From Microtetraspora sp. NBRC 16547 (lineage in GTDB: Bacteria > Actinomycetota > Actinomycetes > Streptosporangiales > Streptosporangiaceae), in the NCBI RefSeq assembly GCF_030268965.1, contig NZ_BSSE01000002.1:186001-250000 (forward strand): a stretch of DNA of 64,000 nt, in the 5' to 3' direction. The position numbers and the translations under genes are program-made. The notes beneath the pieces are model-generated. The model saw only the letters and a list, made by a program, of their open reading frames with translations. It was not told the DNA's origin and made no database searches. Below are positions 1 to 64,000 of this stretch, one piece after another; within the stretch, counting starts at the first letter, position 1, and every line of letters begins with the position of its first letter.

Positions 1-32
1 CGGAACACAAAACGCGCTGGACACCACCACGG

Positions 33-2204
33 GTGGCCGTCTGGGTGGCGATCGCGCTGCTGGGCGGGATCGCCTGGTCGGTTCTGGCGTTGGGACGCGG
101 TGAGCATGTCAACGCCGTGTGGTTCATCTTCGCTGCGCTGAGTTCTTACGCCATCGCCTACCGGTTCTACGCCCGGTTCATCGTCACGAAGGTCCTGCGC
201 GCCGACGACAAACGGGCGACACCGGCCGAGCGGATGGAGAACGGCCTCGACTTCACCCGCACCGACCGCCGAGTGGTCTACGGCCACCACTTCGCCGCGA
301 TCGCGGGGGCGGGACCACTGGTGGGCCCGGTGCTGGCGGCCCAGATGGGCTACCTCCCCGGCACGATCTGGATCATCGTCGGGGTCATCTTCGCCGGTGC
401 GGTGCAGGACCTCGTCGTGCTGTTCTTCTCGATGCGCCGGAACGGGCGTTCGCTCGGCCAGATGGCCCGCGACGAGATCGGCCCGCTCGGCGGCGTCGCC
501 GCGCTGATCGCGGTGCTCGCCATCATGGTCATCATTTTGGCGGTGCTGGCGCTCGTCGTGGTCAACTCCCTGGCGGCGTCGCCGTGGGGCGTCTTCTCCA
601 TCGCGATGACCATCCCGATCGCCCTGTTCATGGGCTTCTACCTCCGCTATTTGCGCCCCGGCCGGGTCTCGGAGGTCAGCCTCATCGGCTGCGCGCTGCT
701 GATCCTGGCGATCGTCGCCGGCGGCTGGGTGGCCGACTCGGCGCTGGCGGACGTGTTCACCCTCGACAAGGTCACCCTCGTCTGGTGCCTGATCATCTAC
801 GGGTTCCTCGCCTCGGTGCTCCCGGTGTGGATGTTGCTGGCGCCGCGCGACTATCTGTCGACCTTCATGAAGGTGGGCACGATCGCGTTGCTCGCCCTGG
901 GCATCCTGATCGCCATGCCGGCCACGACCATGCCGGCGTTCACCGACTTCGCCTTCAACGGCAAGGGACCGGCGTTCGCCGGGTCGATGTTCCCGTTCGT
1001 CTTCATCACCATCGCGTGCGGCGCCTTGTCCGGATTCCACGCGCTGATCTCCTCGGGTACGACCCCGAAGATGGTGGAGAAGGAGCGTCAGGTCAAGCTC
1101 ATCGGCTACGGCGGTATGCTCACCGAATCGTTCGTGGCGATCATGGCGCTGGTGGCGGCCTGCACCATCGACCAGGGTCTCTACTTCGCGATGAACTCCG
1201 CAGCCGGCATGACCGGCGGAACCGCCGAAGGTGCGGCGACCTTCGTGAACGGGCTGGGCCTGGCCGGGGTGTCGACGACCCCCGACGCGCTCAACCAGGC
1301 GGCCGCGGCGGTGCAGGAGCAGACACTGGTCTCCCGGACCGGCGGCGCGCCGACCCTGGCGATCGGCATCTCGGAGATCCTCGGTGCGATCTTCGGCGGG
1401 GCTACGGCCAAGGCCTTCTGGTACCACTTCGCGATCATGTTCGAGGCGCTGTTCATCCTGACCACGGTCGATGCCGGCACGAGGGTCGGACGCTTCATGC
1501 TGCAGGACACGCTGGGGAACGTGATCCCGAAGTTCAAGGACACCTCGTGGAAGGCCGGCTCGATCATCGCCAGCGCGGTCATCGTCGCCGGGTGGGGGTC
1601 GATCCTGCTGATGGGCGTCAGCGACCCGCTGGGCGGCATCAACACGCTGTTCCCGCTGTTCGGCATCGCCAACCAGCTGCTCGCCGCGGTCGCGCTCGCC
1701 GTCTGCGTCACCATCCTGTGCAAGACCGGCCGGGTCCGCTACGCCTGGGTGCCGGGGATCCCACTGGTCTGGGACGCCGTCGTCACCCTCACCGCGAGCT
1801 GGCAGAAGATCTTCAGCAGCGAGCCGTCCATCGGCTACTGGGCGCAGCACCAGACGTACAAGGCGGCGATCGCCGCAGGCAAGACCTCGCTCGGAGCGGC
1901 CAAGGACCCCGACCAGATGGAGCAGGTGGTCCGCAACACGTTTGTCCAGGGCACCCTGTCCGTCATCTTCGCCGTACTCATCATCATCGTCCTCGTCGAC
2001 GCGATACGGAGGTCGGTGTCCGCGATCAGGAGCGGGCGCGTCAACGACACCGAACATCCCGCCGAGCCGTCACGCGTGTTCGCGCCGTCCGGGCTGTTCG
2101 CCACCGCCGAGGAGAAGGAACTCCAGCAGCGGTGGCGGGACTACGAGGCGGCCAGGAGCGAGCTCGCGGGAACCGGGTCATCTCCGGCGTCGGCCGGGAG
2201 TTGA
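33..2204 (+). CDS. cstA: CstA carbon starvation / pyruvate-peptide permease, 5' end possibly cut
   Basis: A multi-pass inner-membrane permease of the CstA/BtsT family, which imports pyruvate or peptides when carbon is short. The conserved block GHHFAAIAGAGPLVGPVLAA sits near residue 85, followed by many hydrophobic helices and a charged C-terminal tail. Length (723 residues) is normal for the family. The GTG at 33 is the first start in the window, but the frame stays open to the window edge (upstream codons read EHKTRWTPPR), so the true start may lie outside. It is followed after 7 bases by a YbdD-like gene, the usual partner. Function is by family; substrate is not shown. Confidence 0.93.
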   Translation: MAVWVAIALLGGIAWSVLALGRGEHVNAVWFIFAALSSYAIAYRFYARFIVTKVLRADDKRATPAERMENGLDFTRTDRRVVYGHHFAAIAGAGPLVGPVLAAQMGYLPGTIWIIVGVIFAGAVQDLVVLFFSMRRNGRSLGQMARDEIGPLGGVAALIAVLAIMVIILAVLALVVVNSLAASPWGVFSIAMTIPIALFMGFYLRYLRPGRVSEVSLIGCALLILAIVAGGWVADSALADVFTLDKVTLVWCLIIYGFLASVLPVWMLLAPRDYLSTFMKVGTIALLALGILIAMPATTMPAFTDFAFNGKGPAFAGSMFPFVFITIACGALSGFHALISSGTTPKMVEKERQVKLIGYGGMLTESFVAIMALVAACTIDQGLYFAMNSAAGMTGGTAEGAATFVNGLGLAGVSTTPDALNQAAAAVQEQTLVSRTGGAPTLAIGISEILGAIFGGATAKAFWYHFAIMFEALFILTTVDAGTRVGRFMLQDTLGNVIPKFKDTSWKAGSIIASAVIVAGWGSILLMGVSDPLGGINTLFPLFGIANQLLAAVALAVCVTILCKTGRVRYAWVPGIPLVWDAVVTLTASWQKIFSSEPSIGYWAQHQTYKAAIAAGKTSLGAAKDPDQMEQVVRNTFVQGTLSVIFAVLIIIVLVDAIRRSVSAIRSGRVNDTEHPAEPSRVFAPSGLFATAEEKELQQRWRDYEAARSELAGTGSSPASAGS

Positions 2205-2211
2205 CCGGCGG

Positions 2212-2457
2212 GTGAACGAGAAGACGGGCGCGGCGTCCCCCGGCCTCCAGCGGGCCGGGGCGGCGCTGCGCCACACCCTGCGGATGATCGGGTGGATCGG
2301 GTGGTACGTCAAGGAGGTCGTCGGCGAGAACGACTACCAGCACTACGTCGCCCACCTGCGCAAGCATCACCCTGAGGTCGAACCGATGTCGCGCCGCGAC
2401 TTCGAGCGCGCGAAGATCGACCGCATGGAGGCCGACCCGAAGAGCCGCTGCTGCTAG
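2212..2457 (+). CDS. YbdD/YjiX-type small protein (DUF466)
   Basis: An 81-residue soluble protein of the YbdD/YjiX family. It carries the family core WYVKEVVGENDYQHYVAHLR and a C-terminal SRCC. The GTG start lies 7 bases after the cstA stop, so the two are almost surely co-transcribed. In enterobacteria the CstA-YbdD pair is needed together for pyruvate uptake; the same partnership is inferred here from adjacency. Longer readings of this frame that begin inside cstA are shadows. Confidence 0.9.
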   Translation: MNEKTGAASPGLQRAGAALRHTLRMIGWIGWYVKEVVGENDYQHYVAHLRKHHPEVEPMSRRDFERAKIDRMEADPKSRCC

Positions 2458-2488
2458 CAGGCGCATTCCACAGGGCGGCCGGCGGCGG

Positions 2489-3301
2489 TCAGGTGATGTC
2501 GCGCCGCAGGGGAGCGATGACCGCGATCGCGGCGGCCACCAGCGCGTATCCGACGAGCACGGCGGCGCCGAGTGGGGCAGAGAGGAGCGAGGTCGCGCCT
2601 CCGCCCATCTGCTCGGCCAGCGCGTCGGCCAGGAAGGTGAACCCCGTGAGCGCCGCCGTCGCGCCGCCGGGCAGGTAGGGATAGAGCTCTTTGACGCCGG
2701 GGATGAGCAGCAGGGCCGTCTCGATCATGTAGAAATAGGCGCCCAGAATCGCGGCCGCGGCCACCTGGTTGGGGATCAGGGCGCCGACCGCCACGCCGAC
2801 CAGGGTGTAGACGGCCATCGTCACCGCGATCCTGGAGAGCAGGGCCAGCACCGTGGCCGTCGGCAGGCCGAGCACGACCCCCTTGATCGCCGCCGCCCCG
2901 AAGAGGGCCGCCCCGGCCACGGTGACGGCGATCAGCCCGTAGGCGAGCCCGGCGATCGCGTACGCCGTGAGCTTGGCGGCCAGCATGGTCCATCGCCGGG
3001 GCGCGAACAGCGCCGTCGTGGTGATCGTCCGGTGGCGGTACTCCGAGGCCACGGCGGTCGTGCCGAGCAGGGCGGGGACGAACGCGCACATACCCAGCAG
3101 GCCGAGCAGCATGCGCACGCCCGGCGCCGTATCCAGGCCGGGCACCGGCGGATCGAAGTTCTCCGGGCCGACGAGGGCGAGCAGGCCGACGAAGCCGCCG
3201 CTGCCGAGCGCGGCGAGCGATCCCCACATGGGGAGCCGGGTGGCCGCCAGGCGGCGCAGTTCCGCCGAGACGAGCCTGCCGAGCGAGACGAGCGCGGTCA
3301 T
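2489..3301 (-). CDS. ABC-2 type transporter permease
   Basis: A 270-residue membrane protein with about six hydrophobic segments, resembling the ABC-2 permeases that pair with a single ATPase as exporters or in envelope-stress systems. Its ATG overlaps the stop of the upstream ATPase gene by four bases (ATGA), so translation is coupled. The operon is PH-like protein, ATPase, permease, divergent from a YtrA-type GntR regulator. In such systems the substrate is often an antibiotic or unknown; nothing here identifies it. Confidence 0.85.
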   Translation of the reverse strand: MTALVSLGRLVSAELRRLAATRLPMWGSLAALGSGGFVGLLALVGPENFDPPVPGLDTAPGVRMLLGLLGMCAFVPALLGTTAVASEYRHRTITTTALFAPRRWTMLAAKLTAYAIAGLAYGLIAVTVAGAALFGAAAIKGVVLGLPTATVLALLSRIAVTMAVYTLVGVAVGALIPNQVAAAAILGAYFYMIETALLLIPGVKELYPYLPGGATAALTGFTFLADALAEQMGGGATSLLSAPLGAAVLVGYALVAAAIAVIAPLRRDIT

Positions 3302-4215
3302 CGGGTGTCCCCCTGGTCGTGTCCGGTGAGGTGGAGGAAGGCGTGTTCGAGCGTGGGGCGTTCAGGAGTGATCTCGTGCAGCGGAATGCCGCGCGCCGCG
3401 GCGTCCGCGGCGATCCCGGCCGTGGTCAGGCCGTGGATCCGCAACGTGTCCTGGTCCAGGGCCTCCACGCGGACCGTGCCGGGGTAGGCGGCCAGCAGGG
3501 CGGTGGTGAGCGGCCCCGCCTGCGGTGAGCGGACCCGCACGGCGGCCTCGCCGTACAGGTCGGCGACCGCGCCGGCCGCGACCAGCCGCCCGTCGCGGAT
3601 CATCACGACGCGCTCGGCCATCTGCTCCACCTCGCTGAGGACGTGGCTGGAGACCAGGACCGTGCGGCCTTCGGCGGCGAGCTCGCGCAGGAACCGGCGC
3701 AGCCACGCGATGCCCTCGGGGTCCAGGCCGTTGCCGGGTTCGTCCAGCAGCAGCACGCGGGGATCGCCGAGCAGTGCCGTCGCCAGGTGCAGCCGCCGCC
3801 GCATCCCGGTGGACAGCGCCCGCGTCCTCCGCCCGGCGAACGGCGTCACCCCGGTCAGGTCCATGACCTCGCGCACCCGCGACCGGGCGAATCCGCCCAG
3901 GCGGGCGTACACGCTGAGATGGTCGCGGGCGGTGTGGTCGGGGTGGAACCCCGACGTGTCCAGCACGGCTCCGACCGTGGCGGCCGGACGGGGCAGCTCC
4001 GTGTAGCGCAGGCCGCCGATGGTGGCGCGGCCGGAGGTGGGTGTGACCAGGCCGAGCAGCATTCGCATGGTGGTCGTCTTGCCCGCCCCGTTCGGGCCGA
4101 GGAAGGCGGTCACCGTGCCCGGCGAGACGGTGAAGTCGAGGTCGGTGACCGCCTCCACGGTGCCGAAGGTCTTGGTCAGACCGTGCACCTCGATGTCCCA
4201 GGATCCCGTGTTCAC
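3298..4215 (-). CDS. ABC transporter ATP-binding protein
   Basis: A 305-residue ATPase subunit. Visible motifs in order are Walker A GPNGAGKTT (about residue 40), signature LSTGMRRRL, Walker B VLLLDEPGNGLD and the switch histidine in SSHVLSE. The GTG start at 4215 is chosen because the ABC domain begins at once (DIEVHGLTKTFG) and it overlaps the preceding stop as GTGA; a longer reading upstream is the wrong frame of the PH-like gene. It energises the permease encoded just downstream. Confidence 0.92.
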   Translation of the reverse strand: MNTGSWDIEVHGLTKTFGTVEAVTDLDFTVSPGTVTAFLGPNGAGKTTTMRMLLGLVTPTSGRATIGGLRYTELPRPAATVGAVLDTSGFHPDHTARDHLSVYARLGGFARSRVREVMDLTGVTPFAGRRTRALSTGMRRRLHLATALLGDPRVLLLDEPGNGLDPEGIAWLRRFLRELAAEGRTVLVSSHVLSEVEQMAERVVMIRDGRLVAAGAVADLYGEAAVRVRSPQAGPLTTALLAAYPGTVRVEALDQDTLRIHGLTTAGIAADAAARGIPLHEITPERPTLEHAFLHLTGHDQGDTR

Positions 4216-4568
4216 GCGTTCGCCCCCATGATCTCGGCCTGGAGCCCGGGCGCGTCCGGAACGCTGAGGACCAGCTCGTCGACGTTCTCGGTCCTGCCGG
4301 TCAGGACGATGCGCACGCCGGACAGGTCGCGGCGGGCGCAGACCAGCCGCCGGACGCCGTTCAGGCCGGTCCATGTGCCGACCTTGATGAACCCGCTGAC
4401 GAGCAGGCCCGCGTGCGTCCCGGTGGCGACGGCCTGCGGATTCGCCTCGACACGTACCTCGCGGATCGCCGTCAGCGGCACCCTCATCTCGGCTCGCCGT
4501 ACGAACGGCCGCGTCCATGGCGCGAAGGTCGCCACCAGTATTCCGTCGCGGATCTCTGTCTGGATCAC
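4212..4568 (-). CDS. Hypothetical PH-like protein
   Basis: A 118-residue soluble protein rich in beta-strand patterns (for example VPLTAIREVRVEANPQAV), similar in style to bacterial PH-like domain proteins; the assignment is tentative. The GTG start has a good ribosome site (GGAGGGCGAC). It is the first gene of the ABC operon and overlaps the ATPase gene, so it probably serves that transporter or its signalling. No catalytic motif is visible. Confidence 0.7.
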   Translation of the reverse strand: MIQTEIRDGILVATFAPWTRPFVRRAEMRVPLTAIREVRVEANPQAVATGTHAGLLVSGFIKVGTWTGLNGVRRLVCARRDLSGVRIVLTGRTENVDELVLSVPDAPGLQAEIMGANA

Positions 4569-4590
4569 GTCGCCCTCCTGACGTACCAGG

Positions 4591-4632
4591 TGTATCTGTT
4601 CTATAAGTTGTATATCAGCTAAGCTCCTCTGT
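4591..4632 (+). promoter_or_regulatory. Divergent promoter/operator of the YtrA-type locus
   Basis: The 64-base gap between the divergent PH-like gene and the gntR gene is unusually AT-rich. It holds a repeated TGTAT (4591 and 4609) and a TATA-agttg-TATA arrangement (4602-4614). A -10-like TAAGCT at 4620-4625 sits seven bases before the GTG of gntR, predicting a leaderless message. The regulator probably binds here; that is inference. Confidence 0.5.
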
Positions 4633-5034
4633 GTGAACCTGACGCTCGATCTCGACAGCGAGGTCCCGATCTACCAGCAGATCAGGGACCGGATCGTGGA
4701 GGCGGTCGCCCGGGGAGAGGCGGTGGAGGGCGACCCGCTGCCGTCCACGCGCCAGCTCGCCGCCGATTTCGGGATCAACTTCCACACCGTGAACAAGGCG
4801 TACGACCTGCTCCGCCAGGAGGGCGTCATCCGCGTCAACCGCAAGAGCGGCGCGGTGATCCGCCGCGACCCGCACTCCGGGCCGCCCGATCCCGGGTTCG
4901 CCGACCACTGGGAGGACAGGATGCGCGTGCTGCTCGCGGAGGCCACCGTCCACGGGCTCGACCGCGACGACGTCGTACGGCGATGCGCCGCGATGCTGTC
5001 GGGATTCCGCGCCGAGGAGAGGGCGACACCATGA
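4633..5034 (+). CDS. GntR-family transcriptional regulator, YtrA subfamily
   Basis: A 133-residue repressor. The N-terminal winged helix (residues about 8-75, with the family pattern VPIYQQIRDRIVEAV and LPSTRQLAADFGINFHTVNKAY) is followed only by a short dimerisation tail, which defines the YtrA subfamily. Members control adjacent ABC transporters and respond to envelope antibiotics. It is divergent from the ABC operon and overlaps the next gene as ATGA. Start GTG at 4633 fits the leaderless -10 spacing; another GTG two bases earlier is out of frame. Confidence 0.88.
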   Translation: MNLTLDLDSEVPIYQQIRDRIVEAVARGEAVEGDPLPSTRQLAADFGINFHTVNKAYDLLRQEGVIRVNRKSGAVIRRDPHSGPPDPGFADHWEDRMRVLLAEATVHGLDRDDVVRRCAAMLSGFRAEERATP

Positions 5035-6161
5035 CACCGCTGATCGCCGCCGACCTGACCGTCGTCGTGCTGGTCACCTGCCTGATGCTGGCCGTTCCCG
5101 CGATGGCCGGGCCGACGACGCCGTTCGGCGTTCGCGTGTCCCGCGCCAGGGCCGCCGATCCGGCCGTGATCGCCCAGCGGCGCGCCTACGCCAGGCTGGC
5201 GCTCGCGGCGGGCGTGTGCGCCGTGGCCGTCTCCGTGCCGGTCCTCGTGGGAGGAGGGTCCGCGACCGTCATCGGCGCCACCGCGACGGCCCTGATCGTG
5301 GCGGATCTGCTGCTGTACTGGCGGGCCGCGCGCCGGCTGAGCGCGGCCAAGCTGGCCGGAGGGTGGCGGGACGAGCAGCGCCAGGGCGTCACCGTGGACA
5401 CCACCTTCCGCACCGATCCGGTGCGGCTGCCCTGGTCCTGGACGCTCCCGGCGTCGGCGATCCTCCTCCTCACCGCGGGCCTCGGCTGGTGGCGGTACGG
5501 CGACTTGCCCGCCACGTTGCCGGGCTTTCCCGGCTATGGCGTCGACGCGGCCCGGCGGGAACCCGTCACGGTGCTGACCGCTTTCGCACCGGTGCTGTAT
5601 CAGCTCGCGATCTCTCTGCTGATCCCCGCCGTGACGCTGCTCCTGCTGCACGCCCGCCCCGACCTCGACGCCGCCCGCCCCATGGGCTCGGCCCGCAGAT
5701 ACCGCGCCTACCTGGGCGGCGTGGCGCGCCTGTCGCTCCTCGGCGCGGCGTGCCTCAACCTCGGCCTGCTCGCCTCGGCGCTCCAGCTGTGGACGGTCGT
5801 CGAACCCTCGATGCTATGGACCGTCGTCACCTACCTGCCGCTCGTCGCCCTGCTGGTCGCGTGGCTGGTCTGGGAGAGCCGGGTGGGCCACGCGGGACAT
5901 CGGCTGCCCGCGCTGCCCGGGGAGAAGGACGAGGACTCCGGCGTCACGCAGCGCGACGACGACCGGCACTGGTTTCTGGCCGGAACCGTGTACGTGAACC
6001 GCCGTGACCCGGCGATCCTGCTCCATGCCCGGATCGGGGCGTCCTGGACGCTCAACCTCGGGCACCCCGTCGCATGGGTCCTCCTCGCCGTCCTCGTCGT
6101 GGCCGGCCTGCTCGCCGCCTTCGGCGTCATCGACCTGCCCGTACGGCACAGCGGCCTCTGA
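5031..6161 (+). CDS. Multi-pass membrane protein with C-terminal DUF5808-like domain
   Basis: A 376-residue membrane protein with about eight hydrophobic segments. The last 70 residues match the DUF5808 pattern (HWFLAGTVYVNRRDPAILLH, then WTLNLGHP). Similar proteins accompany YtrA-type regulators and often carry DUF1648. The ATG overlaps the gntR stop, so it is translationally coupled to the regulator and likely belongs to the same stress-response unit. Biochemical role unknown. Confidence 0.8.
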   Translation: MTPLIAADLTVVVLVTCLMLAVPAMAGPTTPFGVRVSRARAADPAVIAQRRAYARLALAAGVCAVAVSVPVLVGGGSATVIGATATALIVADLLLYWRAARRLSAAKLAGGWRDEQRQGVTVDTTFRTDPVRLPWSWTLPASAILLLTAGLGWWRYGDLPATLPGFPGYGVDAARREPVTVLTAFAPVLYQLAISLLIPAVTLLLLHARPDLDAARPMGSARRYRAYLGGVARLSLLGAACLNLGLLASALQLWTVVEPSMLWTVVTYLPLVALLVAWLVWESRVGHAGHRLPALPGEKDEDSGVTQRDDDRHWFLAGTVYVNRRDPAILLHARIGASWTLNLGHPVAWVLLAVLVVAGLLAAFGVIDLPVRHSGL

Positions 6162-6163
6162 CA

Positions 6164-6205
6164 CCGAACCCCAAGCGCCGAACCCCAAGCGCCGAACGCC
6201 GAGCG
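6164..6205. repeat. Three tandem 14-base units
   Basis: Units at 6164-6177 and 6178-6191 are identical (CCGAACCCCAAGCG). The third at 6192-6205 differs at two positions and forms the left arm of the following hairpin. A related CCGAACGCCGAG string occurs at 14652. Confidence 0.8.
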
Positions 6206-6225
6206 CCGGCCGACGCTCGGCGTTC
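6194..6225. terminator. Bidirectional hairpin between convergent genes
   Basis: A perfect 12-base-pair stem (GAACGCCGAGCG, 6194-6205, with its complement at 6214-6225) around an 8-base loop. It lies between the stops of two convergent genes. There is no T tract, as is common in high-GC actinobacteria. Confidence 0.75.
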
Positions 6226-6251
6226 GCCGTCCCGGAAGCAGGGGACGGAGG

Positions 6252-7475
6252 TCAGGCCGTGCTCTTGGCGTCCAACCGCTGCAGCGCCTTCGCTATCGGG
6301 ACGGCCGTCAGGCCGATCTGCCACTGGCGGGCGCCCAGCTCGCCGAGGCGCACGGCGATGGACTCCCGCGACAGGTCGTCGGGCGGCTCCCAGGTGAGCC
6401 GTCGCACCGCGTCCGGCTGGAGCAGGTTCTCGGTCGGCATCCGGTGCTCGTCGGCGAGCGCGGCGACCACCGTCCGGGCCGCCGCCAGCCGCTTCGCCGC
6501 GGCCGGATCGCGGTCGGCCCACCGGTTGGCCGGGGGCGGGCCGTCACCCGGCCCCATCGGCTGCGGCAGCTCCGCGTCGGGCATCGTCCGGCCCCGGGTG
6601 ACCGCAGCCAGCCAGTCGCGCAGGTGACGACGCGCGCTCCTGCCGGTGAACGGGGCGACCTCGGTCAGTGCCTTCGTGGTGCGCGGCTGGTCGAGTGCCG
6701 CCTGCACGATCGCGGAGTCCGGCAGCACCCTGCCGGGAGCGAGGTCGATCTCCCGGGCGATCTCGTCCCGCAGCGTCCACAGCTCGCGGACCACGGCGAG
6801 CCCGCGCAACGACCGCACGCGGTGGACGCCCGAGGTGCGTCGCCACGGATCGCTGCGCGGTGGGGCGGTCGGGGCCGCGAGGATCGAGGAGAACTCCTCC
6901 AGGGCCCACTCCAGCTTGCCGCTGGAGGCCAGCTCCGCGAACAGCACGTCCCTGAGCTCGATCAGCACCTCGACGTCCAGCGCCGCGTAGCGCAGCCAGT
7001 CTTCAGGGAGGGGGCGGTTCGACCAGTCGGCGGCCGAATGGCCCTTCTCCAGTCGCAGGCCGAGGACGACCTCGACCATCGTGCCCAGCCCGACCCGCTC
7101 GTAGCCGAGGAGCCGTCCCGCGAGCTCGGTGTCGAACAGCTTCCGCGGCCGGAAGCCGAGCTCCGTCAGGCACGGAAGGTCCTGCGTCGCCGCGTGCAGG
7201 ACGATCTCGCCGTCGGCGACGGCCTGATCCAGGGCGGTCAGGTCGGGGCAGGCCACCGGGTCGATCAGCGCGGTGCCCGACCCGGCGCGGCGCAACTGCA
7301 CGAGATAGGCACGGCCGCTGTAGCGGTAGCCGGAGGCGCGCTCGGCATCCACCGCGATGGGGCCGCTCCCCCCGGAGAAGGCGCGCACGACCGCCGCGAG
7401 CGCGGAGTCGTCCTCGATGACGGGCGGGATTCCTTCACGCGGCTCCAACAAGAGCTGAACTTCAGGTTCGGTCAC
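6252..7475 (-). CDS. rnd: Ribonuclease D-like 3'-5' exonuclease with HRDC domain
   Basis: A 407-residue DEDD-family exoribonuclease that trims structured RNA 3' ends such as tRNA precursors. Acidic residues D43 and E45 (AVDAERAS), D99 (HAATQDLPCL) and D167 (RYAALDVEVL) match the catalytic set. An HRDC domain follows at about residues 225-310 (RELWTLRDEIAREIDLAPGR). The gene starts three bases after the DUF3000 gene stop, so the two form an operon. Confidence 0.93.
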   Translation of the reverse strand: MTEPEVQLLLEPREGIPPVIEDDSALAAVVRAFSGGSGPIAVDAERASGYRYSGRAYLVQLRRAGSGTALIDPVACPDLTALDQAVADGEIVLHAATQDLPCLTELGFRPRKLFDTELAGRLLGYERVGLGTMVEVVLGLRLEKGHSAADWSNRPLPEDWLRYAALDVEVLIELRDVLFAELASSGKLEWALEEFSSILAAPTAPPRSDPWRRTSGVHRVRSLRGLAVVRELWTLRDEIAREIDLAPGRVLPDSAIVQAALDQPRTTKALTEVAPFTGRSARRHLRDWLAAVTRGRTMPDAELPQPMGPGDGPPPANRWADRDPAAAKRLAAARTVVAALADEHRMPTENLLQPDAVRRLTWEPPDDLSRESIAVRLGELGARQWQIGLTAVPIAKALQRLDAKSTA

Positions 7476-7478
7476 GAG

Positions 7479-8075
7479 TTACGGGGCTTTCGGATCTTCA
7501 CGACGCGCCGGGCGGAGCCGCAGCGCCGCGACATCGGGTGGAAGGGGTGGGATGCCAGCGGCGAGACACATCAGATCGCACCAGGCGGCGGCATGCGCGG
7601 ACAGGTCCTCGTCGAGAGGAGACCAGGAGGCCCGCAGCTCCAGCTCGGTGGTCACGGGATCGCCGGACTTGTTCCCGAAACCCTCTGAGACCGCACGGGT
7701 CACCGTGCCGCCGGCCGCGGCGTAGGCCGCTCCGTGCGCGTCGAGCGACTCGGTGAGCCAGCTCCAGGCCACCGGGCCGAGCAGCGGGTCCGTGGTGATC
7801 TCCGGCTCCATGTCGGCGCGGACGTACGCGACGAGGCGGAACTGCCCCTCCCAGCCGCGCTGGCCGTCCGGGTCGAACAGCATGATCAGGCGGCCGACGG
7901 CCAGTTCGTCGTCGTCGCGGTAGACGGAGGCACCGACCGCCCCGGAGTAGGGCGCAAGGCGCTGTGGCGCGGGGATGTCCTCCAGCTCGATCTCCGGCCT
8001 GACCTTGGCGGGCCGCAACGTCTCCAGCGCCCGCCGGAAGGCGGCCGGAGGCACGGGTGCGTCACCGAGGGTCAT
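7479..8075 (-). CDS. DUF3000 family protein
   Basis: A 198-residue actinobacterial protein of unknown function. The family core includes FRRALETLRP near the start and WSWLTESLDAHGAAYAAAGG in the middle. I chose the ATG at 8075 over an upstream one at 8135 because the family begins here and a -10-like TACGCT (8087-8082 on this strand) sits six bases upstream, as for leaderless genes. It is followed immediately by rnd; the DUF3000-rnd pairing next to hemE is common in actinomycetes. Confidence 0.85.
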   Translation of the reverse strand: MTLGDAPVPPAAFRRALETLRPAKVRPEIELEDIPAPQRLAPYSGAVGASVYRDDDELAVGRLIMLFDPDGQRGWEGQFRLVAYVRADMEPEITTDPLLGPVAWSWLTESLDAHGAAYAAAGGTVTRAVSEGFGNKSGDPVTTELELRASWSPLDEDLSAHAAAWCDLMCLAAGIPPLPPDVAALRLRPARREDPKAP

Positions 8076-8144
8076 AGCCGAAGCGTAGGCCGGAGTCGGG
8101 AGTGCACGAAGCAGGGGGATGGCTGTGGGGGGCATACGTACCGA

Positions 8145-8312
8145 TCAAACCGAAGCCGTCGCAAGCAACAGGGCGAATCCGCAGGTCGTGCACACCCGTT
8201 CGGGACAATCGTCGTGAGCGTCAGGGCAGGGCGGCCGTTCCAACGCGCGCTCGGCGTCGCAACCGGCACAGTGCTCAGTGCGGTGTTCGGGGGAACTCCA
8301 CATCGACGTCAT
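8145..8312 (-). CDS. Small zinc-ribbon-like protein (55 residues)
   Basis: A 55-residue protein with two paired cysteines, HCAGCDAE and [11 protein letters not shown], plus a middle segment [14 protein letters not shown]. The spacing fits a small zinc ribbon. A GAGAGG-type ribosome site precedes the ATG at 8312 (an alternative ATG is at 8303). It is divergent from hemE. I recall similar short CxxC proteins in actinomycetes, but cannot assign a function. Confidence 0.65.
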
Positions 8313-8475
8313 CGCTCCGGGGCCTCTCGTCGGATCCACGGTTGTGTCCCTAGTGATCGGGACTGCTCTGACGTTGACATGTCCCGCCGACATTTCCCCG
8401 CAACGCGCTCGGCGTGTCTCGAAAGTGGTATTGGAATCGATGCTGGAAGCACGATTGCGAACACTTTGCCGAGCT

Positions 8476-8491
8476 GTGAGGCGTACCTCAC
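8476..8491. promoter_or_regulatory. Inverted repeat upstream of hemE
   Basis: GTGAGG-cgta-CCTCAC is a perfect 6-4-6 palindrome about 130 bases before the hemE start, inside a roughly 310-base leader that holds no other gene I can support. It could be a repressor site or an RNA hairpin. The halves do not match the DtxR iron-box rule well. Confidence 0.35.
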
Positions 8492-8622
8492 GATGCGGAG
8501 AGGTTCACCATACCGATGCTTGGCCCGGAGCGTACCGTCGGCGCGCTGTGGCCGGTGCGCGGGGCCGGCCGTATCGCGCGACCGGTGCGTGGCCCGGACC
8601 CATGACGTGGGACGCTGGGACG

Positions 8623-9660
8623 GTGACTGCCCACCTTGCCGACTCAGCCTTTCTCCGTGCCTGCCGTCGCGAGCCCGTCCCGCACACGCCCGTCTGGTTC
8701 ATGCGCCAGGCCGGGCGGTCGCTCCCGGAGTACCGCCGGGTGCGCGAGGGCACCTCGATGCTCGCCGCGTGCGCGACGCCGGACCTCGTGGTCGAGATCA
8801 CCATGCAGCCGGTACGGCGATACTCCACGGACGCCGCGATCTTCTTCAGCGACATCGTGGTCCCGCTCAAGGCCATCGGCGTCGGCCTCGACATCGTGCC
8901 GGGCGTCGGTCCCGTGGTGGACAGCCCGATCCGCGACGCCTCCGGTGTCGCCTCCCTGCGGCCCATCGAGCCGGGCGACGTGCCGTACGTCACGGAGTCC
9001 GTGCAGTCCCTCGTGAAGGAGCTCGACGGCGTGCCCCTCATCGGGTTCGCCGGCGGCCCGTTCACGCTCGCGTCGTACCTCATCGAGGGCGGGCCCTCCA
9101 AGAACCACGACCGCACCAAGGCGATGATGTACGGCGAGCCGGAGCTGTGGCACGAGCTGATGGACCGGCTCACCACGATCACGCTGGCCTTCCTGCGCAT
9201 CCAGGTGGCCGCGGGCGCCTCCGCGATCCAGCTCTTCGACTCGTGGGTGGGCGCGGTCGCCCCGGTGGACTACCGCACCTACGTGCTGCCGCACACCAGC
9301 AAGATCTTCGCGGGCCTGGCCGACCTGAACGTGCCCCGCATCCACTTCGGCGTGGGCACGGGCGAGCTGCTCGGACTGATGGGGGAGGCCGGCGCGGACG
9401 TCGTCGGCGTCGACTGGCGGGTGCCGCTCGACGAGGCCGCGCTGCGCGTCGGCGCGGGCAAGGCCCTCCAGGGCAACCTCGACCCGGCCGTCCTGTTCGC
9501 GCCCTGGGACGTCGTCGAGCCCCGTGCCCGTGACGTGCTCGAGCGGGGCCGGGTGGCCGAGGGACACGTCTTCAACCTCGGCCACGGCGTCCTGCCCTCC
9601 ACCGACCCCGACCAGCTCGCGCGGCTGGCCGACTTCGTCCACGAGGCGTCCGCCCGCTGA
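8623..9660 (+). CDS. hemE: Uroporphyrinogen decarboxylase
   Basis: A 345-residue cytosolic enzyme that converts uroporphyrinogen III to coproporphyrinogen III in heme synthesis. The N-terminal signature [14 protein letters not shown] and the block [17 protein letters not shown] are intact, as is the C-terminal NLGHGV. The GTG at 8623 places the conserved [11 protein letters not shown] at the expected distance; an in-frame ATG at 8602 is an alternative, and the long frame further upstream is not coding. It heads a heme region with hemG and hemQ downstream. Confidence 0.95.
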
Positions 9661-9669
9661 CGCCCGGCG

Positions 9670-9694
9670 CTCCGGTGCGGGAGTCGCACCGGGG
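9670..9694. terminator. Hairpin after hemE
   Basis: CCGGTGCG (9672-9679) pairs with CGCACCGG (9685-9692) around a 5-base loop, with two further possible pairs at the base. It lies between the convergent hemE and DUF4349 genes and can serve both. Confidence 0.7.
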
Positions 9695-9700
9695 CGGCCG

Positions 9701-10747
9701 TCAGCCGGACGTCCGGGGTGAACCGTCCTCGCCGTCGCCGGACGGGTGCTCCACGGCGGGAGTGCTCCCGGCGGTGTCCCCGTACGGGCGGTCCTCCTCC
9801 TGCCACGCCTCCGTCCTGCTGGCCTCCGCCCTGGGCGCCTCCGTCCTCGCCGTACGGCGGGTGCCGGCCCGGCGGCGGACAAGATAGAAGGGCAGCCCGA
9901 GGATGGCGGCCAGGACGAGCCAGGGGAGCAGTACGCCCAGCACGGTGAGGCCGATCCCGACAGCGGTCACCAGCGCGGTCCAGCCGGCGTCGAGGCCGGC
10001 GAGGAACCCGGACGTCTTCTTCGGCTTGGGCTTGGGAGGCGTGGCGGCGGGCCCGGCCAGGTTGAGGGTGACGGTCGCCATGCCGGTCTGGGCGGCGAGC
10101 GCCTTCTGCCGCGCCTGGAGCGCCTCCAGCTCGGCCTCGCGGCTGGAGATCTCGCGCTCGATCTCCAGGATCTCGCCGATCTTCTGCGCCTTGCTCAGCA
10201 GCGTGCGGAACTGGCCGAGCGCCGACTCCGCCGACTTCACCCGGCTGGCCACGTCGGCGACCTCCTCGGTGACGTCCTGCGCACCCTGGTTCAGCGACTC
10301 GCGCTTGCCGAGGTCACGGCTGAGCCGGGCCAGCACGTCGGGGTAGCCGGCCGGGGGGATCTTGAACGCGATGACCGCCTCGTCCCGCTTGGAGTAGGAG
10401 TTACTCCGCTCCTCGGAGACGTAGCCGCCCGCGCCGGTCACGATCTGCTTGGCCTGGTCGGCGGCCGCGGTGACGTCCTTCACTCGGACGGTCAGCTGGG
10501 CCGTGTAGATCACCGCCCGGTCGTCGAGCGCGATCTTCGCCTTCTGGGGCGTGCGTGCCGACTTACCGGTGGAGTCGGCGCCTGCGCCTGCGCCGCCACT
10601 GGCCGGGTCGGCCTGCGCGAACTGTGGAGCGGAGGCCGCCTCGTCGCGGGCCACGGCCGGCGAGGAGCCGCCGTCGACCCCTCCGCAGCCGGAGAGCAGA
10701 AAGGCGGCCGTGACGATAACAGCCGTTCCGTACCGGAATCTGGTCAT
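9701..10747 (-). CDS. DUF4349 lipoprotein with coiled coil
   Basis: A 348-residue exported protein. A signal peptide ends in lipobox LLSGC (C21). A DUF4349 domain follows, with a heptad-rich stretch at about residues 165-225 (SAESALGQFRTLLSKAQKIG, then EIEREISSREAELEALQARQ). A transmembrane helix at about 265-290 and a charged cytosolic tail come last. It appears tethered to the membrane at both ends. It lies between hemE and hemG but on the opposite strand; no link to heme is shown. Confidence 0.85.
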   Translation of the reverse strand: MTRFRYGTAVIVTAAFLLSGCGGVDGGSSPAVARDEAASAPQFAQADPASGGAGAGADSTGKSARTPQKAKIALDDRAVIYTAQLTVRVKDVTAAADQAKQIVTGAGGYVSEERSNSYSKRDEAVIAFKIPPAGYPDVLARLSRDLGKRESLNQGAQDVTEEVADVASRVKSAESALGQFRTLLSKAQKIGEILEIEREISSREAELEALQARQKALAAQTGMATVTLNLAGPAATPPKPKPKKTSGFLAGLDAGWTALVTAVGIGLTVLGVLLPWLVLAAILGLPFYLVRRRAGTRRTARTEAPRAEASRTEAWQEEDRPYGDTAGSTPAVEHPSGDGEDGSPRTSG

Positions 10748-10885
10748 GTCCGTGAAGACGGGCTGTGGAGCGGGCGGGTTCGGTGATCGGCGTCACGGTC
10801 CTGTCACGGGTTCCGCACCGTGCGGTCACGGGGCGCTCATGGTCGGTGCGGTCACGGCGGTTCGGGGGGCGCGCCTCCTGCCCGG

Positions 10886-10899
10886 TAGCTTTGACGACT
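10886..10899 (+). promoter_or_regulatory. hemG: Leaderless promoter of hemG
   Basis: TAGCTT at 10886-10891 resembles a -10 box and ends eight bases before the ATG. No ribosome site is visible, so the transcript probably begins at or next to the start codon. Confidence 0.45.
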
Positions 10900-12354
10900 A
10901 TGGAAGGAACCCCAGCTCCGCGCCATGTCGTGGTCGTCGGCGGTGGAATCGCCGGCCTGGCCGCCGCACTCTACTTGCGGCGCGGCGCCACCCGCGAGAT
11001 TCGGATCACCGTTCTGGAAGGGGCGCCGCGGATCGGCGGCAAGCTCCACGCGTCCGACGTGGCCGGCCTGGAGGTGGACGCCGGGGCCGAGGCCATGCTG
11101 GCCCGCAGGCCCGAGGGCAAGGAGCTGGCCCGGCTCGCCGGGCTGGAGGACATGCTGGTCCATCCCGACGCGACGCACGCGTCCATCCTGTCCAGGGGAG
11201 CGCTCCACCCGCTGCCCAGCGGCCAGGTGATGGGCGTGCCCTCCGACCTGGCCGCGCTCGCCCGCTCGCGCGTCCTGTCCCCCGGGGGACTGGCCCGGGC
11301 CGCGCTCGATCGGGTCCTTCCCCCGAGCCTGGTCACCACGGACGTCTCCGTGGCCGCGTACATCCGGGCCCGCATGGGCACCGAGGTCGTCGACCGCCTT
11401 GTCGAGCCGCTGCTCGGCGGGGTCTACGCCGGCCGGTCCGAGATGCTCTCGCTTGACGCGACCATGCCGCAGATCGCCGCCGTCGCGCGTACGGAGCCCT
11501 CCCTGGCGAAGGCCGCGGCGGACATCGTCGCGGCGGCGCCCAAGGACGCCGGCCCGGTCTTCGCCACGCTCAGGAACGGCATGGGCAGCCTGCCGGAGGC
11601 GGTCGCGAAGGCGTCGGGCGCCGACGTCAGAACCGGCGTGACGGTGCGCGAGTTGATCCGGATGCCGGGCGGCTGGCGGCTCGTCACCGGCCCCACCAGG
11701 GACGAGGAGATCGTCGAGGCCGACGCCGTCGTGCTCGCCGTGCCCGCGATCGCCGCGGCGCGGCTGCTGCGGCGCGAGGTGCCGGGCGCGGCCGCCGAGC
11801 TCGCCGGGATCGAGTACGCCAGCATGGCCATCGCCACCCTGGCCTACCCCAGGGACGCGTTCCCCGTGCTGCCGTCGGGCAGCGGCTACCTGGTCCCGCC
11901 GGTCGAGCGCAGACCGGTCAAGGCCGCCACCTTCAGCACGATCAAGTGGCCGCACCTGGCCGAGGCCGATCCCGGCGTGGTGATCGTCCGCTGCTCCATG
12001 GGGCGCCTGGGCGAGGAGCACGTCCTGCAGCGGGACGACGCCGAGCTGGTGGCCACGGCGGTGGGTGAGATGGCCGAGATCACGGGGGTGCGGGGGTTCC
12101 CGATCGACACCCGGATCACCCGCTGGGGCGGCTCCCTGCCGCAGTACAACGTGGGCCATCTCGACCGGGTCGCCCGCATCCGCGCGGCGACGGCCATCCA
12201 GCCCGGCCTCGCGGTCTGCGGTGCGGCCTACGACGGCGTCGGGATCCCCGCGTGCGTCGCCACCGCCCGTACGGCCGCGGCGCTGATCCTCGACCATCTC
12301 GCCGCGAGCGAGCCCCGGTCAGCCGCCGGGGCGGCCGAAGACCCGGAGGGGTGA
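10900..12354 (+). CDS. hemG: Protoporphyrinogen/coproporphyrinogen oxidase (HemY/CgoX type)
   Basis: A 484-residue FAD enzyme that oxidises the porphyrinogen ring. The dinucleotide motif VVVVGGGIAGLAAALYLRR lies at residues about 10-28, and the C-terminal FAD block ends in GVGIPACVATARTAA. Because hemQ follows, the relevant substrate is probably coproporphyrinogen III (coproporphyrin-dependent route). The ATG at 10900 is chosen since the Rossmann motif begins directly after it; upstream reading is non-coding. It is 18 bases from hemQ, so they likely form an operon. Confidence 0.93.
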   Translation: MEGTPAPRHVVVVGGGIAGLAAALYLRRGATREIRITVLEGAPRIGGKLHASDVAGLEVDAGAEAMLARRPEGKELARLAGLEDMLVHPDATHASILSRGALHPLPSGQVMGVPSDLAALARSRVLSPGGLARAALDRVLPPSLVTTDVSVAAYIRARMGTEVVDRLVEPLLGGVYAGRSEMLSLDATMPQIAAVARTEPSLAKAAADIVAAAPKDAGPVFATLRNGMGSLPEAVAKASGADVRTGVTVRELIRMPGGWRLVTGPTRDEEIVEADAVVLAVPAIAAARLLRREVPGAAAELAGIEYASMAIATLAYPRDAFPVLPSGSGYLVPPVERRPVKAATFSTIKWPHLAEADPGVVIVRCSMGRLGEEHVLQRDDAELVATAVGEMAEITGVRGFPIDTRITRWGGSLPQYNVGHLDRVARIRAATAIQPGLAVCGAAYDGVGIPACVATARTAAALILDHLAASEPRSAAGAAEDPEG

Positions 12355-12372
12355 GACGGCAGAATGGAACGC

Positions 12373-13074
12373 ATGACGGAGGGCACATCGCGTCCAAAGG
12401 CGCGTGATCTCAACCAGGTGATCCGGTACACCATGTGGTCGGTCTTCCGGCTGCGCGACCAGCTGCCCCCGGGTCGCGAGGGCGTCGCTGACGAGGTCGA
12501 CGAGTTGCTCGCACAGGCGGGCGGCAAGGACGTCGTGACCCGCGGTTGCTACGACGTCTCCGGGTTCCGCGCGGACGCCGACTACATGTTCTGGTGGCAC
12601 GCTCCGGCGGCGGAGGACCTGCAGGAGGTCTACTCCCGCTTCCGCCGCACCGCGCTCGGCCGCGCGAGCGAGCCGGTCTGGTCGGCGATGGCGCTGCACC
12701 GCCCGGCCGAGTTCAACAAGTCGCACATCCCCGCGTTCCTGGCGGAGGAGGAGCCGAGGGCGTTCGTCTCGGTCTATCCGTTCGTGCGCTCCCTGGAGTG
12801 GTACCTCCTCGACGACATCGAGCGCCGCACCATGCTCGCTGAGCACGGCAGGATGGCCCGTGACTTCCCGGACGTACGGGCGAACACCGTGGCCTGCTTC
12901 GCGCTGAACGACTTCGAGTGGATGCTCGCGTTCGAGGCCGACGAGCTGCACCGCATCGTCGACCTCATGCGCCACCTGCGCGCGGCCGAGGCGCGCCGCC
13001 ACACCCGGGTGGAGATCCCGTTCTTCACCGGGCACAGGAAGCCCGTGAGCGAGCTGGTCACGGCCCTGCCCTGA
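12373..13074 (+). CDS. hemQ: Coproheme decarboxylase HemQ
   Basis: A 233-residue member of the chlorite-dismutase superfamily that decarboxylates coproheme to heme b, the last step of the Gram-positive pathway. The block [14 protein letters not shown] contains the tyrosine expected for catalysis, and the axial histidine lies in [13 protein letters not shown]. The ATG at 12373 has GGAA at a fair distance; an ATG nine bases earlier is also in frame. A strong hairpin follows the stop. Confidence 0.93.
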
Positions 13075-13107
13075 CCCTCCTGCCGCGTTCCAGCCACGTT
13101 CCAACCG

Positions 13108-13138
13108 CGACGCCCGCCGGTGACACCGGCGGGCGTCG
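13108..13138 (+). terminator. Strong hairpin after hemQ
   Basis: A perfect 14-base-pair stem (CGACGCCCGCCGGT at 13108-13121 with its complement at 13125-13138) and a 3-base loop, 33 bases past the hemQ stop. No T tract follows. Confidence 0.85.
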
Positions 13139-13309
13139 TGCGTGTCCGGACCCGGGCGCGTACGGCGCCCACCGCGCGGGTAGGACCCCCGTGCATCACC
13201 CTCCCTATACGAGAGGATGACCCTCGCTGTACCAAATGCCGGGAACACCGATATGATCTCGTTATCTTTGTCATACTCGGGCAAAGCCCTTATGTCGTTG
13301 TGAGGCGAG

Positions 13310-13906
13310 GTGTCGAGGGTTCTGGCACGTTCCAGAGGCCGTCGCAGGAAGCGGCGGACCAGATCGCGCGTGATCAAGGTGTCCATCGGCCTGGCGGCGG
13401 TCGCCGCCGGTGTGGCCGCGTCGCGGCCGCTGCTCGCCGGCTCGGGCGAGCCGTCCCCCGTCCGCGCGGCCGCCGTCGCGCCGATGGCGAGCCCCGGCCC
13501 CGTGGGCGAGTTGACCGTCACCAGCGCGGGCGGCGCCGCGAAGTCCGGCCGGGTCGGCGGATCCAAGGGCGAGGTGATGGCGTCCGGACGGTCGAAGTAC
13601 ACCGACGAGCAGGCGCTCACCTACTTCACGAGCCGGTGGAACGACAAGACGACCAAGCGGGTGCGTGAGATCCGGACGGCCGGCCGATACTTGCGGATCT
13701 ATACGGACCTCCCCGAGACCGCCGACAACTCCAAGTCCGCGATCACCCTGTGCAAGAGGGGCCTGGAGTACCTCAAGGACATCGGGGAGACCAACCCGGT
13801 GGTGTTCGTCCAGGCGAAGTTCGGCGGGAACGGCAACCCCGTCCTGGCCAACATCCTCGGCCCGGACGATCACACCTGCCGCGTCACCCACCCCAAGCCC
13901 AGGTGA
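13310..13906 (+). CDS. Exported or membrane-anchored hypothetical protein
   Basis: A 198-residue protein with an arginine-rich N-terminus followed by a hydrophobic helix at about 21-40, which looks like a signal or anchor. A low-complexity Pro/Ala/Gly linker leads to a C-terminal domain of about 100 residues (YTDEQALTYFTSRWNDKTTK, then RYLRIYTDLPETADNSKSAI) with two cysteines that could bridge (TLCKRG, HTCRV). I do not recognise the domain. The region before it (13139-13309) turns AT-rich near 13250-13275 and probably holds the promoter. Confidence 0.7.
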   Translation: MSRVLARSRGRRRKRRTRSRVIKVSIGLAAVAAGVAASRPLLAGSGEPSPVRAAAVAPMASPGPVGELTVTSAGGAAKSGRVGGSKGEVMASGRSKYTDEQALTYFTSRWNDKTTKRVREIRTAGRYLRIYTDLPETADNSKSAITLCKRGLEYLKDIGETNPVVFVQAKFGGNGNPVLANILGPDDHTCRVTHPKPR

Positions 13907-13936
13907 TCGGCCCCAGGTGATCGGCGGAGCCGGGTC

Positions 13937-14338
13937 TCACTCGGCCGGTTCGAGAGTCAGGCAGACGGAGTTGATGCAGTAGCGGTCGTCGGTGGGCGTG
14001 GCGTACCCCTCGCCGTGGAAGACGTGCCCCAGGTGCGAGTCGCACCGGGCGCAGCGGACCTCCACGCGGGTCATGCCCAGCGAGTCGTCCTGGTGCAGGG
14101 TGACCGCCTTCGACGCCGACGGCTCGAAGAACGACGGCCAGCCGCAGTGCGAGTCGAACTTGGCCTCCGAACGGAACAGCTCGGCTCCGCACGCGCGGCA
14201 GGAATAGACCCCCACGGTCTTCGTGTCGACGTACTCACCGGTGAAGGGACGCTCCGTACCCGCCTGGCGCAGCACGCGGAACTCCTCGGGGGAAAGCTGG
14301 ACGCGCCACTCGGCGTCACTCTTGATGACCTTGTCCAT
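13937..14338 (-). CDS. msrB: Peptide methionine-R-sulfoxide reductase
   Basis: A 133-residue repair enzyme that reduces methionine-R-sulfoxide in proteins. Two CxxC pairs for zinc are present ([16 protein letters not shown]), the substrate block [10 protein letters not shown] is intact, and the catalytic cysteine is C121 in RYCINS. A further cysteine at 126 follows. Start ATG at 14338 begins the domain; the longer frame upstream is not coding. It stands alone, ending head-to-head with the preceding secreted protein gene. Confidence 0.95.
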
Positions 14339-14666
14339 GTTCGCCTGCCTATGTGGGATCGGTCGCGTGGTCAACGCGTAGAACCACACGGCACCCTGAG
14401 ACCTTCCCGGCGGAGTTCTTTCCGGGTGAAGCATCCTTCGGAGGTCGTTTTGGCGTCTTCACTGGTGAGAGGGCTGATCCTCCCCGAGAGGGAGGGATCG
14501 GCCGTCCCGCCGTCGCGGCGGCGAAGCGCCCTACCCGTGCTGGACGCCGCCCGTACGGCAGGAGGGTTGCCGTCCGAAGGGGCGGCACGCCGGGTCCGTC
14601 CCATCCGACCTTCCGGCCGAGGCGGCCGGTGCCCAGTGCCGAGCACCGATCGCCGAACGCCGAGGT

Positions 14667-14698
14667 CCGGGACGGACCCGCTCCGTCCCGGGTAGGGT
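14667..14698 (+). promoter_or_regulatory. Palindrome and -10 box before the LigD-type polymerase gene
   Basis: CCGGGACGG (14667-14675) and CCGTCCCGG (14683-14691) form a 9-7-9 inverted repeat that runs into a -10-like TAGGGT at 14693-14698, seven bases before the ATG. The repeat would cover the -35 to -10 spacer, so it could be an operator. The rest of the 14339-14666 gap shows no gene; it contains a 14-base-period string related to the repeat at 6164. Confidence 0.5.
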
Positions 14699-14705
14699 CG
14701 CAGGC

Positions 14706-15704
14706 ATGGCTTCGCCGTACATAGAGATCGAGGCGGGCGGCCGGACCGTCAAAGTGACCAATCCGGACAAGATCTACTTCCCCGGCGTAGGGGCCACCAA
14801 GCGCGACCTGGTGGAGTACTACGTGAGCGTGGGAGAGGGGGTCCTGCGCGCGCTGCGCGACCGCCCCACGCACCTCAAGCGGCATCCCGACGGTGTCGAG
14901 ACCGAGGCGATCTACCAGAAGCGGATGCCCAAGCACCCCGACTGGATCGAGACGGTGACGGTGCGCTTCCCCAGCGGGCGCACGGCCGACGCGTTCCGGC
15001 CGACCGAGATCGCCGCCGTGGCCTGGTGCGCGAACCTCGGCACGATCGACTTCCACCCCTGGCCCGTCCGGGCGGCCGACGTGGAGCATCCCGACGAGCT
15101 TCGCATCGACCTCGACCCGCAGCCGGGCACCGGCTTCGACGAGGCGCGCAAGGTCGCCTTCGTCGTCCGGGAGGTCCTCGCCGACCTGGGCATGCGCGGT
15201 TTCCCGAAGACCTCCGGCAGCCGCGGGATCCACGTCGCCGTGCGCGTCCGGCCGGAGTGGACCTTCACCGAGGTGCGGCACGCGTCCATCGCGCTGGCCC
15301 GCGAGGTGGAGCGGCGCGCTCCCGGCCTCGCGACCACGGCGTGGTGGAAGGAGGAGCGCGGCGAGCGGGTCTTCATCGACTACAACCAGAACGCCAGGGA
15401 CCGCACCGTGGTCGCCGCCTACTCGGTGCGCGCCCGGCCGGAGGCTCAGGTGTCCGCGCCGGTCACCTGGGACGAGCTGGCCGGGTGCGATCCGCGCGAC
15501 TTCGACATCAGGACGATGCCGGAGCGCTTCGCCCGGCTCGGCGATGTGCAGCGGGCCATCGACGACGAGGCGTTCGGCATCGAGGCGCTGCTGGAGCGGT
15601 ACGCCGCCGACGATCGCGGTGACCTGCCGTACCCGCCGAACTATCCGAAGATGCCCGGCGAGCCCAAGCGCGTCCAGCCGTCCAAAGCCCGCCCGGAAGG
15701 TTAG
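14706..15704 (+). CDS. LigD-type NHEJ polymerase domain protein (stand-alone)
   Basis: A 332-residue archaeo-eukaryotic primase-type polymerase, the PolDom of LigD, that fills gaps and adds ribonucleotides at double-strand breaks. Catalytic D135 and D137 are in ELRIDLDPQPG, with the nucleotide-binding SGSRGIHV and a later FIDYNQNARDRT. Unlike multidomain LigD it carries no ligase or phosphoesterase domain; a separate ATP ligase lies 1.3 kb downstream. No Ku gene is in the window. Confidence 0.93.
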   Translation: MASPYIEIEAGGRTVKVTNPDKIYFPGVGATKRDLVEYYVSVGEGVLRALRDRPTHLKRHPDGVETEAIYQKRMPKHPDWIETVTVRFPSGRTADAFRPTEIAAVAWCANLGTIDFHPWPVRAADVEHPDELRIDLDPQPGTGFDEARKVAFVVREVLADLGMRGFPKTSGSRGIHVAVRVRPEWTFTEVRHASIALAREVERRAPGLATTAWWKEERGERVFIDYNQNARDRTVVAAYSVRARPEAQVSAPVTWDELAGCDPRDFDIRTMPERFARLGDVQRAIDDEAFGIEALLERYAADDRGDLPYPPNYPKMPGEPKRVQPSKARPEG

Positions 15705-15748
15705 GTCGTGTTTCGTGGATCTTTTTGGCCTACTGCGGTCGCTGCGGG

Positions 15749-16156
15749 CTAGAACCGCTGGACCATCGAGGCGGTCAGCAGCACCAGGACGAACGTGGAG
15801 ATCCCGGCGACGCCGTGCAGGGCGACCGCGATCATCGGAAAGCGGCGTTCCGTGCCCCGGGCGTGGCGGCCCACTCCGCCCAGCCAGCGGGTGGACAGCG
15901 TGAAGCCGAGCAGCGCGACGGCGGTCAGCACCGCGAAGGCCCCCCAGGCGTACCCGCTCTCGTGGGTGAGCAGGAAGCCGACCCACAGCCCGAGTCCCGC
16001 GACCGCGAGGGCGGGATGGGTGAGGATCAGGGCCGTCGGGAACGCGGTGACCTTCGTCGCCTGCTGCCGCAGGCCGCTGCCCGCCAGCCACAGGACCAGC
16101 AGGTAGAGCCCGGCCAGCGCGGTGAGGATCCAGACTGCGAGCGCGGCGAGTTCCAA
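15749..16156 (-). CDS. Small four-helix membrane protein
   Basis: A 135-residue integral membrane protein with four hydrophobic segments (for example ALAVWILTALAGLYLLVLWL and VALHGVAGISTFVLVLLTAS). A TTG start at 16156 is chosen because GGAGGGG sits six bases upstream; longer frames are artefacts. It lies between the polymerase and the reductase gene on the opposite strand. Function not recognised. Confidence 0.7.
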   Translation of the reverse strand: MELAALAVWILTALAGLYLLVLWLAGSGLRQQATKVTAFPTALILTHPALAVAGLGLWVGFLLTHESGYAWGAFAVLTAVALLGFTLSTRWLGGVGRHARGTERRFPMIAVALHGVAGISTFVLVLLTASMVQRF

Positions 16157-16300
16157 GCGTCCCCTCCGGAGCGGACCCGGAAGCGGGCGTCCTGGTCGGC
16201 CCGTCGGTCCCGTTGGCACGATCCAACACCGTCCTTCCGCAGGCGGGAACAGGGGACATCGAACCGTTATCTGTCGGGCGGATGTGTCACTGTAGAGAGC

Positions 16301-17038
16301 GTGCGCCGCATACATCCCGACTTCGAAGACGATCCTGATCTCGTCGCCGCCTACGCTCAGCCCCCGGGCGAGTGGCTGCGGATCAACATGGTGGCCAGCG
16401 CGGACGGCGGTGCCTGGCTCAAGGGCCTGTCCGGCGGGCTCTCCAGCGAGGGGGACCGCCGGGTGTTCGGCATCCTGCGCGGTCTCGCCGACGTGATCCT
16501 CGCCGGTGCCGCCACCGTGCGCACCGAGGGGTACGGTCCGGCCCGGCCCCGCGCGTCGTGGCGCGCCCTTCGCGTGGGCCGCCCGCCCGCCCCGCCGGTG
16601 GCGGTCGTCACCCGGCGGCTCGACCTGGACCTCGGCAGCCCGCTGTTCACCGAGACCGAGCCGTACGCGCGGACGATCGTGATCACCACGGAGTCAGCGC
16701 CGCCCGACCGGCGGGCGGAGGCCGCCAAGAAGGCCGATGTGATCACCGCGGGGGAACACCGCGTCGATCTGACGCTGGCGGCGCGCGAGCTGCGCGAGCG
16801 CGGCCTGCCCGCGATCCTGTGCGAGGGCGGCCCCCGGCTGAACGCCCAGCTCGCCTCCGCGGGTCTGGTGGACGAGCTGTGCCTCACCGTCAGCCCGCTG
16901 CTGATCGGCGGCGACGCGGCCCGCATCCTGAACGGCGCCGCGTCCCAGACCCGGCTGGCGCTCGCCCAGGTCCTCCAGGAGGAGGGATTCCTGTTCTGCC
17001 GCTACATGAGGGAGACGTCGGATGAGCTTGCCGGTTGA
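16301..17038 (+). CDS. RibD C-terminal/dihydrofolate-reductase-like (pyrimidine reductase) protein
   Basis: A 245-residue NADPH-dependent reductase of the RibD-C/DHFR-like fold. Conserved features are INMVASADGGAWLKG, the ILAGAATVRTEGYGPARP block and LCEGGPRLNAQL. In riboflavin synthesis this fold reduces the ribosylamino-pyrimidine, but stand-alone copies have unclear substrates. The GTG at 16301 follows GAGAG. Its 3' end overlaps the DNA ligase gene by 17 bases, so the two are tightly coupled, an odd pairing of metabolism and repair. Confidence 0.83.
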   Translation: MRRIHPDFEDDPDLVAAYAQPPGEWLRINMVASADGGAWLKGLSGGLSSEGDRRVFGILRGLADVILAGAATVRTEGYGPARPRASWRALRVGRPPAPPVAVVTRRLDLDLGSPLFTETEPYARTIVITTESAPPDRRAEAAKKADVITAGEHRVDLTLAARELRERGLPAILCEGGPRLNAQLASAGLVDELCLTVSPLLIGGDAARILNGAASQTRLALAQVLQEEGFLFCRYMRETSDELAG

Positions 17039-18104
17039 GCCACCTGTGGCCCCGATGCTGGCCAAGGCGGTGAAGCGGCTACCGGGCCAGGACGGCTCGC
17101 TCTTCTACGAGCCGAAGTGGGATGGCTTCCGCTGCATCGTGTTCCGCGACGGCGACGAGGTCTATCTCGGCAGCCGGAACGAGCGGCCGTTCACCAGATA
17201 CTTCCCCGAGCTGGTCCAGGCCGTGCGCGAGGAGCTGCCCGAGCGGTGCGTCGTCGACGGCGAGATCGTCGTCATGAGCGGTCAGACGCTCGACTTCGAC
17301 GCGCTCCAGCAGCGCATCCATCCGGCGGAGTCCCGGGTGCGGCTGCTCGCCGAGCGGACGCCCGCGTCGTTCGTCGCGTTCGACCTGCTCGCCCTCGGCG
17401 ACGAGGACCTCATGGGCGCGCCGTTCGCCGACCGGAGGGCCCGGCTGGAGAAGGCGCTGGCCGGCGCCGGCCGCTCGATCCGGCTGACGCCGGTCACGCG
17501 GGACGAGCGGCAGGCGGCCGAGTGGTTCGACACGTTCGAGGGGGCGGGGCTGGACGGCATCGTCGTCAAGCCGGGCACCCTGCCGTACGAACCGGACCGG
17601 CGGGTGATGTTCAAGGTCAAGCACGAGCGGACGGCCGACTGCGTCGTCGCCGGCTACCGCGAGCACAAGACCGGCGGGGTGGTCGGCTCGCTGCTCCTGG
17701 GGCTGTACGACGCCGACGGGCGGCTGCACCACGTGGGCGTGGTCGCGGCGTTTTCCATGAAGCGCCGCGCCGAGCTGGTGGGGGAGCTCGCGCCGTACCG
17801 GCTGGAGGACCTGAGCGAGCACCCGTGGGCGTCGTGGGCGGCGCAAACCGGTGAGACGGCCCTCGACGGCGGCCAGCGGATGCCCGGCGCGGTCTCCCGG
17901 TGGAACGCCAAGAAGGACCTGTCGTTCATCCCGCTCCGGCCCGAGCTGGTGGTAGAGGTGGCCTACGACCACATGGAGGGCGACAGGTTCCGGCACACCA
18001 CCCAGTTCCGCCGCTGGCGCTCCGACCGCGAGCCGTCCTCGTGCACGTACGAGCAGCTCGAACGTCCCGTCGCCTACGACCTCGACGAGATCCTGCCGCG
18101 CTGA
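17022..18104 (+). CDS. ATP-dependent DNA ligase (LigC/LigD-ligase type)
   Basis: A 360-residue ligase. The nucleotidyl-transfer lysine is K32 in YEPKWDGFR; later motifs include VVDGEIVV, DGIVVKPG and MFKVKHERTADCVV, followed by an OB-fold region with the C-terminal RFRHTTQFRRWR. This is the size of a free-standing LigC or the ligase third of LigD. With the stand-alone polymerase upstream it can form a split end-joining machine. The gene starts inside the reductase gene. Confidence 0.93.
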   Translation: MSLPVEPPVAPMLAKAVKRLPGQDGSLFYEPKWDGFRCIVFRDGDEVYLGSRNERPFTRYFPELVQAVREELPERCVVDGEIVVMSGQTLDFDALQQRIHPAESRVRLLAERTPASFVAFDLLALGDEDLMGAPFADRRARLEKALAGAGRSIRLTPVTRDERQAAEWFDTFEGAGLDGIVVKPGTLPYEPDRRVMFKVKHERTADCVVAGYREHKTGGVVGSLLLGLYDADGRLHHVGVVAAFSMKRRAELVGELAPYRLEDLSEHPWASWAAQTGETALDGGQRMPGAVSRWNAKKDLSFIPLRPELVVEVAYDHMEGDRFRHTTQFRRWRSDREPSSCTYEQLERPVAYDLDEILPR

Positions 18105-18142
18105 CCGGCCCGCGCTGATCCGCGCCGATTCGCCCGGGAGGG

Positions 18143-18166
18143 CGGGGGAGCGGGGGAGCGGGGGAG
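18143..18166. repeat. Three tandem CGGGGGAG units
   Basis: Three exact 8-base copies lie just beyond the azlD stop. A short ACCGGC/GCCGGT hairpin (18167-18184) overlaps that stop and may terminate azlCD. Confidence 0.7.
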
Positions 18167-18175
18167 ACCGGCGCC

Positions 18176-18484
18176 TCAGCCGGTCAGCGCGCGGACAGCG
18201 GCGGTCACAACGACGGCCGCGCCGACGACCACGAGGAACGGCGCCCGCAGCAGAAGCGCGACGGCCGCCGCCGCGAGCCCGGCGGCCCGCGCGTCGACGA
18301 CCAGCGCCTGCCCGCTCCCGAAGGTCTGGATGGCGGTGAGCGCGGCCAGCATCGCGACGGGCACCAGAGACGCCATCCGCCGCACCAGGGGCCGCTCCAG
18401 CAGCCCGGCGGGCACGGACAGGCCGAGCAGCTTGACGGCGTAGCAGCCAAGCGCCGTGACGGCGATGGAGATCCAGACGATCAC
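18176..18484 (-). CDS. azlD: AzlD-type branched-chain amino acid exporter small subunit
   Basis: A 102-residue membrane protein with about four helices, matching AzlD, the small partner of AzlC (LIV-E exporter family). The GTG start overlaps the azlC stop (GTGA), so the pair is translationally coupled. A longer frame running backwards through azlC is a shadow. Exported substrate is by family only. Confidence 0.87.
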   Translation of the reverse strand: MIVWISIAVTALGCYAVKLLGLSVPAGLLERPLVRRMASLVPVAMLAALTAIQTFGSGQALVVDARAAGLAAAAVALLLRAPFLVVVGAAVVVTAAVRALTG

Positions 18485-19197
18485 GGGTGTGCCTCCTCGC
18501 GGCGGGTGACGGCCAGGACGATCGGCGCGGCGAGGGCCGCGACCAGGACGGGGACGCCGGTGGGCAGCAGTGGCAGGCAGGCCAACGCCAGCACGACGGC
18601 GAGGACCGCGACCAGCGCCTCCTGCCGCCCGCGCAGCATGGACGCGAGCAGCGCCAGGAAGACGGCCGGTCCGGCGGCGTCCAGCCCCCAGGCCGACGGG
18701 TCGCCGAGTGCGGCGGCTCCCAGCGCGCCGAGGAAGGTGGTGAGGTTCCAGAGCACGTACAGGCTGGCCCCGGTGACCGTGAAGCCGAGCCTGGCGCTGT
18801 CCCGGTCCGGCTGGGCCATGGCCACGGCCGAGGTCTCGTCGATGATCCACTGCGCGGCGAACGGGCGCACCGCCCGGGGCAGGCCCAGCAGGTGCGACAG
18901 CCGCAGCCCGTAGAACGCGTTGCGCACGCCCAGGAACAGGGCGCCCGCCACAGCGGCGACGGGGTTGCCGCCCGCTCCCAGCGCGCCGACGAGAGCGAAC
19001 TGGGACGCCCCGGTGAACACGAAGAGTGAGAGCGCGCACGTCTGCGCCAGGCTCAGCCCGGACCCGGCCGAGGTTACGCCGAACGCGAACCCGGACAGGC
19101 CGACGGCGATCCCCACCCCCAGGGCGTCACGGATGACCGCCGCCCGGGGACGGCTTGGTGCCCGTTCTCGTTGGATTTGTGCAGATTCCATGGTCAC
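18481..19197 (-). CDS. azlC: AzlC-type branched-chain amino acid exporter large subunit
   Basis: A 238-residue inner-membrane permease of the AzlC family. Helical segments include VGIAVGLSGFAFGVTSAGSG, and the family block LSLFVFTGASQFA and WIIDETSAVA are present. GTG at 19197 and ATG at 19191 are both possible starts. With AzlD it would export branched-chain amino acids or analogues. It is divergent from the Clp-N/HTH gene across a 153-base gap that carries that gene's operators. Confidence 0.9.
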   Translation of the reverse strand: MTMESAQIQRERAPSRPRAAVIRDALGVGIAVGLSGFAFGVTSAGSGLSLAQTCALSLFVFTGASQFALVGALGAGGNPVAAVAGALFLGVRNAFYGLRLSHLLGLPRAVRPFAAQWIIDETSAVAMAQPDRDSARLGFTVTGASLYVLWNLTTFLGALGAAALGDPSAWGLDAAGPAVFLALLASMLRGRQEALVAVLAVVLALACLPLLPTGVPVLVAALAAPIVLAVTRREEAHP

Positions 19198-19301
19198 GCG
19201 CCGAGATTACGCGGCGCCGCCAAAACGGTCTTGTACGTTCTTTCGCTCGCGCTGGCACGCCCCGGGAGGCACGCCGGGGACGCGGGTGAAGTGAGGGGTG
19301 T

Positions 19302-19348
19302 CGTCAACTGCGGGTTGACGATCGGACATCGTCAACCTAACGTTGACG
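19302..19348 (+). promoter_or_regulatory. Twin CGTCAAC-N5-GTTGACG operators on a leaderless promoter
   Basis: Two identical 7-5-7 palindromes occupy 19302-19320 and 19330-19348, starting 28 bases apart. A -35 box TTGACG (19315-19320) lies in the first and a -10 box TAACGT (19338-19343) in the second, separated by exactly 17 bases. The ATG follows seven bases after the -10 box, so the transcript should be leaderless. Binding at either site would block the promoter. Confidence 0.8.
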
Positions 19349-19350
19349 GT

Positions 19351-20136
19351 ATGACGAATCCCGTTCCGTTCACGCACCCGGTCCGGCTCGACGACCTGAT
19401 CGAGGCCATCAAGAGGGCGCACTCCGACGCGCTCGACCAGCTCGCCGACGCGGTCATCCTCGGCGATCACCTCGGCGAGGTCGCCGACCACCTGATCGGC
19501 CACTTCGTCGACCAGGCGCGGCGCTCAGGCGCGTCCTGGACCGACATCGGCAGGAGCATGGGCGTAACCAAGCAGGCCGCCCAGAAGCGGTTCGTGCCGA
19601 AGGCCTCCGCGGAGCCGTCGACGCTTGACCCCGACCAGGGATTCCGGCGGTTCACCCCGCGTGCCAGGAACGTCGTGATGGCCGCGCACAACGAGGCACA
19701 AGCGGCAGGCAACGACGAGGTCCGGCCCGAGCACCTGGCGCTGGGCCTCCTGAGCGAGCCGGAGGCCCTGGCCGCGAAGGCCATCGTCGCCCAGGGGGTG
19801 GCGCTGGAGACCGTACGGCAGGCCGTGGCGGCGACGCTGCCGCCGGCCGCCGAACGGGTGCCCGAGGTCATCCCGTACGACGCGCAGGCGCGCAAGGCGC
19901 TGGAGCTCACCTTCCGCGAGGCCCTGCTGATGGGTCACAACTACGTCGGGACCGAGCACATCCTGCTCGCGCTGCTGGAGCTGGAGGACGGCGCGGGCGT
20001 GTTCTCCGGCCTCGGCATCGCCAAGCCGGCCGCGGAGGAGTACATCAGGGCCACCCTGGCCGCCATCCTCGCGGCCCGGGAGCACGAGCAGGCCGGGGAG
20101 GCGGGGCAGGGGCAGGAGGGCCGGACGGAGGGGTGA
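19351..20136 (+). CDS. HTH plus Clp N-terminal domain protein, probable autoregulator
   Basis: A 261-residue protein. A helix-turn-helix at about residues 61-81 (ASWTDIGRSMGVTKQAAQKR) is followed by two Clp-N repeats (FTPRARNVVMAAHNEAQAAG and DAQARKALELTFREALLMGH). Clp-N modules normally recruit substrates or adaptors to ClpA/ClpC. The combination suggests a transcription factor that senses or is handed to the Clp protease. Two palindromes sit on its own promoter. ATG 19351 is fixed by promoter spacing; the longer frame is not coding. Confidence 0.87.
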   Translation: MTNPVPFTHPVRLDDLIEAIKRAHSDALDQLADAVILGDHLGEVADHLIGHFVDQARRSGASWTDIGRSMGVTKQAAQKRFVPKASAEPSTLDPDQGFRRFTPRARNVVMAAHNEAQAAGNDEVRPEHLALGLLSEPEALAAKAIVAQGVALETVRQAVAATLPPAAERVPEVIPYDAQARKALELTFREALLMGHNYVGTEHILLALLELEDGAGVFSGLGIAKPAAEEYIRATLAAILAAREHEQAGEAGQGQEGRTEG

Positions 20137-20152
20137 CCCCGGGCCCGCCCCC

Positions 20153-22282
<2,130 letters not shown>

Positions 22283-22370
22283 GTGACCCCATTCTCCTCC
22301 TGGGAGGGGCCTTCGTGTACCCCAAAAGATCTGCGAGATCCAGCCCGTCTTGCCGGTGTTCATGCAGACG

Positions 22371-22414
22371 CACGGGCCCCCGCCGGGCCGGGACGGCCGG
22401 AGCGGGGGCCCGTG
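22371..22414 (-). terminator. Strong hairpin after osmC
   Basis: A perfect 13-base-pair stem (CACGGGCCCCCGC at 22371-22383 and its complement at 22402-22414) with an 18-base loop that can itself pair. It lies just past the osmC stop and upstream of glgX, both on this strand, and so separates them. Confidence 0.85.
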
Positions 22415-22421
22415 AGGCGGT

Positions 22422-22850
22422 TCAGCCGACGAGTTCGGCGTTCAGGGTGATGGTGGTGCCCGCGAGGGCCTTGCTCACCGGGCAGTTGGCCTTGGCGGTC
22501 TCGGCCGCCTGCTGGAAGTCCGCGGCCGAGATGCCGGGAACCTGGCCGCGGACGGAGATCACGATGCCCGTGATGCCCTCGCCGGGCTGGAAGGTCACGT
22601 CCGCCCTGGTCTCCAGCGACTGCGGCGGAGTTCCGGCCTTGGCCAGGCCGCTGGACAGCGCCATCGAGAAGCAGGAGGAGTGAGCGGCCGCGATCAGCTC
22701 CTCGGGGCTGGTCTTGCCGTTCGCCTGCTCCGCCCTGGACGGCCAGGAGACGTCGAAGGTGCCGACGCCGGACGAGTCCAGAGAGACCGTGCCGGAGCCG
22801 TCGAGGAGCGCGCCCTTCCACTGGGTGGTCGCGGTACGGGTGGTCGCCAT
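22422..22850 (-). CDS. OsmC/Ohr family peroxiredoxin
   Basis: A 142-residue thiol peroxidase that detoxifies organic hydroperoxides. The two reactive cysteines are C60 (AAAHSSCFSMAL) and C123 (KANCPVSKAL). Closest in style to the OsmC rather than the Ohr branch, on the basis of the LDGSGTVSLDSSG segment. It has its own terminator. No OhrR-type regulator is adjacent. Confidence 0.92.
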   Translation of the reverse strand: MATTRTATTQWKGALLDGSGTVSLDSSGVGTFDVSWPSRAEQANGKTSPEELIAAAHSSCFSMALSSGLAKAGTPPQSLETRADVTFQPGEGITGIVISVRGQVPGISAADFQQAAETAKANCPVSKALAGTTITLNAELVG

Positions 22851-23039
22851 GGCGATATCCCTTCAGTCGTAAGTCCTCAGCTTCAGTTTCAATGAGCGAC
22901 CCTAACGCCGCCGGGAGCGACATCACGGAACCGGCCCGCGATCAGATCCCGTGACTCCGAAGCAGGCGGCCACGGACCCGGCCGCGGGCGCGTCCGGGAG
23001 CGTGTCCGGGAGGTCCGGGAGCGCGTCCAGGAGCGGAGG

Positions 23040-24641
23040 TCAGCAGCGCTCGATGAGAGCCTCCAGGTCGAGGCCGTCCGGCAGCGTGCCGAAGGCGTGC
23101 CCCCAGTCGCCGCCCAGCCGCGAGGCGCAGAACGCGTCCGACACGGCGGCGGGCGCGTGCCGTACGAGTAGGGACGCCTGGAGGAGCACGGTCATCTCCT
23201 CGGCCACCCGGCGAGCGCCGGACTCGCCGGAGGAGGCGAGGGTCGCGCGGACCCGGGCCGCGGCCTCCTTCACCCGCCGGTCGTCGGCCAGTTCGACCTC
23301 GGTGAAGAACGCCTCGGCGGCGTCGTGCTCCCGCGTCAGGGCCCGCATGAGGTCCAGGGCGGCCACGTTGCCCGAGCCCTCCCAGATGCCGTTGAGCGGC
23401 GACTCGCGGAACAGGCGTGGCATCTGGGACTCCTCGACGTATCCGTTGCCGCCGAGGCATTCGAGGGACTCCGCCGCGTGCGCGGGAGCCCGCTTGCACA
23501 CCCAGTACTTCGCGGCGGCGAGCGCGGTCCGCCGGAACACGCCCTCGGCCGCGTCGCCGGCGATCGACCGGTCCGTGGCCCCGGCGAGGCGCATCATGAG
23601 CGTCGTCGCCGCCTCCGACTCCAGCGCGAGATCGGCCAGCACGTTGCGCATCAGCGGCTGGTCGATCAGCGCCTTGCCGAACACGCGCCGGTGCCGCGTG
23701 TGATGCGCCGCCTGGGTCACGCCGTACCGCATGCCGGCGGCCGAGCCGATCACGCAGTCGAGCCGGGTCATGTTGACCATCTCGAGGATCGTCCGGACCC
23801 CGCGGCCCTCCTCGCCGACCAGGTACGCCACCGCGCGCTCGTACTCCACCTCGGCCGAGGCGTTCGAGCGGTTGCCGAGCTTGTCCTTCAACCGCATCAG
23901 CCGCATCGCGTTGCGGGTACCGTCCGGCAGCACGCGGGGGAGCAGGAAGCACGACAGGCCGCCCGGAGCCTGGGCGAGCACGAGGAACACGTCGCACATC
24001 GGCGCGGAGTTGAACCACTTGTGCCCGGTGATCGCGTAAGAGCCGTCGGAGAGGGGATCCGCCGTCGTCGTGTTGGCCCGGACGTCGGAGCCGCCCTGCT
24101 TCTCGGTCATCGCCATCCCGGCGAGCAGGCCGCGCTTCTCGTGGGGCGGGCGCAGCCCGAAGTCGTAGCTGCGCGAGGCGAGCGCCGCCTCCCATTCCGC
24201 CGTCAGCGCGGGCGAGTGCCGCAGCGCCGCCACCGACGCGTACGTCATCGAGATCGGGCAGCCGTGCCCCGCCTCGACCTGGGACCAGACGTAGAACTTG
24301 GCGGCTCGCGCGACGTGCGCGCCGGGCCGCGCGGATGTCCATGGCGCGGCGTGCAGCCCGTTCTCGACCGCCACGCCCATCAGCTCGTGCCAGGCCGGGT
24401 GGAACTCCACCTCGTCGATCCGGTTGCCGTACCGGTCGTGGGTCCGCAGCGTGGGCGGGTGCTCGTTGGCCAGCCGGCCCCACTCCTGCGCCCTGGCCGA
24501 ACCGGCGAGCACGCCGAGCTGCCGGAGCTCGCCCGCGGCCCAGTCCGCGCCCTCCCGGGCCAGCCCGTCGAGGAGCGCCGCGTCCGATGAGACGTCGTGT
24601 CCCGTGAGCGGCGGTACCTGGTTGAAGACGTCGTGGGTCAC
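23040..24641 (-). CDS. AidB-like acyl-CoA dehydrogenase family protein
   Basis: A 533-residue flavoprotein. Features in order: SMTYASVAALRHSP, the FAD-contact block MAMTEKQGGSDVRANTTTA, CLGGNGYVEES and GIWEGSGNVAALDLMRAL. The long form and these blocks match AidB, which in E. coli is induced by alkylation and binds DNA, rather than a standard fatty-acid enzyme. A GTG start at 24641 follows AGGAGGGG. It is 57 bases from the ankyrin gene stop. Substrate is not predictable. Confidence 0.88.
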   Translation of the reverse strand: MTHDVFNQVPPLTGHDVSSDAALLDGLAREGADWAAGELRQLGVLAGSARAQEWGRLANEHPPTLRTHDRYGNRIDEVEFHPAWHELMGVAVENGLHAAPWTSARPGAHVARAAKFYVWSQVEAGHGCPISMTYASVAALRHSPALTAEWEAALASRSYDFGLRPPHEKRGLLAGMAMTEKQGGSDVRANTTTADPLSDGSYAITGHKWFNSAPMCDVFLVLAQAPGGLSCFLLPRVLPDGTRNAMRLMRLKDKLGNRSNASAEVEYERAVAYLVGEEGRGVRTILEMVNMTRLDCVIGSAAGMRYGVTQAAHHTRHRRVFGKALIDQPLMRNVLADLALESEAATTLMMRLAGATDRSIAGDAAEGVFRRTALAAAKYWVCKRAPAHAAESLECLGGNGYVEESQMPRLFRESPLNGIWEGSGNVAALDLMRALTREHDAAEAFFTEVELADDRRVKEAAARVRATLASSGESGARRVAEEMTVLLQASLLVRHAPAAVSDAFCASRLGGDWGHAFGTLPDGLDLEALIERC

Positions 24642-24698
24642 CGGTGCCCCTCCTGTGAAACTCGTCCTGGTTCGTTCGAACATCTCCTCTGAACAGGG

Positions 24699-26174
24699 TC
24701 AGCGGATGACGGTCTCGATGTCCAGGCCTAGCTGCGTCGCGCCGTCCAGGGCCAGGTCGCGCGCGTAGTCGTCGTCCGTCTCCGACAGCACCCGGTGGAT
24801 TCCGCCGATCGCCCGCCGGTCGCCCCTGGCCGCCAGCCCCCGCACGGCCTCGGCGACCGTCGTGATGTCGCCGTCGGCCAGCCGCGCGGCCAGCGCCTCA
24901 CGGATGCGCGGGGTGTCGGCGTCCAGGCCGGCGAGGCCCATGGTCGCCCAGTCGCGGACCTCGGTGTCGCCCTCCTGGCTCAGCCGTACCAGCCGGGACA
25001 GCCCCTCCTCGTCATCCGGGGGCAGCACGGCGGCGAGCGCCATGGCGTCGCTCGTGGAGGGCTGCCGCCCCGGGCGGTCCACGATCTCCAGCACCTCGGG
25101 CAGCGCCTCCGTGTCGCCGTGGTGCGCGATCGCGCCGAGGACCGCGTCGACGACCTTGGGTTCGGTCTCGGTCCGGGCCAGCCGCCGCAGGATCGCCAGG
25201 CTGCGCTCGTGGAAGGGCCGATCGCTCGCGTCGTAGCCGAACTGGGCGAGGACGTCCACCGCGAACTCGCGGTCCAGCGGATCGCCGCTCTCGCACAGCT
25301 CCGCCGCCGCCTCGAACGTCACGTCGTCATGGCGTTTCTGCAACGCGTGGACCGCCGCCCACCAGGTCTCGCCGTCCTCGTCCACGTCCCGGTACGGCGC
25401 GGCGCGGGCGACCAGGTCCTCGGCCGGCGTGCGCAGGCCCAGTGCCTCTTCGAGGAGGATGGTGATCGCCGCGTGGCCACGCTGGCGCGCGGTCCAGAAG
25501 CCGTCGCCCTTCGCGTCCCTGGCCTCGGCGGTGATCAGTTCGGTGCCGTCGTCGGCGTGGCCCCTGGCCACCATGACGGCCCACCCCGGCTCGGCGTGCC
25601 GGGCGACCTCCTCCCGCATCTCGGCCTCCAGGTCGGCGCCCGCCCAGCGCCTGGCGACGTCCAGGGCCGTGTCGCCCGCGCCGTCCGGCCGTGCCGGGTC
25701 GGCGCCGTGCTCCAGCAGGGACCAGACGATCCCGTACGCGCCGAAGCGCGCGGCCGCGGTGAGCGGCGTGGTGCCCTCCTCGTCGGCGATGTCCGGATCC
25801 GCGCCGGCGTCGAGGAGGACGTCCGCGGACCTGAGATGCCCCTGGGCGGCGGCCCAGAGCAGGGCGGTCAAGCCGCCGCCCTCCGCGGCGTTCGGGTCGG
25901 CACCTCCGTCGACCAGGGCCTGGATGGTCTCCCAGTGGTTCCAGCAGGTGGCCGCGCAGAGAGGTAGCCCTTCGTCCTTGCCCCCGCTCGGCCGGTCCGG
26001 GTCGGCCCCGTACTCCAGCAGCAGCCGCACCATCTCGTGGTCGCCGTTGACGGCCGCCCGATAGAGCGGAGTGGTCCCCGGTGCGCGGTTCAGATCCGTG
26101 TCGGGATGGAGCATCCGTCGCACCCTGCCGACGTCACCCTCCGAAACCGCGTGCAAAAGCTCACGGTATGTCAC
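24699..26174 (-). CDS. Ankyrin-repeat and HEAT-like repeat protein
   Basis: A 491-residue soluble scaffold. Residues 1-175 form about five ankyrin repeats (GTTPLYRAAVNGDHEMVRLL, then LTALLWAAAQGHLRSADVLL). A middle segment of unknown type follows, and residues about 285-490 are helical HEAT-like repeats (DPLDREFAVDVLAQFGYD, EVRDWATMGLAGLDAD). There is no signal peptide or enzyme motif. It probably mediates protein contacts; partner unknown. Confidence 0.85.
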   Translation of the reverse strand: MTYRELLHAVSEGDVGRVRRMLHPDTDLNRAPGTTPLYRAAVNGDHEMVRLLLEYGADPDRPSGGKDEGLPLCAATCWNHWETIQALVDGGADPNAAEGGGLTALLWAAAQGHLRSADVLLDAGADPDIADEEGTTPLTAAARFGAYGIVWSLLEHGADPARPDGAGDTALDVARRWAGADLEAEMREEVARHAEPGWAVMVARGHADDGTELITAEARDAKGDGFWTARQRGHAAITILLEEALGLRTPAEDLVARAAPYRDVDEDGETWWAAVHALQKRHDDVTFEAAAELCESGDPLDREFAVDVLAQFGYDASDRPFHERSLAILRRLARTETEPKVVDAVLGAIAHHGDTEALPEVLEIVDRPGRQPSTSDAMALAAVLPPDDEEGLSRLVRLSQEGDTEVRDWATMGLAGLDADTPRIREALAARLADGDITTVAEAVRGLAARGDRRAIGGIHRVLSETDDDYARDLALDGATQLGLDIETVIR

Positions 26175-26255
26175 TCTTCCATGGTCACACAGGTGGACAA
26201 ATGGTTCCTTCCCAGGGAGGATGGGCGGCCGCGTTCACCGGGATACTGTTGTCCC

Positions 26256-27182
26256 GTGAGTGATCTGGGTGGAATGCGGGCGTCGGACGCGGAACGAGAG
26301 GCCGTGGTGGAGCGGCTGCGAGAGGCGTCCGTCGATGGACGGCTGACCCTCGCCGAGCTGACGGAGCGCACGGAGGCGGCTTACCTGGCCCAGACTCACG
26401 CCGAGCTCGCGCAGCTCACCTCGGACCTTCCCGGTGGAGCGCCCGCTCCCTCCTATCGCCCGCCGGCCACCGGCGGTGGCGGCGGCAAGGTCCGCAAGTG
26501 GATCGTCGCGGTGATGGGCGACACCAAGCGGCAGGGCAGCTGGCGCGTCGACCAGGAGATCGGCGCGGTCTGCGTGATGGGCGATGTCACGCTCGACCTG
26601 CGCGAGGCCGAGGTCCGCTCGAACACGATCGACATCGTGGCGACCTGCGTGATGGGGGACATCAAGATCATCGTGCCCGACGGTGTGGACGTCGAGCTCT
26701 CCGGCATGGCCATCATGGGCGACAAGAAGGTTCAGGTGGTCGAGGCCCCGCCGAACCAGAACGCCCCCGTGGTCCGGGTGCGTGCGTACGCCGTGATGGG
26801 TGACATCAAGATCATCGGTGACTCCCGGGCCAAGCCGATCAAGCGCGGCTGGTTCGCGTGGAGCGATTGGTGGCAGGAGCGCCGCGGAGAGACCGGCTAC
26901 GGCCCTCGCCACGACCTCCGTCACGACATGCGGCACGATCTCCACCACGATCTCCACCGCGATCTCCACCGCGATCTCCACCATGACCCCCGCCAGGCGC
27001 TCGGCGAGGCGCGGGACGCCTTTCGCGAGATGCGCCGGGAAGTCCGGGAGACCCACAGGGAGATGCGCAGGGATGCGCGGGAGACGCGCAGAGAGGAACG
27101 GGACGCGTGGCGCGCGGCCCGCGACGGTTACCTGCCCGAGCCCCCCTCTCCCCCGGAGCCGCCGCAGGCGCCCCGCTGGTGA
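26256..27182 (+). CDS. DUF1707 / LiaF-like domain protein with His-Asp-Leu repeat tail
   Basis: A 308-residue protein. The N-terminal DUF1707 domain (MRASDAEREAVVERLREASV) is followed by beta-rich segments that repeat VMGD four times, like the cell-wall-active-antibiotics response (LiaF-type) fold. The last 90 residues are an extreme charged tail with RHDLRHDMRHDLHHDL-type units and then Arg/Glu-rich repeats. GTG 26256 is supported by TACTGT (26244-26249) six bases upstream. Envelope-stress function is inferred from the fold. Confidence 0.83.
   Translation: MSDLGGMRASDAEREAVVERLREASVDGRLTLAELTERTEAAYLAQTHAELAQLTSDLPGGAPAPSYRPPATGGGGGKVRKWIVAVMGDTKRQGSWRVDQEIGAVCVMGDVTLDLREAEVRSNTIDIVATCVMGDIKIIVPDGVDVELSGMAIMGDKKVQVVEAPPNQNAPVVRVRAYAVMGDIKIIGDSRAKPIKRGWFAWSDWWQERRGETGYGPRHDLRHDMRHDLHHDLHRDLHRDLHHDPRQALGEARDAFREMRREVRETHREMRRDARETRREERDAWRAARDGYLPEPPSPPEPPQAPRW
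26911..26988 (+). repeat. Twelve-base coding repeats (His-Asp-Leu units)
   Basis: About six tandem 12-base units of the type CACGATCTCCAC or CGCGATCTCCAC encode (R/H)DL(R/H) tetrads. The near-identical codons suggest recent slippage expansion. Confidence 0.8.
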
Positions 27183-27273
27183 TCGCCCGGACCCGGCCCG
27201 TGTCCGACTGACCCGCGTGCAACGGCCCGGCCCGGCTCGGCTCGGGGGGCGTCAGGTCAGTCGATCGGTCGCG

Positions 27274-27678
27274 TCAGTTGAGCGATGAGCCGGGGCAGGC
27301 GACCGGCAGGCCGAGTGCGGAGGCGGCGGCCAGCAGACGCTTGTCGTAGGTCACGAAATGATCCACGACAACCCCGAACTGCATCGCCGTCGCGAGATGG
27401 ATCGCGTCCAAGCTACGCAACATCGAATCGGAGAAGGTGGCGGCCACGCCGCGAACGGCCACGTCGATGTCGATCCTCTGGATGCCGGCAAGGACGGGAG
27501 GAACTCGATCGAGGCGCTCCGGGGCGACACGCCGTATGCTTCGTGGCACCTCGACTTCGACCAGCGCTGAGCTGAGTGGGGGATTGTCCGGTCGGCTCGT
27601 CAGCCACTCTCGCAGTGCCAGCGATTCCGGTTCGGGGTGGATCATCTTGACGATGGCGGCGCTGTCCATGTAGATCAA
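27274..27678 (-). CDS. PIN-domain toxin, VapC type
   Basis: A 134-residue PIN ribonuclease, the toxin of a VapBC pair. The acidic residues expected for metal binding are visible: D5 (IYMDSAAIV), E in LVEVEVPRS, D in RSLDAIHLATA and D in VTYDKRL. I chose the TTG at 27678, which overlaps the antitoxin stop and follows GGAGGAG; the ATG at 27669 is an alternative. Confidence 0.87.
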   Translation of the reverse strand: MIYMDSAAIVKMIHPEPESLALREWLTSRPDNPPLSSALVEVEVPRSIRRVAPERLDRVPPVLAGIQRIDIDVAVRGVAATFSDSMLRSLDAIHLATAMQFGVVVDHFVTYDKRLLAAASALGLPVACPGSSLN

Positions 27679-27959
27679 AAGCGCTCCTCCTCCCTCGTGC
27701 GGATGATGTCCTCCGCGGCGTTGACGTCGTCGTACGGTTCGGTGTCCATCTCGGCTACCACGTCGCTGAATCGGCGTGTCGCCGGGGTGGCGCGGCCTTG
27801 GGCGACCCACTCGTCGAGGATCGTCGTCGGGCCTGGGACGGGAACCAGCCGCGCGACAGTGCGACCGTCCTTGATCACCTCGATGGTCTCGCCTGCCAGG
27901 GCCTTGTCGAGGCAGTCCGCGGCGTGATCGGCGAACTCGGTGACTCCGATGCGTTCCAT
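27675..27959 (-). CDS. Phd/VapB-type antitoxin
   Basis: A short antitoxin (94 residues from the ATG at 27959, 101 from a GTG at 27980). The Phd/YefM-type N-terminus MERIGVTEFADHAADCLDKA would bind DNA, with KDGRTVARLVPVP, and the acidic C-terminus (YDDVNAAEDIIRTREEERF) would wrap the toxin. The 27959 start has GGAAG close by. The gene overlaps vapC. Confidence 0.83.
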   Translation of the reverse strand: MERIGVTEFADHAADCLDKALAGETIEVIKDGRTVARLVPVPGPTTILDEWVAQGRATPATRRFSDVVAEMDTEPYDDVNAAEDIIRTREEERF

Positions 27960-28059
27960 AGCTTCCATGATGCGTTTCACGAGGTCACCGTAGAGCCGCG
28001 CACTCCGGTTTGTGGCCGAAACGACACGATGGGTAGTCGGAATATTGCTCTGGGTGGTT

Positions 28060-28809
28060 CTAGGCGGTCGCAGCGGGCTCGGGCCGGTGGACGGCCTGCC
28101 CGTAGCGATCGAGGAGGAGCGTGACGAGTTCGGGGGCCGGGCCGAGGACGTCGGCGACCCGGTGCGCCCCGGCGGCGAGCGTGTCGCGGCGTACCTTGTC
28201 GGCGAAATGGCCGGGGGCGAGCAGGTAGGGGGCGACGACCACCCGGGACGCCCCGGCGCGCGACAGCCGTACGACCTCGTCCTGAGGGGCCGGAGCGGCG
28301 GCGGAGGCGTAGGCGGGGGTCACCGACCACGAGGAACGGTGTCGCGCCCAAGAGCGAGCCACGCGCGCCACGACCGCGTTGGCCCGGGTGTCGCTCGAAC
28401 CGGCGGAGACCAGCACGACGGCCGTGCCAGGATCGCCGATCTCCACCCCCGCCTCCGCCAGGCGGCGCTCCAGGGCGGTGACGAGCAGCGGATGCGGGCC
28501 AAGGGTCGGCCCGAGGCGGACCCGCAGTCGCGGCCGACGCGCGGACGCCTCGCGCAGGGCGGCCGGGATGTCCACCCGGCTGTGGTAGGCCGCGGTGAGC
28601 AGCAGCGGCAGCACCACGGCCTCGTCCAGCCCGGACAGGGCCCGCCCCAGCGTCGGCGGCGCGTGGTCCAGGTAGGCGGTCCGCACGTCCAGATCCGGGC
28701 GCGCGAGCCGCACCCCGTCGAGCAGCGCCTCGACCGCCGTGGCGGCGCGTGGGTCGCGTGACCCGTGTGCCACGGCGATCAGCGGCGGGCCGGTCGGATT
28801 CGTGTTCAC
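28060..28809 (-). CDS. CbiX-type sirohydrochlorin chelatase
   Basis: A 249-residue class II chelatase with two CbiX-like halves. The active-site motif AVAHGSRDPRA (H15) opens the first half, and a second APYLLAPGHFADKV the later half. It inserts metal into sirohydrochlorin, and next to sulfite reductase it most likely makes siroheme for that enzyme. It lies 178 bases after cysH on the same strand. Confidence 0.9.
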   Translation of the reverse strand: MNTNPTGPPLIAVAHGSRDPRAATAVEALLDGVRLARPDLDVRTAYLDHAPPTLGRALSGLDEAVVLPLLLTAAYHSRVDIPAALREASARRPRLRVRLGPTLGPHPLLVTALERRLAEAGVEIGDPGTAVVLVSAGSSDTRANAVVARVARSWARHRSSWSVTPAYASAAAPAPQDEVVRLSRAGASRVVVAPYLLAPGHFADKVRRDTLAAGAHRVADVLGPAPELVTLLLDRYGQAVHRPEPAATA

Positions 28810-28987
28810 AGATGGGCTCTTTTTGTGGGCTCTTCCGGTGGGCTCTTCTGGACTCTTCCGGGAGTTCTGGACGTGATGTCGGCCAGGTCAACGGGACGTC
28901 CGCGCGCGGTCACGCGCGGCATGGCCGGCAGTGGTCCGCCGGTAATCCAAGCGGGGCGGAAACCCCGGCCAGATCAGCGGCAAAGGT

Positions 28988-29716
28988 TCACAGGTGGATG
29001 CCGCACTCGATCTTGCCGAGCCCGGCCCACCGGCCGCTGCGCGGGTCCTCGCCGGGAGCGACCCGGCGGGTGCAGGGTGCGCAGCCGATCGAGGGGTAGC
29101 CGTCGTAGTGCAGCGGGTTGATCAGCACCCCGTTGTCGGCGATGTAGTTGTCGACCTCGTCCTGGGTCCACCGCGCGATCGGGTTGATCTTGACCATCTG
29201 GCGCTTGGCGTCCCACTCGACGACCTTCGTGGTCACCCGGGTCGGCGACTCGTCGCGCCGGATGCCCGACACCCAGGCGAGGTACGGCTCGAGCGCGCGG
29301 TTGAGCGGCTCGACCTTGCGCAGGTAGCAGCACAGGTCGGGGTTACGGCCGTGCAGCCGGGGCCCGAGGTCGCGGTTTTGCTCCGCCACCGTCCGGGACG
29401 GCGTCACATCGATCACGTTGACGTCGTAGACCGCCTGGACCGCGTCCCGCGTCCCGATGGTCTCCGCGAAGTGGTAGCCGGTGTCGATGAACAGCACGTC
29501 GACGCCCGGCTTGACCCGGCTCACCAGATCGATCAGCAGCGCGTCGCTCATCGAGGAGGTGAGACAGAGGCGGTCGCCGAACGTGGCCGCCGCCCACCGG
29601 ATGATCTCGCGGGCGGGAGCGTCCTCCAGGAAGCGCGCGGCGGACTCGACGATGCTCTGCAGGTCGAGCACGCCGCGCTGGCGTTCCAGACCGGCCTCTA
29701 TCTCCACCAGGGTCAT
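28988..29716 (-). CDS. cysH: Adenylyl-sulfate (APS) reductase, thioredoxin-type
   Basis: A 242-residue enzyme that reduces activated sulfate to sulfite. The catalytic cysteine is in the C-terminal ECGIHL. A CC pair (DLCCYLRKV) and a later CAPC supply four cysteines for a [4Fe-4S] cluster, which marks the APS-type enzyme rather than the PAPS-type of enterobacteria. It is 31 bases after the small zinc-ribbon gene in the sulfur operon. ATP sulfurylase genes are not in the window. Confidence 0.94.
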   Translation of the reverse strand: MTLVEIEAGLERQRGVLDLQSIVESAARFLEDAPAREIIRWAAATFGDRLCLTSSMSDALLIDLVSRVKPGVDVLFIDTGYHFAETIGTRDAVQAVYDVNVIDVTPSRTVAEQNRDLGPRLHGRNPDLCCYLRKVEPLNRALEPYLAWVSGIRRDESPTRVTTKVVEWDAKRQMVKINPIARWTQDEVDNYIADNGVLINPLHYDGYPSIGCAPCTRRVAPGEDPRSGRWAGLGKIECGIHL

Positions 29717-29747
29717 GACTACTCCTAAACGTCGTACTTCGAGGGGG

Positions 29748-29903
29748 CTAGCTGTGCCGTACGCCGATGCCCAGGAACTTCACGCGGAAGGCGCGGGCAC
29801 AGGAGCGGCAGTACCAGCCGTAGCTCTCCTCTTCGGAGGCGTACGGCTCCAGGTCCTCGTCACCGCAGTAGGGGCAGTAGTAGGGGGCCGCGCGCTCACT
29901 CAT
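29748..29903 (-). CDS. Small zinc-ribbon protein of the sulfur operon
   Basis: A 51-residue protein with two CxxC pairs, YYCPYCGDE and WYCRSCARAF, and a basic tail ending KFLGIGVRHS. It lies between sulfite reductase (36 bases) and cysH (31 bases) on the same strand. I recall a short ORF at this position in Streptomyces cys clusters; no function is established that I know of. It could carry metal, or act as a redox or assembly partner of the two iron-sulfur reductases. Confidence 0.82.
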   Translation of the reverse strand: MSERAAPYYCPYCGDEDLEPYASEEESYGWYCRSCARAFRVKFLGIGVRHS

Positions 29904-29939
29904 GACGATGTCGCCTGCCGTCTCGCCCGGTGCCGGCCG

Positions 29940-31619
29940 TCACGTGAGGTCCGCCTCGTTGGCGCGGTGGACCCACTCGGAGAACGTCTCGCCGTCGTTC
30001 TTCTGCTTCTCGAAGTTCCGTACGACGCGCTCGACGTAGTCGGGGAGTTCCTCGGCGGTGGCCTTCAGGCCGCGGACTTTGCGGCCGAAGTTCGGGTTGA
30101 CACCGATCGAGCCGCCGAGGTGGACCTGGAAGCCCTCGACCTGCTCGCCCCTGTCGTTCACGACGAGCTGCCCCTTGAGGCCGATGTCGGCCACCTGGAT
30201 GCGGGCGCAGGAGTTCGGGCAGCCGTTGACGTTGATCGTGAGCGGCTCGGCGAAGTCGGGCAGCCGGGTCTCCAGCTCGTCGATCAGCTTCGCCGCGGTG
30301 GCCTTGGTCTCGACGATGGCGAGCTTGCAGTACTCGATGCCGGTGCAGGCCATGGTCTGGCGGCGGAACGTCGACGGGGTGACGCGGAGGTCGGCGGCCT
30401 CCAGCTCGGCGACGATCGAGTCCACCTGGTCGGGGGCCACGTCCAGGACGACCATCTTCTGCTCGACCGTGGTGCGGACCCGGCGGGAGCCGTGCCGCTC
30501 GGCGATGTCGGCGATCTCGCGTAGCTTGTCGCCGTTGACCCGGCCGACCTTGGGCGCGAACCCGACGTAGAAGTTGCCGTCCTTCTGGGGGAAGACGCCG
30601 ACGTGGTCGCGGCGTCCGCCGCGCGGCTCCTCGGGGGCGGGCCCGTCGGGCAGCCGGTAGCCGAGGTACTCGGTCTCCAGGATCTCGCGGAACTTCTCCG
30701 CGCCCCAGTCGTTGATCAGGAACTTGATCCTGGCCCGGTGGCGCAGCCGGCGGTAGCCGTAGTCGCGGAAGATGCCGCAGACGCCGGCCCATACCTCGTG
30801 CACCCGCTCCGGCCGGACGAACGCGCCGAGCCGCTTGGCGAACATCGGGTTGGTGGACAGGCCGCCGCCGACCCAGACGTCGAAGCCCTGCTCGCCCTCG
30901 TGGGTCACGCCGACGAACGCGATGTCGTTGATCTCGTGCACGGTGCAGTGGGCGGAGCAGCCGCTGATGGCGGTCTTGAACTTGCGCGGCAGGTTGGAGA
31001 ACGCCTTGTCGCCGACGTACCGGCTGGTGATCTCGGCGATCTGGGCGGTGCCGTCGATCACCTCGTCGGCGTCGATCCCGGCGAGCGGGCAGCCCAGGAT
31101 GACGCGCGGGGTGTCGCCGCACGCCTCGGTGGTGGACAGGCCGACGGCCTCCAGACGGTTCCAGATGTCCGGCACCGACTCGATCTCGATCCAGTGGAGC
31201 TGGATGTTCTGCCGGTCGGTGATGTCGGCCGTGCCCCTGGCGTACTCGTTGGAGATGTCGGCGATGACGCGGAGCTGCTCCAGGTCGAGCTGGCCGCCGT
31301 CGACGCGCACACGGAGCATGAAGTAGCGGTCGTCGAGCTCCTCCGGCTCCAGGATCGCGGTCTTGCCGCCGTCGATCCCGGGCTTGCGCTGGGTGTACAG
31401 CCCGTACCAGCGCATCCGGCCGCGCAGGTCGGCCGGGTCGATCGAGTCGAACCCGTGTTTGGAGTAGATGTCGATGATCCGCTGACGGACGTTGAGCCCG
31501 TCGTCGGCCTTCTTGTTCTCCTCGTTCTTGTTCAGCGGCTCACGGTAACCGAGAGCCCACTGGCCTTCGCCGCGCGGGCGCTTGTGGTGGCGGTTCGCCG
31601 GGCGGGCCGGGGTGCTCAT
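29940..31619 (-). CDS. sir: Ferredoxin-type sulfite (nitrite/sulfite) reductase
   Basis: A 559-residue siroheme/[4Fe-4S] reductase that makes sulfide from sulfite. The cluster/siroheme cysteines lie in ACTGIEYCKL and GCPNSCARIQ (C-x5-C ... C-x3-C), with the earlier SGCSAHCTVHE typical of the family. Context with cysH and a cysteine leader peptide fixes sulfite rather than nitrite as substrate. The ATG has TTAAGG as ribosome site, part of an upstream hairpin. Confidence 0.94.
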   Translation of the reverse strand: MSTPARPANRHHKRPRGEGQWALGYREPLNKNEENKKADDGLNVRQRIIDIYSKHGFDSIDPADLRGRMRWYGLYTQRKPGIDGGKTAILEPEELDDRYFMLRVRVDGGQLDLEQLRVIADISNEYARGTADITDRQNIQLHWIEIESVPDIWNRLEAVGLSTTEACGDTPRVILGCPLAGIDADEVIDGTAQIAEITSRYVGDKAFSNLPRKFKTAISGCSAHCTVHEINDIAFVGVTHEGEQGFDVWVGGGLSTNPMFAKRLGAFVRPERVHEVWAGVCGIFRDYGYRRLRHRARIKFLINDWGAEKFREILETEYLGYRLPDGPAPEEPRGGRRDHVGVFPQKDGNFYVGFAPKVGRVNGDKLREIADIAERHGSRRVRTTVEQKMVVLDVAPDQVDSIVAELEAADLRVTPSTFRRQTMACTGIEYCKLAIVETKATAAKLIDELETRLPDFAEPLTINVNGCPNSCARIQVADIGLKGQLVVNDRGEQVEGFQVHLGGSIGVNPNFGRKVRGLKATAEELPDYVERVVRNFEKQKNDGETFSEWVHRANEADLT

Positions 31620-31625
31620 GAGGGC

Positions 31626-31665
31626 GTCCTTAATCCGAAGGATCCGACTGCGGATCCTTAAGGTC
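31626..31665 (-). promoter_or_regulatory. Attenuator/SD-covering hairpin before sulfite reductase
   Basis: AAGGATCCG and CGGATCCTT (31638-31646 and 31651-31659 on the plus strand) form a 9-pair stem with a 4-base loop. Read on the coding strand, CCTT just 5' of the stem can also pair with AAGG of the sir ribosome site (31626-31633). The structure lies between the cysteine leader peptide and sir. Confidence 0.65.
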
Positions 31666-31823
31666 GAAAACCAGGTCGAAAACCAGGTGGAAGGTCACAG
31701 AAGTGACCTCGAACGCGTGCCTCAGGCGGTCCCGCCTCATCGTCGAGTACGGGGAGCGAACACGGAAAAACACGAAAAAGACGCCTGATCACGCGCCCAA
31801 TGTCAGAAGCAGACGGGCGACGG

Positions 31824-31907
31824 TCAACGGGCGTCGATACAGATGGCGCTGCGGACGCGCAGAAGGTCGACGTGGCGTCGCACGACGAGCAACGGGTCCG
31901 CTGGCAT
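31824..31907 (-). CDS. Cysteine-responsive leader peptide (27 residues)
   Basis: A 27-residue ORF whose core RRHVDLLRVRSAIC matches the actinobacterial family of short leader peptides found upstream of sulfur and cysteine genes. One cysteine codon lies near the end (residue 23). It starts 288 bases upstream of sir on the same strand. Ribosome stalling at the cysteine codon when cysteine is scarce would alter folding of the downstream RNA. It begins directly at a promoter, so its message is leaderless. Confidence 0.85.
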   Translation of the reverse strand: MPADPLLVVRRHVDLLRVRSAICIDAR

Positions 31908-31943
31908 GTCCCAGACGATACCCGGGGCGTCCTTGATGTCCAA
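31908..31943 (-). promoter_or_regulatory. Promoter of the sulfur operon leader
   Basis: On the minus strand TTGGAC (31943-31938), a 17-base spacer and TATCGT (31920-31915) are followed by seven bases and the ATG of the leader peptide. The fit to a vegetative promoter with a leaderless transcript is very good. Confidence 0.75.
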
Positions 31944-32019
31944 GTTCGGTTTCACGATGTGGACGTCGCTGTGCATGTCGATGCGAGCGTCCATGTGGAC
32001 GTCGACGCGGACGGCGCGG

Positions 32020-32154
32020 TCAGCCCTGACTGATCCAGTTCTGCGCCGGCTCCGTCCGGGTGGCCTCTTCGGCCGGTTCGTGGTGCTGGCAGTCGCACCA
32101 CGAACCGCCGCGGCACTCGTCGTGCCGCCGGTTCTTGCAGGCGTCGCAGATCAT
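32020..32154 (-). CDS. Small cysteine/histidine-rich protein (44 residues)
   Basis: A 44-residue protein beginning MICDACKNRRHDECRGG and continuing SWCDCQHHEPAEE. Five cysteines and four histidines in the first half suggest a small metal-binding knuckle. It is divergent from the DinB-like gene (60-base gap) and upstream of the sulfur operon on the same strand. I recall similar short sequences in other actinomycetes; function unknown. Confidence 0.65.
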   Translation of the reverse strand: MICDACKNRRHDECRGGSWCDCQHHEPAEEATRTEPAQNWISQG

Positions 32155-32214
32155 GATCTCGCTGTTTCCGGTAGAAGAATATTCCGTTACGCTCGCCGTT
32201 CAGGAGGGTGTGCC

Positions 32215-33009
32215 ATGGTCGTTTCCAAGTCCGAGCTGATGTCCGAACTGATCGCCGACCTGAGCGAGCTGTACGCGATGGTGCGTGCTCTGGACCTTCC
32301 CGGCTGGGAACTGCCCACTCCCGCGGAGGGGTGGGCCGTCCGCGACCAGATCACCCACCTGGCCTGGTTCGACGACGCCGCCACCTCCGCCCTGACCGAC
32401 CCCGACGGGTTCCGCGCCGCGCGCGCGGCCCTGATGGCCAGGGGCGAGGCCGCCGTGGACGATCTGGCCGCCGCCGCCCGCGAGCTGGCCCCGCCGCAGG
32501 TCCTGGAGTGGTTCCGCACGGCACGAGCCCGGATGGCCGAGGCGCTGGGCGCGGTCGACCCCAGTGCGCGGCTCCCGTGGTACGGCCCGGACATGTCGCC
32601 CGCCTCGTTCGCCACCGCGCGCCTGATGGAGACATGGGCGCACGGACAGGACGTGGCCGACGCCCTCGGGATCGAGCGCGCGCCGAGCATGAGGCTGCGC
32701 CATGTGGCCATGCTGGGCGTGCGCGCCCTGCCGTACGGCTTCGCGGTGCGGGGGCTGCCGGTGCCCGAGGCGCCGGTCAGGGTGGAGCTCGCCATGCCGG
32801 ACGGCACGTGGTGGGTCTCCGGGCCGGACGGCGTCCCGGACGTCGTGCGCGGCTCGGTCGCCGACTTCTGCCTGGTCGTCACGCAGCGGTGCCACGTCGC
32901 CGACACCTCCCTCACCGTGACGGGCGAGACCGCCCGCGCGTGGATGTCCGTCGCCCAGGCGTTCGCGGGGCCGGCGGGTAAGGGACGAGCGCCCGGAACG
33001 CGCGGATAG
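32215..33009 (+). CDS. TIGR03084-type DinB/mycothiol-dependent metalloenzyme-like protein
   Basis: A 264-residue protein of the DinB/maleylpyruvate-isomerase-like superfamily. Likely metal ligands are H in DQITHLAWFDD and H in LMETWAHGQDVADAL. Relatives in actinobacteria use mycothiol. An AGGAGGG ribosome site fixes the ATG at 32215; the longer frame is non-coding. It is followed after 22 bases by the yccF-like gene. Substrate unknown. Confidence 0.85.
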   Translation: MVVSKSELMSELIADLSELYAMVRALDLPGWELPTPAEGWAVRDQITHLAWFDDAATSALTDPDGFRAARAALMARGEAAVDDLAAAARELAPPQVLEWFRTARARMAEALGAVDPSARLPWYGPDMSPASFATARLMETWAHGQDVADALGIERAPSMRLRHVAMLGVRALPYGFAVRGLPVPEAPVRVELAMPDGTWWVSGPDGVPDVVRGSVADFCLVVTQRCHVADTSLTVTGETARAWMSVAQAFAGPAGKGRAPGTRG

Positions 33010-33031
33010 GCCCGCCATATCGGGAGATAGC

Positions 33032-33445
33032 GTGAGCCATGATGAACATATGCGGACACTGCTGAACGTCATCTGGCTGGTCTTCGCCGGCGTGTGGCTC
33101 GCCCTGGGCTACGTGCTCGCCGGGATCATCTGCTGCATCCTGATCATCACCATCCCGTTCGGCATCGCGTCGTTCAGGATCGCGGCGTACGCGCTGTGGC
33201 CGTTCGGGCGCACCGTCGTCCGGGATCCTCGGGCGGGCGTCCTGACGACGATCGGAAACGTCATCTGGCTGATCTTCGCCGGGATCTGGCTGGCGATCGG
33301 GCACATCGTCACCGCGATCCCGCTGTTCGTGTCGATCATCGGCATTCCGCTGGGTATCGCCAACCTCAAGATGATTCCCGTATCGCTTCTGCCGCTCGGC
33401 GCCCGTATCGTGGACGCGGACAATCCGTACTATTCGTCACGGTAA
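33032..33445 (+). CDS. YccF-domain membrane protein
   Basis: A 137-residue inner-membrane protein containing two copies of the YccF domain (NVIWLVFAGVWLALGY and NVIWLIFAGIWLAIGH), each followed by a hydrophobic helix and a conserved IPFGIA/IPLGIA. A GTG at 33032 with GGAG seven bases upstream is taken as start; ATG 33050 is the other choice. Function unknown. Confidence 0.87.
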   Translation: MSHDEHMRTLLNVIWLVFAGVWLALGYVLAGIICCILIITIPFGIASFRIAAYALWPFGRTVVRDPRAGVLTTIGNVIWLIFAGIWLAIGHIVTAIPLFVSIIGIPLGIANLKMIPVSLLPLGARIVDADNPYYSSR

Positions 33446-33510
33446 CGGGTAGTCGTTGATTCACTCATCGGTGTCATGACACACCGCCTGTGCGAATACG
33501 GTTAGATGCC

Positions 33511-34458
33511 ATGACGTCCGCCGACGCGCCCACCCACCGGCCGAGACACGACTCGCGCCGGGGCATGGCACGCGCTCGGGCCCGCATGGACTGGGTCCGA
33601 GGGTCGAGCGCGTGGGCGCTGGCCAAGTCCACCACCCTGGCGGGAGTCAACTACCGCGTGACTGGGCTCGCCGGGGAGGCGGCCTTCTTCGCGCTCCTCT
33701 CCCTGCCGCCGTTCGTGCTCGGGCTACTCGGTGTGATGGGCCACCTGAGCGGCCTGCTCGGCGACCAGACCGTCCTGCAGATCAAGCAGTGGGTGATCGA
33801 CCAGGCCGAGCTGCTGTTCACCGCGAACACCGTGGACCGGGTCGTCCAGCCGCTGCTCAACGACGTGCTCAGCGGGGGGCAGGTCTCGCTCATCTCGGTG
33901 GGGTTCCTGCTGTCGCTGTGGTCGGGCTCCCGGGCCCTCTTCGTCTACGTGGACCTCATCTCCATCGCGTACGGCCTGGGGGAGACCCGGGGGATCATCC
34001 GGACCCGGGTCATGTCCTTCGGGCTCTACCTGGCCGCCCTGCTCATCGGCATGATCGTCATGCCCGTGCTGGTCATCGGCCCGACGCTGCTCGCGGGGGC
34101 GCTGCCGAGCTACAGCGTGCTCGTCACGGTGTTCTACTGGCCCGTGGTGATCGTCGGCTCCGTGTTCATGCTCACGCTGCTCTACCACGTCAGCGTGCCG
34201 ATGCGGACCCGCTGGTGGCGCGAGGTCCCCGGAGCCGTGCTCGCGCTCATCATCTGGATCGTGTGCGGCGCCGTCCTGCGCGAGGTGCTCGCGGCGTGGT
34301 TCACGCCGCTGTCGATCTACGGCTCCCTCGCCGCTCCGATCGCCGTGCTCCTCTGGCTCTACATCACGGCGCTCGCCGTGCTCATCGGCGCGACGCTCAA
34401 CGCCGAGGTGGACCGGATGTGGCCCCTGGCCGGCACGGCCCGCCGCCAGTCCGAATGA
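33511..34458 (+). CDS. YihY/BrkB family membrane protein
   Basis: A 315-residue membrane protein of the YihY (formerly BrkB/RNase BN) family with about six helices. The family block AGEAAFFALLSLPPF is near residue 55 and a late LYITALAVLIGATLNAEVDR ends the membrane region. ATG 33511 is preferred because TACGGT lies eight bases upstream (leaderless pattern). Old reports of RNase activity for this family were mistaken; transport is suspected. Confidence 0.87.
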   Translation: MTSADAPTHRPRHDSRRGMARARARMDWVRGSSAWALAKSTTLAGVNYRVTGLAGEAAFFALLSLPPFVLGLLGVMGHLSGLLGDQTVLQIKQWVIDQAELLFTANTVDRVVQPLLNDVLSGGQVSLISVGFLLSLWSGSRALFVYVDLISIAYGLGETRGIIRTRVMSFGLYLAALLIGMIVMPVLVIGPTLLAGALPSYSVLVTVFYWPVVIVGSVFMLTLLYHVSVPMRTRWWREVPGAVLALIIWIVCGAVLREVLAAWFTPLSIYGSLAAPIAVLLWLYITALAVLIGATLNAEVDRMWPLAGTARRQSE

Positions 34459-34520
34459 CCGCCGGATGGCCCCGGATGATCGCTGGGTGACCGCTGGATG
34501 ATCGCCGGATGATTGTCGGC
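34458..34520. repeat. GGATGATCGC-rich degenerate repeats
   Basis: Several imperfect copies of GGATGATCGC and GACCGCYGGATG follow the BrkB stop. They look like slippage-derived low complexity. The rest of the gap to the riboswitch has no gene I can support. Confidence 0.5.
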
Positions 34521-34640
34521 GGGACGACGTCGGGACGGCGAAGCGGGTCGCCCGGCGCGTACGCCTCCAGGCCGGGGCGTTCCGTGACGTTCCGGGTCTC
34601 GCGGGCGTGAGCCGTACCCGAGGCTCAGATAGGGTGGAGA

Positions 34641-34730
34641 CGTCGCGACTGGCGCTGACGTGCCCTCGGGCACGTGCTAGGTGGGGCACCACTGGGAAGC
34701 GAACGTGCGGAGGCCGTGCGCCTGGGTCAC
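34641..34730 (+). ncRNA. ZTP (pfl) riboswitch upstream of glyA
   Basis: Three blocks match the pfl consensus in order: CGCGACTGGCG (34644-34654), GTGGGGCACCACTGGGAAGCGA (34681-34702, conserved core CCACNGGGAAGCGA) and GCGCCTGGGTCA (34718-34729). A CGTGCCC/GGGCACG hairpin lies between blocks one and two. These RNAs bind ZTP/ZMP, signals of 10-formyl-folate shortage, and switch on one-carbon genes. It ends 34 bases before glyA. Confidence 0.87.
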
Positions 34731-34763
34731 CGCGGCTGTCGATGTTGACAAGGAAAGGCGCCA

Positions 34764-36023
34764 ATGGCTGAGAACTCGCTGAACGTCGTCGATCCCGAGA
34801 TCGCCGAGCTGATCAAGGCGGAGGAGCGGCGGCAGGCCGACACCGTCAAGCTCATCGCCTCGGAGAACTACGTCTCCAGGGCCGTGCTGGAGGCCACCGG
34901 GACCGTTCTGACGAACAAGTACTCCGAGGGCTACCCCGGCAAGCGGTACTACGAGGGCCAGCAGGTCATCGACCAGATCGAGACCATCGCGATCGAGCGG
35001 GCCAAGTCGGTGTTCGGCGTGAACCACGCCAACGTCCAGCCGTACTCCGGCTCCCCGGCCAACCTCGCGATCTACATGGCGTTCCTGAAGCCCGGCGACA
35101 CCGTCCTCGGCATGGGCCTGCCGTTCGGCGGGCACCTCACGCACGGCTGGTCGGTCTCCGCGACCGGCAAGTGGTTCAACCCCGTCCGGTACGGCGTGCG
35201 CAAGGACAACGGCCGCATCGACATGGACGAGGTCCGCGCCCTCGCGCTGGAGCACCGGCCCAAGCTGATCTTCTGCGGCGGCACCGCGATCCCGCGCACC
35301 ATCGACTTCCCGGCGTTCGCCGAGATCGCCCGTGAGGTGGACGCGGTCCTCGCCGCCGACATCGCGCACATCGCCGGTCTCGTCGCCGGCGGCGCCCACC
35401 CGTCGCCGGTCGGGTACGCCGACGTGATCTCCACGACCACGCACAAGACCCTGCGCGGCCCGCGCGGCGCCATGCTGATGGCCACCTCCGACGAGCACGC
35501 GACGGCCCTGAACAAGGCGGTCTTCCCGGGTCTGCAGGGCGGTCCGCACAACCACACGACCGCCGCCATCGCCGTCGCCCTGCGCGAGGCGTCCCAGCCG
35601 GAGTTCAGGGCGTACGCCGCGCAGGTCGTGAAGAACGCCAAGGCGCTCGCCGAGGAGCTGTCCTCGCGGGGCTTCGACCTGGTGTCCGGCGGCACCGACA
35701 ACCACCTCATCCTGATGGACCTGACCCCGAAGGGCGTCGGCGGCAAGCCCGCCGCCCAGGCGCTCGACCGGGCGGGTCTGGAGACGAACTACAACACCGT
35801 CCCGTTCGACACGCGGAAGCCGTTCGACCCGTCGGGCATCCGCATCGGCACCCCCTCGGTCACCTCGCGCGGCATGGGCGAGGCGGAGATGCGCCAGATC
35901 GGCGCCTGGATCGACGAGGTCGTCACCGCGGTGGCCAAGGGCGACGCCGAGGACGTGATCGCTCGCGTTCACGGCGAGGTCAGCGAGCTGACGGCCAAGT
36001 TCCCGGCGCCCGGACTTTCCTGA
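34764..36023 (+). CDS. glyA: Serine hydroxymethyltransferase
   Basis: A 419-residue PLP enzyme that interconverts serine and glycine and loads one-carbon units on tetrahydrofolate. The Schiff-base lysine is K228 in STTTHKTLRGPRG; IASENYVSR and the NKYSEGYPGKRYYEG block are intact. An AAGGAAAGG ribosome site precedes the ATG. The ZTP riboswitch upstream ties expression to folate and purine status. A long hairpin terminates it. Confidence 0.97.
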   Translation: MAENSLNVVDPEIAELIKAEERRQADTVKLIASENYVSRAVLEATGTVLTNKYSEGYPGKRYYEGQQVIDQIETIAIERAKSVFGVNHANVQPYSGSPANLAIYMAFLKPGDTVLGMGLPFGGHLTHGWSVSATGKWFNPVRYGVRKDNGRIDMDEVRALALEHRPKLIFCGGTAIPRTIDFPAFAEIAREVDAVLAADIAHIAGLVAGGAHPSPVGYADVISTTTHKTLRGPRGAMLMATSDEHATALNKAVFPGLQGGPHNHTTAAIAVALREASQPEFRAYAAQVVKNAKALAEELSSRGFDLVSGGTDNHLILMDLTPKGVGGKPAAQALDRAGLETNYNTVPFDTRKPFDPSGIRIGTPSVTSRGMGEAEMRQIGAWIDEVVTAVAKGDAEDVIARVHGEVSELTAKFPAPGLS

Positions 36024-36034
36024 CCGTTCGCGTA

Positions 36035-36073
36035 CGCGTGGCCACGTCCCTTCCGGGGGCGTGGCCACGCGTC
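36035..36073 (+). terminator. Long hairpin after glyA
   Basis: A perfect 13-pair stem (ACGCGTGGCCACG at 36035-36047, complement at 36061-36073) that can extend inward by about four more pairs. It begins 12 bases after the stop. Confidence 0.87.
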
Positions 36074-36127
36074 GTTCACGGCGTCCCCAGCCGGTGCGTC
36101 CCGGGTTGTCTACGTACACTGACGGGC

Positions 36128-36511
36128 ATGGCATGCCGCATCAGTGAGCTGGTCATCGACGCCGCCGACCCCGACCGGCTCGCCGCATTCTGGAGCAAGG
36201 TCCTCGGCTACGTCGAACTCGGCCGGGAGGACGACGGAAGCATCGAGATCGGGCCGCCCGGCGTCGGCTTCGGCGGCCTGCAGCCCACCCTCATCCTCAG
36301 CCCCAGCAGCGACCCGCGGGCCGGGAAGCTCCGACTGCACATCGACGTCAACGCCACCGACCGCGACCAGGACGCCGAGTTGGAGCGGCTGCTCGCTCTC
36401 GGCGCCAGGCCCGTCGACGTCGGCCAGACCGGCACCGAGAACTGGCACGTCCTGGCCGACCCAGAAGGCAACGAATTCTGCCTCCTGCACACCCGGCTCA
36501 AGCCCCTCTGA
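36128..36511 (+). CDS. VOC (glyoxalase/bleomycin-resistance fold) protein
   Basis: A 127-residue two-module VOC protein (ISELVIDAADPDRLAAFWSK, then LHIDVNATDRDQDAELERL and VLADPEGNEFCLL). Such proteins bind metals or small molecules and include glyoxalases and resistance proteins; the substrate here is unknown. TACACT at 36115-36120 lies seven bases before the ATG, giving a leaderless pattern, so upstream reading is rejected. Confidence 0.87.
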   Translation: MACRISELVIDAADPDRLAAFWSKVLGYVELGREDDGSIEIGPPGVGFGGLQPTLILSPSSDPRAGKLRLHIDVNATDRDQDAELERLLALGARPVDVGQTGTENWHVLADPEGNEFCLLHTRLKPL

Positions 36512-36538
36512 CCACGTGCTTCCTGGCGCCAAGCCGCT

Positions 36539-36567
36539 CGGCCGTTCGAGTGAGGCCGGGGGTTTTT
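36539..36567 (+). terminator. Intrinsic terminator after the VOC gene
   Basis: CGGCC (36539-36543) and GGCCG (36554-36558) form a short stem followed after four G by TTTTT (36563-36567). This is one of the few T-tract terminators in the window. Confidence 0.6.
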
Positions 36568-36625
36568 GCTCGTCGGTGTCAGCACCCGAGCTTGCGCTTG
36601 AGTTCCGCCTTGTTCATCGACGCCG

Positions 36626-36784
36626 GCCTTCGACCGCGACGCCTGCAAGCAGCGCAACACCGTCGAACGGTGCATCAACACGCTCAAGCATTGGCGCGGC
36701 CTGGCCATGCGATGCGACAAGACCGCCACCGCCTACCGGGCCGCACTCCACCTCGCAGCCATCCTCATCTGCACGGCAAGGTGA
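36626..36784 (+). pseudogene. C-terminal remnant of an IS5-type transposase
   Basis: Fifty-two in-frame codons read RNTVERCINTLKHWRGLAMR, then DKTATAYRAALHLAAILI, and a stop. This is the tail of IS5/IS1182-like transposases (KQRNTVER ... YDKTA). No start, catalytic core or terminal repeats remain nearby. It marks an old insertion between the VOC gene and the DUF2089 operon. Confidence 0.8.
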
Positions 36785-36935
36785 TCCGAAAGTAACGCCC
36801 TAGCCCCGGCGACTTGGACGAGGTCAGCGGTCCACCGGGGTTTTCGCTTCAAGAGTTGCGTCCGGACGCCGTTCGGGCGGCAGGGCGGGGCGGCGGACCA
36901 GCAAGGAGCCCAAAGGAAGTGCTGCTTTAAGAAAA

Positions 36936-36978
36936 TCAAGATCAACATCTTGAAAGTTGAATGCGAGCCCGGTATAGC
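36936..36978 (+). promoter_or_regulatory. Promoter and palindromic operator of the DUF2089 operon
   Basis: TCAAGAT-caac-ATCTTGA (36936-36953) is a perfect 7-4-7 palindrome. Overlapping it is a -35 box TTGAAA (36950-36955), then 17 bases, then TATAGC (36973-36978) seven bases before the ATG. The whole stretch is far more AT-rich than the rest of the window. Autoregulation by the DUF2089 protein is a natural guess. Confidence 0.72.
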
Positions 36979-36985
36979 TTTAAAT

Positions 36986-37363
36986 ATGACAGAACAGGCG
37001 ATGGACTGGCAGGAACTCACGAACCTGACCCGGGGCCAGCCGTTCGTCGTCGAGCGGGTGCGCCTGGCAGGAAGCGGCATCGCGATCGAGGGCGAGTTCG
37101 AGCTACCGCAACTGGCTCAGCTCAGCGTCGAGGATCAGATCTTCGTCACGGCGTTCGTGCGGTGCCACGGTTCCATCAAGCAGATGGAACGGATCTTCGG
37201 GGTGAGCTACCCGACGATCAAGTCACGACTGAACCGGATCACCCAGATGCTCGACTTCGTCGAGATCGATCCGGGGCCGTCACGGGCCGAGGTCATCGAT
37301 CGGTTGCGCCGCGGCGAGATCACCGCACAGCAGGCATTGTCCGAAATGGAGGGCCGGACGTGA
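36986..37363 (+). CDS. DUF2089-type HTH protein
   Basis: A 125-residue likely regulator. A DUF2089 core with helix-turn-helix GSIKQMERIFGVSYPTIKSR lies at about residues 62-85, followed by a SHOCT-like C-terminus (VIDRLRRGEITAQQALSEME). The usual N-terminal zinc ribbon of DUF2089 is missing. It is the first gene of a three-gene operon and overlaps the next by one base. Confidence 0.85.
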   Translation: MTEQAMDWQELTNLTRGQPFVVERVRLAGSGIAIEGEFELPQLAQLSVEDQIFVTAFVRCHGSIKQMERIFGVSYPTIKSRLNRITQMLDFVEIDPGPSRAEVIDRLRRGEITAQQALSEMEGRT

Positions 37364-37620
37364 TGCCGCAGTTGTTGACCGTACGGGTCAAACGCCGGGA
37401 CGGTCGCCCCATCCGGATCTGGGTCCCGGTGCTTCCCGTCGTGCTCGTGCTCTCACCGGTGGTGGTCCTGGCCGTCCTGGGGGCGGCCGTGGCCTGCCTG
37501 GTGTACCGCATCGATGTGGTGCGGGCGCTCGGCACCGGTTGGCGCATCGTCTCCGCGTTGCCCGGCACCCGGTTCGACATCGAACAGGGCCGTACGGGAG
37601 TGCTCGTAGCTATCCGATAG
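37363..37620 (+). CDS. Small membrane protein of the DUF2089 operon
   Basis: An 85-residue protein with a basic N-terminus and a long hydrophobic stretch (VPVLPVVLVLSPVVVLAVLG onward, about residues 21-48), then a cytosolic or exterior tail. The ATG overlaps the previous stop (TGATG). The operon pattern of HTH protein, membrane protein and SHOCT-like protein suggests a membrane-linked sensing unit. Confidence 0.75.
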   Translation: MPQLLTVRVKRRDGRPIRIWVPVLPVVLVLSPVVVLAVLGAAVACLVYRIDVVRALGTGWRIVSALPGTRFDIEQGRTGVLVAIR

Positions 37621-37631
37621 GAGAGATTCCG

Positions 37632-38054
37632 ATGAACGAACAGCGCAAGGACATCCTCGACATGCTGGCCGAGGGCAAGATCACCACAGAAGAGGCGGAG
37701 CAGCTCATCGCCGCGCTCGAACGGGACCAGCCGTCGGCGGCGTCGAGACTCGACGCCCGACCGAAGGGCAAGGCGAAGTACCTGCGACTGATGGTGAACA
37801 CCCTTGAGGACGGCGAGCCGGGGCGGGTCGACATTCGGGTACCGCTGCAGCTGATCCGGGCCGGCGTACAGCTGGCGGCCCTGATCCCGCCGCAGGCGCT
37901 GGATCGGGCCAACACCGAACTCAACAAGTCGGGCGTGCCGTTCGACCTGAAACAGATCAAGCCCGAACAACTCGAGGCGCTCGTGGAGCACCTCGACGAG
38001 ATGACCGTGGAGATCGACCAGCCCGATGCCCAGGTGCGTATCTTCTGCGAGTAG
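37632..38054 (+). CDS. SHOCT-like domain protein
   Basis: A 140-residue protein. The first 30 residues (RKDILDMLAEGKITTEEAEQ) are the helical SHOCT-like motif that also ends the DUF2089 protein of this operon. A beta-rich domain follows (KYLRLMVNTLEDGEPGRVDI) with an acidic C-terminus. AGGAGAG lies before the ATG. The shared motif suggests the two proteins meet or compete for one partner. Confidence 0.82.
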   Translation: MNEQRKDILDMLAEGKITTEEAEQLIAALERDQPSAASRLDARPKGKAKYLRLMVNTLEDGEPGRVDIRVPLQLIRAGVQLAALIPPQALDRANTELNKSGVPFDLKQIKPEQLEALVEHLDEMTVEIDQPDAQVRIFCE

Positions 38055-38078
38055 GCGCCGTCCCGTTGGACGGGCCCC

Positions 38079-38104
38079 CGGGAGGGTGCTGGAACACCCT
38101 CCCG
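38079..38104 (+). terminator. Hairpin after the DUF2089 operon
   Basis: A 10-pair stem (CGGGAGGGTG at 38079-38088 with its complement at 38095-38104) and a 6-base loop, in the gap before the convergent kinase gene. Confidence 0.77.
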
Positions 38105-38123
38105 AGGCCGCGCCCAGACGGCG

Positions 38124-41100
38124 TCACGGCACGCGCGGGGTCGTGGACGGGCAGATCTCCCGGTAGGGGAGCGCGGGAACGAAGCGGGCCCACTCCTGGG
38201 TCGTCAGCGACCGTCCGGCTTTGGCGCAGACCGCCGCGGCCACGGCCGGCGCGGCCACGGGGAACCGTCTGATCCTGGCGCTGCTGTCCGCGGTGAGCAG
38301 CTCGCTCCCGTCGGGGGTGAAGGCCACGGACCAGAGCATGTCGATCCCGGGGTCGAGCCCGCCGCCCGTGTCGGCGGAGTGGCCCAGCAGGGTGCCGGAC
38401 ACCGGGTCAAGCAGCAGCGCCCTGCCCTTGACACCCGGGAGCGCCATGAGGTCTTCGACGGGCGAGTACGCGGCTTCGCGCCCGAATAAGTTCCGCGTTG
38501 GGACCCCGACGACTGCGCGGCTGTCGATGTCCCAGCGGGTGAAACGTCCCCTGTCGTCGAACACGGCCAGCACTTTGCCCGAGCGAGTGAACCACGCCTC
38601 GAGGCCACCTTCGTCGCCGAAGGGCCGGCCGATCTGCTTGCCGGTGGCCATGTCCAGGAGCCGTTGGTCTCGTCCGGTGACGGCAATACGCCGCCCGTCA
38701 GGTGAGAACGCCGCCGCCGCAGGCGCCGGGACCGCCGCCTGCCACAGCCTGCGGCCCGAGCGCCAGTCCCAGAGCTCGACGGTGGACCTCCGCACGATCG
38801 CGAGCCTGGTCCCGTCAGGGCTGAAGAACGGCAGAGAGCTCCCTTTCCCTGCCGCGAAGGCGGCCAGCGCCTTGCCCGTGGCCAGATCCGTCACCTTGAC
38901 CTGGCCGCCGGCTGTGCCCGCCAGCCGGCCGTCACCGCTGAAGTCGAAGGTGTCCGGGGTAGGGATGGTGGCCGTGGTCTTCCCCGTGGCGACCGCGCGG
39001 ATCGTGGCAGAGCCCTCGTCGTCGGTGACCATCAGGTACCGGCCGTCTTTGCTGAACGTCGCCCGGTCCACGGGCTCCTCCTCCGGCGGACCCTCACGCG
39101 ACGCCATCAGGTCGGAGACGTCCACGGAGAAGACCTGATCGCCCATGAGATACCGGAACGTCGAGCCGTCGAAGGCGCCGCCGGTCGGCATCATCCCCGT
39201 GTCGCCGTCGCCCAGGACTTCGGCCTTGGTGAGCAGCTCGAAGTCGGGCAGCCGCCAGAACTGGACGCCCTCCCGCGACAGCGTGGCCAGCAACCGGCCG
39301 TTTCCGCTGAAGATCGGCTCACCTCTGTTGTAGGTGCCCTTGCCGACGTCCTCGGACCAGCCCTCTTTGAGGTTGGTCATCGTCAGAAAGCTGTCGTACG
39401 CGACGTGCCAGGTGCCGTCGGGGCTTACGACGCCGTTCTTGCCCTTCACACGCCGCGAGGAGTCGATGGTCGCCTCGGCGCCCTCGTTCTTCTTGACGGC
39501 CGCGATCCAACCGCTGGTCAGATAGGCCAGGCGGCGGTACGCCCACGAGCTGACGAGTTTCCCGGAGCGGGTGTCCCAGGCCCCGGCGTGGGTGCCGTTC
39601 GCGCCGACGAGCGTGCGACCGGAGGGCGACAGCTGGATCCACGTCAGTTTGCCGCCGTCGAGCCGGAGATCGAGGATCGACGCGATCTGCCTGCCGCTGC
39701 GTACGTCCCACAGCCGCGCCTGGCCGTCGCCGATGCTCACCAGCGTGCGCCCGTCGGCACCCAGCTCCGCCAGGCTCGATCCGTACGGGTCGCGGAACAT
39801 GGCCCGCTCGCGCTGGGCCTGCGAGGCGTTCAGCGCCGCCCTGGCCTGCGGCGTGGCCTGCAGCCGCCAGGCCGCCACGCTGAGCAGCATGCCCAGGCGC
39901 GGATCCGTTCGCCTGGTCGTGTCGGCGAGTGCGGCCAGGCGGATCGACTCCGACGTGTTCAACTGCGCCGCCAGCAGCTCGGCCCGGGAGTCGGCGACCG
40001 CGCCCTGCCATACGGCCAGCCCGCCCGCCGCCACCGCGATGACCAGGACGCCCGCGAGGCTCAGCGACACCAGCCTGGTTCGCCTGGCCCGGCGTCTGGT
40101 CTGTCGCGCCGACGACTCCAGGAAGTCGCGCTCGGCGAGGGAGAGCGTGATGTTCCTTCGCGAGGTGGCCGCCCACTGCAGCGCGTTCTCCAGAGCGGTG
40201 CCCTGGAACAGGTCGCCGTCCTTGTGCCCGCCGACCGCCCACCGCTTGGCGGCGGCCAGGATCTGCCCGTGCACGCTCAGCCCGTCACGGTTGGCGTCGA
40301 CCCAGCGGCGCAGGCGGGGCCAGGCCAGCGGCAGCGCGGGGTGGGCCAGCCAGATCTCCTCGCCGTCTCTGCCCAGCAGGTACGCGAACACCTCCAGGAT
40401 CCTGGTGATCGCCGACACCTCGGGCAGCGGCCTGTCCTCCACCAACTCGGACAGGCCGGCGTGCCGTACTGACAGCTCGTCGCGTTCGCCCACCGTGACC
40501 AGCCGCAGGAACACCTCCGGCGCCAGCTCGCGCTCGGCCGGGCCGAGCAGCTCGTACGACTTCTCCGCCAGCGTGCCGAGCGCCGGGTCGTCATCGGCCC
40601 CGATCATCTGGGCGGCGGCCTGGTTGCCCCGGGCGAGCAGCCGCCCGGTGTCGATCCTGCCGTCGCCGCTGACCAGCGCGAGCAGGAGCTGCCGCGCGGA
40701 CGGGCGTTCCCGCGGGTCCTTCATGAGCGCGGCGGCGGCCAGCGATCGCACGGACTCGGGCAGCACGCTCAGGTCGGGGCTGGAGGACAGGACCCGGTGC
40801 ATCACCCCGCCCAGGCTCTCCGCCTGGAACGGGTCGACCCCGGTCGCCGCGAACAGCACGATGCCGCCCCAGGCGAACACGTCGGCGGGCGCGCCCGCCC
40901 GCTGCCCGCTGAACACCTCGGGCGCCATGTACGTGGGGGTGCCGGTCACCATTCCTGTCGCGGTCAGCGACATCTCGGCGGTCCTGGCGATGCCGAAATC
41001 GATGACGCGTGGCCCGTCGGGACCGAGCAGCACGTTGTCCGGTTTGAGGTCGCGGTGCACCACGCCCGCGTCGTGGATCGCGGTCAGCGCGGTGGCCACG

Positions 41101-41501
41101 GCCGTCGCCAGCCGGTGCAGGTCACCGCCGTGGAATCTGCGCCCGTCCACTACCGCCCTGCGCAGGCTGGGTCCGGGAACGTACTCGCTGACCAGGTAGG
41201 GCCTGGGTCCCTCCAGGTTCGCCTCGATCACCCGCGCCGTGCAGAACGAGGAGACCCGCTGCGCGGCCGCGGCCTCCTTGGCCAGCTGCGCCACCTGATC
41301 ACCGTGCAGCACCTTGATGGCCACGCGGGTGCCGTCCTCGGCGTAGCCCTCGTAGACCACCCCCTGGCCGCCGGCGCCCAGCCGGCCTGCGAGCCAATAT
41401 CCGCCCAATCGCTGGGGATCGCCCGAAACGAGAATTTCCACGGGACTTTGGATGCGAAGATCGCTCAGAGAGTTCTGCGAAACAGGAGTGCTTTTTCGCA
41501 C
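38124..41501 (-). CDS. Serine/threonine protein kinase with WD40-like beta-propeller
   Basis: A 1125-residue membrane-linked Hanks-type kinase. The kinase domain spans about residues 32-280 with K63 (VAIKVL), HRDLKPDN (D151), DFG at 168-170 and APE near 195. A helical linker leads to a single hydrophobic helix near residue 480 (SLAGVLVIAVAAGGLAVW). The last 600 residues are degenerate WD40-type repeats (FSPDGTRLAIVRRSTVELWD, AFSPDGRRIAVTGRDQ). GTG 41501 is the first start; GTG 41441 is an alternative close to the kinase fold. The propeller probably scans a ligand. Confidence 0.93.
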   Translation of the reverse strand: MRKSTPVSQNSLSDLRIQSPVEILVSGDPQRLGGYWLAGRLGAGGQGVVYEGYAEDGTRVAIKVLHGDQVAQLAKEAAAAQRVSSFCTARVIEANLEGPRPYLVSEYVPGPSLRRAVVDGRRFHGGDLHRLATAVATALTAIHDAGVVHRDLKPDNVLLGPDGPRVIDFGIARTAEMSLTATGMVTGTPTYMAPEVFSGQRAGAPADVFAWGGIVLFAATGVDPFQAESLGGVMHRVLSSSPDLSVLPESVRSLAAAALMKDPRERPSARQLLLALVSGDGRIDTGRLLARGNQAAAQMIGADDDPALGTLAEKSYELLGPAERELAPEVFLRLVTVGERDELSVRHAGLSELVEDRPLPEVSAITRILEVFAYLLGRDGEEIWLAHPALPLAWPRLRRWVDANRDGLSVHGQILAAAKRWAVGGHKDGDLFQGTALENALQWAATSRRNITLSLAERDFLESSARQTRRRARRTRLVSLSLAGVLVIAVAAGGLAVWQGAVADSRAELLAAQLNTSESIRLAALADTTRRTDPRLGMLLSVAAWRLQATPQARAALNASQAQRERAMFRDPYGSSLAELGADGRTLVSIGDGQARLWDVRSGRQIASILDLRLDGGKLTWIQLSPSGRTLVGANGTHAGAWDTRSGKLVSSWAYRRLAYLTSGWIAAVKKNEGAEATIDSSRRVKGKNGVVSPDGTWHVAYDSFLTMTNLKEGWSEDVGKGTYNRGEPIFSGNGRLLATLSREGVQFWRLPDFELLTKAEVLGDGDTGMMPTGGAFDGSTFRYLMGDQVFSVDVSDLMASREGPPEEEPVDRATFSKDGRYLMVTDDEGSATIRAVATGKTTATIPTPDTFDFSGDGRLAGTAGGQVKVTDLATGKALAAFAAGKGSSLPFFSPDGTRLAIVRRSTVELWDWRSGRRLWQAAVPAPAAAAFSPDGRRIAVTGRDQRLLDMATGKQIGRPFGDEGGLEAWFTRSGKVLAVFDDRGRFTRWDIDSRAVVGVPTRNLFGREAAYSPVEDLMALPGVKGRALLLDPVSGTLLGHSADTGGGLDPGIDMLWSVAFTPDGSELLTADSSARIRRFPVAAPAVAAAVCAKAGRSLTTQEWARFVPALPYREICPSTTPRVP

Positions 41502-41552
41502 ATCTCAACAATCTTGACGACGCTGAGCATGATCACCCTAGGATCACCGCTC
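41502..41552 (+). promoter_or_regulatory. Divergent promoter between kinase and secreted protein
   Basis: The 51-base gap holds TTGACG (41514-41519) and TAGGAT (41539-41544); the latter is eight bases before the ATG of the secreted protein. Spacing between the boxes is 19 bases, slightly long. Confidence 0.45.
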
Positions 41553-42080
41553 ATGATCCTGACTCTCGCGCTCAGCGCTTCCCTCGCCATGACCGGTTCG
41601 ACCGCTCATGTCGCCACCAAGCCGGTGACGTTCCAGGGGTTCACGATCCAGGTCCCCCTCCAGTGGCACGTCAAGAAGGAGGGGGTCAACCTGCGCGTCA
41701 TCACCGGCGCCTGCTCTCCTCAGGCCGCCGAGTGCCAGAGCTTCCTGCTGGGCGGCGCCCAGGCGATCAAGTACGCCTCCGAGGGCAACCCGTACCGGAC
41801 TGACCAGGCCTACCACCCCAGCAGCGGCGTGACCGAGTGCGTGCCGATGAAGAAGTACTTCAGCGGGCAGGCCACCCGCGTCAAGACCTCGAAGGCGGCA
41901 TTCGGGACCGGGCAGCAGGCGCTGTTCACCGAGTGGAAGGTGTCCTGCGACGGTAGCAAGGCGAACGCCGCCTCCTACACCCAGCGCGTCTGGTACGTGA
42001 AGGCCAAGAAGGTGATCGTCGTCGACCACTGGAAGACGCCGGAGCTGGGCGCCATCCTCGCCAAGGCCGTGTGGGAGTAG
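41553..42080 (+). CDS. Secreted protein divergent from the kinase
   Basis: A 175-residue exported protein. A signal peptide (MILTLALSASLAMTGSTAHVA) is followed by a beta-rich domain with four cysteines (GACSPQAAEC, VTECVPM, VSCDGS) likely forming disulfides. ATG 41553 is chosen by signal-peptide fit and -10 spacing; ATG 41529 is also in frame. I do not recognise the family. Sharing a promoter region with the kinase hints that it may be a partner or ligand of the propeller domain. Confidence 0.75.
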   Translation: MILTLALSASLAMTGSTAHVATKPVTFQGFTIQVPLQWHVKKEGVNLRVITGACSPQAAECQSFLLGGAQAIKYASEGNPYRTDQAYHPSSGVTECVPMKKYFSGQATRVKTSKAAFGTGQQALFTEWKVSCDGSKANAASYTQRVWYVKAKKVIVVDHWKTPELGAILAKAVWE

Positions 42081-42211
42081 CCGATGCCTGCGGGCGGCGA
42101 CCGTGAACCGTTGCCGCCCAACCGCGGACGGTCCCCGGCGTCCGCCCGCCACCACCGATCATCGGAGTGCGGCTGAGAATCCTCGCGGCGCCTCCGATAG
42201 CCTGTGCCATC

Positions 42212-42640
42212 GTGGTGCGCGCATGGATCTTGCCGATGTTGTTCGTGGTCGTCGGCGTAATCGTTGCGGCCGCGCGAATCGCCACGGGGTCCCCGGGCGG
42301 CGCCGCTGTATCGCTGCTGCTGTTCGTGCTGCTCGCCGGACTGTACTCGCCGCTGGCGTTCCCGAGGTCGATCGGCGCGGTTGAGGCGCAACGCCGCAGT
42401 GCGGTCGACGGCCGGCCGATCGTCTACTGGCGGCCGGGCTGCAAGTACTGCCTGCGGCTGCGGATCCGGTTGGGCCGCGATGCCCGCCGACTGCATTGGG
42501 TCAACATTTGGCGTGACCCGACGGGTGCGGCGGCGGTGCGGGCCGCCACCGGTGGCGATGAGACGGTGCCGACCGTGGTGGTGGCGGGCCGGCCGTACGT
42601 CAACCCCGATCCTGGATGGGTGCGCGGGCAGCTTCCCTAA
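42212..42640 (+). CDS. Membrane-anchored glutaredoxin-like protein
   Basis: A 142-residue protein with two N-terminal hydrophobic helices and a C-terminal thioredoxin-fold domain. The redox motif is CKYC (RPIVYWRPGCKYCLRLRIRL), with the cis-proline in DETVPTVVVAGRPYVNP. GTG 42212 fits a -10-like TAGCCT eight bases upstream; a longer frame starts at 42167. It probably reduces or scans thiols at the inner face of the membrane. Confidence 0.83.
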   Translation: MVRAWILPMLFVVVGVIVAAARIATGSPGGAAVSLLLFVLLAGLYSPLAFPRSIGAVEAQRRSAVDGRPIVYWRPGCKYCLRLRIRLGRDARRLHWVNIWRDPTGAAAVRAATGGDETVPTVVVAGRPYVNPDPGWVRGQLP

Positions 42641-42745
42641 TCCACCTGATCGGGAGCGGTCACGCCCGGCCGCCCGGGGCATGGCCGAGGCCTTCGACGT
42701 CAGTTACATAGCTGTTGGCCGATCGTGTTCCCGGGCGGCGCCACG

Positions 42746-43432
42746 TCAGCCTGCGGAGCCGTACGCCCGCAGGAACGCCCGTACTCCGGCGGCGGTCAGC
42801 CGGTCGGCCTCCTCCTGCGGGAGCGGGCTGACCCCCCAGTAGGACCGTTGCGTGATCTCGGTTGAGATCAACGCCATGAAATGAACGACGGCCTGGGCCG
42901 GGTCACCGTGGACGTCGATCAGGCCATGGTCATCCAACGCGGCCATGACGGAGGTCAACTCGCCGCCCACTGCGCGCGGCCCGGTCTCCTGCCAGGCGTC
43001 CAGGACATCGGTCGGAATGTGCCCGGCTTCCGCATAAATGTGTCGCACCAGGGCGAAGTGGTCGCGGAAGTCCGTCATCAGGCCGACCCAGGCGCGGGCC
43101 AAGGCGAGCAGGTCACGTTCGAGGTCGGCGGGATGCGGCGGACGCTCCGGATCCAGATACCTGCGCAGTTGCGCGAGCTGCTCGTCCCTGACGCGCTCCG
43201 AGCTCCACCGCATGACGGAGCGGAACAACTCCTCTTTCCCGCCCGGGAAGTGGTTGTAGATGGTGCGAGTCGAGACGCCGGCCTCGGTGGCGATCGTGTC
43301 GATGCCGGCTCGGGAGTAGCCGTCCCGTCCGAAGACCTGGCACGCGGCCTGCACGATCGCCGTCGCCTTGTCCGCTCGACCCCGCCGCGGCTGGGCCGCC
43401 CTCGTCTTGTCCCTGGAGTCCGTGCCGGTCAT
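42746..43432 (-). CDS. TetR-family repressor
   Basis: A 228-residue regulator. The DNA-binding domain spans about residues 20-65 (VFGRDGYSRAGIDTIATEAG, VSTRTIYNHF), followed by a helical ligand-binding domain. GAGAGGAAG before the ATG at 43432 decides the start. It is divergent from an FMN reductase and MFS pump operon, with a double operator in between, so it most likely represses both. Confidence 0.93.
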   Translation of the reverse strand: MTGTDSRDKTRAAQPRRGRADKATAIVQAACQVFGRDGYSRAGIDTIATEAGVSTRTIYNHFPGGKEELFRSVMRWSSERVRDEQLAQLRRYLDPERPPHPADLERDLLALARAWVGLMTDFRDHFALVRHIYAEAGHIPTDVLDAWQETGPRAVGGELTSVMAALDDHGLIDVHGDPAQAVVHFMALISTEITQRSYWGVSPLPQEEADRLTAAGVRAFLRAYGSAG

Positions 43433-43458
43433 CGCTTCCTCTCCCATACGCCAGCAAT

Positions 43459-43495
43459 TACAACCAGCGTTGCATATTTTGCAATGTCCGTTGTA
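43459..43495. promoter_or_regulatory. Nested double operator for the TetR regulator
   Basis: TACAAC, TTGCA, TGCAA and GTTGTA are spaced five bases apart in perfect mirror symmetry about 43477. Read as two sites, they are TACAAC-cagc-GTTGCA (43459-43474) and, reversed, TACAAC-ggac-ATTGCA (43495-43480), with centres 21 bases apart. A -35-like TTGCAT (43470) and -10-like TACTTT (43494) for the FMN reductase overlap them. Confidence 0.8.
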
Positions 43496-43551
43496 CTTTA
43501 CCCGGCGTGCCGCGAATCGTGGCAACGAACGAGAGAACCAGGGAGACCGCG

Positions 43552-44187
43552 ATGCCTGACTCCGCGCCTTCGAACGACCCCATGCCTTCGAACGACCCCG
43601 CGCTCCGGGTCGCCGTCATCATCGGAAGCGCCCGTGGCGGCCGCGCCGGCCCGTCGGTCGCCGAATGGTTCACCCGCCATGTGAGCCACCGCACCGACAT
43701 CGAACTGGACGTCATCGACGTCGCCGACCTGGAGCTTCCCGTGGCCATGCCCGGATGGGACGGCCTTCCCGCCCCCACCCCGGAAACCCAGGCGGCTCTC
43801 GCCGACGTCAGCCCACGGCTGGCCGCCGGCGAGGCGTTCGTCGTCATCACGCCTGAGTACAACCACAGCTTTCCGGCCTCGTTGAAGAACCTCATCGATT
43901 GGCACTACACGCAGTGGCAGGCGAAGCCGATCGGCTTCGTGTCCTACGGCGGGCTTGGCGGCGGGCTTCGCGCCGTCGAGCAACTCCGGCAGGTCTTCGC
44001 CGAACTGCACGCGATGACCGTACGCGACGCCGTCAGCCTGCACGGCCCCTGGTCGGGGCTGGGAGAGGACGGCAGGCCACGCGACACGGCGATATGCGAG
44101 AGCGCCGCCAAGAGCATGATCGACCAGTTGTTGTGGTGGGGGCGAGCACTGCGCACCGCTCGCGCCTCCCACCCATACGGCGGGTGA
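43552..44187 (+). CDS. NADPH-dependent FMN reductase-like flavoprotein
   Basis: A 211-residue flavodoxin-fold enzyme. The phosphate loop GSARGGRAGPSVAEWF and the flavin block TPEYNHSFPASLKNLIDW are clear. Relatives reduce quinones, azo compounds or flavins. AGGGAGA before ATG 43552 decides the start; the frame opens earlier but without support. It sits six bases before the MFS gene, so reduction and export are probably coordinated. Confidence 0.92.
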   Translation: MPDSAPSNDPMPSNDPALRVAVIIGSARGGRAGPSVAEWFTRHVSHRTDIELDVIDVADLELPVAMPGWDGLPAPTPETQAALADVSPRLAAGEAFVVITPEYNHSFPASLKNLIDWHYTQWQAKPIGFVSYGGLGGGLRAVEQLRQVFAELHAMTVRDAVSLHGPWSGLGEDGRPRDTAICESAAKSMIDQLLWWGRALRTARASHPYGG

Positions 44188-44193
44188 CAGGCG

Positions 44194-45594
44194 ATGAACA
44201 CTGTCACCGGATCCGCACGGACCGCTGGATCTTCCCCGGTTCTCGCCCGCACCCTCACGGTCGTGGTCATCGGCTCGATCATGGCCGTGCTCGACGTGAC
44301 CATCGTCAACGTCGCCATTCATCCGCTGGCGACGGCGTTCGGCGCGCCCCTCGCGACCATCCAGTGGGTAGCGACCGGCTATACGCTCGCCGTCGCCGCC
44401 GTGATCCCCGTGGCAGCGTGGGCCATGGGTCGCTTCGGCGGCAAGCGCACCTACCTCACCGCCTTGGCTCTTTTCGCGGGCGGCTCCGCGGTGGCGGCGC
44501 TGTCATGGAACATCGAGACTCTGGTGCTGTTCCGGGTGGTGCAGGGGCTCGGCGGCGGCCTGCTGGTGCCGGTCGGCATGGCGATGGTCATCCGTGCCGC
44601 CGACCGGGAGCGCATGGGCCGGGCGATGGCCGTGCTCGGCATCCCGGTCCTGATCGGGCCGGCGAGCGGGCCCGTCCTGGGCGGCTGGCTGATCGACGCC
44701 GCGTCCTGGCGCTGGATCTTCCTGATCAACCTGCCGGTCGCCGTGGTCGCGCTGGTACTCGCGGCACGGCTGCTGCCAAGCGACGTGACGCGGCAGGCGC
44801 GCCGATTGGACGTGCCGGGTCTGCTGATGCTGTCGCCGGGTCTGGCGCTGCTGATCTACGGCCTGTCCACCGGCGGCGAGCGTGGCGACGTCACGACCCC
44901 GGGAGCGCTGCTGCCCGCCGTCGCGGGCTTGCTGTTGATCGCCGGATTCGTCGCGCGCGGCCTGACCGCACGTCATCCGCTTCTGCATCTGCGTCTGTTC
45001 CGCAACCGCACCTTTGCCGTCGGCCTCGCCACGATGACGCTGTTCCCGGCCGGCTACTTCGGCTCCATGCTGCTGACGCCCATGTACTACCAGACGACCC
45101 GGGCACTCACCGCGACCGAGTCGGGACTGCTGGGCATTCCGCTGGCCATCGCCGTGGGAGCCTCGATGCAGATTGCCACGCGGCGGATCGACAAGGCGTC
45201 TCCCAGGGTGACCATCGTCTCCGGCATCGCGATCGCCGCGCTCGGGCTGTCCCTGTTCGGCGCTCAGCTCGGACCGGACACGCCCTACTGGCGGTTGTGC
45301 GCGGCGATGCTGGTGATGGGCGCCGGCGTCGGCATGGTGATGATGCCGGCCAACACGACAGCGACCCGCACACTGGCCCCCGACGACGTTCCTTCCGGCA
45401 GCACCACGCTCAACATCGCCTCCCAGATCGGCACATCGATAGGGATGGCGCTGATGTCGGTGGTCCTGGCGTCGAACGTGGCCGGTGCCACGGACCCGAG
45501 CCAGCGGGCCGCTGCGTTCCAGCACACCTACTGGTGGGCGGTGACGCTGCTGGCCCTGGCGGGCGTACCCGCGCTGCTGCTGCCGCGCCGGTGA
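44194..45594 (+). CDS. MFS multidrug efflux pump (DHA2/EmrB-QacA type)
   Basis: A 466-residue transporter of the drug:H+ antiporter family with the motif LDVTIVNVAIHPLATAFGA in helix 1 and RFGGKRTYL between helices 2 and 3, consistent with 14 helices. It is co-transcribed with the FMN reductase and under the TetR double operator. The inducer and substrate are unknown; aromatic or quinone-type drugs are plausible. Confidence 0.92.
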   Translation: MNTVTGSARTAGSSPVLARTLTVVVIGSIMAVLDVTIVNVAIHPLATAFGAPLATIQWVATGYTLAVAAVIPVAAWAMGRFGGKRTYLTALALFAGGSAVAALSWNIETLVLFRVVQGLGGGLLVPVGMAMVIRAADRERMGRAMAVLGIPVLIGPASGPVLGGWLIDAASWRWIFLINLPVAVVALVLAARLLPSDVTRQARRLDVPGLLMLSPGLALLIYGLSTGGERGDVTTPGALLPAVAGLLLIAGFVARGLTARHPLLHLRLFRNRTFAVGLATMTLFPAGYFGSMLLTPMYYQTTRALTATESGLLGIPLAIAVGASMQIATRRIDKASPRVTIVSGIAIAALGLSLFGAQLGPDTPYWRLCAAMLVMGAGVGMVMMPANTTATRTLAPDDVPSGSTTLNIASQIGTSIGMALMSVVLASNVAGATDPSQRAAAFQHTYWWAVTLLALAGVPALLLPRR

Positions 45595-45680
45595 CGCACA
45601 CGCCGACCTGGAGAGTCGCCGCACGGCGGGCAAGATCGTCCTTCTTCCTTAACCCGATCAAAAGCCCTACCCTGCCGCCC

Positions 45681-46727
45681 CTAACGCTCGTGGATCTCGA
45701 TCTCCTCCGGGATGGGCGGGTCTACGGCGTTGCGACCCGCTTCGCGAACATGAGCAGGCCGGCGGAACGTGGCGCGGTAGTCCCGCGGCCGCTGGCCCGT
45801 GTGCCGGGCGAAGATGGCGCTGAAGGTGCTCGTGTCCGCGTACCCGAGGTCGGCGGCGATGCGCGCGATGGTCCTGTCGGTCGTCTCCAACAGGTGACGA
45901 GCCCGGCGGACCCGAGCGGATTGCAGGTACGCCAGCGGGGTCTCACCGGCCTCCTCACCGAAGCGGCGGAGCATGGTTCGCGTGCTCACGTGAAACGCCT
46001 CGGCGAGGACGGACAGGTCGTAGCGAGCCCCGAGATTCTGGTCGAGCCACCGCTTCACAGCGAATGAGAACTCACGGCCGACGGCGGGCATCAGCCCCAG
46101 GTCGACGTAGGGAGCCTGGGTGGAGCGTGCGTCGTCGACGAGCGCGATGCGTGCGGTGCTGCGGGCGACGCGGGGGCCGTCGTGCTCACGGATCAACTGG
46201 AGCGCGAAGTCGTACATGGCACTGAAGGCGGCGGTCGTCGTCACACCGCGATCGGTGACCACGAGGTGCTCGGGGCGCACCTTCACGTTGGCGTATCGAC
46301 GGGCGAGCTGGTCCGCGAACAGCCAGGACGTCGTCGCCTCGCGCCCGTCGAGCAGGCCGGCCTCGGCGACGAGGAAAGCGCCGACACAGATCGACACGAC
46401 GGCGATGCCGGAGGCGGCCTGCGAACGAATCGACGCCACTTCGGGCCTCAGGTTCGCGAGCGTCGCGTCGAGATCGAGCCTGGGCGAAAGCTCGAAACCC
46501 GGCACGATCAGGACGTCGACGGGGCGCACGGCCGAGGCCTCGATGGCCCGGCCGCCGGACGCGACCACCCGCCGCCGGGGCGAGACGACGGACACCTCGT
46601 GCGGCGGTCGATCCGACCCTTGCGCCGCCGCGATGTGATCGGCCATGGCCAGCAGGTCGGGGATCCCGAACACCTCTGAGGCGAAGCAGCCGGGATACGC
46701 GAGCACGCCCAGGCGCAGCGGTTTCAT
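45681..46727 (-). CDS. GlxA-family AraC-type regulator
   Basis: A 348-residue regulator. The N-terminal DJ-1/PfpI-like domain (VVSICVGAFLVAEAGLLDGR carries the nucleophile-elbow cysteine) precedes two C-terminal helix-turn-helix motifs (YDLSVLAEAFHVSTRTMLRR and RIAADLGYADTSTFSAIFAR). The ATG at 46727 has GGAGGA upstream; the long frame upstream is a shadow of the next gene. It is divergent from a dienelactone hydrolase gene across twin palindromes and probably controls it. Confidence 0.92.
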   Translation of the reverse strand: MKPLRLGVLAYPGCFASEVFGIPDLLAMADHIAAAQGSDRPPHEVSVVSPRRRVVASGGRAIEASAVRPVDVLIVPGFELSPRLDLDATLANLRPEVASIRSQAASGIAVVSICVGAFLVAEAGLLDGREATTSWLFADQLARRYANVKVRPEHLVVTDRGVTTTAAFSAMYDFALQLIREHDGPRVARSTARIALVDDARSTQAPYVDLGLMPAVGREFSFAVKRWLDQNLGARYDLSVLAEAFHVSTRTMLRRFGEEAGETPLAYLQSARVRRARHLLETTDRTIARIAADLGYADTSTFSAIFARHTGQRPRDYRATFRRPAHVREAGRNAVDPPIPEEIEIHER

Positions 46728-46752
46728 GGTTCCTCCGGCTCCCCATGGGGGT

Positions 46753-46785
46753 GGCGATATCGCCGCTCTATATGGCGATATCGCC
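46753..46785. promoter_or_regulatory. Twin GGCGATATCGCC palindromes
   Basis: Two identical, perfect 12-base palindromes occupy 46753-46764 and 46774-46785, with centres exactly 21 bases apart, two turns of helix. They extend outward as GT...AC so the pair is itself a larger inverted repeat. They lie in the 96-base gap between divergent glxA-type and hydrolase genes. Confidence 0.82.
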
Positions 46786-46823
46786 ACTTCTCGTGGGGGC
46801 AGTGTCTCAGCACACTCTCGATC

Positions 46824-47642
46824 ATGACAACGATGCGAACGCGGCGTGACGACCCCTTGGATGACTTCTCCCGGAGAGCCGTCAGCGTCGATGACGTCAG
46901 CAAGACCGTGTACGTCGCCGGGGCAGGACCCGGCGTCATCCTGATGCCCGAGATGCCGGGCATCAGCCCCGACGTCGCGCGGTTGGCGCGCTGGGTACGC
47001 GATGCCGGCTTCTCCGTGTACCTGCCCTCTCTCTTCGGCGTCGACGGCGCCTACCCGACCACCGAGGCAGGCGAGGCCGTCGTCCGGCGCGCATGCGTCA
47101 GCGCCGAGTTCCGTGCGTTCGCCGGCGGTGGCACCAGCCCTGTCGCGGCGTGGCTGCGCGGCCTCGCGCGTATCGCGCACACGGAGTGCGGTGGGCCGGG
47201 CGTCGGCGCGGTCGGACTGTGCTTCACCGGCAACTTCGCGCTGACCATGGCACTCGAACCGGCCGTCATCGCCCCGGTCGTCAATCATCCCTCGCTGCCG
47301 CTCGACGACCCCGGGGGTCTGGAGATCGGAGACGAAGACGCGGTCGCCCTGGCCGAACGTGTCGAACGAGACGGGTTGAAGGTACTCGCCTATCGCTTCG
47401 ACAACGACAGGTGGTGCACGGGCCAGCGGTTCGCGGCCTACCGAAAGCTACTCGGAGAAGCGTTCGACGGCCGCGTGCTTCCCGCCGACGTGGCGAACAC
47501 GAGCCCTCCACCCTTCTTCCGCGACGCCGTCGGGTGCGCCCACAGCGTCACTACGGCACATCTCGTGGACGAGCAGGGTCACCCGACGGTGCGTGCCCGT
47601 GATGAGATCATCGCCTTCCTCAAGGAGCGGCTCAGAGGGTGA
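46824..47642 (+). CDS. Dienelactone hydrolase family protein
   Basis: A 272-residue alpha/beta hydrolase. The nucleophile is C133 in GAVGLCFTGNFAL and a catalytic histidine is likely in EQGHPTVRARDE. Dienelactone hydrolases open lactones formed in aromatic ring breakdown, but many members act on other esters. ATG at 46824 follows the operator region directly with no clear ribosome site. Paired with the GlxA-type regulator. Confidence 0.88.
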   Translation: MTTMRTRRDDPLDDFSRRAVSVDDVSKTVYVAGAGPGVILMPEMPGISPDVARLARWVRDAGFSVYLPSLFGVDGAYPTTEAGEAVVRRACVSAEFRAFAGGGTSPVAAWLRGLARIAHTECGGPGVGAVGLCFTGNFALTMALEPAVIAPVVNHPSLPLDDPGGLEIGDEDAVALAERVERDGLKVLAYRFDNDRWCTGQRFAAYRKLLGEAFDGRVLPADVANTSPPPFFRDAVGCAHSVTTAHLVDEQGHPTVRARDEIIAFLKERLRG

Positions 47643-47705
47643 CGCGCGAGTCCGCGCCCCTCGACGACCGGCCACCGGTCGTGGGACGGGGTCCATGGGT
47701 AGCGG

Positions 47706-47873
47706 TTGTTGTTCGCGTACGTGCGCATCGAGGTGCGGATCGAGTTGGTCATTCCGACGATCAAGAACCTGTACATCGGTGACCACCCGACGTACTGGAT
47801 GGCGCTGGGCGTCCCGCACGACGCGTACCTGGGCGAGTTCCTGATGCGCACCAAGGCCGTGATCCGCGACTGA
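47706..47873 (+). pseudogene. Possible gene fragment in a decayed gap
   Basis: Fifty-five codons without start context read as a natural-looking protein end (TIKNLYIGDHPTYWMALGVP, FLMRTKAVIRD). An in-frame stop lies just upstream and no ribosome site is visible. I cannot name the family. The gap 47643-48165 otherwise shows only weak coding signal, an AT-rich stretch near 48050-48130 and two TAGTCAGG copies 47 bases apart that may belong to the kinase promoter. Confidence 0.35.
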
Positions 47874-48165
47874 GCCACGGCCCTGATGCGGGACCTCGCC
47901 TCAGGTCATGGGGGCGATGGACGGCCTGGTCGGGGCGCTGTTCCTGGAGGCGACGGCGAAAAACGGTCACAGCGGATGACGCCGGCGGGCCGGTTCCGGC
48001 AAACCGGCCGTCAGCGCGTGGAGATCAGACGCCAGGTCATCGAGAGGTAATGAACTAGTCAGGCTTTGATAATGCTTGACGTTCTTTGGCTGATGTTGGG
48101 ATTAGTCAGGGGTTTTCGTAAGGTTTGTCGCTTTGATGGTGCCGGAGGTCAGAGGGGAGACCGCC

Positions 48166-49257
48166 ATGAGATCGCGAAGGCCGCACCTGCCGTTGCCCAG
48201 CTCCATCCAGGGCCGGTACACCCTCGTCTTCGGAGCGCTGTTCCTGGTGGTTCTCATCACGGCCGGCGCGGCCATCGACTTCGTGGCCCGCGGCAGTACG
48301 CTGGGGCCTGACCCGCAAGGAACGCAGCTGCTCACCGTGGCGTGGATCGCCGGAGGCGTCCTGCTCGTGGCGGCCGCCGCCGCGTGGATCACCTGGTTGG
48401 TGGTCGGCCGGATCCTCCACCCCCTCAAGGCGATCACGAAGCGGATCGACCTGACGACCAATGACCTGAGCCTGCGGCGGCTGCCCCAGGCGGGCGGCGA
48501 CGACGAGATCGCGCGGCTCGCCCGCTCCTCCAACAAGCTGTTCGAGCGGTTGGAGGAGGTCATGACCAACCAGCGCCGGTTCGCCTCCCTGGTCTCCCAC
48601 GAACTCCGGTCACCCGTCACCGCGCTGCGCGCCCAGATCGAGGAGGCGCTCGACTACCCCGACGAGGTCGACCCGTACGAGACGCTGCGCGCCGCGCTGC
48701 GCAGCGCCGAGCGGTTCCAGGTGATCATCGACGAGCTGCTCGCGTACACGAAGGTGAAGAACGCCGGTTCGGCGGCTCCCGAGCCGCTCGACCTGACCGA
48801 GCTGGTACGGGAGGAGATCGCGGTCCGATCCCAGGGCGTGCAGGTGCGACTCCACGCCAGCGGCGACCCGACCGCCTTCGCCACCAGGCTGGCCGCCATC
48901 GGGGCCGTGGGGAACCTGCTGGCCAACGCGCAGCGGCACGCGCACACACGGGTGGACGTCCGGGTGGAACGCGCGGGCGATCAGGCCGTGGTCGTGGTGC
49001 ACGACGACGGCGACGGCATCGCGCCCGAGGACCGCGAGCGGGTCTTCGAACCCTTCGTCCGGCTGGCGGACGGGCGCCGCCGTGACCCCGGCGGCAGCGG
49101 GCTCGGCCTCGCCTTCAGCCGGGAGGCCGCCATGGCCAACCACGGTTCCCTCACCATCGAGGACTCCTCACGAGGGGCGCGCTTCGTGCTGCGCCTTCCC
49201 CTGATGCCCGCTCCCGTCGGCGTTCCGGAGCGTCCCACCCAGCCGCTCTCCTCCTGA
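48166..49257 (+). CDS. Sensor histidine kinase (orphan)
   Basis: A 363-residue HisKA kinase. Two membrane helices (about 19-39 and 56-80) enclose only about 16 outside residues, followed by a HAMP domain, the phospho-acceptor H145 in SLVSHELRSPVTALR, N box NLLANAQRHAH, and ATP lid DDGDGIAPED and GGSGLGLAF. The tiny sensor suggests intramembrane sensing. GAGGGGAGA before ATG 48166 decides the start. No response regulator is adjacent. Confidence 0.92.
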   Translation: MRSRRPHLPLPSSIQGRYTLVFGALFLVVLITAGAAIDFVARGSTLGPDPQGTQLLTVAWIAGGVLLVAAAAAWITWLVVGRILHPLKAITKRIDLTTNDLSLRRLPQAGGDDEIARLARSSNKLFERLEEVMTNQRRFASLVSHELRSPVTALRAQIEEALDYPDEVDPYETLRAALRSAERFQVIIDELLAYTKVKNAGSAAPEPLDLTELVREEIAVRSQGVQVRLHASGDPTAFATRLAAIGAVGNLLANAQRHAHTRVDVRVERAGDQAVVVVHDDGDGIAPEDRERVFEPFVRLADGRRRDPGGSGLGLAFSREAAMANHGSLTIEDSSRGARFVLRLPLMPAPVGVPERPTQPLSS

Positions 49258-49288
49258 CCGGGAAGGCGGCTGGGGGCGCCGAAACGGC

Positions 49289-50290
49289 CTATCCGGCCTG
49301 GACGCGGCCGTGCCGGTCGCGGGCCTTGAGCCGTACGGTGGGCATCTCGGGCGCCGGGAGCGGCCCCTCCTCACAGGAGCCGACCGTGCCGAAGCGGGTG
49401 GCCGGGTGACCGCCTCCGTCGAAACCGGCGTCCCGCATCCAGTCGTCGCGCGCCCGCACGATCTCCTCGTGTGAGCGCCCCACGAAGTTCCACCACATGA
49501 CCAGCGGCTCCTCGAACGGTTCGCCGCCGAGCAGGAACAGCCGCGCGGGCTCGTCGGCCTCCATCACCAGCTCGGAGCGGCCCTCCCCGAGGTACAGCAG
49601 AGCGCCGGGGGAGAGCGGCACGCCCGCGACGCGCGCCGCGCCGGACATGACGAGCACGGCGGTCTCGAACGACGGATCGACCGGCAGCCGGTGCCGGCCG
49701 GGGCCGTGGAACAGCACCTCGGCGCCGAGCAGCGGCGTGTGCACCAGCGCGGGGGAGCGGAGCGACCCGATCTCGCCCACCACGACGGTCACCGTGACGT
49801 CGCCCTCGCGCAGCGCCGGCAGCGCGGCGTGATGCTCGAACCGCGCCGCGCCGTGCCTGGCCTCCTCGGGCAGCGCCACCCAGAGCTGCAGGCCGTGCAT
49901 GACCGCCGGATGCTCCGGCGGCGTCTGCTCGGAGTGCGCGATGCCGTGTCCCGCCGTCATCAGGTTGAGCTGGCCGGGCACGATCGTCTGCGCGTTGCCC
50001 AGGCTGTCGCGGTGCAGGATCTCTCCCTCGGCCAGCCAGGTGACCGTCTGCAGCCCGGTGTGCGGGTGCGGCGGCACCTGCATGCCCGGACGGTCGCGTA
50101 CGTCGTCAGGGCCGAAGTGGTCGACGAAGCACCAGGCCCCCACCATCCGGCGCGGCCGCTGCGGCAGCAGCCGACGCACCGTCGTGTAGCGGCCGAGCGG
50201 GACGTCGTGCCCGGCGAGGAGCACGCTCTCCGGCTCGGTCACCGTCGCCGCCGCGCACTCGTACGCCTCGGGCGTCGGCGAGGCGGTCAC
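49289..50290 (-). CDS. Pirin family protein (long form)
   Basis: A 333-residue bicupin pirin. Likely iron ligands lie in QVPPHPHTGLQTVTW and HGIAHSEQTP of the N-terminal cupin. Some pirins are quercetin dioxygenases or redox-linked regulators. The GTG start overlaps the acetyltransferase stop (GTGA). It is the third gene of an operon of two pirins and a GNAT enzyme opposite a MarR regulator. Confidence 0.88.
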   Translation of the reverse strand: MTASPTPEAYECAAATVTEPESVLLAGHDVPLGRYTTVRRLLPQRPRRMVGAWCFVDHFGPDDVRDRPGMQVPPHPHTGLQTVTWLAEGEILHRDSLGNAQTIVPGQLNLMTAGHGIAHSEQTPPEHPAVMHGLQLWVALPEEARHGAARFEHHAALPALREGDVTVTVVVGEIGSLRSPALVHTPLLGAEVLFHGPGRHRLPVDPSFETAVLVMSGAARVAGVPLSPGALLYLGEGRSELVMEADEPARLFLLGGEPFEEPLVMWWNFVGRSHEEIVRARDDWMRDAGFDGGGHPATRFGTVGSCEEGPLPAPEMPTVRLKARDRHGRVQAG

Positions 50291-50637
50291 GCCGACTCTC
50301 CGTCGCTGTCGTCCGCACCGGCGGGGAGGGAAAAACGGCCGCGCCGGTCGGCCGGCACCAGCTCGAGATAGCCGGGGTGCCGGGCGATGTAGTCGCGGAC
50401 GAACGGGCAGTACGGCAGGACCGACAGCCCAGCGGCCCGGGACGCGTCCAACGCGCCCCGGACGAGCGTCGAGCCGAGGCCGCGACCGCCGTATGCGGGG
50501 TCGATCTCGGTGTGGGTGAACGAGATCTGCGATCCGTGGCGCCGGTACTCGGCGAAGCCGACGACCTTCTCCTCCACGGTGATCTCGAACCGGCCGGCCT
50601 CCGGGTTGTCGACGACCCGTGGTTCGGTGTGTTCCAT
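50287..50637 (-). CDS. Small GNAT-type N-acetyltransferase (YjdJ-like)
   Basis: A 116-residue protein of the short acetyltransferase group. The acetyl-CoA loop is YGGRGLGSTLVRGALDASRA, and LPYCPFVRDYIARHPGY is the typical end. The ATG at 50637 begins the fold; the long frame upstream is wrong. It lies between the two pirin genes. Confidence 0.88.
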   Translation of the reverse strand: MEHTEPRVVDNPEAGRFEITVEEKVVGFAEYRRHGSQISFTHTEIDPAYGGRGLGSTLVRGALDASRAAGLSVLPYCPFVRDYIARHPGYLELVPADRRGRFSLPAGADDSDGESA

Positions 50638-50720
50638 AACGTCTCGGCTCCTTCGATGGGCGCCCGGATCGCCCACGTTATCCCGGGTGTGTACGGAACG
50701 GACTCGCAGCGCGGTGACGG

Positions 50721-51491
50721 TCAGGCGGCGATCGTGGCGTGCATCTCCCACACCAGGATCTCGGCGGGCTCGACCGCGGTCACCCGCTGCCCGCCCGTCG
50801 CGGTGAACCGTACGGCGTCGCCGGGGCCGAGCGTGCCCGCACCCTCGAGGGTGACCGTGCCGCGCGGCACGAACAGGTGCAGGAACGGAGCTTCGGGCAG
50901 TTCGACGCTCTGCTCCGGCCGTAGCCGGGCGGCGTAGAGCGCGGCGTACCGGTTCTTGATCCGGATGGCGGAGACGCCGTCGTGCTTGTCCATCCCGGAC
51001 GCCACGGGCACGAGGCCGCCGGACAGCAGCTCGTTCTCGATTTCGAGTTGCTCGTAGCCGGGGGTGATGCCGGGCTCGTCGGGGACGACCCACATCTGGA
51101 CGAAGTGCACGGGCTCGTCGTGCGCGGCGCCGCCCTGCAGCCGCCAGGAGTCGTTCTTCTCCGAGTGGAGGATGCCGGTGCCCGCGCTCATCCGCTGCGC
51201 CAGGCCGGGGTAGATCACGCCGGAGTGGCCGGTCGAGTCCTGGTGGACCAGGGAGCCCTCCATGACCCAGGTGACGATCTCCATGTCCTGGTGCGGGTGG
51301 GTGTCGAACCCGGTGCCGGGACGGACCCGGTCGTCGTTGTTGACCAGCAGCACGCCGTGGTGGGTGTTGCCGGGGTCGTGGTGACGGCCGAAGGAGAAGG
51401 AGTGGTGGGAATCCAGCCACGTGGTGGCGGTGGTGAACCGCTCGTCCGCGCGGCGGACGTCCACTCGCGGGGTCGGTGTGGTCCTGGTCAT
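50721..51491 (-). CDS. Pirin family protein (YhhW/quercetinase-like)
   Basis: A 256-residue bicupin. Metal ligands are visible in DTHPHQDMEIVTWVMEG and GTGILHSEKND. It is closest in layout to YhhW, which has quercetin 2,3-dioxygenase activity. GGAAGGGG precedes the ATG. It is the first gene of the pirin-GNAT-pirin operon, divergent from marR with three operators between. Confidence 0.9.
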   Translation of the reverse strand: MTRTTPTPRVDVRRADERFTTATTWLDSHHSFSFGRHHDPGNTHHGVLLVNNDDRVRPGTGFDTHPHQDMEIVTWVMEGSLVHQDSTGHSGVIYPGLAQRMSAGTGILHSEKNDSWRLQGGAAHDEPVHFVQMWVVPDEPGITPGYEQLEIENELLSGGLVPVASGMDKHDGVSAIRIKNRYAALYAARLRPEQSVELPEAPFLHLFVPRGTVTLEGAGTLGPGDAVRFTATGGQRVTAVEPAEILVWEMHATIAA

Positions 51492-51544
51492 GGGATTCCC
51501 CTTCCGGAGGTCTCGCCCGAGGTGCCGGAGGTGAGGTCCGGCCC

Positions 51545-51621
51545 TGTAGATGACTTGTCATCTACATCCGCCCTCAACGTATATGACGCATCATCTATTT
51601 CGCAACCGCATGACGTGTCAT
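51545..51621. promoter_or_regulatory. Three ATGAC-N2-GTCAT operators between pirin operon and marR
   Basis: Site 1 is a perfect 10-2-10 palindrome (TGTAGATGAC and its complement, 51545-51566). Site 2 is ATGAC-gc-ATCAT (51583-51594, one mismatch) and site 3 is ATGAC-gt-GTCAT (51610-51621). Centres are 33 and 27 bases apart. Site 3 covers the -35 region for a -10 box TAGGGT (51632-51637) seven bases before the marR ATG. Confidence 0.82.
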
Positions 51622-51644
51622 CCATTCGGGGTAGGGTGGACGGT

Positions 51645-52187
51645 ATGGACGGTCCCTTCCCGCTCGCCCCCTCCGGTCGGGCAGGCTCCGGAGCCGACGC
51701 TCCCTGGTTGGACGCGGGCGAGCAGCGCGCCTGGCGGGCCTACCTGCGCATGCAGGGCCTGGTGGCGGCGAGGCTCAACCGCGAGCTCCAGCTCGAGTCG
51801 GGCCTGTCCCTCGCCGATTACGAGGTGCTGGTCCAGCTCACCGACACCCCAGAGGCGCGGCTGCGCCCGTTCGAGCTGCAAGACGGGTTGCAGTGGGAGC
51901 AGAGCCGCCTGTCGCACCACCTGACCCGGATGCGCCGCCGCGGCCTGGTCGATCGTGAGGAGTGCTCCGAGGACGGGCGAGGCGCGTTCGTGGTGCTCAC
52001 CGAGAAGGGGCGCCAGGCCATCACCGCCGCCGCGCCCGGTCACGTCGGCGTGGTGCGGCGGTTCTTCTTCGACGGGCTGACCCGCGAGGAGGTCGCCATG
52101 CTCGAACGGCTGAGCAGCCGGATCCTCGACCGCCTCGAAAACGCGGACGCCGCCCCCGAAGCCGGCCCCCGCTCCAACCGCGTGTGA
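51645..52187 (+). CDS. MarR-family regulator
   Basis: A 180-residue winged-helix repressor (LSLADYEVLVQLTDTPEARL, WEQSRLSHHLTRMRRRGLV, then the wing DGRGAFVVLTEKGRQ). ATG 51645 follows a leaderless -10 box. The operators upstream indicate that it represses itself and the pirin operon. Its ligand is probably a phenolic compound, judging by family and pirin context; that is inference. Confidence 0.92.
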   Translation: MDGPFPLAPSGRAGSGADAPWLDAGEQRAWRAYLRMQGLVAARLNRELQLESGLSLADYEVLVQLTDTPEARLRPFELQDGLQWEQSRLSHHLTRMRRRGLVDREECSEDGRGAFVVLTEKGRQAITAAAPGHVGVVRRFFFDGLTREEVAMLERLSSRILDRLENADAAPEAGPRSNRV

Positions 52188-52507
52188 TCTGCGTCTCCCG
52201 CCCGCGACGCCATCGCCGCCACCCTCGACTGGTACCGCGCCAGCCCAACCCCGTAACCGGCCAGCGGCCTTTCGCGCTCACAACCAGATGTGCGGGCGGG
52301 GAACGACCGCCGCGAACCGGCGATGAGCAGGGCGAACCGCGGATCGACGGGGGAGTGGACCGGGGGCAGACCCGACGGACGTGTCGGGGATGAACCGGGG
52401 ACAATCCGGAACGAAAAAACCAGTTGCCGCCGTGCCCGGGCCGTGCGCTAACGTACTGCCTCGGCGCCGCTTTTCGGATGCGGCCATCACTTCGGGAGGT
52501 GACGACT

Positions 52508-52561
52508 ATGCGGGTCTTTCTGACGACCGTGCCGTCCACCAACTCTCGGGTGCCCGCCTAG
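52508..52561 (+). CDS. Possible 17-residue leader ORF upstream of rsgA
   Basis: ATG at 52508 has an excellent ribosome site (GGGAGGTGACGACT) and reads MRVFLTTVPSTNSRVPA before a stop, 96 bases before the rsgA start. It does not resemble known leader peptides. The surrounding gap 52188-52657 holds a likely promoter (TAACGT at 52449-52454) and no other gene I can support. Confidence 0.35.
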   Translation: MRVFLTTVPSTNSRVPA

Positions 52562-52657
52562 GCACTGTTTCGCCACCGCCCGCGCGCAGCAGGGCAGGTC
52601 TCCGGAACACGACCTGGATCATCGCAGGGCACCCGCTTTCCGAAGGGTGTCACCCCG

Positions 52658-53782
52658 TTGTTCTCCGATTCGCTTTCTGGTTCCATCGGCGGTTCCATCG
52701 ATCTTTCGCTTCTCGGCTGGAGCGACGAGCTCGCGCTTCCCGCCGGCACCGTTCCCGCCCGCGTCGCCAGGGTCGACAGGGGCGCCGCCGAGGTCATCGC
52801 GGCCGAGGGGCAGTTCCAGGCCCGCTACAGCGCCCGGGTCCGCCGGGCCGCGGCCGAGGATCCCGTCAGCCTGCCGTGCGTCGGCGACTGGGTCGCGCTC
52901 GTCCGCCTGCCCGAGGGCCGTTACGAACTGGACGCCGTGCTGCCCAGGACGTCGGCCTTCGTCCGCGGCGGGGTGAGCAGGGACTCGCGCGGCGGCCTTT
53001 CCGGTGACGGGCAGGGCCAGGTTCTCGCGGCCAACGTCGACATCGTGTTCGTGGCCGAGCCGTCCATGCATTCCACCGACTTCGCGGATCTTGGTCGGAT
53101 CGAGCGCCTGGTCGCGCTCGCCTGGGAGAGCGGCGGTCGGCCGGTCGTGCTCATCACCAAGGCCGACCTGTTCGAGCGCGGCCTCGGCGACCTGCTCGCC
53201 GACGTCGAGGCGGCGGCGCCCGGCGTGGACGTGCACGCCGTGTGCTCGATGACCGGCGAGGGCGTCGATCTGGTCCGGTCCTATCTCGAGGGTTCCAGGA
53301 CCGCGGTCATCCTCGGTCCGTCGGGCGCCGGGAAGTCCACCCTCGTCAACGCGCTCGCGGGGGAGGCGGTGATGGAAACCCAGCAGGTCCGCGCGGCCGA
53401 CGGCCGGGGCCGGCACACCACGGTCCATCGCGAGCTGATCCCGCTGCGCAGCGGTGGGCTGATCATCGACACGCCCGGCATCCGGCGGGTCGGCCTGTAC
53501 GGCATGAGCGAAGGCGTGGACCTGGTTTTCGCCGACATCGACGAGCTCGCGGAGAGCTGCCGCTTCGACGACTGCTCGCACGACGGCGAGCCCGGCTGTG
53601 CCGTACAGGCGGCGGTCGAGTCGGGCGAGTTGCCGGAGCGGCGGCTGGAGAGCTGGTTCAAGCTCCAGCGCGAGGCGGCCTGGATGGCACGGCGCAGCGA
53701 CTCGCGGCTCCAGAGCGAGGAGAGGCGCAAGTGGAAGATCAGGCACATGGAGATGCGCCGGTCGGGCCGGGCCCGACCGTGA
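52658..53782 (+). CDS. rsgA: Ribosome small-subunit GTPase RsgA
   Basis: A 374-residue circularly permuted GTPase that helps mature the 30S subunit. An N-terminal OB domain precedes the permuted G motifs TKAD (G4), GPSGAGKSTLVNAL (G1) and DTPGIRR (G3), and a C-terminal zinc knuckle CRFDDCSHDGEPGC. A TTG start at 52658 gives the normal length; no better start is in reach. Confidence 0.94.
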   Translation: MFSDSLSGSIGGSIDLSLLGWSDELALPAGTVPARVARVDRGAAEVIAAEGQFQARYSARVRRAAAEDPVSLPCVGDWVALVRLPEGRYELDAVLPRTSAFVRGGVSRDSRGGLSGDGQGQVLAANVDIVFVAEPSMHSTDFADLGRIERLVALAWESGGRPVVLITKADLFERGLGDLLADVEAAAPGVDVHAVCSMTGEGVDLVRSYLEGSRTAVILGPSGAGKSTLVNALAGEAVMETQQVRAADGRGRHTTVHRELIPLRSGGLIIDTPGIRRVGLYGMSEGVDLVFADIDELAESCRFDDCSHDGEPGCAVQAAVESGELPERRLESWFKLQREAAWMARRSDSRLQSEERRKWKIRHMEMRRSGRARP

Positions 53783-53923
53783 TCGCGGCCCGAGCATTAC
53801 GGGTGGTCCCGGTGTGATGGGGGCCAGAGCATGATCGCGGCCCGAGCGTGAGGGGTGGTCCGGGTGGGCGCGTCGGCCCGGGCCACCCCTACGACTCGGG
53901 GCGTCCCAGGTCGGAACAGCGAA

Positions 53924-53979
53924 ACCGCCGGGCGTTCCGCCCGCCGTGTTGGGGTCGGCGGGTGGAACGGCCCGGCGGT
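53924..53979 (-). terminator. Long imperfect hairpin after whiB
   Basis: ACCGCCGGGC (53924-53933) pairs with GCCCGGCGGT (53970-53979), and further matched blocks (TTCC/GGAA, CCCGCC/GGCGGG) lie inside. It sits 38 bases past the whiB stop. The remaining gap 53783-53923 holds a duplicated GATCGCGGCCCGAGC string and no gene. Confidence 0.75.
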
Positions 53980-54016
53980 CTCGTGTGACGCGTGTCGGGG
54001 GAGACGCTCAGATGGC

Positions 54017-54331
54017 TCAGGCGACAGCGCTGATGCCGGCGCTCGCGGCACGCCGCATCCGGCGGCGACGCTCGGAAGCGCGCTCGTCCTCGTTCAGCCC
54101 GCCCCAGGTGCCGTACTTCTCAGGACGGGAAAGGGCGTAGTCGAGGCACTCGGCACGTACGGGGCACTGCGCGCAGATGGCCTTGGCCTTGCGCTCGCGG
54201 ATGTCGCGCTCCGGCTGACGCTCTCCGTCGGGGCCGAAGAACAGCACAAGGTCCTCTCCCCGGCACGCGGCATCATCCTGCCAACCCCAACTGGGGCGCG
54301 GGCGGGCGAGCTGCCGACGTACCTGAGACAT
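54017..54331 (-). CDS. WhiB-family iron-sulfur transcription factor
   Basis: A 104-residue actinobacterial regulator. Four cysteines C23, C53, C56 and C62 (AACRGED, AICAQCPVRAECLDYAL) bind a [4Fe-4S] cluster; the turn GTWGGL and a basic tail (ERRRRMRRAA) follow for sigma-factor/DNA contact. Size and sequence are closest to the WblE/WhiB1 group. ATG 54331 has AAAGGTGG upstream. Confidence 0.95.
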   Translation of the reverse strand: MSQVRRQLARPRPSWGWQDDAACRGEDLVLFFGPDGERQPERDIRERKAKAICAQCPVRAECLDYALSRPEKYGTWGGLNEDERASERRRRMRRAASAGISAVA

Positions 54332-54446
54332 GAGAAACCACCTTTGGTGAGAGGTATTTCGGTGTTTATGCCGCATTTGGGCGCTTATGGCGTCCCTCGG
54401 TCCAACGCCGGGATCAGCCGTGGTGTTCCCAGCTCTTCGCAGAGCC

Positions 54447-55352
54447 TCAGGTCAGTGCCGGAGTGAGCTCGCTCAGCTCCGCCAACCTGTAGGTCGAGAT
54501 CTCTTCGGTGCAGGCCGTGCCGCACGGTGCCGCGAACACCGCAGGCTCGACCACGACCCGAAACCGCGACAGACCACCAGGCTTCGTGTGGTGCACGATG
54601 CACACGGTGGCGTCACCTTCCGACCGGGAGGATTCCACGGCCACCCCGCTGACCGAGAGCTCGCCCGTATGTGCACGGACGAAATGCTCGGCGGCTTGCA
54701 GTGGCTCAGGGATACCCGCGCGCCCCCGGTAACGGTCAAGGACGACCTCGTCGTTCCGGTACGCGTTTGCCGCCGCGATCGCAGCAGCCTGAGACATGCT
54801 GCCGTAGTAAAGCCCGTGTGGCAAGCATACGAGGTTAGCGGCGTATCGATCGCCGCCCACATGGGTGGTTTCCCACACATTGCCCGGGAGGTTCTCGTCG
54901 AGGAACCGCGCGAGCGGGAGCCCGAGACGCGCACAACAAGCGTTGCGCTTGGCGTGGGTGCACACCAGGAACACCGGCTCGTTCACCAGTATGCAGGACT
55001 CCGGAACCACTCCGTGCACGAGTGAGCCCAGGTCAAGATCGTCTGAGCTCTCGAACGAGCCCTCCGCGAGCCACGGGCGCGCTCCCGCCGACGAGGCGAC
55101 GAACACGTGCAGCGGGCCTCCCGGGGCCGGACGCCGACCGGGACGGCGGATCAGCTGCGGCCGCACGCCGAGCGAGGTGGCCCGGTCGATCAGGGCGTGC
55201 ACGTCGTCGGGAAGCCGGCACTCGTCGAGGTGCGCCGCCCAGGGGCCGGAATGCTCGATGAGCAGCCAAAACCGGGCGCCGACCGTCGCACTGGCGAGGA
55301 TCGGCGCCTCACCTGTGTGCAGTGCGGCGGGGTGCCCGCACCCATTGGCCAT
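54447..55352 (-). CDS. Sucrase/ferredoxin-like protein under iron control
   Basis: A 301-residue thioredoxin-like ferredoxin family protein. Ligand motifs are VCTHAKRNACCARLGLPLA and TTHVGGDRYAANLVCLPHG (C ... H ... C), with a C-terminal CGTACTEE. The family binds a [2Fe-2S] cluster in relatives; the sucrase name is historical. A near-perfect iron box lies 69 bases upstream, so it should be made when iron is short, perhaps to reduce ferric siderophores or replace an iron-rich protein. Confidence 0.88.
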   Translation of the reverse strand: MANGCGHPAALHTGEAPILASATVGARFWLLIEHSGPWAAHLDECRLPDDVHALIDRATSLGVRPQLIRRPGRRPAPGGPLHVFVASSAGARPWLAEGSFESSDDLDLGSLVHGVVPESCILVNEPVFLVCTHAKRNACCARLGLPLARFLDENLPGNVWETTHVGGDRYAANLVCLPHGLYYGSMSQAAAIAAANAYRNDEVVLDRYRGRAGIPEPLQAAEHFVRAHTGELSVSGVAVESSRSEGDATVCIVHHTKPGGLSRFRVVVEPAVFAAPCGTACTEEISTYRLAELSELTPALT

Positions 55353-55420
55353 GCCGGTCCGCCCTCCTTCTCGTTCTGTCGGGTCCTGGTGCCGGGAGAA
55401 CCGGGGTCCTGCCGACTGAA

Positions 55421-55439
55421 TTAGGTAAGACTAACCTTA
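55421..55439 (-). promoter_or_regulatory. IdeR/DmdR-type iron box
   Basis: TTAGGTAAGACTAACCTTA matches the 19-base iron box consensus TWAGGTWAGSCTWACCTWA at all but the central position. It lies upstream of the sucrase/ferredoxin-like gene, in an AT-rich island within GC-rich DNA. The gap 55440-55646 shows no gene. Confidence 0.87.
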
Positions 55440-55646
55440 TCGATCGGGCCTCGGGCCCAGGCGCGCGGGGGTCACAACTTACCCCTCCGTCTCGGGTCAA
55501 CCGGTGGGCGAGGAGATTCGCGTCACACTTCCGATCTCCCGCGCTCCAGCCATGTCCCGGCCGCGTCCCGGCCACGCGCCGATCACGTTCCGTCCGTACG
55601 CGGTGCCGTACGGGTGATGGGCGCGGTCGGTCGCGGGTCGGTACGG

Positions 55647-57230
55647 TCACCGGTCGAACGCGAGCGCCTCCTCGGCGGCGGGAAGGGCGGCGGCGCGGTC
55701 CTCGGGGATCAGGCCGATCCTCGTCCGCCGGTCGAGCAGGTCGCCGACGTCGAGCGCCCCCTCATGGCGCACCGCCCACACCAGCTCCGCGCGCGTGATC
55801 CCCGTCGCGACCGTCTCGGCCAGCGACGGATCCTGCCGCGCCAGGTCCTGTACGGCCCATGCCTCCCGGCCGTACCGCGCGACCAGCCGGGCGGGCGGCT
55901 CCTGAGAGGCCGGGGCTTCGGCGGGGCCCCGGCCCGCGCCGACGACCGGTCCGGCGCCCACCAGGGGCAGCCGGGCCGTACGGCTGCGCGGCGCGGTGGG
56001 GCAGGCGGCGTCGACCGCGTCCTCGGCCATCCGGCGGTAGGTCGTGAGCTTGCCGCCGACGACGGTGACGACACCGTCCCGCGACGTGACCACCGCGTGC
56101 CGCCGGGACAGGTCGGCCGTTCCGCTGGGGTTCCCCGACCCTCCAGCGCTCTCACCGTCCGCGGCGCCGCCGGCGCCACGCGTCCCTCCGGCGAGGAGCG
56201 GCCGCAGCCCGGCGAAGGCGCCGGCCACCTCCGCCCGCCGTACCGGCTCCCGCAGGACGGACCCCAGGATGTCCAGGAGGAACGCCACATCGCTCTCAGG
56301 GGCCTCGGGGACGTCAGGGAGGGGCCCGTCCACCGGCTCGTCCGTCAGGCCCACGTAGATCCGTCCGTCGGCCTGTGGGAGGACGAGCACGAAGCGGTTG
56401 CTCTCGCCCGGGATCGGGACGTGCAGCCCCGTCCGCAGGCCGTCGAGCGAGCCGGGACGGAGCACGAGATGGGTCCCGCGCGACGGGCGGAGCAGCACCG
56501 AGGGGGACAGCTGCCCGGCCCACACCCCGGCCGCGTTGATCACGGCCCTGGCCCGGATGCCGAACTCCGCACCGGTCAGCTCGTCCCGCACCTGGGCCCC
56601 GTCCCCGGCCAGCGACAGCGCGCGGCAGCGGGTGAGGATCCGGGCGCCGTGGGCGGCGGCCGTGCGGGCGATCGCGACCACCAGGCGCGCGTCGTCCACG
56701 ACCCGCCCGTCCCAGGACAGCAGCGCGCCGCGCAGGCCGCGGTCGTGCAGGGAGGGCGCCAGCGTGCGCGCCCGCTCCGCGGACAGCCGCGACGGGCCCG
56801 GAAGCAGGTGGCGCGGGGTCCCGGCGACGGCGCGCAGCCCGTCCCCGAGGCGGTAACCGGTCATCACGAGCCGGGCCTGCCCCGGCGAGACCGACGGGGT
56901 CAGCGGCAGCAGGTACGGCTGGGCCCGCACCAGATGGGGCGCGGTGTGCCGGAGCAGGACATCCCGCTCGACGGCGCTCTCGCGGGCCACCCCGACCTGT
57001 CCCTTGGCCAGGTAGCGCAGCCCGCCGTGGATCAGCTTGGAACTCCAGCGCGAGGTGCCGAAGGCCAGATCGTGGGCGTCGATCGCCGCGACGGACAGGC
57101 CGCGCGACGCCGCGTCGAGGGCCGCGCCCGCTCCTGTCGCCCCGAGGCCCACGACGAGCACGTCCACCACGGTGTCCCGGATCTCGGCGAGCTCACGGGC
57201 GCGCCGACCGGCGTTCAGGGAGGAGTCCAT
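55647..57230 (-). CDS. glpD: Glycerol-3-phosphate dehydrogenase (FAD-dependent)
   Basis: A 527-residue membrane-associated flavoenzyme that oxidises glycerol-3-phosphate to DHAP. FAD motif VLVVGLGATGAGAALDAASR at about residue 24, the family block GTSRWSSKLIHGGLRYL and VINAAGVWAG are intact. ATG 57230 is chosen by AGGGG close upstream and by the family N-terminus. It is divergent from an alkyl-DHAP-synthase-like enzyme that would use the product's acyl form. Confidence 0.94.
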   Translation of the reverse strand: MDSSLNAGRRARELAEIRDTVVDVLVVGLGATGAGAALDAASRGLSVAAIDAHDLAFGTSRWSSKLIHGGLRYLAKGQVGVARESAVERDVLLRHTAPHLVRAQPYLLPLTPSVSPGQARLVMTGYRLGDGLRAVAGTPRHLLPGPSRLSAERARTLAPSLHDRGLRGALLSWDGRVVDDARLVVAIARTAAAHGARILTRCRALSLAGDGAQVRDELTGAEFGIRARAVINAAGVWAGQLSPSVLLRPSRGTHLVLRPGSLDGLRTGLHVPIPGESNRFVLVLPQADGRIYVGLTDEPVDGPLPDVPEAPESDVAFLLDILGSVLREPVRRAEVAGAFAGLRPLLAGGTRGAGGAADGESAGGSGNPSGTADLSRRHAVVTSRDGVVTVVGGKLTTYRRMAEDAVDAACPTAPRSRTARLPLVGAGPVVGAGRGPAEAPASQEPPARLVARYGREAWAVQDLARQDPSLAETVATGITRAELVWAVRHEGALDVGDLLDRRTRIGLIPEDRAAALPAAEEALAFDR

Positions 57231-57253
57231 ATAAACCCCTAATTCCTCATCCA

Positions 57254-57267
57254 TTACTGTTGAGTAA
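57254..57267. promoter_or_regulatory. TTACT-gttg-AGTAA palindrome between glpD and the oxidase gene
   Basis: A perfect 5-4-5 inverted repeat in the 58-base gap between divergent genes, where the DNA is AT-rich. It could be a shared operator. I cannot assign the regulator. Confidence 0.5.
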
Positions 57268-57288
57268 CCTAGTCTCAGAGGTGACGTC

Positions 57289-58887
57289 GTGGAAACACCG
57301 CAGCTCCCCGCGGAGCCAATGCTCTGGTCTGGATGGGGAGATCCCGCCAAGGCCGCCGAACTGCCTTCGCCCGTACGACGCCTGCTCGCCGATCTGCTGG
57401 GCGTCCAAGCGCCCGCACTGCCCGCCGCGACGTTCGGCGAGGTGCGGCTGCCCGCGCCGGCGCTGTCCCCGCTCGTGCTCAGCGCGCTGTCCTCGGCGGT
57501 GGGCGGCGAGCACGTGCGCCTCGACGACGACGCGCGGATCCGGCACACGCGCGGCAAGTCCACGCCCGATCTGCTGCGGATGCGCGCGGGTGACGGTTCC
57601 GACGCGCCGGACGCGGTCGTGCTGCCGGGCTCGCACGCCGAGGTGGCCGAGGCGCTGCGGGTGTGCGCCGAGCACCGCGTCGCGGTCGTGCCGTTCGGCG
57701 GCGGGACGTCCGTCGTGGGCGGTCTGATCGCCGCCCGCAAGGGGTTCGCCGGCGTCGTGGCGCTTGACACGGCGCGGCTCAACCGGCTGGTCTCGATCGA
57801 CACCGAGTCCATGGTCGCGGAGCTGGAGCCGGGACTGCGCGCCCCCCAGGCCGAGCAGCTGCTGGCGGCGCACGGCTTCACGTTGGGCCATTTCCCGCAG
57901 TCCTTCGAGTACGCGACGCTGGGCGGGTACGCGGCGGCCCGGTCGAGCGGCCAGGCGTCGGCGGGTTACGGCCGCTTCGACGACATGGTGGTCGGCATGA
58001 CGGTGGCGACGCCGCAGGGCACGCTCGACCTCGGCCGCGCGCCGAAGTCCGCCGCCGGGCCGGACCTGCGCCAGGTGATCCTCGGCTCCGAGGGCGCCTT
58101 CGGCGTGATCACCTCGCTGCGCCTCCGCGTACGGCCGGCGCCCGCCGTCCGCGTGTACGAGGGGTGGCGGTTCGCGACATTCTCCGCCGGAGCCGCCGCG
58201 CTGCGCAGGGTGGCGCAGGAGGGGCCGGCGCCGACGGTGCTGCGGCTGTCCGACGAGACCGAGACCATGGTGGGCCTGGCCCGGCCGGAGGAGCTCGGCG
58301 CGCTCGCCTCCGAGCCCGGGTGCCAGGTGATCGCCGGATACGAGGGCACGGCCGCCGACGTCGCGTACCGCCGGGAGCGCACCGCGGCGACGCTGTCGGA
58401 GATGGGCGGCGTCCCCCTCGGATCTGAGCCGGGGGAGAAGTGGGCGCACGGCCGGTACTCCGCGCCGTACCTGCGCGACTCCCTGCTCGCCGCCGGGGCC
58501 ACCGTGGAGACGCTGGAGACCGCCTGCTTCTGGTCCGGTGTCCCGCGCCTCTACGAGGCCGTACGGCAGGCGCTCACGGCCTCGCTGGGCTCTCCGCTGG
58601 TGATGTGCCACGTCTCGCACGTGTACGCCACGGGGGCCTCGCTGTACTTCACCGTGGTGACCGCGCAGTCGGACGACCCGGTCGGGCAGTGGGAGTCGGC
58701 CAAGCGCGCGGTCAACGACGCGATCGGCCTGGCCGGGGGGACCATCTCCCACCATCACGGTGTCGGGCGGGACCACCTCCAGGCGTACGCGCTGGAGATC
58801 GGGGACCTTGGCGTGTCCATGCTGCGCGGAGTGAAGGAGCGGCTCGACCCGGCCGGGATACTCAACCCGGGAGTGTTGATCCCATAG
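57289..58887 (+). CDS. FAD-binding oxidase, alkyl-DHAP synthase-like
   Basis: A 532-residue VAO-family flavoenzyme. The FAD-binding region contains VVPFGGGTSVVGGL and ILGSEGAFGVIT, and the C-terminal half includes CHVSHVYATGASLYFTVV and GTISHHHGVGRDH, as in alkyldihydroxyacetonephosphate synthases of ether-lipid synthesis. Bacterial members may instead oxidise hydroxy acids. GTG 57289 follows GAGGTGA. Sharing a divergent promoter with glpD supports a glycerol-lipid role. Confidence 0.88.
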   Translation: METPQLPAEPMLWSGWGDPAKAAELPSPVRRLLADLLGVQAPALPAATFGEVRLPAPALSPLVLSALSSAVGGEHVRLDDDARIRHTRGKSTPDLLRMRAGDGSDAPDAVVLPGSHAEVAEALRVCAEHRVAVVPFGGGTSVVGGLIAARKGFAGVVALDTARLNRLVSIDTESMVAELEPGLRAPQAEQLLAAHGFTLGHFPQSFEYATLGGYAAARSSGQASAGYGRFDDMVVGMTVATPQGTLDLGRAPKSAAGPDLRQVILGSEGAFGVITSLRLRVRPAPAVRVYEGWRFATFSAGAAALRRVAQEGPAPTVLRLSDETETMVGLARPEELGALASEPGCQVIAGYEGTAADVAYRRERTAATLSEMGGVPLGSEPGEKWAHGRYSAPYLRDSLLAAGATVETLETACFWSGVPRLYEAVRQALTASLGSPLVMCHVSHVYATGASLYFTVVTAQSDDPVGQWESAKRAVNDAIGLAGGTISHHHGVGRDHLQAYALEIGDLGVSMLRGVKERLDPAGILNPGVLIP

Positions 58888-58920
58888 CGCCGCCGGCCGT
58901 GATCGGGCAAAGATTGGGTC

Positions 58921-60507
58921 ATGGCCGATCATGTCGATGGGGATTCGCGCACGGCTCGGAGCGCGCGGCAGTCGTCACGCGCCTCCGAGGCCGGGGCGGG
59001 CTGGAACTGCCAGAAGATCGGCACGTTCCAGCGCCTGCGGCCGAATCGGACGACCTTCACCTGGCTGAGGCCCGGGACGCTCTGGCGCTCGCGCAACGAG
59101 ATCCTGGCGCAGCTGTTCGGCGACCCGTCCGGTGACGTCCGCCGCCGCTGGGTGGAGGCCCAGCGGGAACGCGGCGTTGACCCCGATTTCCGGATATTTC
59201 AGGACGTGGGGAAGGACTTCACGTTCCTGGTGCTCGGCGACACGGGGGAGGGCGACGCCTCGCAGTACGCCGTCGTACCCGGCCTGCTCAAGGCCGGTGA
59301 GGGCACCTCGTTCGCGGTCATCGCCAGCGACGTGATCTATCCCACCGGGTCTGGCAACGAGTACCGCGACAAGTTCTTCCGCCCGTACAAGGACTATCAG
59401 GCGCCGATCTACGCGGTGCCGGGGAACCACGACTGGTACGACGGGCTCGGCGGTTTCATGCGGGTCTTCTGCGACGCCCAGCCCCTGGAAGCGCGGCGGC
59501 AGGGCTTCCGCCTCTCTCCGCGGGGGCTGCGCGGCCTGCTGTGGAAGAAGCCCGCGAAGATCGACGAGGCCGCGCTGGCCACGGCCCGCGAGATGCGCGC
59601 CGCGCCCGGACAGCAGGCGACCATGCCCGCGCCGTACTGGGTGCTCGACCTCGGGCGGCTCCTCCTCGTCGGCATCGACACCGGCATCCGCGGCGACATC
59701 GACCGCGAGCAGGGGGAGTGGCTGCGCCGGATCTCCACCGACCCCCGGCCGAAGATCCTGATCACCGGCAAGCCGATCTACGTGCGCAACGACTACTACC
59801 CCTGCGACATCGAGGGCGGGGGGACGGTGGACGAGATCGTCCGCGACCCGGCGCACAACTACGTGGCGGCGATCGGCGGCGACGTCCACAACTACCAGCG
59901 CTTCCCGGTCCGGGTCGGCGACCGGGTCATCCAGTACATCGTCTCGGGCGGCGGCGGCGCGTTCATGCACGCCACCCACACCATCCCGCGCGTGGACGTC
60001 GGCGGCGTCCACGAGGACGACTTCAAGTGCTATCCGCTGCGCGGCGACTCGCTGTCCTTCTACAGCCTGCTGTACAGCAGGCGGCTGCGCATGCGCCGGC
60101 TGTACCTCACCCCCGACCAGGGACTCGCGCTCATGTCGCGGCACATCGGAAACGTGCCGCCGCGCTCGATCGCCGCCGGTCCCGACGGGACGCCCCCCGC
60201 GCCCGGCGCCGCCGATGGAGGGGGGACGGCGCCCGTGCGGATCACCGCGAGGATGCGGTGGGCGGCACGGCTGCTCGGCGGCTGGCCGATGCCCTTCCAT
60301 CTGCCGGTGGGCCGAGTCTTCCACCGGTGGATCTCCGAGCTGTCCGACTGGGACACCCCGCCGTTCTTCAAGAGCTTCCTGCACCTGTCGGTCACCGGGG
60401 ACGTCCTGCGGATCCGGTGCCTCGCCGCGACCGGATGCCTCGCCCAGGAGATCGATCCCCCGCTGGAGGACGAGGTCGAGATCACCCTGACCGCGAACCC
60501 GTCCTGA
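58921..60507 (+). CDS. Calcineurin-like metallophosphoesterase
   Basis: A 528-residue soluble phosphoesterase. Metal-binding motifs are VLGDTGEGD (about residue 105), PGNHDWYDG (about 168) and IGGDVHNYQR. A long C-terminal extension of about 200 residues beyond the catalytic core is not recognised. No signal peptide. It follows the alkyl-DHAP-synthase-like gene by 33 bases and may be co-transcribed. Substrate unknown. Confidence 0.87.
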   Translation: MADHVDGDSRTARSARQSSRASEAGAGWNCQKIGTFQRLRPNRTTFTWLRPGTLWRSRNEILAQLFGDPSGDVRRRWVEAQRERGVDPDFRIFQDVGKDFTFLVLGDTGEGDASQYAVVPGLLKAGEGTSFAVIASDVIYPTGSGNEYRDKFFRPYKDYQAPIYAVPGNHDWYDGLGGFMRVFCDAQPLEARRQGFRLSPRGLRGLLWKKPAKIDEAALATAREMRAAPGQQATMPAPYWVLDLGRLLLVGIDTGIRGDIDREQGEWLRRISTDPRPKILITGKPIYVRNDYYPCDIEGGGTVDEIVRDPAHNYVAAIGGDVHNYQRFPVRVGDRVIQYIVSGGGGAFMHATHTIPRVDVGGVHEDDFKCYPLRGDSLSFYSLLYSRRLRMRRLYLTPDQGLALMSRHIGNVPPRSIAAGPDGTPPAPGAADGGGTAPVRITARMRWAARLLGGWPMPFHLPVGRVFHRWISELSDWDTPPFFKSFLHLSVTGDVLRIRCLAATGCLAQEIDPPLEDEVEITLTANPS

Positions 60508-60613
60508 GCCGCATAGTGCCCTGTTCACAAACGTTCATCGGGATCGAGGGAGCGAAGCGGGCTTCGCGAGGACCGCGGTTTCCTTCCGGCGTGACCCACC
60601 CGCCCAAGATTGG

Positions 60614-60636
60614 CCAGGCAGGGGCGGCGCGGCGGA
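60614..60636 (+). repeat. Left copy of a 23-base direct repeat flanking the TA cassette
   Basis: CCAGGCAGGG-G-CGGCGCGGCGGA. It matches 62103-62125 at 22 of 23 positions in the same orientation. The gap 60508-60721 holds no gene. Confidence 0.6.
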
Positions 60637-60721
60637 GGTTCGTGCACACCCCACCAATGGTCCGCGCCGGAAGTCCTTGAGGGTCAGGGGTGTCCCCAAG
60701 CTCGAACCTGGCGGTCGAGAA

Positions 60722-61168
60722 TCACACACCTTCTTCGACCGGAACGGGGTGACGGATGGCGAAGTCTGCCGATGCGAACTCCTGATCGTCGATGTCCAGT
60801 TTCCACTCATACCGCCTACCTACTCCCAAAGGGAGAGGTGCAACGTTCACTGCAAAGCTGCTGTGAATATCAGTCATCCGAACGAAATCATCGGCACCGA
60901 CGCTCACGTTGCCGAGTTCGCCTTGATACTCGACCGGGCGATCTTCCCCGTTCACTGGAGCCATCACGGACTTCCCGGCGTCGTCCACTAGCCGCAGCGC
61001 GAAGAAATGGGATGCAGACGCTTCTTCCCACGAGAAACGCAAAAACACAGCCACTGCCATCTGCGGCGCCGCAGAATCCGTTAGAGACCAGTCGGCGCCC
61101 AACATGTGCATCTTTCCTGTCACGTGGTCGCGTTGGGCTGAATCGCACAGCATGATGAAGGCCTTCAT
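60722..61168 (-). CDS. DUF6941-like protein, third gene of the TA cassette
   Basis: A 148-residue soluble, beta-rich protein beginning MKAFIMLCDSAQRDHVTGKM and ending in a PLGVGRRYEWKLDID block, like the DUF6941 family of unknown function. Its ATG overlaps the HTH antitoxin gene stop (ATGA), so it is translated with it. Composition is less GC-rich than the surrounding genes. It may be a chaperone, immunity or effector part of the cassette; none is proven. Confidence 0.75.
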   Translation of the reverse strand: MKAFIMLCDSAQRDHVTGKMHMLGADWSLTDSAAPQMAVAVFLRFSWEEASASHFFALRLVDDAGKSVMAPVNGEDRPVEYQGELGNVSVGADDFVRMTDIHSSFAVNVAPLPLGVGRRYEWKLDIDDQEFASADFAIRHPVPVEEGV

Positions 61169-61590
61169 GATGCGGTCACCTTCAACTCCACGAAGGCGCT
61201 CCGGGTGTGGACCGCAAGCCCGGCAGCGAATGTGGACTCCGTCAGGCCACTGGCTGAGACGACCATCGTGGGCGCTGAACGAGTCGTTGCGACAGTAGTC
61301 AAGGTCGAGCGGCGGACGATGTGATGCACGGATGCTCCGACCGCCAGTGCATAACGACGGATCGTTGACAGATGAGGATCGCCGCCCAGGCGTTCGAAGT
61401 CTGACACTGCCGGCTGGCTGCGGCCCATCCGCTCGGCAACCTGTGCTTGCGTGACCCCCTGGGCCTTTCGTAGCTCCACAAGACTCTCGATGAGTCGCGT
61501 GTCTCGCTCGATCGCCGCGTTCTCACGTTGGACGTCAGGGTCGTCTAGATCGATGCCGAGCAGCTCAGCAACCTGTGGATCTATCATCAT
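61165..61590 (-). CDS. XRE-type HTH antitoxin (HigA-like)
   Basis: A 141-residue protein with an XRE helix-turn-helix at about residues 45-80 (VTQAQVAERMGRSQPAVSDF). About 35 extra residues follow (beta-rich, ending SAFVELKVTAS), longer than minimal HigA. It lies 24 bases after the RelE/Gp49-like gene, the toxin-first order of HigBA systems. Confidence 0.87.
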   Translation of the reverse strand: MMIDPQVAELLGIDLDDPDVQRENAAIERDTRLIESLVELRKAQGVTQAQVAERMGRSQPAVSDFERLGGDPHLSTIRRYALAVGASVHHIVRRSTLTTVATTRSAPTMVVSASGLTESTFAAGLAVHTRSAFVELKVTAS

Positions 61591-61614
61591 CGACCTCCCT
61601 GTATCGGCTTCACC

Positions 61615-61974
61615 TTATATCCTCCGTAGCCAGTCAGCCAGTCGCTTCCGGGCAAGGTCGATGACTCGATCTTGGGCGCCTTGGCTCCCCTTTTGGTGAA
61701 ACGCGAGTCCCAGGAGCACATGCTCCTCCTGGGGGCCGAGAGAGTAGTAGAGGCGGTACTCGTTCCCTGCATAGCTGAGCCGAGCTTCGTAGAGGCCCTT
61801 GCCCAATGAGCCGGTGTCTCTTGGTAGGCACTTCCCAAGCTGGATCCGTGTCATCAATGATCCGAGCTCCTTGAGCGGGGGGCCGCCTTCCAACACCTTG
61901 TGGATCTCATTGCTGACGACTTGCTCCCCAGAGGCGGAGGTATACAACAGCCAGGTAGCCTTCGGCTTCTCCAC
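61615..61974 (-). CDS. Gp49/RelE-like toxin (HigB type)
   Basis: A 119-residue protein of the phage-derived Gp49/HigB family, with KGLYEARLSYAGNEYRLYYS and VLLGLAFHQKGSQGAQDRVI matching the RelE fold where the basic and aromatic residues cut ribosome-bound mRNA. It is first in the cassette, followed by the HTH antitoxin. Confidence 0.88.
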   Translation of the reverse strand: MEKPKATWLLYTSASGEQVVSNEIHKVLEGGPPLKELGSLMTRIQLGKCLPRDTGSLGKGLYEARLSYAGNEYRLYYSLGPQEEHVLLGLAFHQKGSQGAQDRVIDLARKRLADWLRRI

Positions 61975-62102
61975 ACCTGCACCCTCGTCCTGCGGCGGTA
62001 GCGATCGACACAGAGCTACGGAATGTATCCCTTAAGCCTCGACGGTGTAGGTGGATTCGCCGAAGTGCCGTGTGCCCCACCAAGGATCTTTGCGGCGCTG
62101 CA

Positions 62103-62125
62103 CCAGGCAGGGACGGCGCGGCGGA
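62103..62125 (+). repeat. Right copy of the 23-base direct repeat
   Basis: CCAGGCAGGG-A-CGGCGCGGCGGA, 22 of 23 identical to 60614-60636. The two copies enclose 1.5 kb with the three cassette genes. Confidence 0.6.
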
Positions 62126-62154
62126 ATGTCGGTGGCGCCTGGCAGGCTGGGCGG

Positions 62155-63783
62155 GTGCAGGTGCTGGTCGCGGTGGATCCGGAGGGCGGGGGGACGATCC
62201 GTCCCCTCGGCGGTCCACCGGAACGCGTCGGCGACCTGGCGGAGGCGGTGCGCGAGCTGGAGGCGGCCGTCCACCCCCGATGGGTCTGGGCGGACGCGCG
62301 GCGGATCTACCCCGGCCTGCTCGCCCGGGGCGTACGGCTCTCGCGGTGCCACGACATCGCGCTCACCGAGGCGCTGCTGCTCGGCGCCGACGGCCGGTAC
62401 GGCGAGCCCCGGTCGGCCGAGGCGGCGTACGCGCGGCTGCGCGAGCTTCCGGTGCCGCCGGACCGGGACGAGACCGCGGAGCCGGGCCACGCGACGCAGG
62501 GAAGCCTGTTCGAGCCGGAGGTTCCCGGGCGGGTGGCGCCGGAGGTCGCGGAGATCGACCTTGTCGGCGAGGTGTACGAGGACCAGCTCGCCCGGATCGC
62601 GCGCACCGGCCACCCGGGGCGGTTCCGGCTGCTGGTGGCGGCGGAGTCCGCGGGCGCGCTGATCGCGGCCGAGATGGGCCACGACGGCATGCCGTGGCGT
62701 GAGGACGTGCACGACGCGCTGCTGACCGAGCTGCTCGGCCCGCGTCCGGTCCACGGGATGCGCCCGTCCCGGCTCCAGGCGCTCGCGGACGAGATCTCCG
62801 TCGCCTTCGGCTATCCCGTCAACCCCGACTCACCGCAGCAGATCGTCAAGGCGTTCAAGGGCGCGGGCATCCAGATTCCGTCGACCAGGTCGCGCGTCCT
62901 CGCGGGCGTCGACCATCCGGGCGTGGCCCCGCTGCTCGCGTACAAGGAGCTGGCCCGGCTGTACAGCTTCCACGGCTGGGTCTGGGCCGACCAGTGGGTG
63001 CGCGGTAACCGCTTCCGCGGAGAGTACGTCGTGGCCGGCGTCGTGTCCGGGCGGTGGGCGACGAGCGGGGGCGGCGCGCTGCAGATCCCGAAGGTGATGC
63101 GCCGTGTCGTGACCGCCGACCCCGGATGGACGCTGGTGGTCGCCGACGCCGCCCAGCTGGAGCCGCGGGTGCTGGCCGCCATGGCCGGTGACGGCGGGCT
63201 CGCCCGCGCGGCGGGGGAGATTGACCTGTACGCCGCGCTGGCGCAGGCGTTCGGCGGCGAGCGCGACTCCGCCAAGATCGCCATGCTGTCCGCGATGTAC
63301 GGCGGCACCAGCGGCGACGCGCCCAAGCTGCTCGCCGTGATGCGGCAGCGCTTCCCGAAGGCGTACGCCTTCGTGGAGGAGGCCGCCCGCGCGGGCGAGG
63401 ACGGGCGGCTGGTCCGGTCCTGGCTCGGCCGCACCTGTCCGCAGCCGTCGGCGCGGTGGCGCGAGCTGGTGTCCGGGCCGGACGGCACGCGGGCGGCCCG
63501 CGACCGCGGCCGGTTCACCCGGAACTTCGTCGTCCAGGCCACCGCCGCGGAGTGGGCGCTGACGCTCATGGCCGTGCTGCGCGGACGGCTGTCCGACCCG
63601 GCCCGGCTGGTGTTCTTCCAGCACGACGAGGTCATGGTGCACTGCCCGCTCGACCTGGCCGACGAGGTCCGGGCCGCGGTGGCGGCGGCGGCCGAGGAGG
63701 CGACCCGGCTGCTGTTCGGCCCGACGCCGGTCCGGTTCCCGATGGAGGCCGTCGCGGTCGCCCGCTACGCCGACGCGAAGTAG
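62155..63783 (+). CDS. Actinobacterial PolA-like DNA polymerase (annotated as bifunctional 3'-5' exonuclease/polymerase)
   Basis: A 542-residue family A polymerase without the 5' nuclease. Motif A is VVADAAQLEPRVLA (D331, E336), motif B RDSAKIAMLSAMYG (R370, K374, Y382) and motif C FFQHDEVMVHCP (H490-D491-E492). The usual Phe/Tyr of motif B is Leu, and NFG is MLS. The N-terminal third resembles a degenerate exonuclease. GTG 62155 is chosen because the family begins VQVLVAVDPEGGG; the frame opens at 62023 without support. Confidence 0.9.
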   Translation: MQVLVAVDPEGGGTIRPLGGPPERVGDLAEAVRELEAAVHPRWVWADARRIYPGLLARGVRLSRCHDIALTEALLLGADGRYGEPRSAEAAYARLRELPVPPDRDETAEPGHATQGSLFEPEVPGRVAPEVAEIDLVGEVYEDQLARIARTGHPGRFRLLVAAESAGALIAAEMGHDGMPWREDVHDALLTELLGPRPVHGMRPSRLQALADEISVAFGYPVNPDSPQQIVKAFKGAGIQIPSTRSRVLAGVDHPGVAPLLAYKELARLYSFHGWVWADQWVRGNRFRGEYVVAGVVSGRWATSGGGALQIPKVMRRVVTADPGWTLVVADAAQLEPRVLAAMAGDGGLARAAGEIDLYAALAQAFGGERDSAKIAMLSAMYGGTSGDAPKLLAVMRQRFPKAYAFVEEAARAGEDGRLVRSWLGRTCPQPSARWRELVSGPDGTRAARDRGRFTRNFVVQATAAEWALTLMAVLRGRLSDPARLVFFQHDEVMVHCPLDLADEVRAAVAAAAEEATRLLFGPTPVRFPMEAVAVARYADAK

Positions 63784-63804
63784 CACGCCGCCGGGTTCGC
63801 GATG

Positions 63805-64000
63805 TCACACGGCCGGGGCGACACGCCGGGAGGTGACGGCGATCCAGACGGTGAAGAGCCCGACGGCCACGGCGACGGCGGCCCCCAGCACGCCGTATCC
63901 GGCGACGCCGACGACCACCCCGGCCACGATCGTGCCGGTGGCGCCGCAGACGTTCATCAGCAGGTCGGACAGGCCCTGCACGGCCGGGCGGCGCTCGATC
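63805..64000 (-). CDS. C-terminal end of an MFS transporter (cut by window)
   Basis: The last 65 codons of a gene that continues past the window edge. They read RRPAVQGLSDLLMNVCGATG followed by two hydrophobic helices and a short basic tail, the end of an MFS-type transporter. It converges on the PolA-like gene, 21 bases away. Confidence 0.8.
   Translation of the reverse strand, partial: IERRPAVQGLSDLLMNVCGATGTIVAGVVVGVAGYGVLGAAVAVAVGLFTVWIAVTSRRVAPAV

Follow-up and report, generated by a model that had tools for sequence, protein, structure and literature searches.

How might a 27-codon reading frame with a single cysteine codon govern the sulfite reductase operon behind it? The locus lies in the window, by which we mean the whole 64,000-nucleotide stretch of DNA analysed here, and all features concerned are on its minus strand. 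Our answer, which we hold at a probability of roughly 0.65, is that the sulfite reductase operon of this soil bacterium is governed by a ribosome-mediated cysteine attenuator acting via three RNA helices, P1, P2 and P3. The genes and the start of the transcript are as follows:

31915-31943, minus strand: promoter TTGGAC, 17-base spacer, TATCGT, ending 7 bases before the leader ATG
31824-31907, minus strand: leader ORF encoding MPADPLLVVRRHVDLLRVRSAICIDAR and a stop, matching NF042934, with sir downstream
31839-31841, minus strand: candidate sensing Cys codon TGT, the same in all leaders compared
29940-31619, minus strand: sir, nitrite/sulfite reductase family, with PF01077 and PF03460
28988-29716, minus strand: downstream cysH-type APS/PAPS reductase (NF002537, 262 bits, cut-off 154)
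28060-28809, minus strand: downstream CbiX-type chelatase (PF01903, 121 bits, cut-off 22)

No NCBIfam model reached its cut-off for sir, the best being ferredoxin--nitrite reductase at 409 of 594 bits, and we label the gene sulfite reductase because the cysH and CbiX genes follow it. The leader thus occupies the position that marks mycobacterial attenuators, in front of cysteine or sulfur genes: sir, then cysH and CbiX in the window.

The frame opens with the ATG at 31907 and runs to 31824 as 27 codons plus a stop. Against NCBIfam NF042934 its peptide scores 30.8 bits (cut-off 27) and covers profile positions 1-19 of 19, a match beyond chance that bears out the leader ORF read by the first-pass annotation and, at the level of sequence, makes it a genuine member of a known family. 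Of the 192 family genomes that gave a peptide match, the better 148 were fetched, and in all of these best 148 of 192 sir lies directly downstream of the leader; the leader also precedes sir in 80/80 named loci kept of 552. Among class genomes searched, 110/148 carry an NF042934-type match, 96 of those 110 over the cut-off. The peptide core RRHVDLxRVRSAxC is nearly fixed, and the residues beyond its Cys are variable.

The core Cys codon is TGT in every leader of the fetched set (148/148, the best 148 of 192) and in 37/37 held-out loci. TGT is a rare synonym: across the sir stretches of 110 loci it accounts for 29 of 520 Cys codons. There is no contiguous run of Cys codons of the mycobacterial polycysteine kind, as the window leader has one Cys. 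Its earlier description as a single late Cys codon holds for the window and fails for the family: among 114 non-redundant leaders, one Cys is found in 65, two in 45 and three in 4.

The proposed promoter is preserved too. TTGGAC (31943-31938) and TATCGT (31920-31915) correspond to a TTGG(A/C) plus TA(T/C)NNT box found in 84/88 close relatives, a set that contains near-duplicates. The spacing is 17 in 83 of these 84 and 18 in one, and the distance from box to leader ATG is 6 or 7 bases in 84/84. Within 31500-32100, one promoter-like site was found against 0.1 expected. The promoter seven bases before the ORF, as first annotated, is confirmed beyond chance, and its conservation predicts a leaderless mRNA that starts at or beside the leader ATG.

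What lies beyond the cysteine codon? In each lineage compared, a helix that we call P1 begins 0-6 bases downstream of it, and in the window its arms and their neighbours are:

31830-31835, minus strand: P1 5' arm GACGCC, part of the leader ORF and 3 bases past the Cys codon
31815-31819, minus strand: P1 inner 5' arm CGCCC, from sequence comparison
31790-31798, minus strand: segment 1, GGGCGCGTG, the P1 inner 3' arm (GGGCG) or the P2 5' arm
31780-31785, minus strand: P1 3' arm GGCGTC, whose GGCG also belongs to P2
31775-31779, minus strand: T-run directly after the P1 3' arm, a candidate terminator tail

P1 is paired in 96.3% of cells in group 1, the window's lineage (50/60 sequences), 92.1% in group 2 (20/31) and 85.1% in group 3 (23/23), against at most 64.3% in slid controls. 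The paired sequences differ among lineages (GACGCC:GGCGTC, GTGACGCC:GGCGTCAC, TGCGACGC:GCGTCGCA, AACGTCGG:CCGACGTT, AGCGTCGG:CCGGCGCT). Of the helices that begin 2-9 bases from the first Cys-codon base, the best averages -12.2 kcal/mol, compared with -6.6 in shuffles; this search took the strongest helix among the allowed starts, and in some sequences that helix differs from the P1 pair. By that test, 112/114 leaders were better than their shuffle mean (p<=0.05 in 56), as were 36/37 held-out loci (27 at p<=0.05). Even where the frame stops at the second codon past Cys, as in 25/148 leaders (best 148 of 192), 22 of them retain GACG and the remaining 3 have ACG preceded by TA. The comparison of leaders establishes the ORF, its TGT codon and P1, which recurs in three lineages with different paired sequences. 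Among 31 other NF042934 leaders, P1 reached p<=0.05 in five (L167, L176, L181, L182, L190); of the five among these 31 that have sir downstream and come from outside the taxonomic family (L170, L190, L192, L193, L195), L190 alone had a P1-like helix above shuffles. The position profile has a second peak 38 bases before the Cys codon (35/114), a further GACGCC copy in the RRH codons.

P1, P2 and P3 were picked from the sequences and then counted, so that the counts test chosen structures, and the shuffle controls leave the relatedness among sequences in place. Alignment A4 holds 50/60 group-1 sequences (left out: L087-L090 and L100-L105, mainly Nonomuraea-type), A3 holds 20/31 of group 2 (left out: L106, L112, L116, L118, L119, L122-L124, L135, L140, L162), A5 the same 20, A2 all 23 of group 3, and A1 71/88. 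Run on the whole leader, RNAalifold gave a helix internal to the ORF and a portion of the P2 inner hairpin, and not P1; Rfam gave no match in 31400-32100 up to E 5 and none in 7 loci at gathering score.

How could these parts act together? We infer cysteine as the signal, and likewise the masking, the termination and the direction of control. The leaderless mRNA would begin at the leader ATG or beside it. Under a shortage of Cys-tRNA, the ribosome would pause once TGT occupied its A site, and in our model its leading edge then covers GACGCC, the P1 5' arm. The 3' half of P1 would then be free to pair with segment 2 as helix P2, which would both remove the P1 hairpin ahead of the T-run and hold segment 2, otherwise complementary to the sir ribosome site, so that transcription and translation of sir would proceed. 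With ample cysteine, the ribosome would move past the codon, terminate and leave, and P1 would form; in the window's lineage it could serve as an intrinsic terminator, and segment 2 would be left to pair with the ribosome site (P3), keeping sir low. The output elements of this scheme are:

31723-31787, minus strand: P2 outer stem CAGGCG/CGCCTG around an inner hairpin CCCGT-CTC/GAG-GCGGG, from sequence comparison
31711-31719, minus strand: segment 2, CACGCGTTC, the P2 3' arm or the P3 5' arm
31624-31631, minus strand: sir ribosome site AAGGACGC, whose GGACGC can pair with segment 2 (P3)

Folding models are consistent with the masking step. In 48/60 sequences the modelled probability of P1 was 0.82 in the free RNA; placing a ribosome two codons ahead of Cys gave 0.87, one codon ahead 0.21 and at Cys 0.00. 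A ribosome at the leader stop codon likewise masks P1 in the model, and P1 is also reduced by ribosomes in the first part of the ORF (0.04 in the window at 48 bases before Cys); therefore, the switch must rest on dwell time. Opening the ribosome site cost 5.2 kcal/mol with P1 forced versus 3.1 with P2 forced (60/71 sequences). Placing a ribosome at Cys had no consistent effect in equilibrium folds of whole leaders: of the 88, 38 showed a ribosome site that opened more easily and 27 one that opened less easily, with no change in the window. In folds without the ORF, the mean effect was small (5.01 to 4.66, p 0.02; window 5.2 to 1.7), and two relatives, L020 and L021, changed in the wrong direction. 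Whole-leader equilibrium folding gave no clear effect and was dropped as a test of the switch.

The output step is the weakest part of the attenuator reading. In the first count of P2, 32 of 48 double changes fell in the inner hairpin, which competes with neither P1 nor P3. Counting the switching helices only, group 1 is 83.4% paired with 16 double-change cells against 7.6 in shuffles, a value as high in 1/500. The double changes of group 2 were not significant (reached by 58/500 shuffles), and group 3 did not rise above shuffles (p 0.13; for group 1 this test took 55/60 sequences). In group 1 the helix between segments 1 and 2 alone is 89.0% paired, with 8 double changes versus 2.8, and because of GCGC repeats it still pairs at 78.8% when slid to -2. 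P3 is 84.7% paired in group 1 with 3 double-change cells against 0.2, and a ribosome-site complement beats the shuffle mean in 56/60 group-1 sequences; in group 2, P3 was not above shuffles (p 0.68). These counts lend weaker support to P2, in two of the three lineages, and to a ribosome-site complement, in the window's lineage. An early idea, pairing of the LRVR codons GCGCGTCC with segment 1 or the ribosome site, was set aside because P1 fits better.

Is the output transcriptional, translational or both? P1 and P2 are mutually exclusive, sharing GGGCG and GGCG, and both are conserved in group 1, as in a transcription attenuator. The window reads GGCGTC-TTTTT at the P1 3' arm, and in group 1, 42/60 sequences have the arm and, among the 8 bases behind it, four or more T; the T-run is rare elsewhere (1/17 in group 2, 3/23 in group 3), the arm having been found for this count in 50/60, 17/20 and 23/23 sequences. 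Of the held-out loci, 8/37 have a T-run of 4 in 8 behind the helix, and 12/13 Nonomuraea loci lack it. A further reading is a modular attenuator, in which the sensor (the rare TGT and a stalled ribosome over the P1 5' arm) stays fixed, although the sequences of the arms have changed in several lineages, and the output is lineage-specific: terminator plus ribosome-site control in many Streptosporangium-like genera, translation alone in relatives of Nonomuraea, Actinomadura and Nocardiopsis. We put this forward tentatively, at somewhat short of even odds.

A purely translational attenuator of the type reported in mycobacteria, in which P1 and P2 would do no more than gate the sir ribosome site and the T-run, as part of GGCGTCYTTT, would pair with AAGGACGCC there instead of serving as a terminator tail, strikes us as unlikely, if worth keeping in view. 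It would account for groups 2 and 3 and the 12/13 held-out Nonomuraea loci, which retain P1 but have no T-run of 4 in 8. GGCGTC together with the T-run is a complement of the sir ribosome site as well, and for some group-1 sequences this GGCGTCYTTT:AAGGACGCC-type pair, rather than segment 2, is the best ribosome-site partner, which would blur the sign of control. In L176, L181, L182 and L190, moreover, the arm after the Cys codon pairs with an AGGA stretch, judged by eye to be the ribosome site. However, the T-run follows the P1 arm in those 42/60 group-1 sequences, and L077 has it too, with a ribosome site (AAGGTCC) that does not fit the tail.

Rho-dependent termination, with Rho loading on untranslated RNA past the leader stop unless a stalled ribosome or P2 prevents it, we regard as very improbable. 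It is suggested for actinobacterial cys leaders without terminators in the part of the source available to us (PMC1262725), and the T-run is mostly absent in groups 2 and 3, but it leaves both the compensated P1 right after the Cys codon and the group-1 T-run unexplained. Still less credible is an arrest peptide, in which nascent RRHVDLxRVRSAxC would stall the ribosome on a metabolite and the Cys codon would be incidental: the core is indeed nearly fixed while the residues after Cys vary, yet its Cys codon is the rare synonym TGT in 148/148 (best 148 of 192), and other family members alter the core and gain Cys codons.

The first-pass annotation had placed the switch elsewhere:

31638-31659, minus strand: 9-pair hairpin AAGGATCCG/CGGATCCTT, CCTT before and AAGG after, in the window alone among 88

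Its elements exist as described, the CCTT flank being able to pair with the AAGG site, but among 88 close relatives a search of the 80 bases next to sir met AAGGATCCG once, in the window, so this hairpin is not the conserved switch and we reject it as the least probable regulatory element of all. Any hairpin of at least 8 pairs within 80 bases of sir was found in 4/88 (L001; L020, L021 and L022 with other sequences). The annotation had made conservation of its hairpin in relatives a point on which it could fail, and there it did; its broader claim, that a leaderless leader peptide in front of sir belongs to a cysteine attenuator, has good backing from conservation, and the conserved elements are P1, P2 and P3, none of which is its hairpin.

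Finally, we would like to place the proposed cysteine attenuator beside known systems. If true, it would give a base-pair map of how one branch of a widespread family of actinobacterial leader peptides can work from one core Cys codon, would make direction, codon choice and ribosome footprint testable by a few point changes, and would mean that a translated sensor can persist unaltered as its RNA output changes. NF042934, annotated cis_reg_atten and 'putative leader peptide', takes in the window peptide above its curated cut-off; unlike our proposal, it is a 19-position peptide model without description of any RNA switch. Classical trp, his and ilv attenuators combine a leader peptide containing the regulated amino acid with mutually exclusive hairpins and a T-run. 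The window family resembles them in its Cys-bearing leader, exclusive hairpins and, in much of group 1, T-run, but here a stalled ribosome would mask the terminator-like hairpin's own 5' arm, inside the leader ORF, the output may also act on translation, and the T-run is rare in sister lineages. Control in the mycobacterial polycysteine attenuators of Canestrari and colleagues (2020) reportedly acts through the ribosome site. In the accessible portions of the sources, these leaderless short ORFs before cysteine genes attenuate translation by ribosome speed at Cys codons (PMC9031893, PMC9094748, PMC13236596). Ours likewise has a short ORF, predicted to be leaderless, before cysteine genes, and would also control the downstream gene by ribosome speed at a Cys codon, whereas its family has one core Cys codon, always TGT in the leaders compared, and would add a P1/P2/P3 relay, together with a candidate intrinsic terminator in many leaders of the window's lineage. 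Seliverstov et al. 2005, in the part available to us, describe actinobacterial leader peptides in which Cys codons form runs ahead of cys genes, and for Mycobacterium they report no hairpin that is both conserved and fit as a terminator (PMC1262725); the likeness lies in Cys-codon leader peptides before cys genes in Actinobacteria, and the difference, against the runs described in that part, in a compensated hairpin after one core Cys codon. The general idea of cysteine leader attenuation is therefore known, and the P1/P2/P3 variant of leaderless cysteine attenuators, a wiring not found in the literature searched, appears to be new. In its exchangeable output, the tentative modular reading likens the leader to riboswitches, which swap expression platforms.

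The leader precedes a gene of the nitrite/sulfite reductase family, and cysH and then a CbiX gene follow 3' of it on the window's minus strand:

29940-31619, minus strand, sir, encoding a protein with PF01077- and PF03460-type nitrite/sulfite reductase Pfam domains

The label "sulfite" for Sir rests on these neighbouring genes, because no NCBIfam model reached its cut-off and the top match, to a nitrite reductase model, scored 409 of the 594 bits required. The 27-codon leader ORF starts 288 bases 5' of the sir ATG and encodes MPADPLLVVRRHVDLLRVRSAICIDAR, a peptide that scores 30.8 bits against NCBIfam NF042934, "putative leader peptide" (cut-off 27). The first-pass annotation had claimed both this ORF and a promoter seven bases ahead of it, and both were found: TTGGAC-17-TATCGT ends 7 bases 5' of the leader ATG. 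The promoter boxes recur in 84 of 88 close relatives, always 6 or 7 bases from the ATG, so the sequence predicts a leaderless transcript start. The 9-pair hairpin claimed before sir is likewise present (31659-31638, minus strand); together with tandem ACCTGGTTTTCG copies at 31688-31661 (minus strand), it makes the leader longer than in relatives. From leader stop to sir start, the window has 204 bases versus 172-181 in loci L019-L022.

Conservation of the peptide in relatives, another expectation of that annotation, was borne out. A match at E<=0.1 was obtained in 192 of 200 family genomes searched, and in the 148 loci compared, which are the better matches (the window's L001 and L019-L165), sir lies 3' of the leader every time. 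Conversely, all 80 named loci kept from 552 found via the Sir protein carry the leader 5' of sir. Of the 80, 43 duplicate sequences already in the comparison, and the other 37 form a held-out set; among the named records listed, the nearest is Microtetraspora malaysiensis (Sir 93% identical). Removal of near-duplicates left 114 sequences, 60 in group 1, 31 in group 2 and 23 in group 3, which we infer to be Streptosporangiaceae in the narrow sense, Actinomadura and relatives, and Nocardiopsis and relatives, respectively.

The peptide core ends in a Cys codon, and this is TGT in all 148 leaders and all 37 held-out ones; of the 520 Cys codons in sir stretches from 110 loci, by comparison, 29 are TGT. 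One tRNA presumably serves both Cys codons, and TGT would then be the slower choice. Directly 3' of this codon starts a hairpin, P1, whose outer arms in group 1 are mostly GACGCC/GGCGTC and whose inner arms are CGCCC/GGGCG. The best helix exceeded the dinucleotide-shuffle mean in 112 of 114 sequences (p<=0.05 in 56) and in 36 of 37 held-out loci (p<=0.05 in 27). P1 cells are paired at 96.3% in 50 group-1, 92.1% in 20 group-2 and 85.1% in 23 group-3 sequences, compared with at most 64.3% when the partner is slid by 1-3 columns; across A1, the alignment of 71 group-1 leaders, the figure is 90.2%. Group 1 has 3 double-change cells, group 2 has 2 and group 3 has 7 (matched by 3, 8 and 2 of 500 shuffles, respectively), and group 3 showed fewer pair types than any shuffle. 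The stronger evidence for P1 as a conserved helix is found between lineages, where one site holds differing but paired arms: GACGCC:GGCGTC, GTGACGCC:GGCGTCAC, TGCGACGC:GCGTCGCA, AACGTCGG:CCGACGTT, AGCGTCGG:CCGGCGCT and GCAACATCGGT:GCCGATGTTGC. In 25 of 148 leaders, the stop codon comes second after Cys; of these, 22 retain GACG and the remaining 3 have TAACG, although the sequence there is not read as in other leaders.

A position profile of 6-base arms followed by a T-run peaks at 6-8 bases from the first Cys-codon base (37, 12 and 15 of 114) and has another maximum, of 35, at -38. CGA, 1.0% of Arg codons in sir, encodes the first Arg of RRHVDL (window 31880-31878, minus strand) in 57 of 60 group-1, 0 of 31 group-2 and 3 of 23 group-3 sequences; with the following CGC codon, it creates a second GACGCC copy, which lies 38 bases 5' of the Cys codon and could pair with the P1 3' arm by complementarity. 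Within the ORF itself, RNAalifold also drew a helix of GCGGAC/GTCCGC and GTCG/CGAC (A1 columns 7-12/52-57 and 22-25/39-42), whose positions pair in 70 or all 71 sequences with zero double changes.

In group 1, the P1 arm pattern was detected in 50 of 60 sequences (L087-L090 and L100-L105 lack it). In 42 of the 50, at least 4 of the 8 bases that follow are T (mean 4.84 vs 1.47 expected). The window reads GGCGTC-TTTTT, its P1 piece folding at -24.6 kcal/mol. This makes P1 a candidate intrinsic terminator for much of group 1. A T-run follows the arm in 1 of 17 group-2 and 3 of 23 group-3 sequences, and by this measure P1 is not terminator-like in most of either group or in 12 of the 13 Nonomuraea loci of the held-out set.

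The helix that competes with P1, P2, consists in group 1 of GGGCGCGTG:CACGCGTCC, CAGGCG:CGCCTG and an inner hairpin, with 85.5% of cells paired and 48 double changes vs 13.9 in shuffles. The inner hairpin, which has no competing role, holds 32 of these 48; the switching helices alone are 83.4% paired with 16 double changes vs 7.6 (1 of 500 shuffles as high). Segment 1, shared with the inner 3' arm of P1, pairs with segment 2 at 89.0%, with 8 double changes vs 2.8 (2 of 500 shuffles); slid by -2, 78.8% still pairs because of GCGC repeats. The group-2 counterpart reaches 19 pairs and 88.3% pairing (slid, at most 49.7%), its double changes not exceeding shuffles (58 of 500). A search for P2-like helices against shuffles supported them in group 1 (p 4e-8) and group 2 (p 1e-6); group 3 gave no such support (p 0.13). 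Segment 2 also has complementarity to the ribosome site of sir (P3): in group 1, 84.7% of cells pair, and in 31 of 70 sequences one of the six pairs fails. A free search for the site's partner exceeded the shuffle mean in 56 of 60 group-1 sequences; some of these gave segment 2 as the partner, others GGCGTC plus the T-run. The result was weak in group 3 (p 0.015) and did not exceed shuffles in group 2 (p 0.68), where P3 pairs in 87.6% of cells with non-significant double changes.

How would a stalled ribosome act on these helices? We modelled P1 masking in 48 of 60 group-1 sequences, with an assumed footprint of 18 bases 5' to 12 bases 3' of the first A-site-codon base. Mean modelled P1 probability was 0.82 without a ribosome, 0.87 and 0.21 with the A site two codons and one codon 5' of Cys, and 0.00 from the Cys codon on; the window went from 0.98 to 0.00. 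Ribosomes early in the ORF also lowered P1 (mean 0.43 at -51; window 0.04 at -48), and one at the leader stop codon likewise masked it. Opening the ribosome site cost on average 5.2 kcal/mol with P1 forced vs 3.1 with P2 forced (n=60), being harder with P1 in 44, easier in 7 and alike in 9, and the P1-forced ensemble was the more stable in 56 of 60. With the ORF omitted, masking cut the window's cost from 5.2 to 1.7; the mean effect was small (5.01 to 4.66, p 0.02), with the wrong sign in L020 and L021. In whole-leader equilibrium folds, masking acted inconsistently (38 easier vs 27 harder of 88) and had no effect in the window. On this modelling, the switch would have to rest on ribosome dwell time.

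At low cysteine, a ribosome would wait at TGT and block P1, so that P2 could form, the transcript would pass the T-run and the sir ribosome site would be free. At high cysteine, it would leave the leader and P1 would form, ending transcription in group 1, and segment 2 would pair with the ribosome site. We observe the anatomy, which is unusually clear, and infer the signal, start site, termination and direction of control; the switch function is putative.

The window holds two further features of note:

34638-34734, plus strand, ZMP/ZTP riboswitch (RF01750, 40.6 bits, gathering 39)
27274-27980, minus strand, two small overlapping ORFs

An ORF at 34764, presumably serine hydroxymethyltransferase, lies shortly 3' of the riboswitch; the overlapping pair we take to be a Phd-type antitoxin and a PIN-domain toxin. 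Elsewhere in this genome (G000), a second NF042934 leader, TELLTKRRAVDFCRVATALCRMA, lies above cut-off (C1:586728-586781, minus strand; L005 1501-1554, minus strand) before ORFs that presumably encode a sulfurtransferase and, ahead of it in our listing, a membrane protein of the DUF4395 type. Visual inspection shows that CCTGA, at the stop codon of this leader, could pair with TCAGG at the ribosome site of the following gene; a P1-like helix was sought in this leader and not found. A third, leader-like peptide, NILFARLHVDLCRLAAGLCRTKRYQRS, scores 25.1 bits, below cut-off (C12:103968-104018, minus strand; L007), 5' of an ORF that we assume encodes a 2-oxoacid:ferredoxin oxidoreductase subunit.

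Across the class, NF042934 matches occur in 110 of 148 genomes, 96 of them above cut-off. The helix after the Cys codon was not above shuffles in 26 of 31 other NF042934 leaders checked, including four of five before sir. In four of the 31 (L176, L181, L182 and L190), the bases after Cys are complementary to an AGGA stretch, taken by eye as the ribosome site, which is a simpler form of the idea seen in the window's leader. Rfam gave no match to the leader region, passages of PMC2965389 and PMC11133741 do not describe a sir leader switch, and none of the present kind in Streptosporangiales was among the matches listed from a literature collection with few preprints or subscription journals. For S. 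lividans, passages of PMC8079986 list eight leader peptides, none assigned there to cysteine. In mycobacteria, Cys-rich leaderless uORFs have been proposed (PMC4633059), and cysteine-responsive leaderless attenuators have been reported for M. smegmatis (Canestrari et al. 2020, as cited in PMC13236596, PMC9094748 and PMC9031893).
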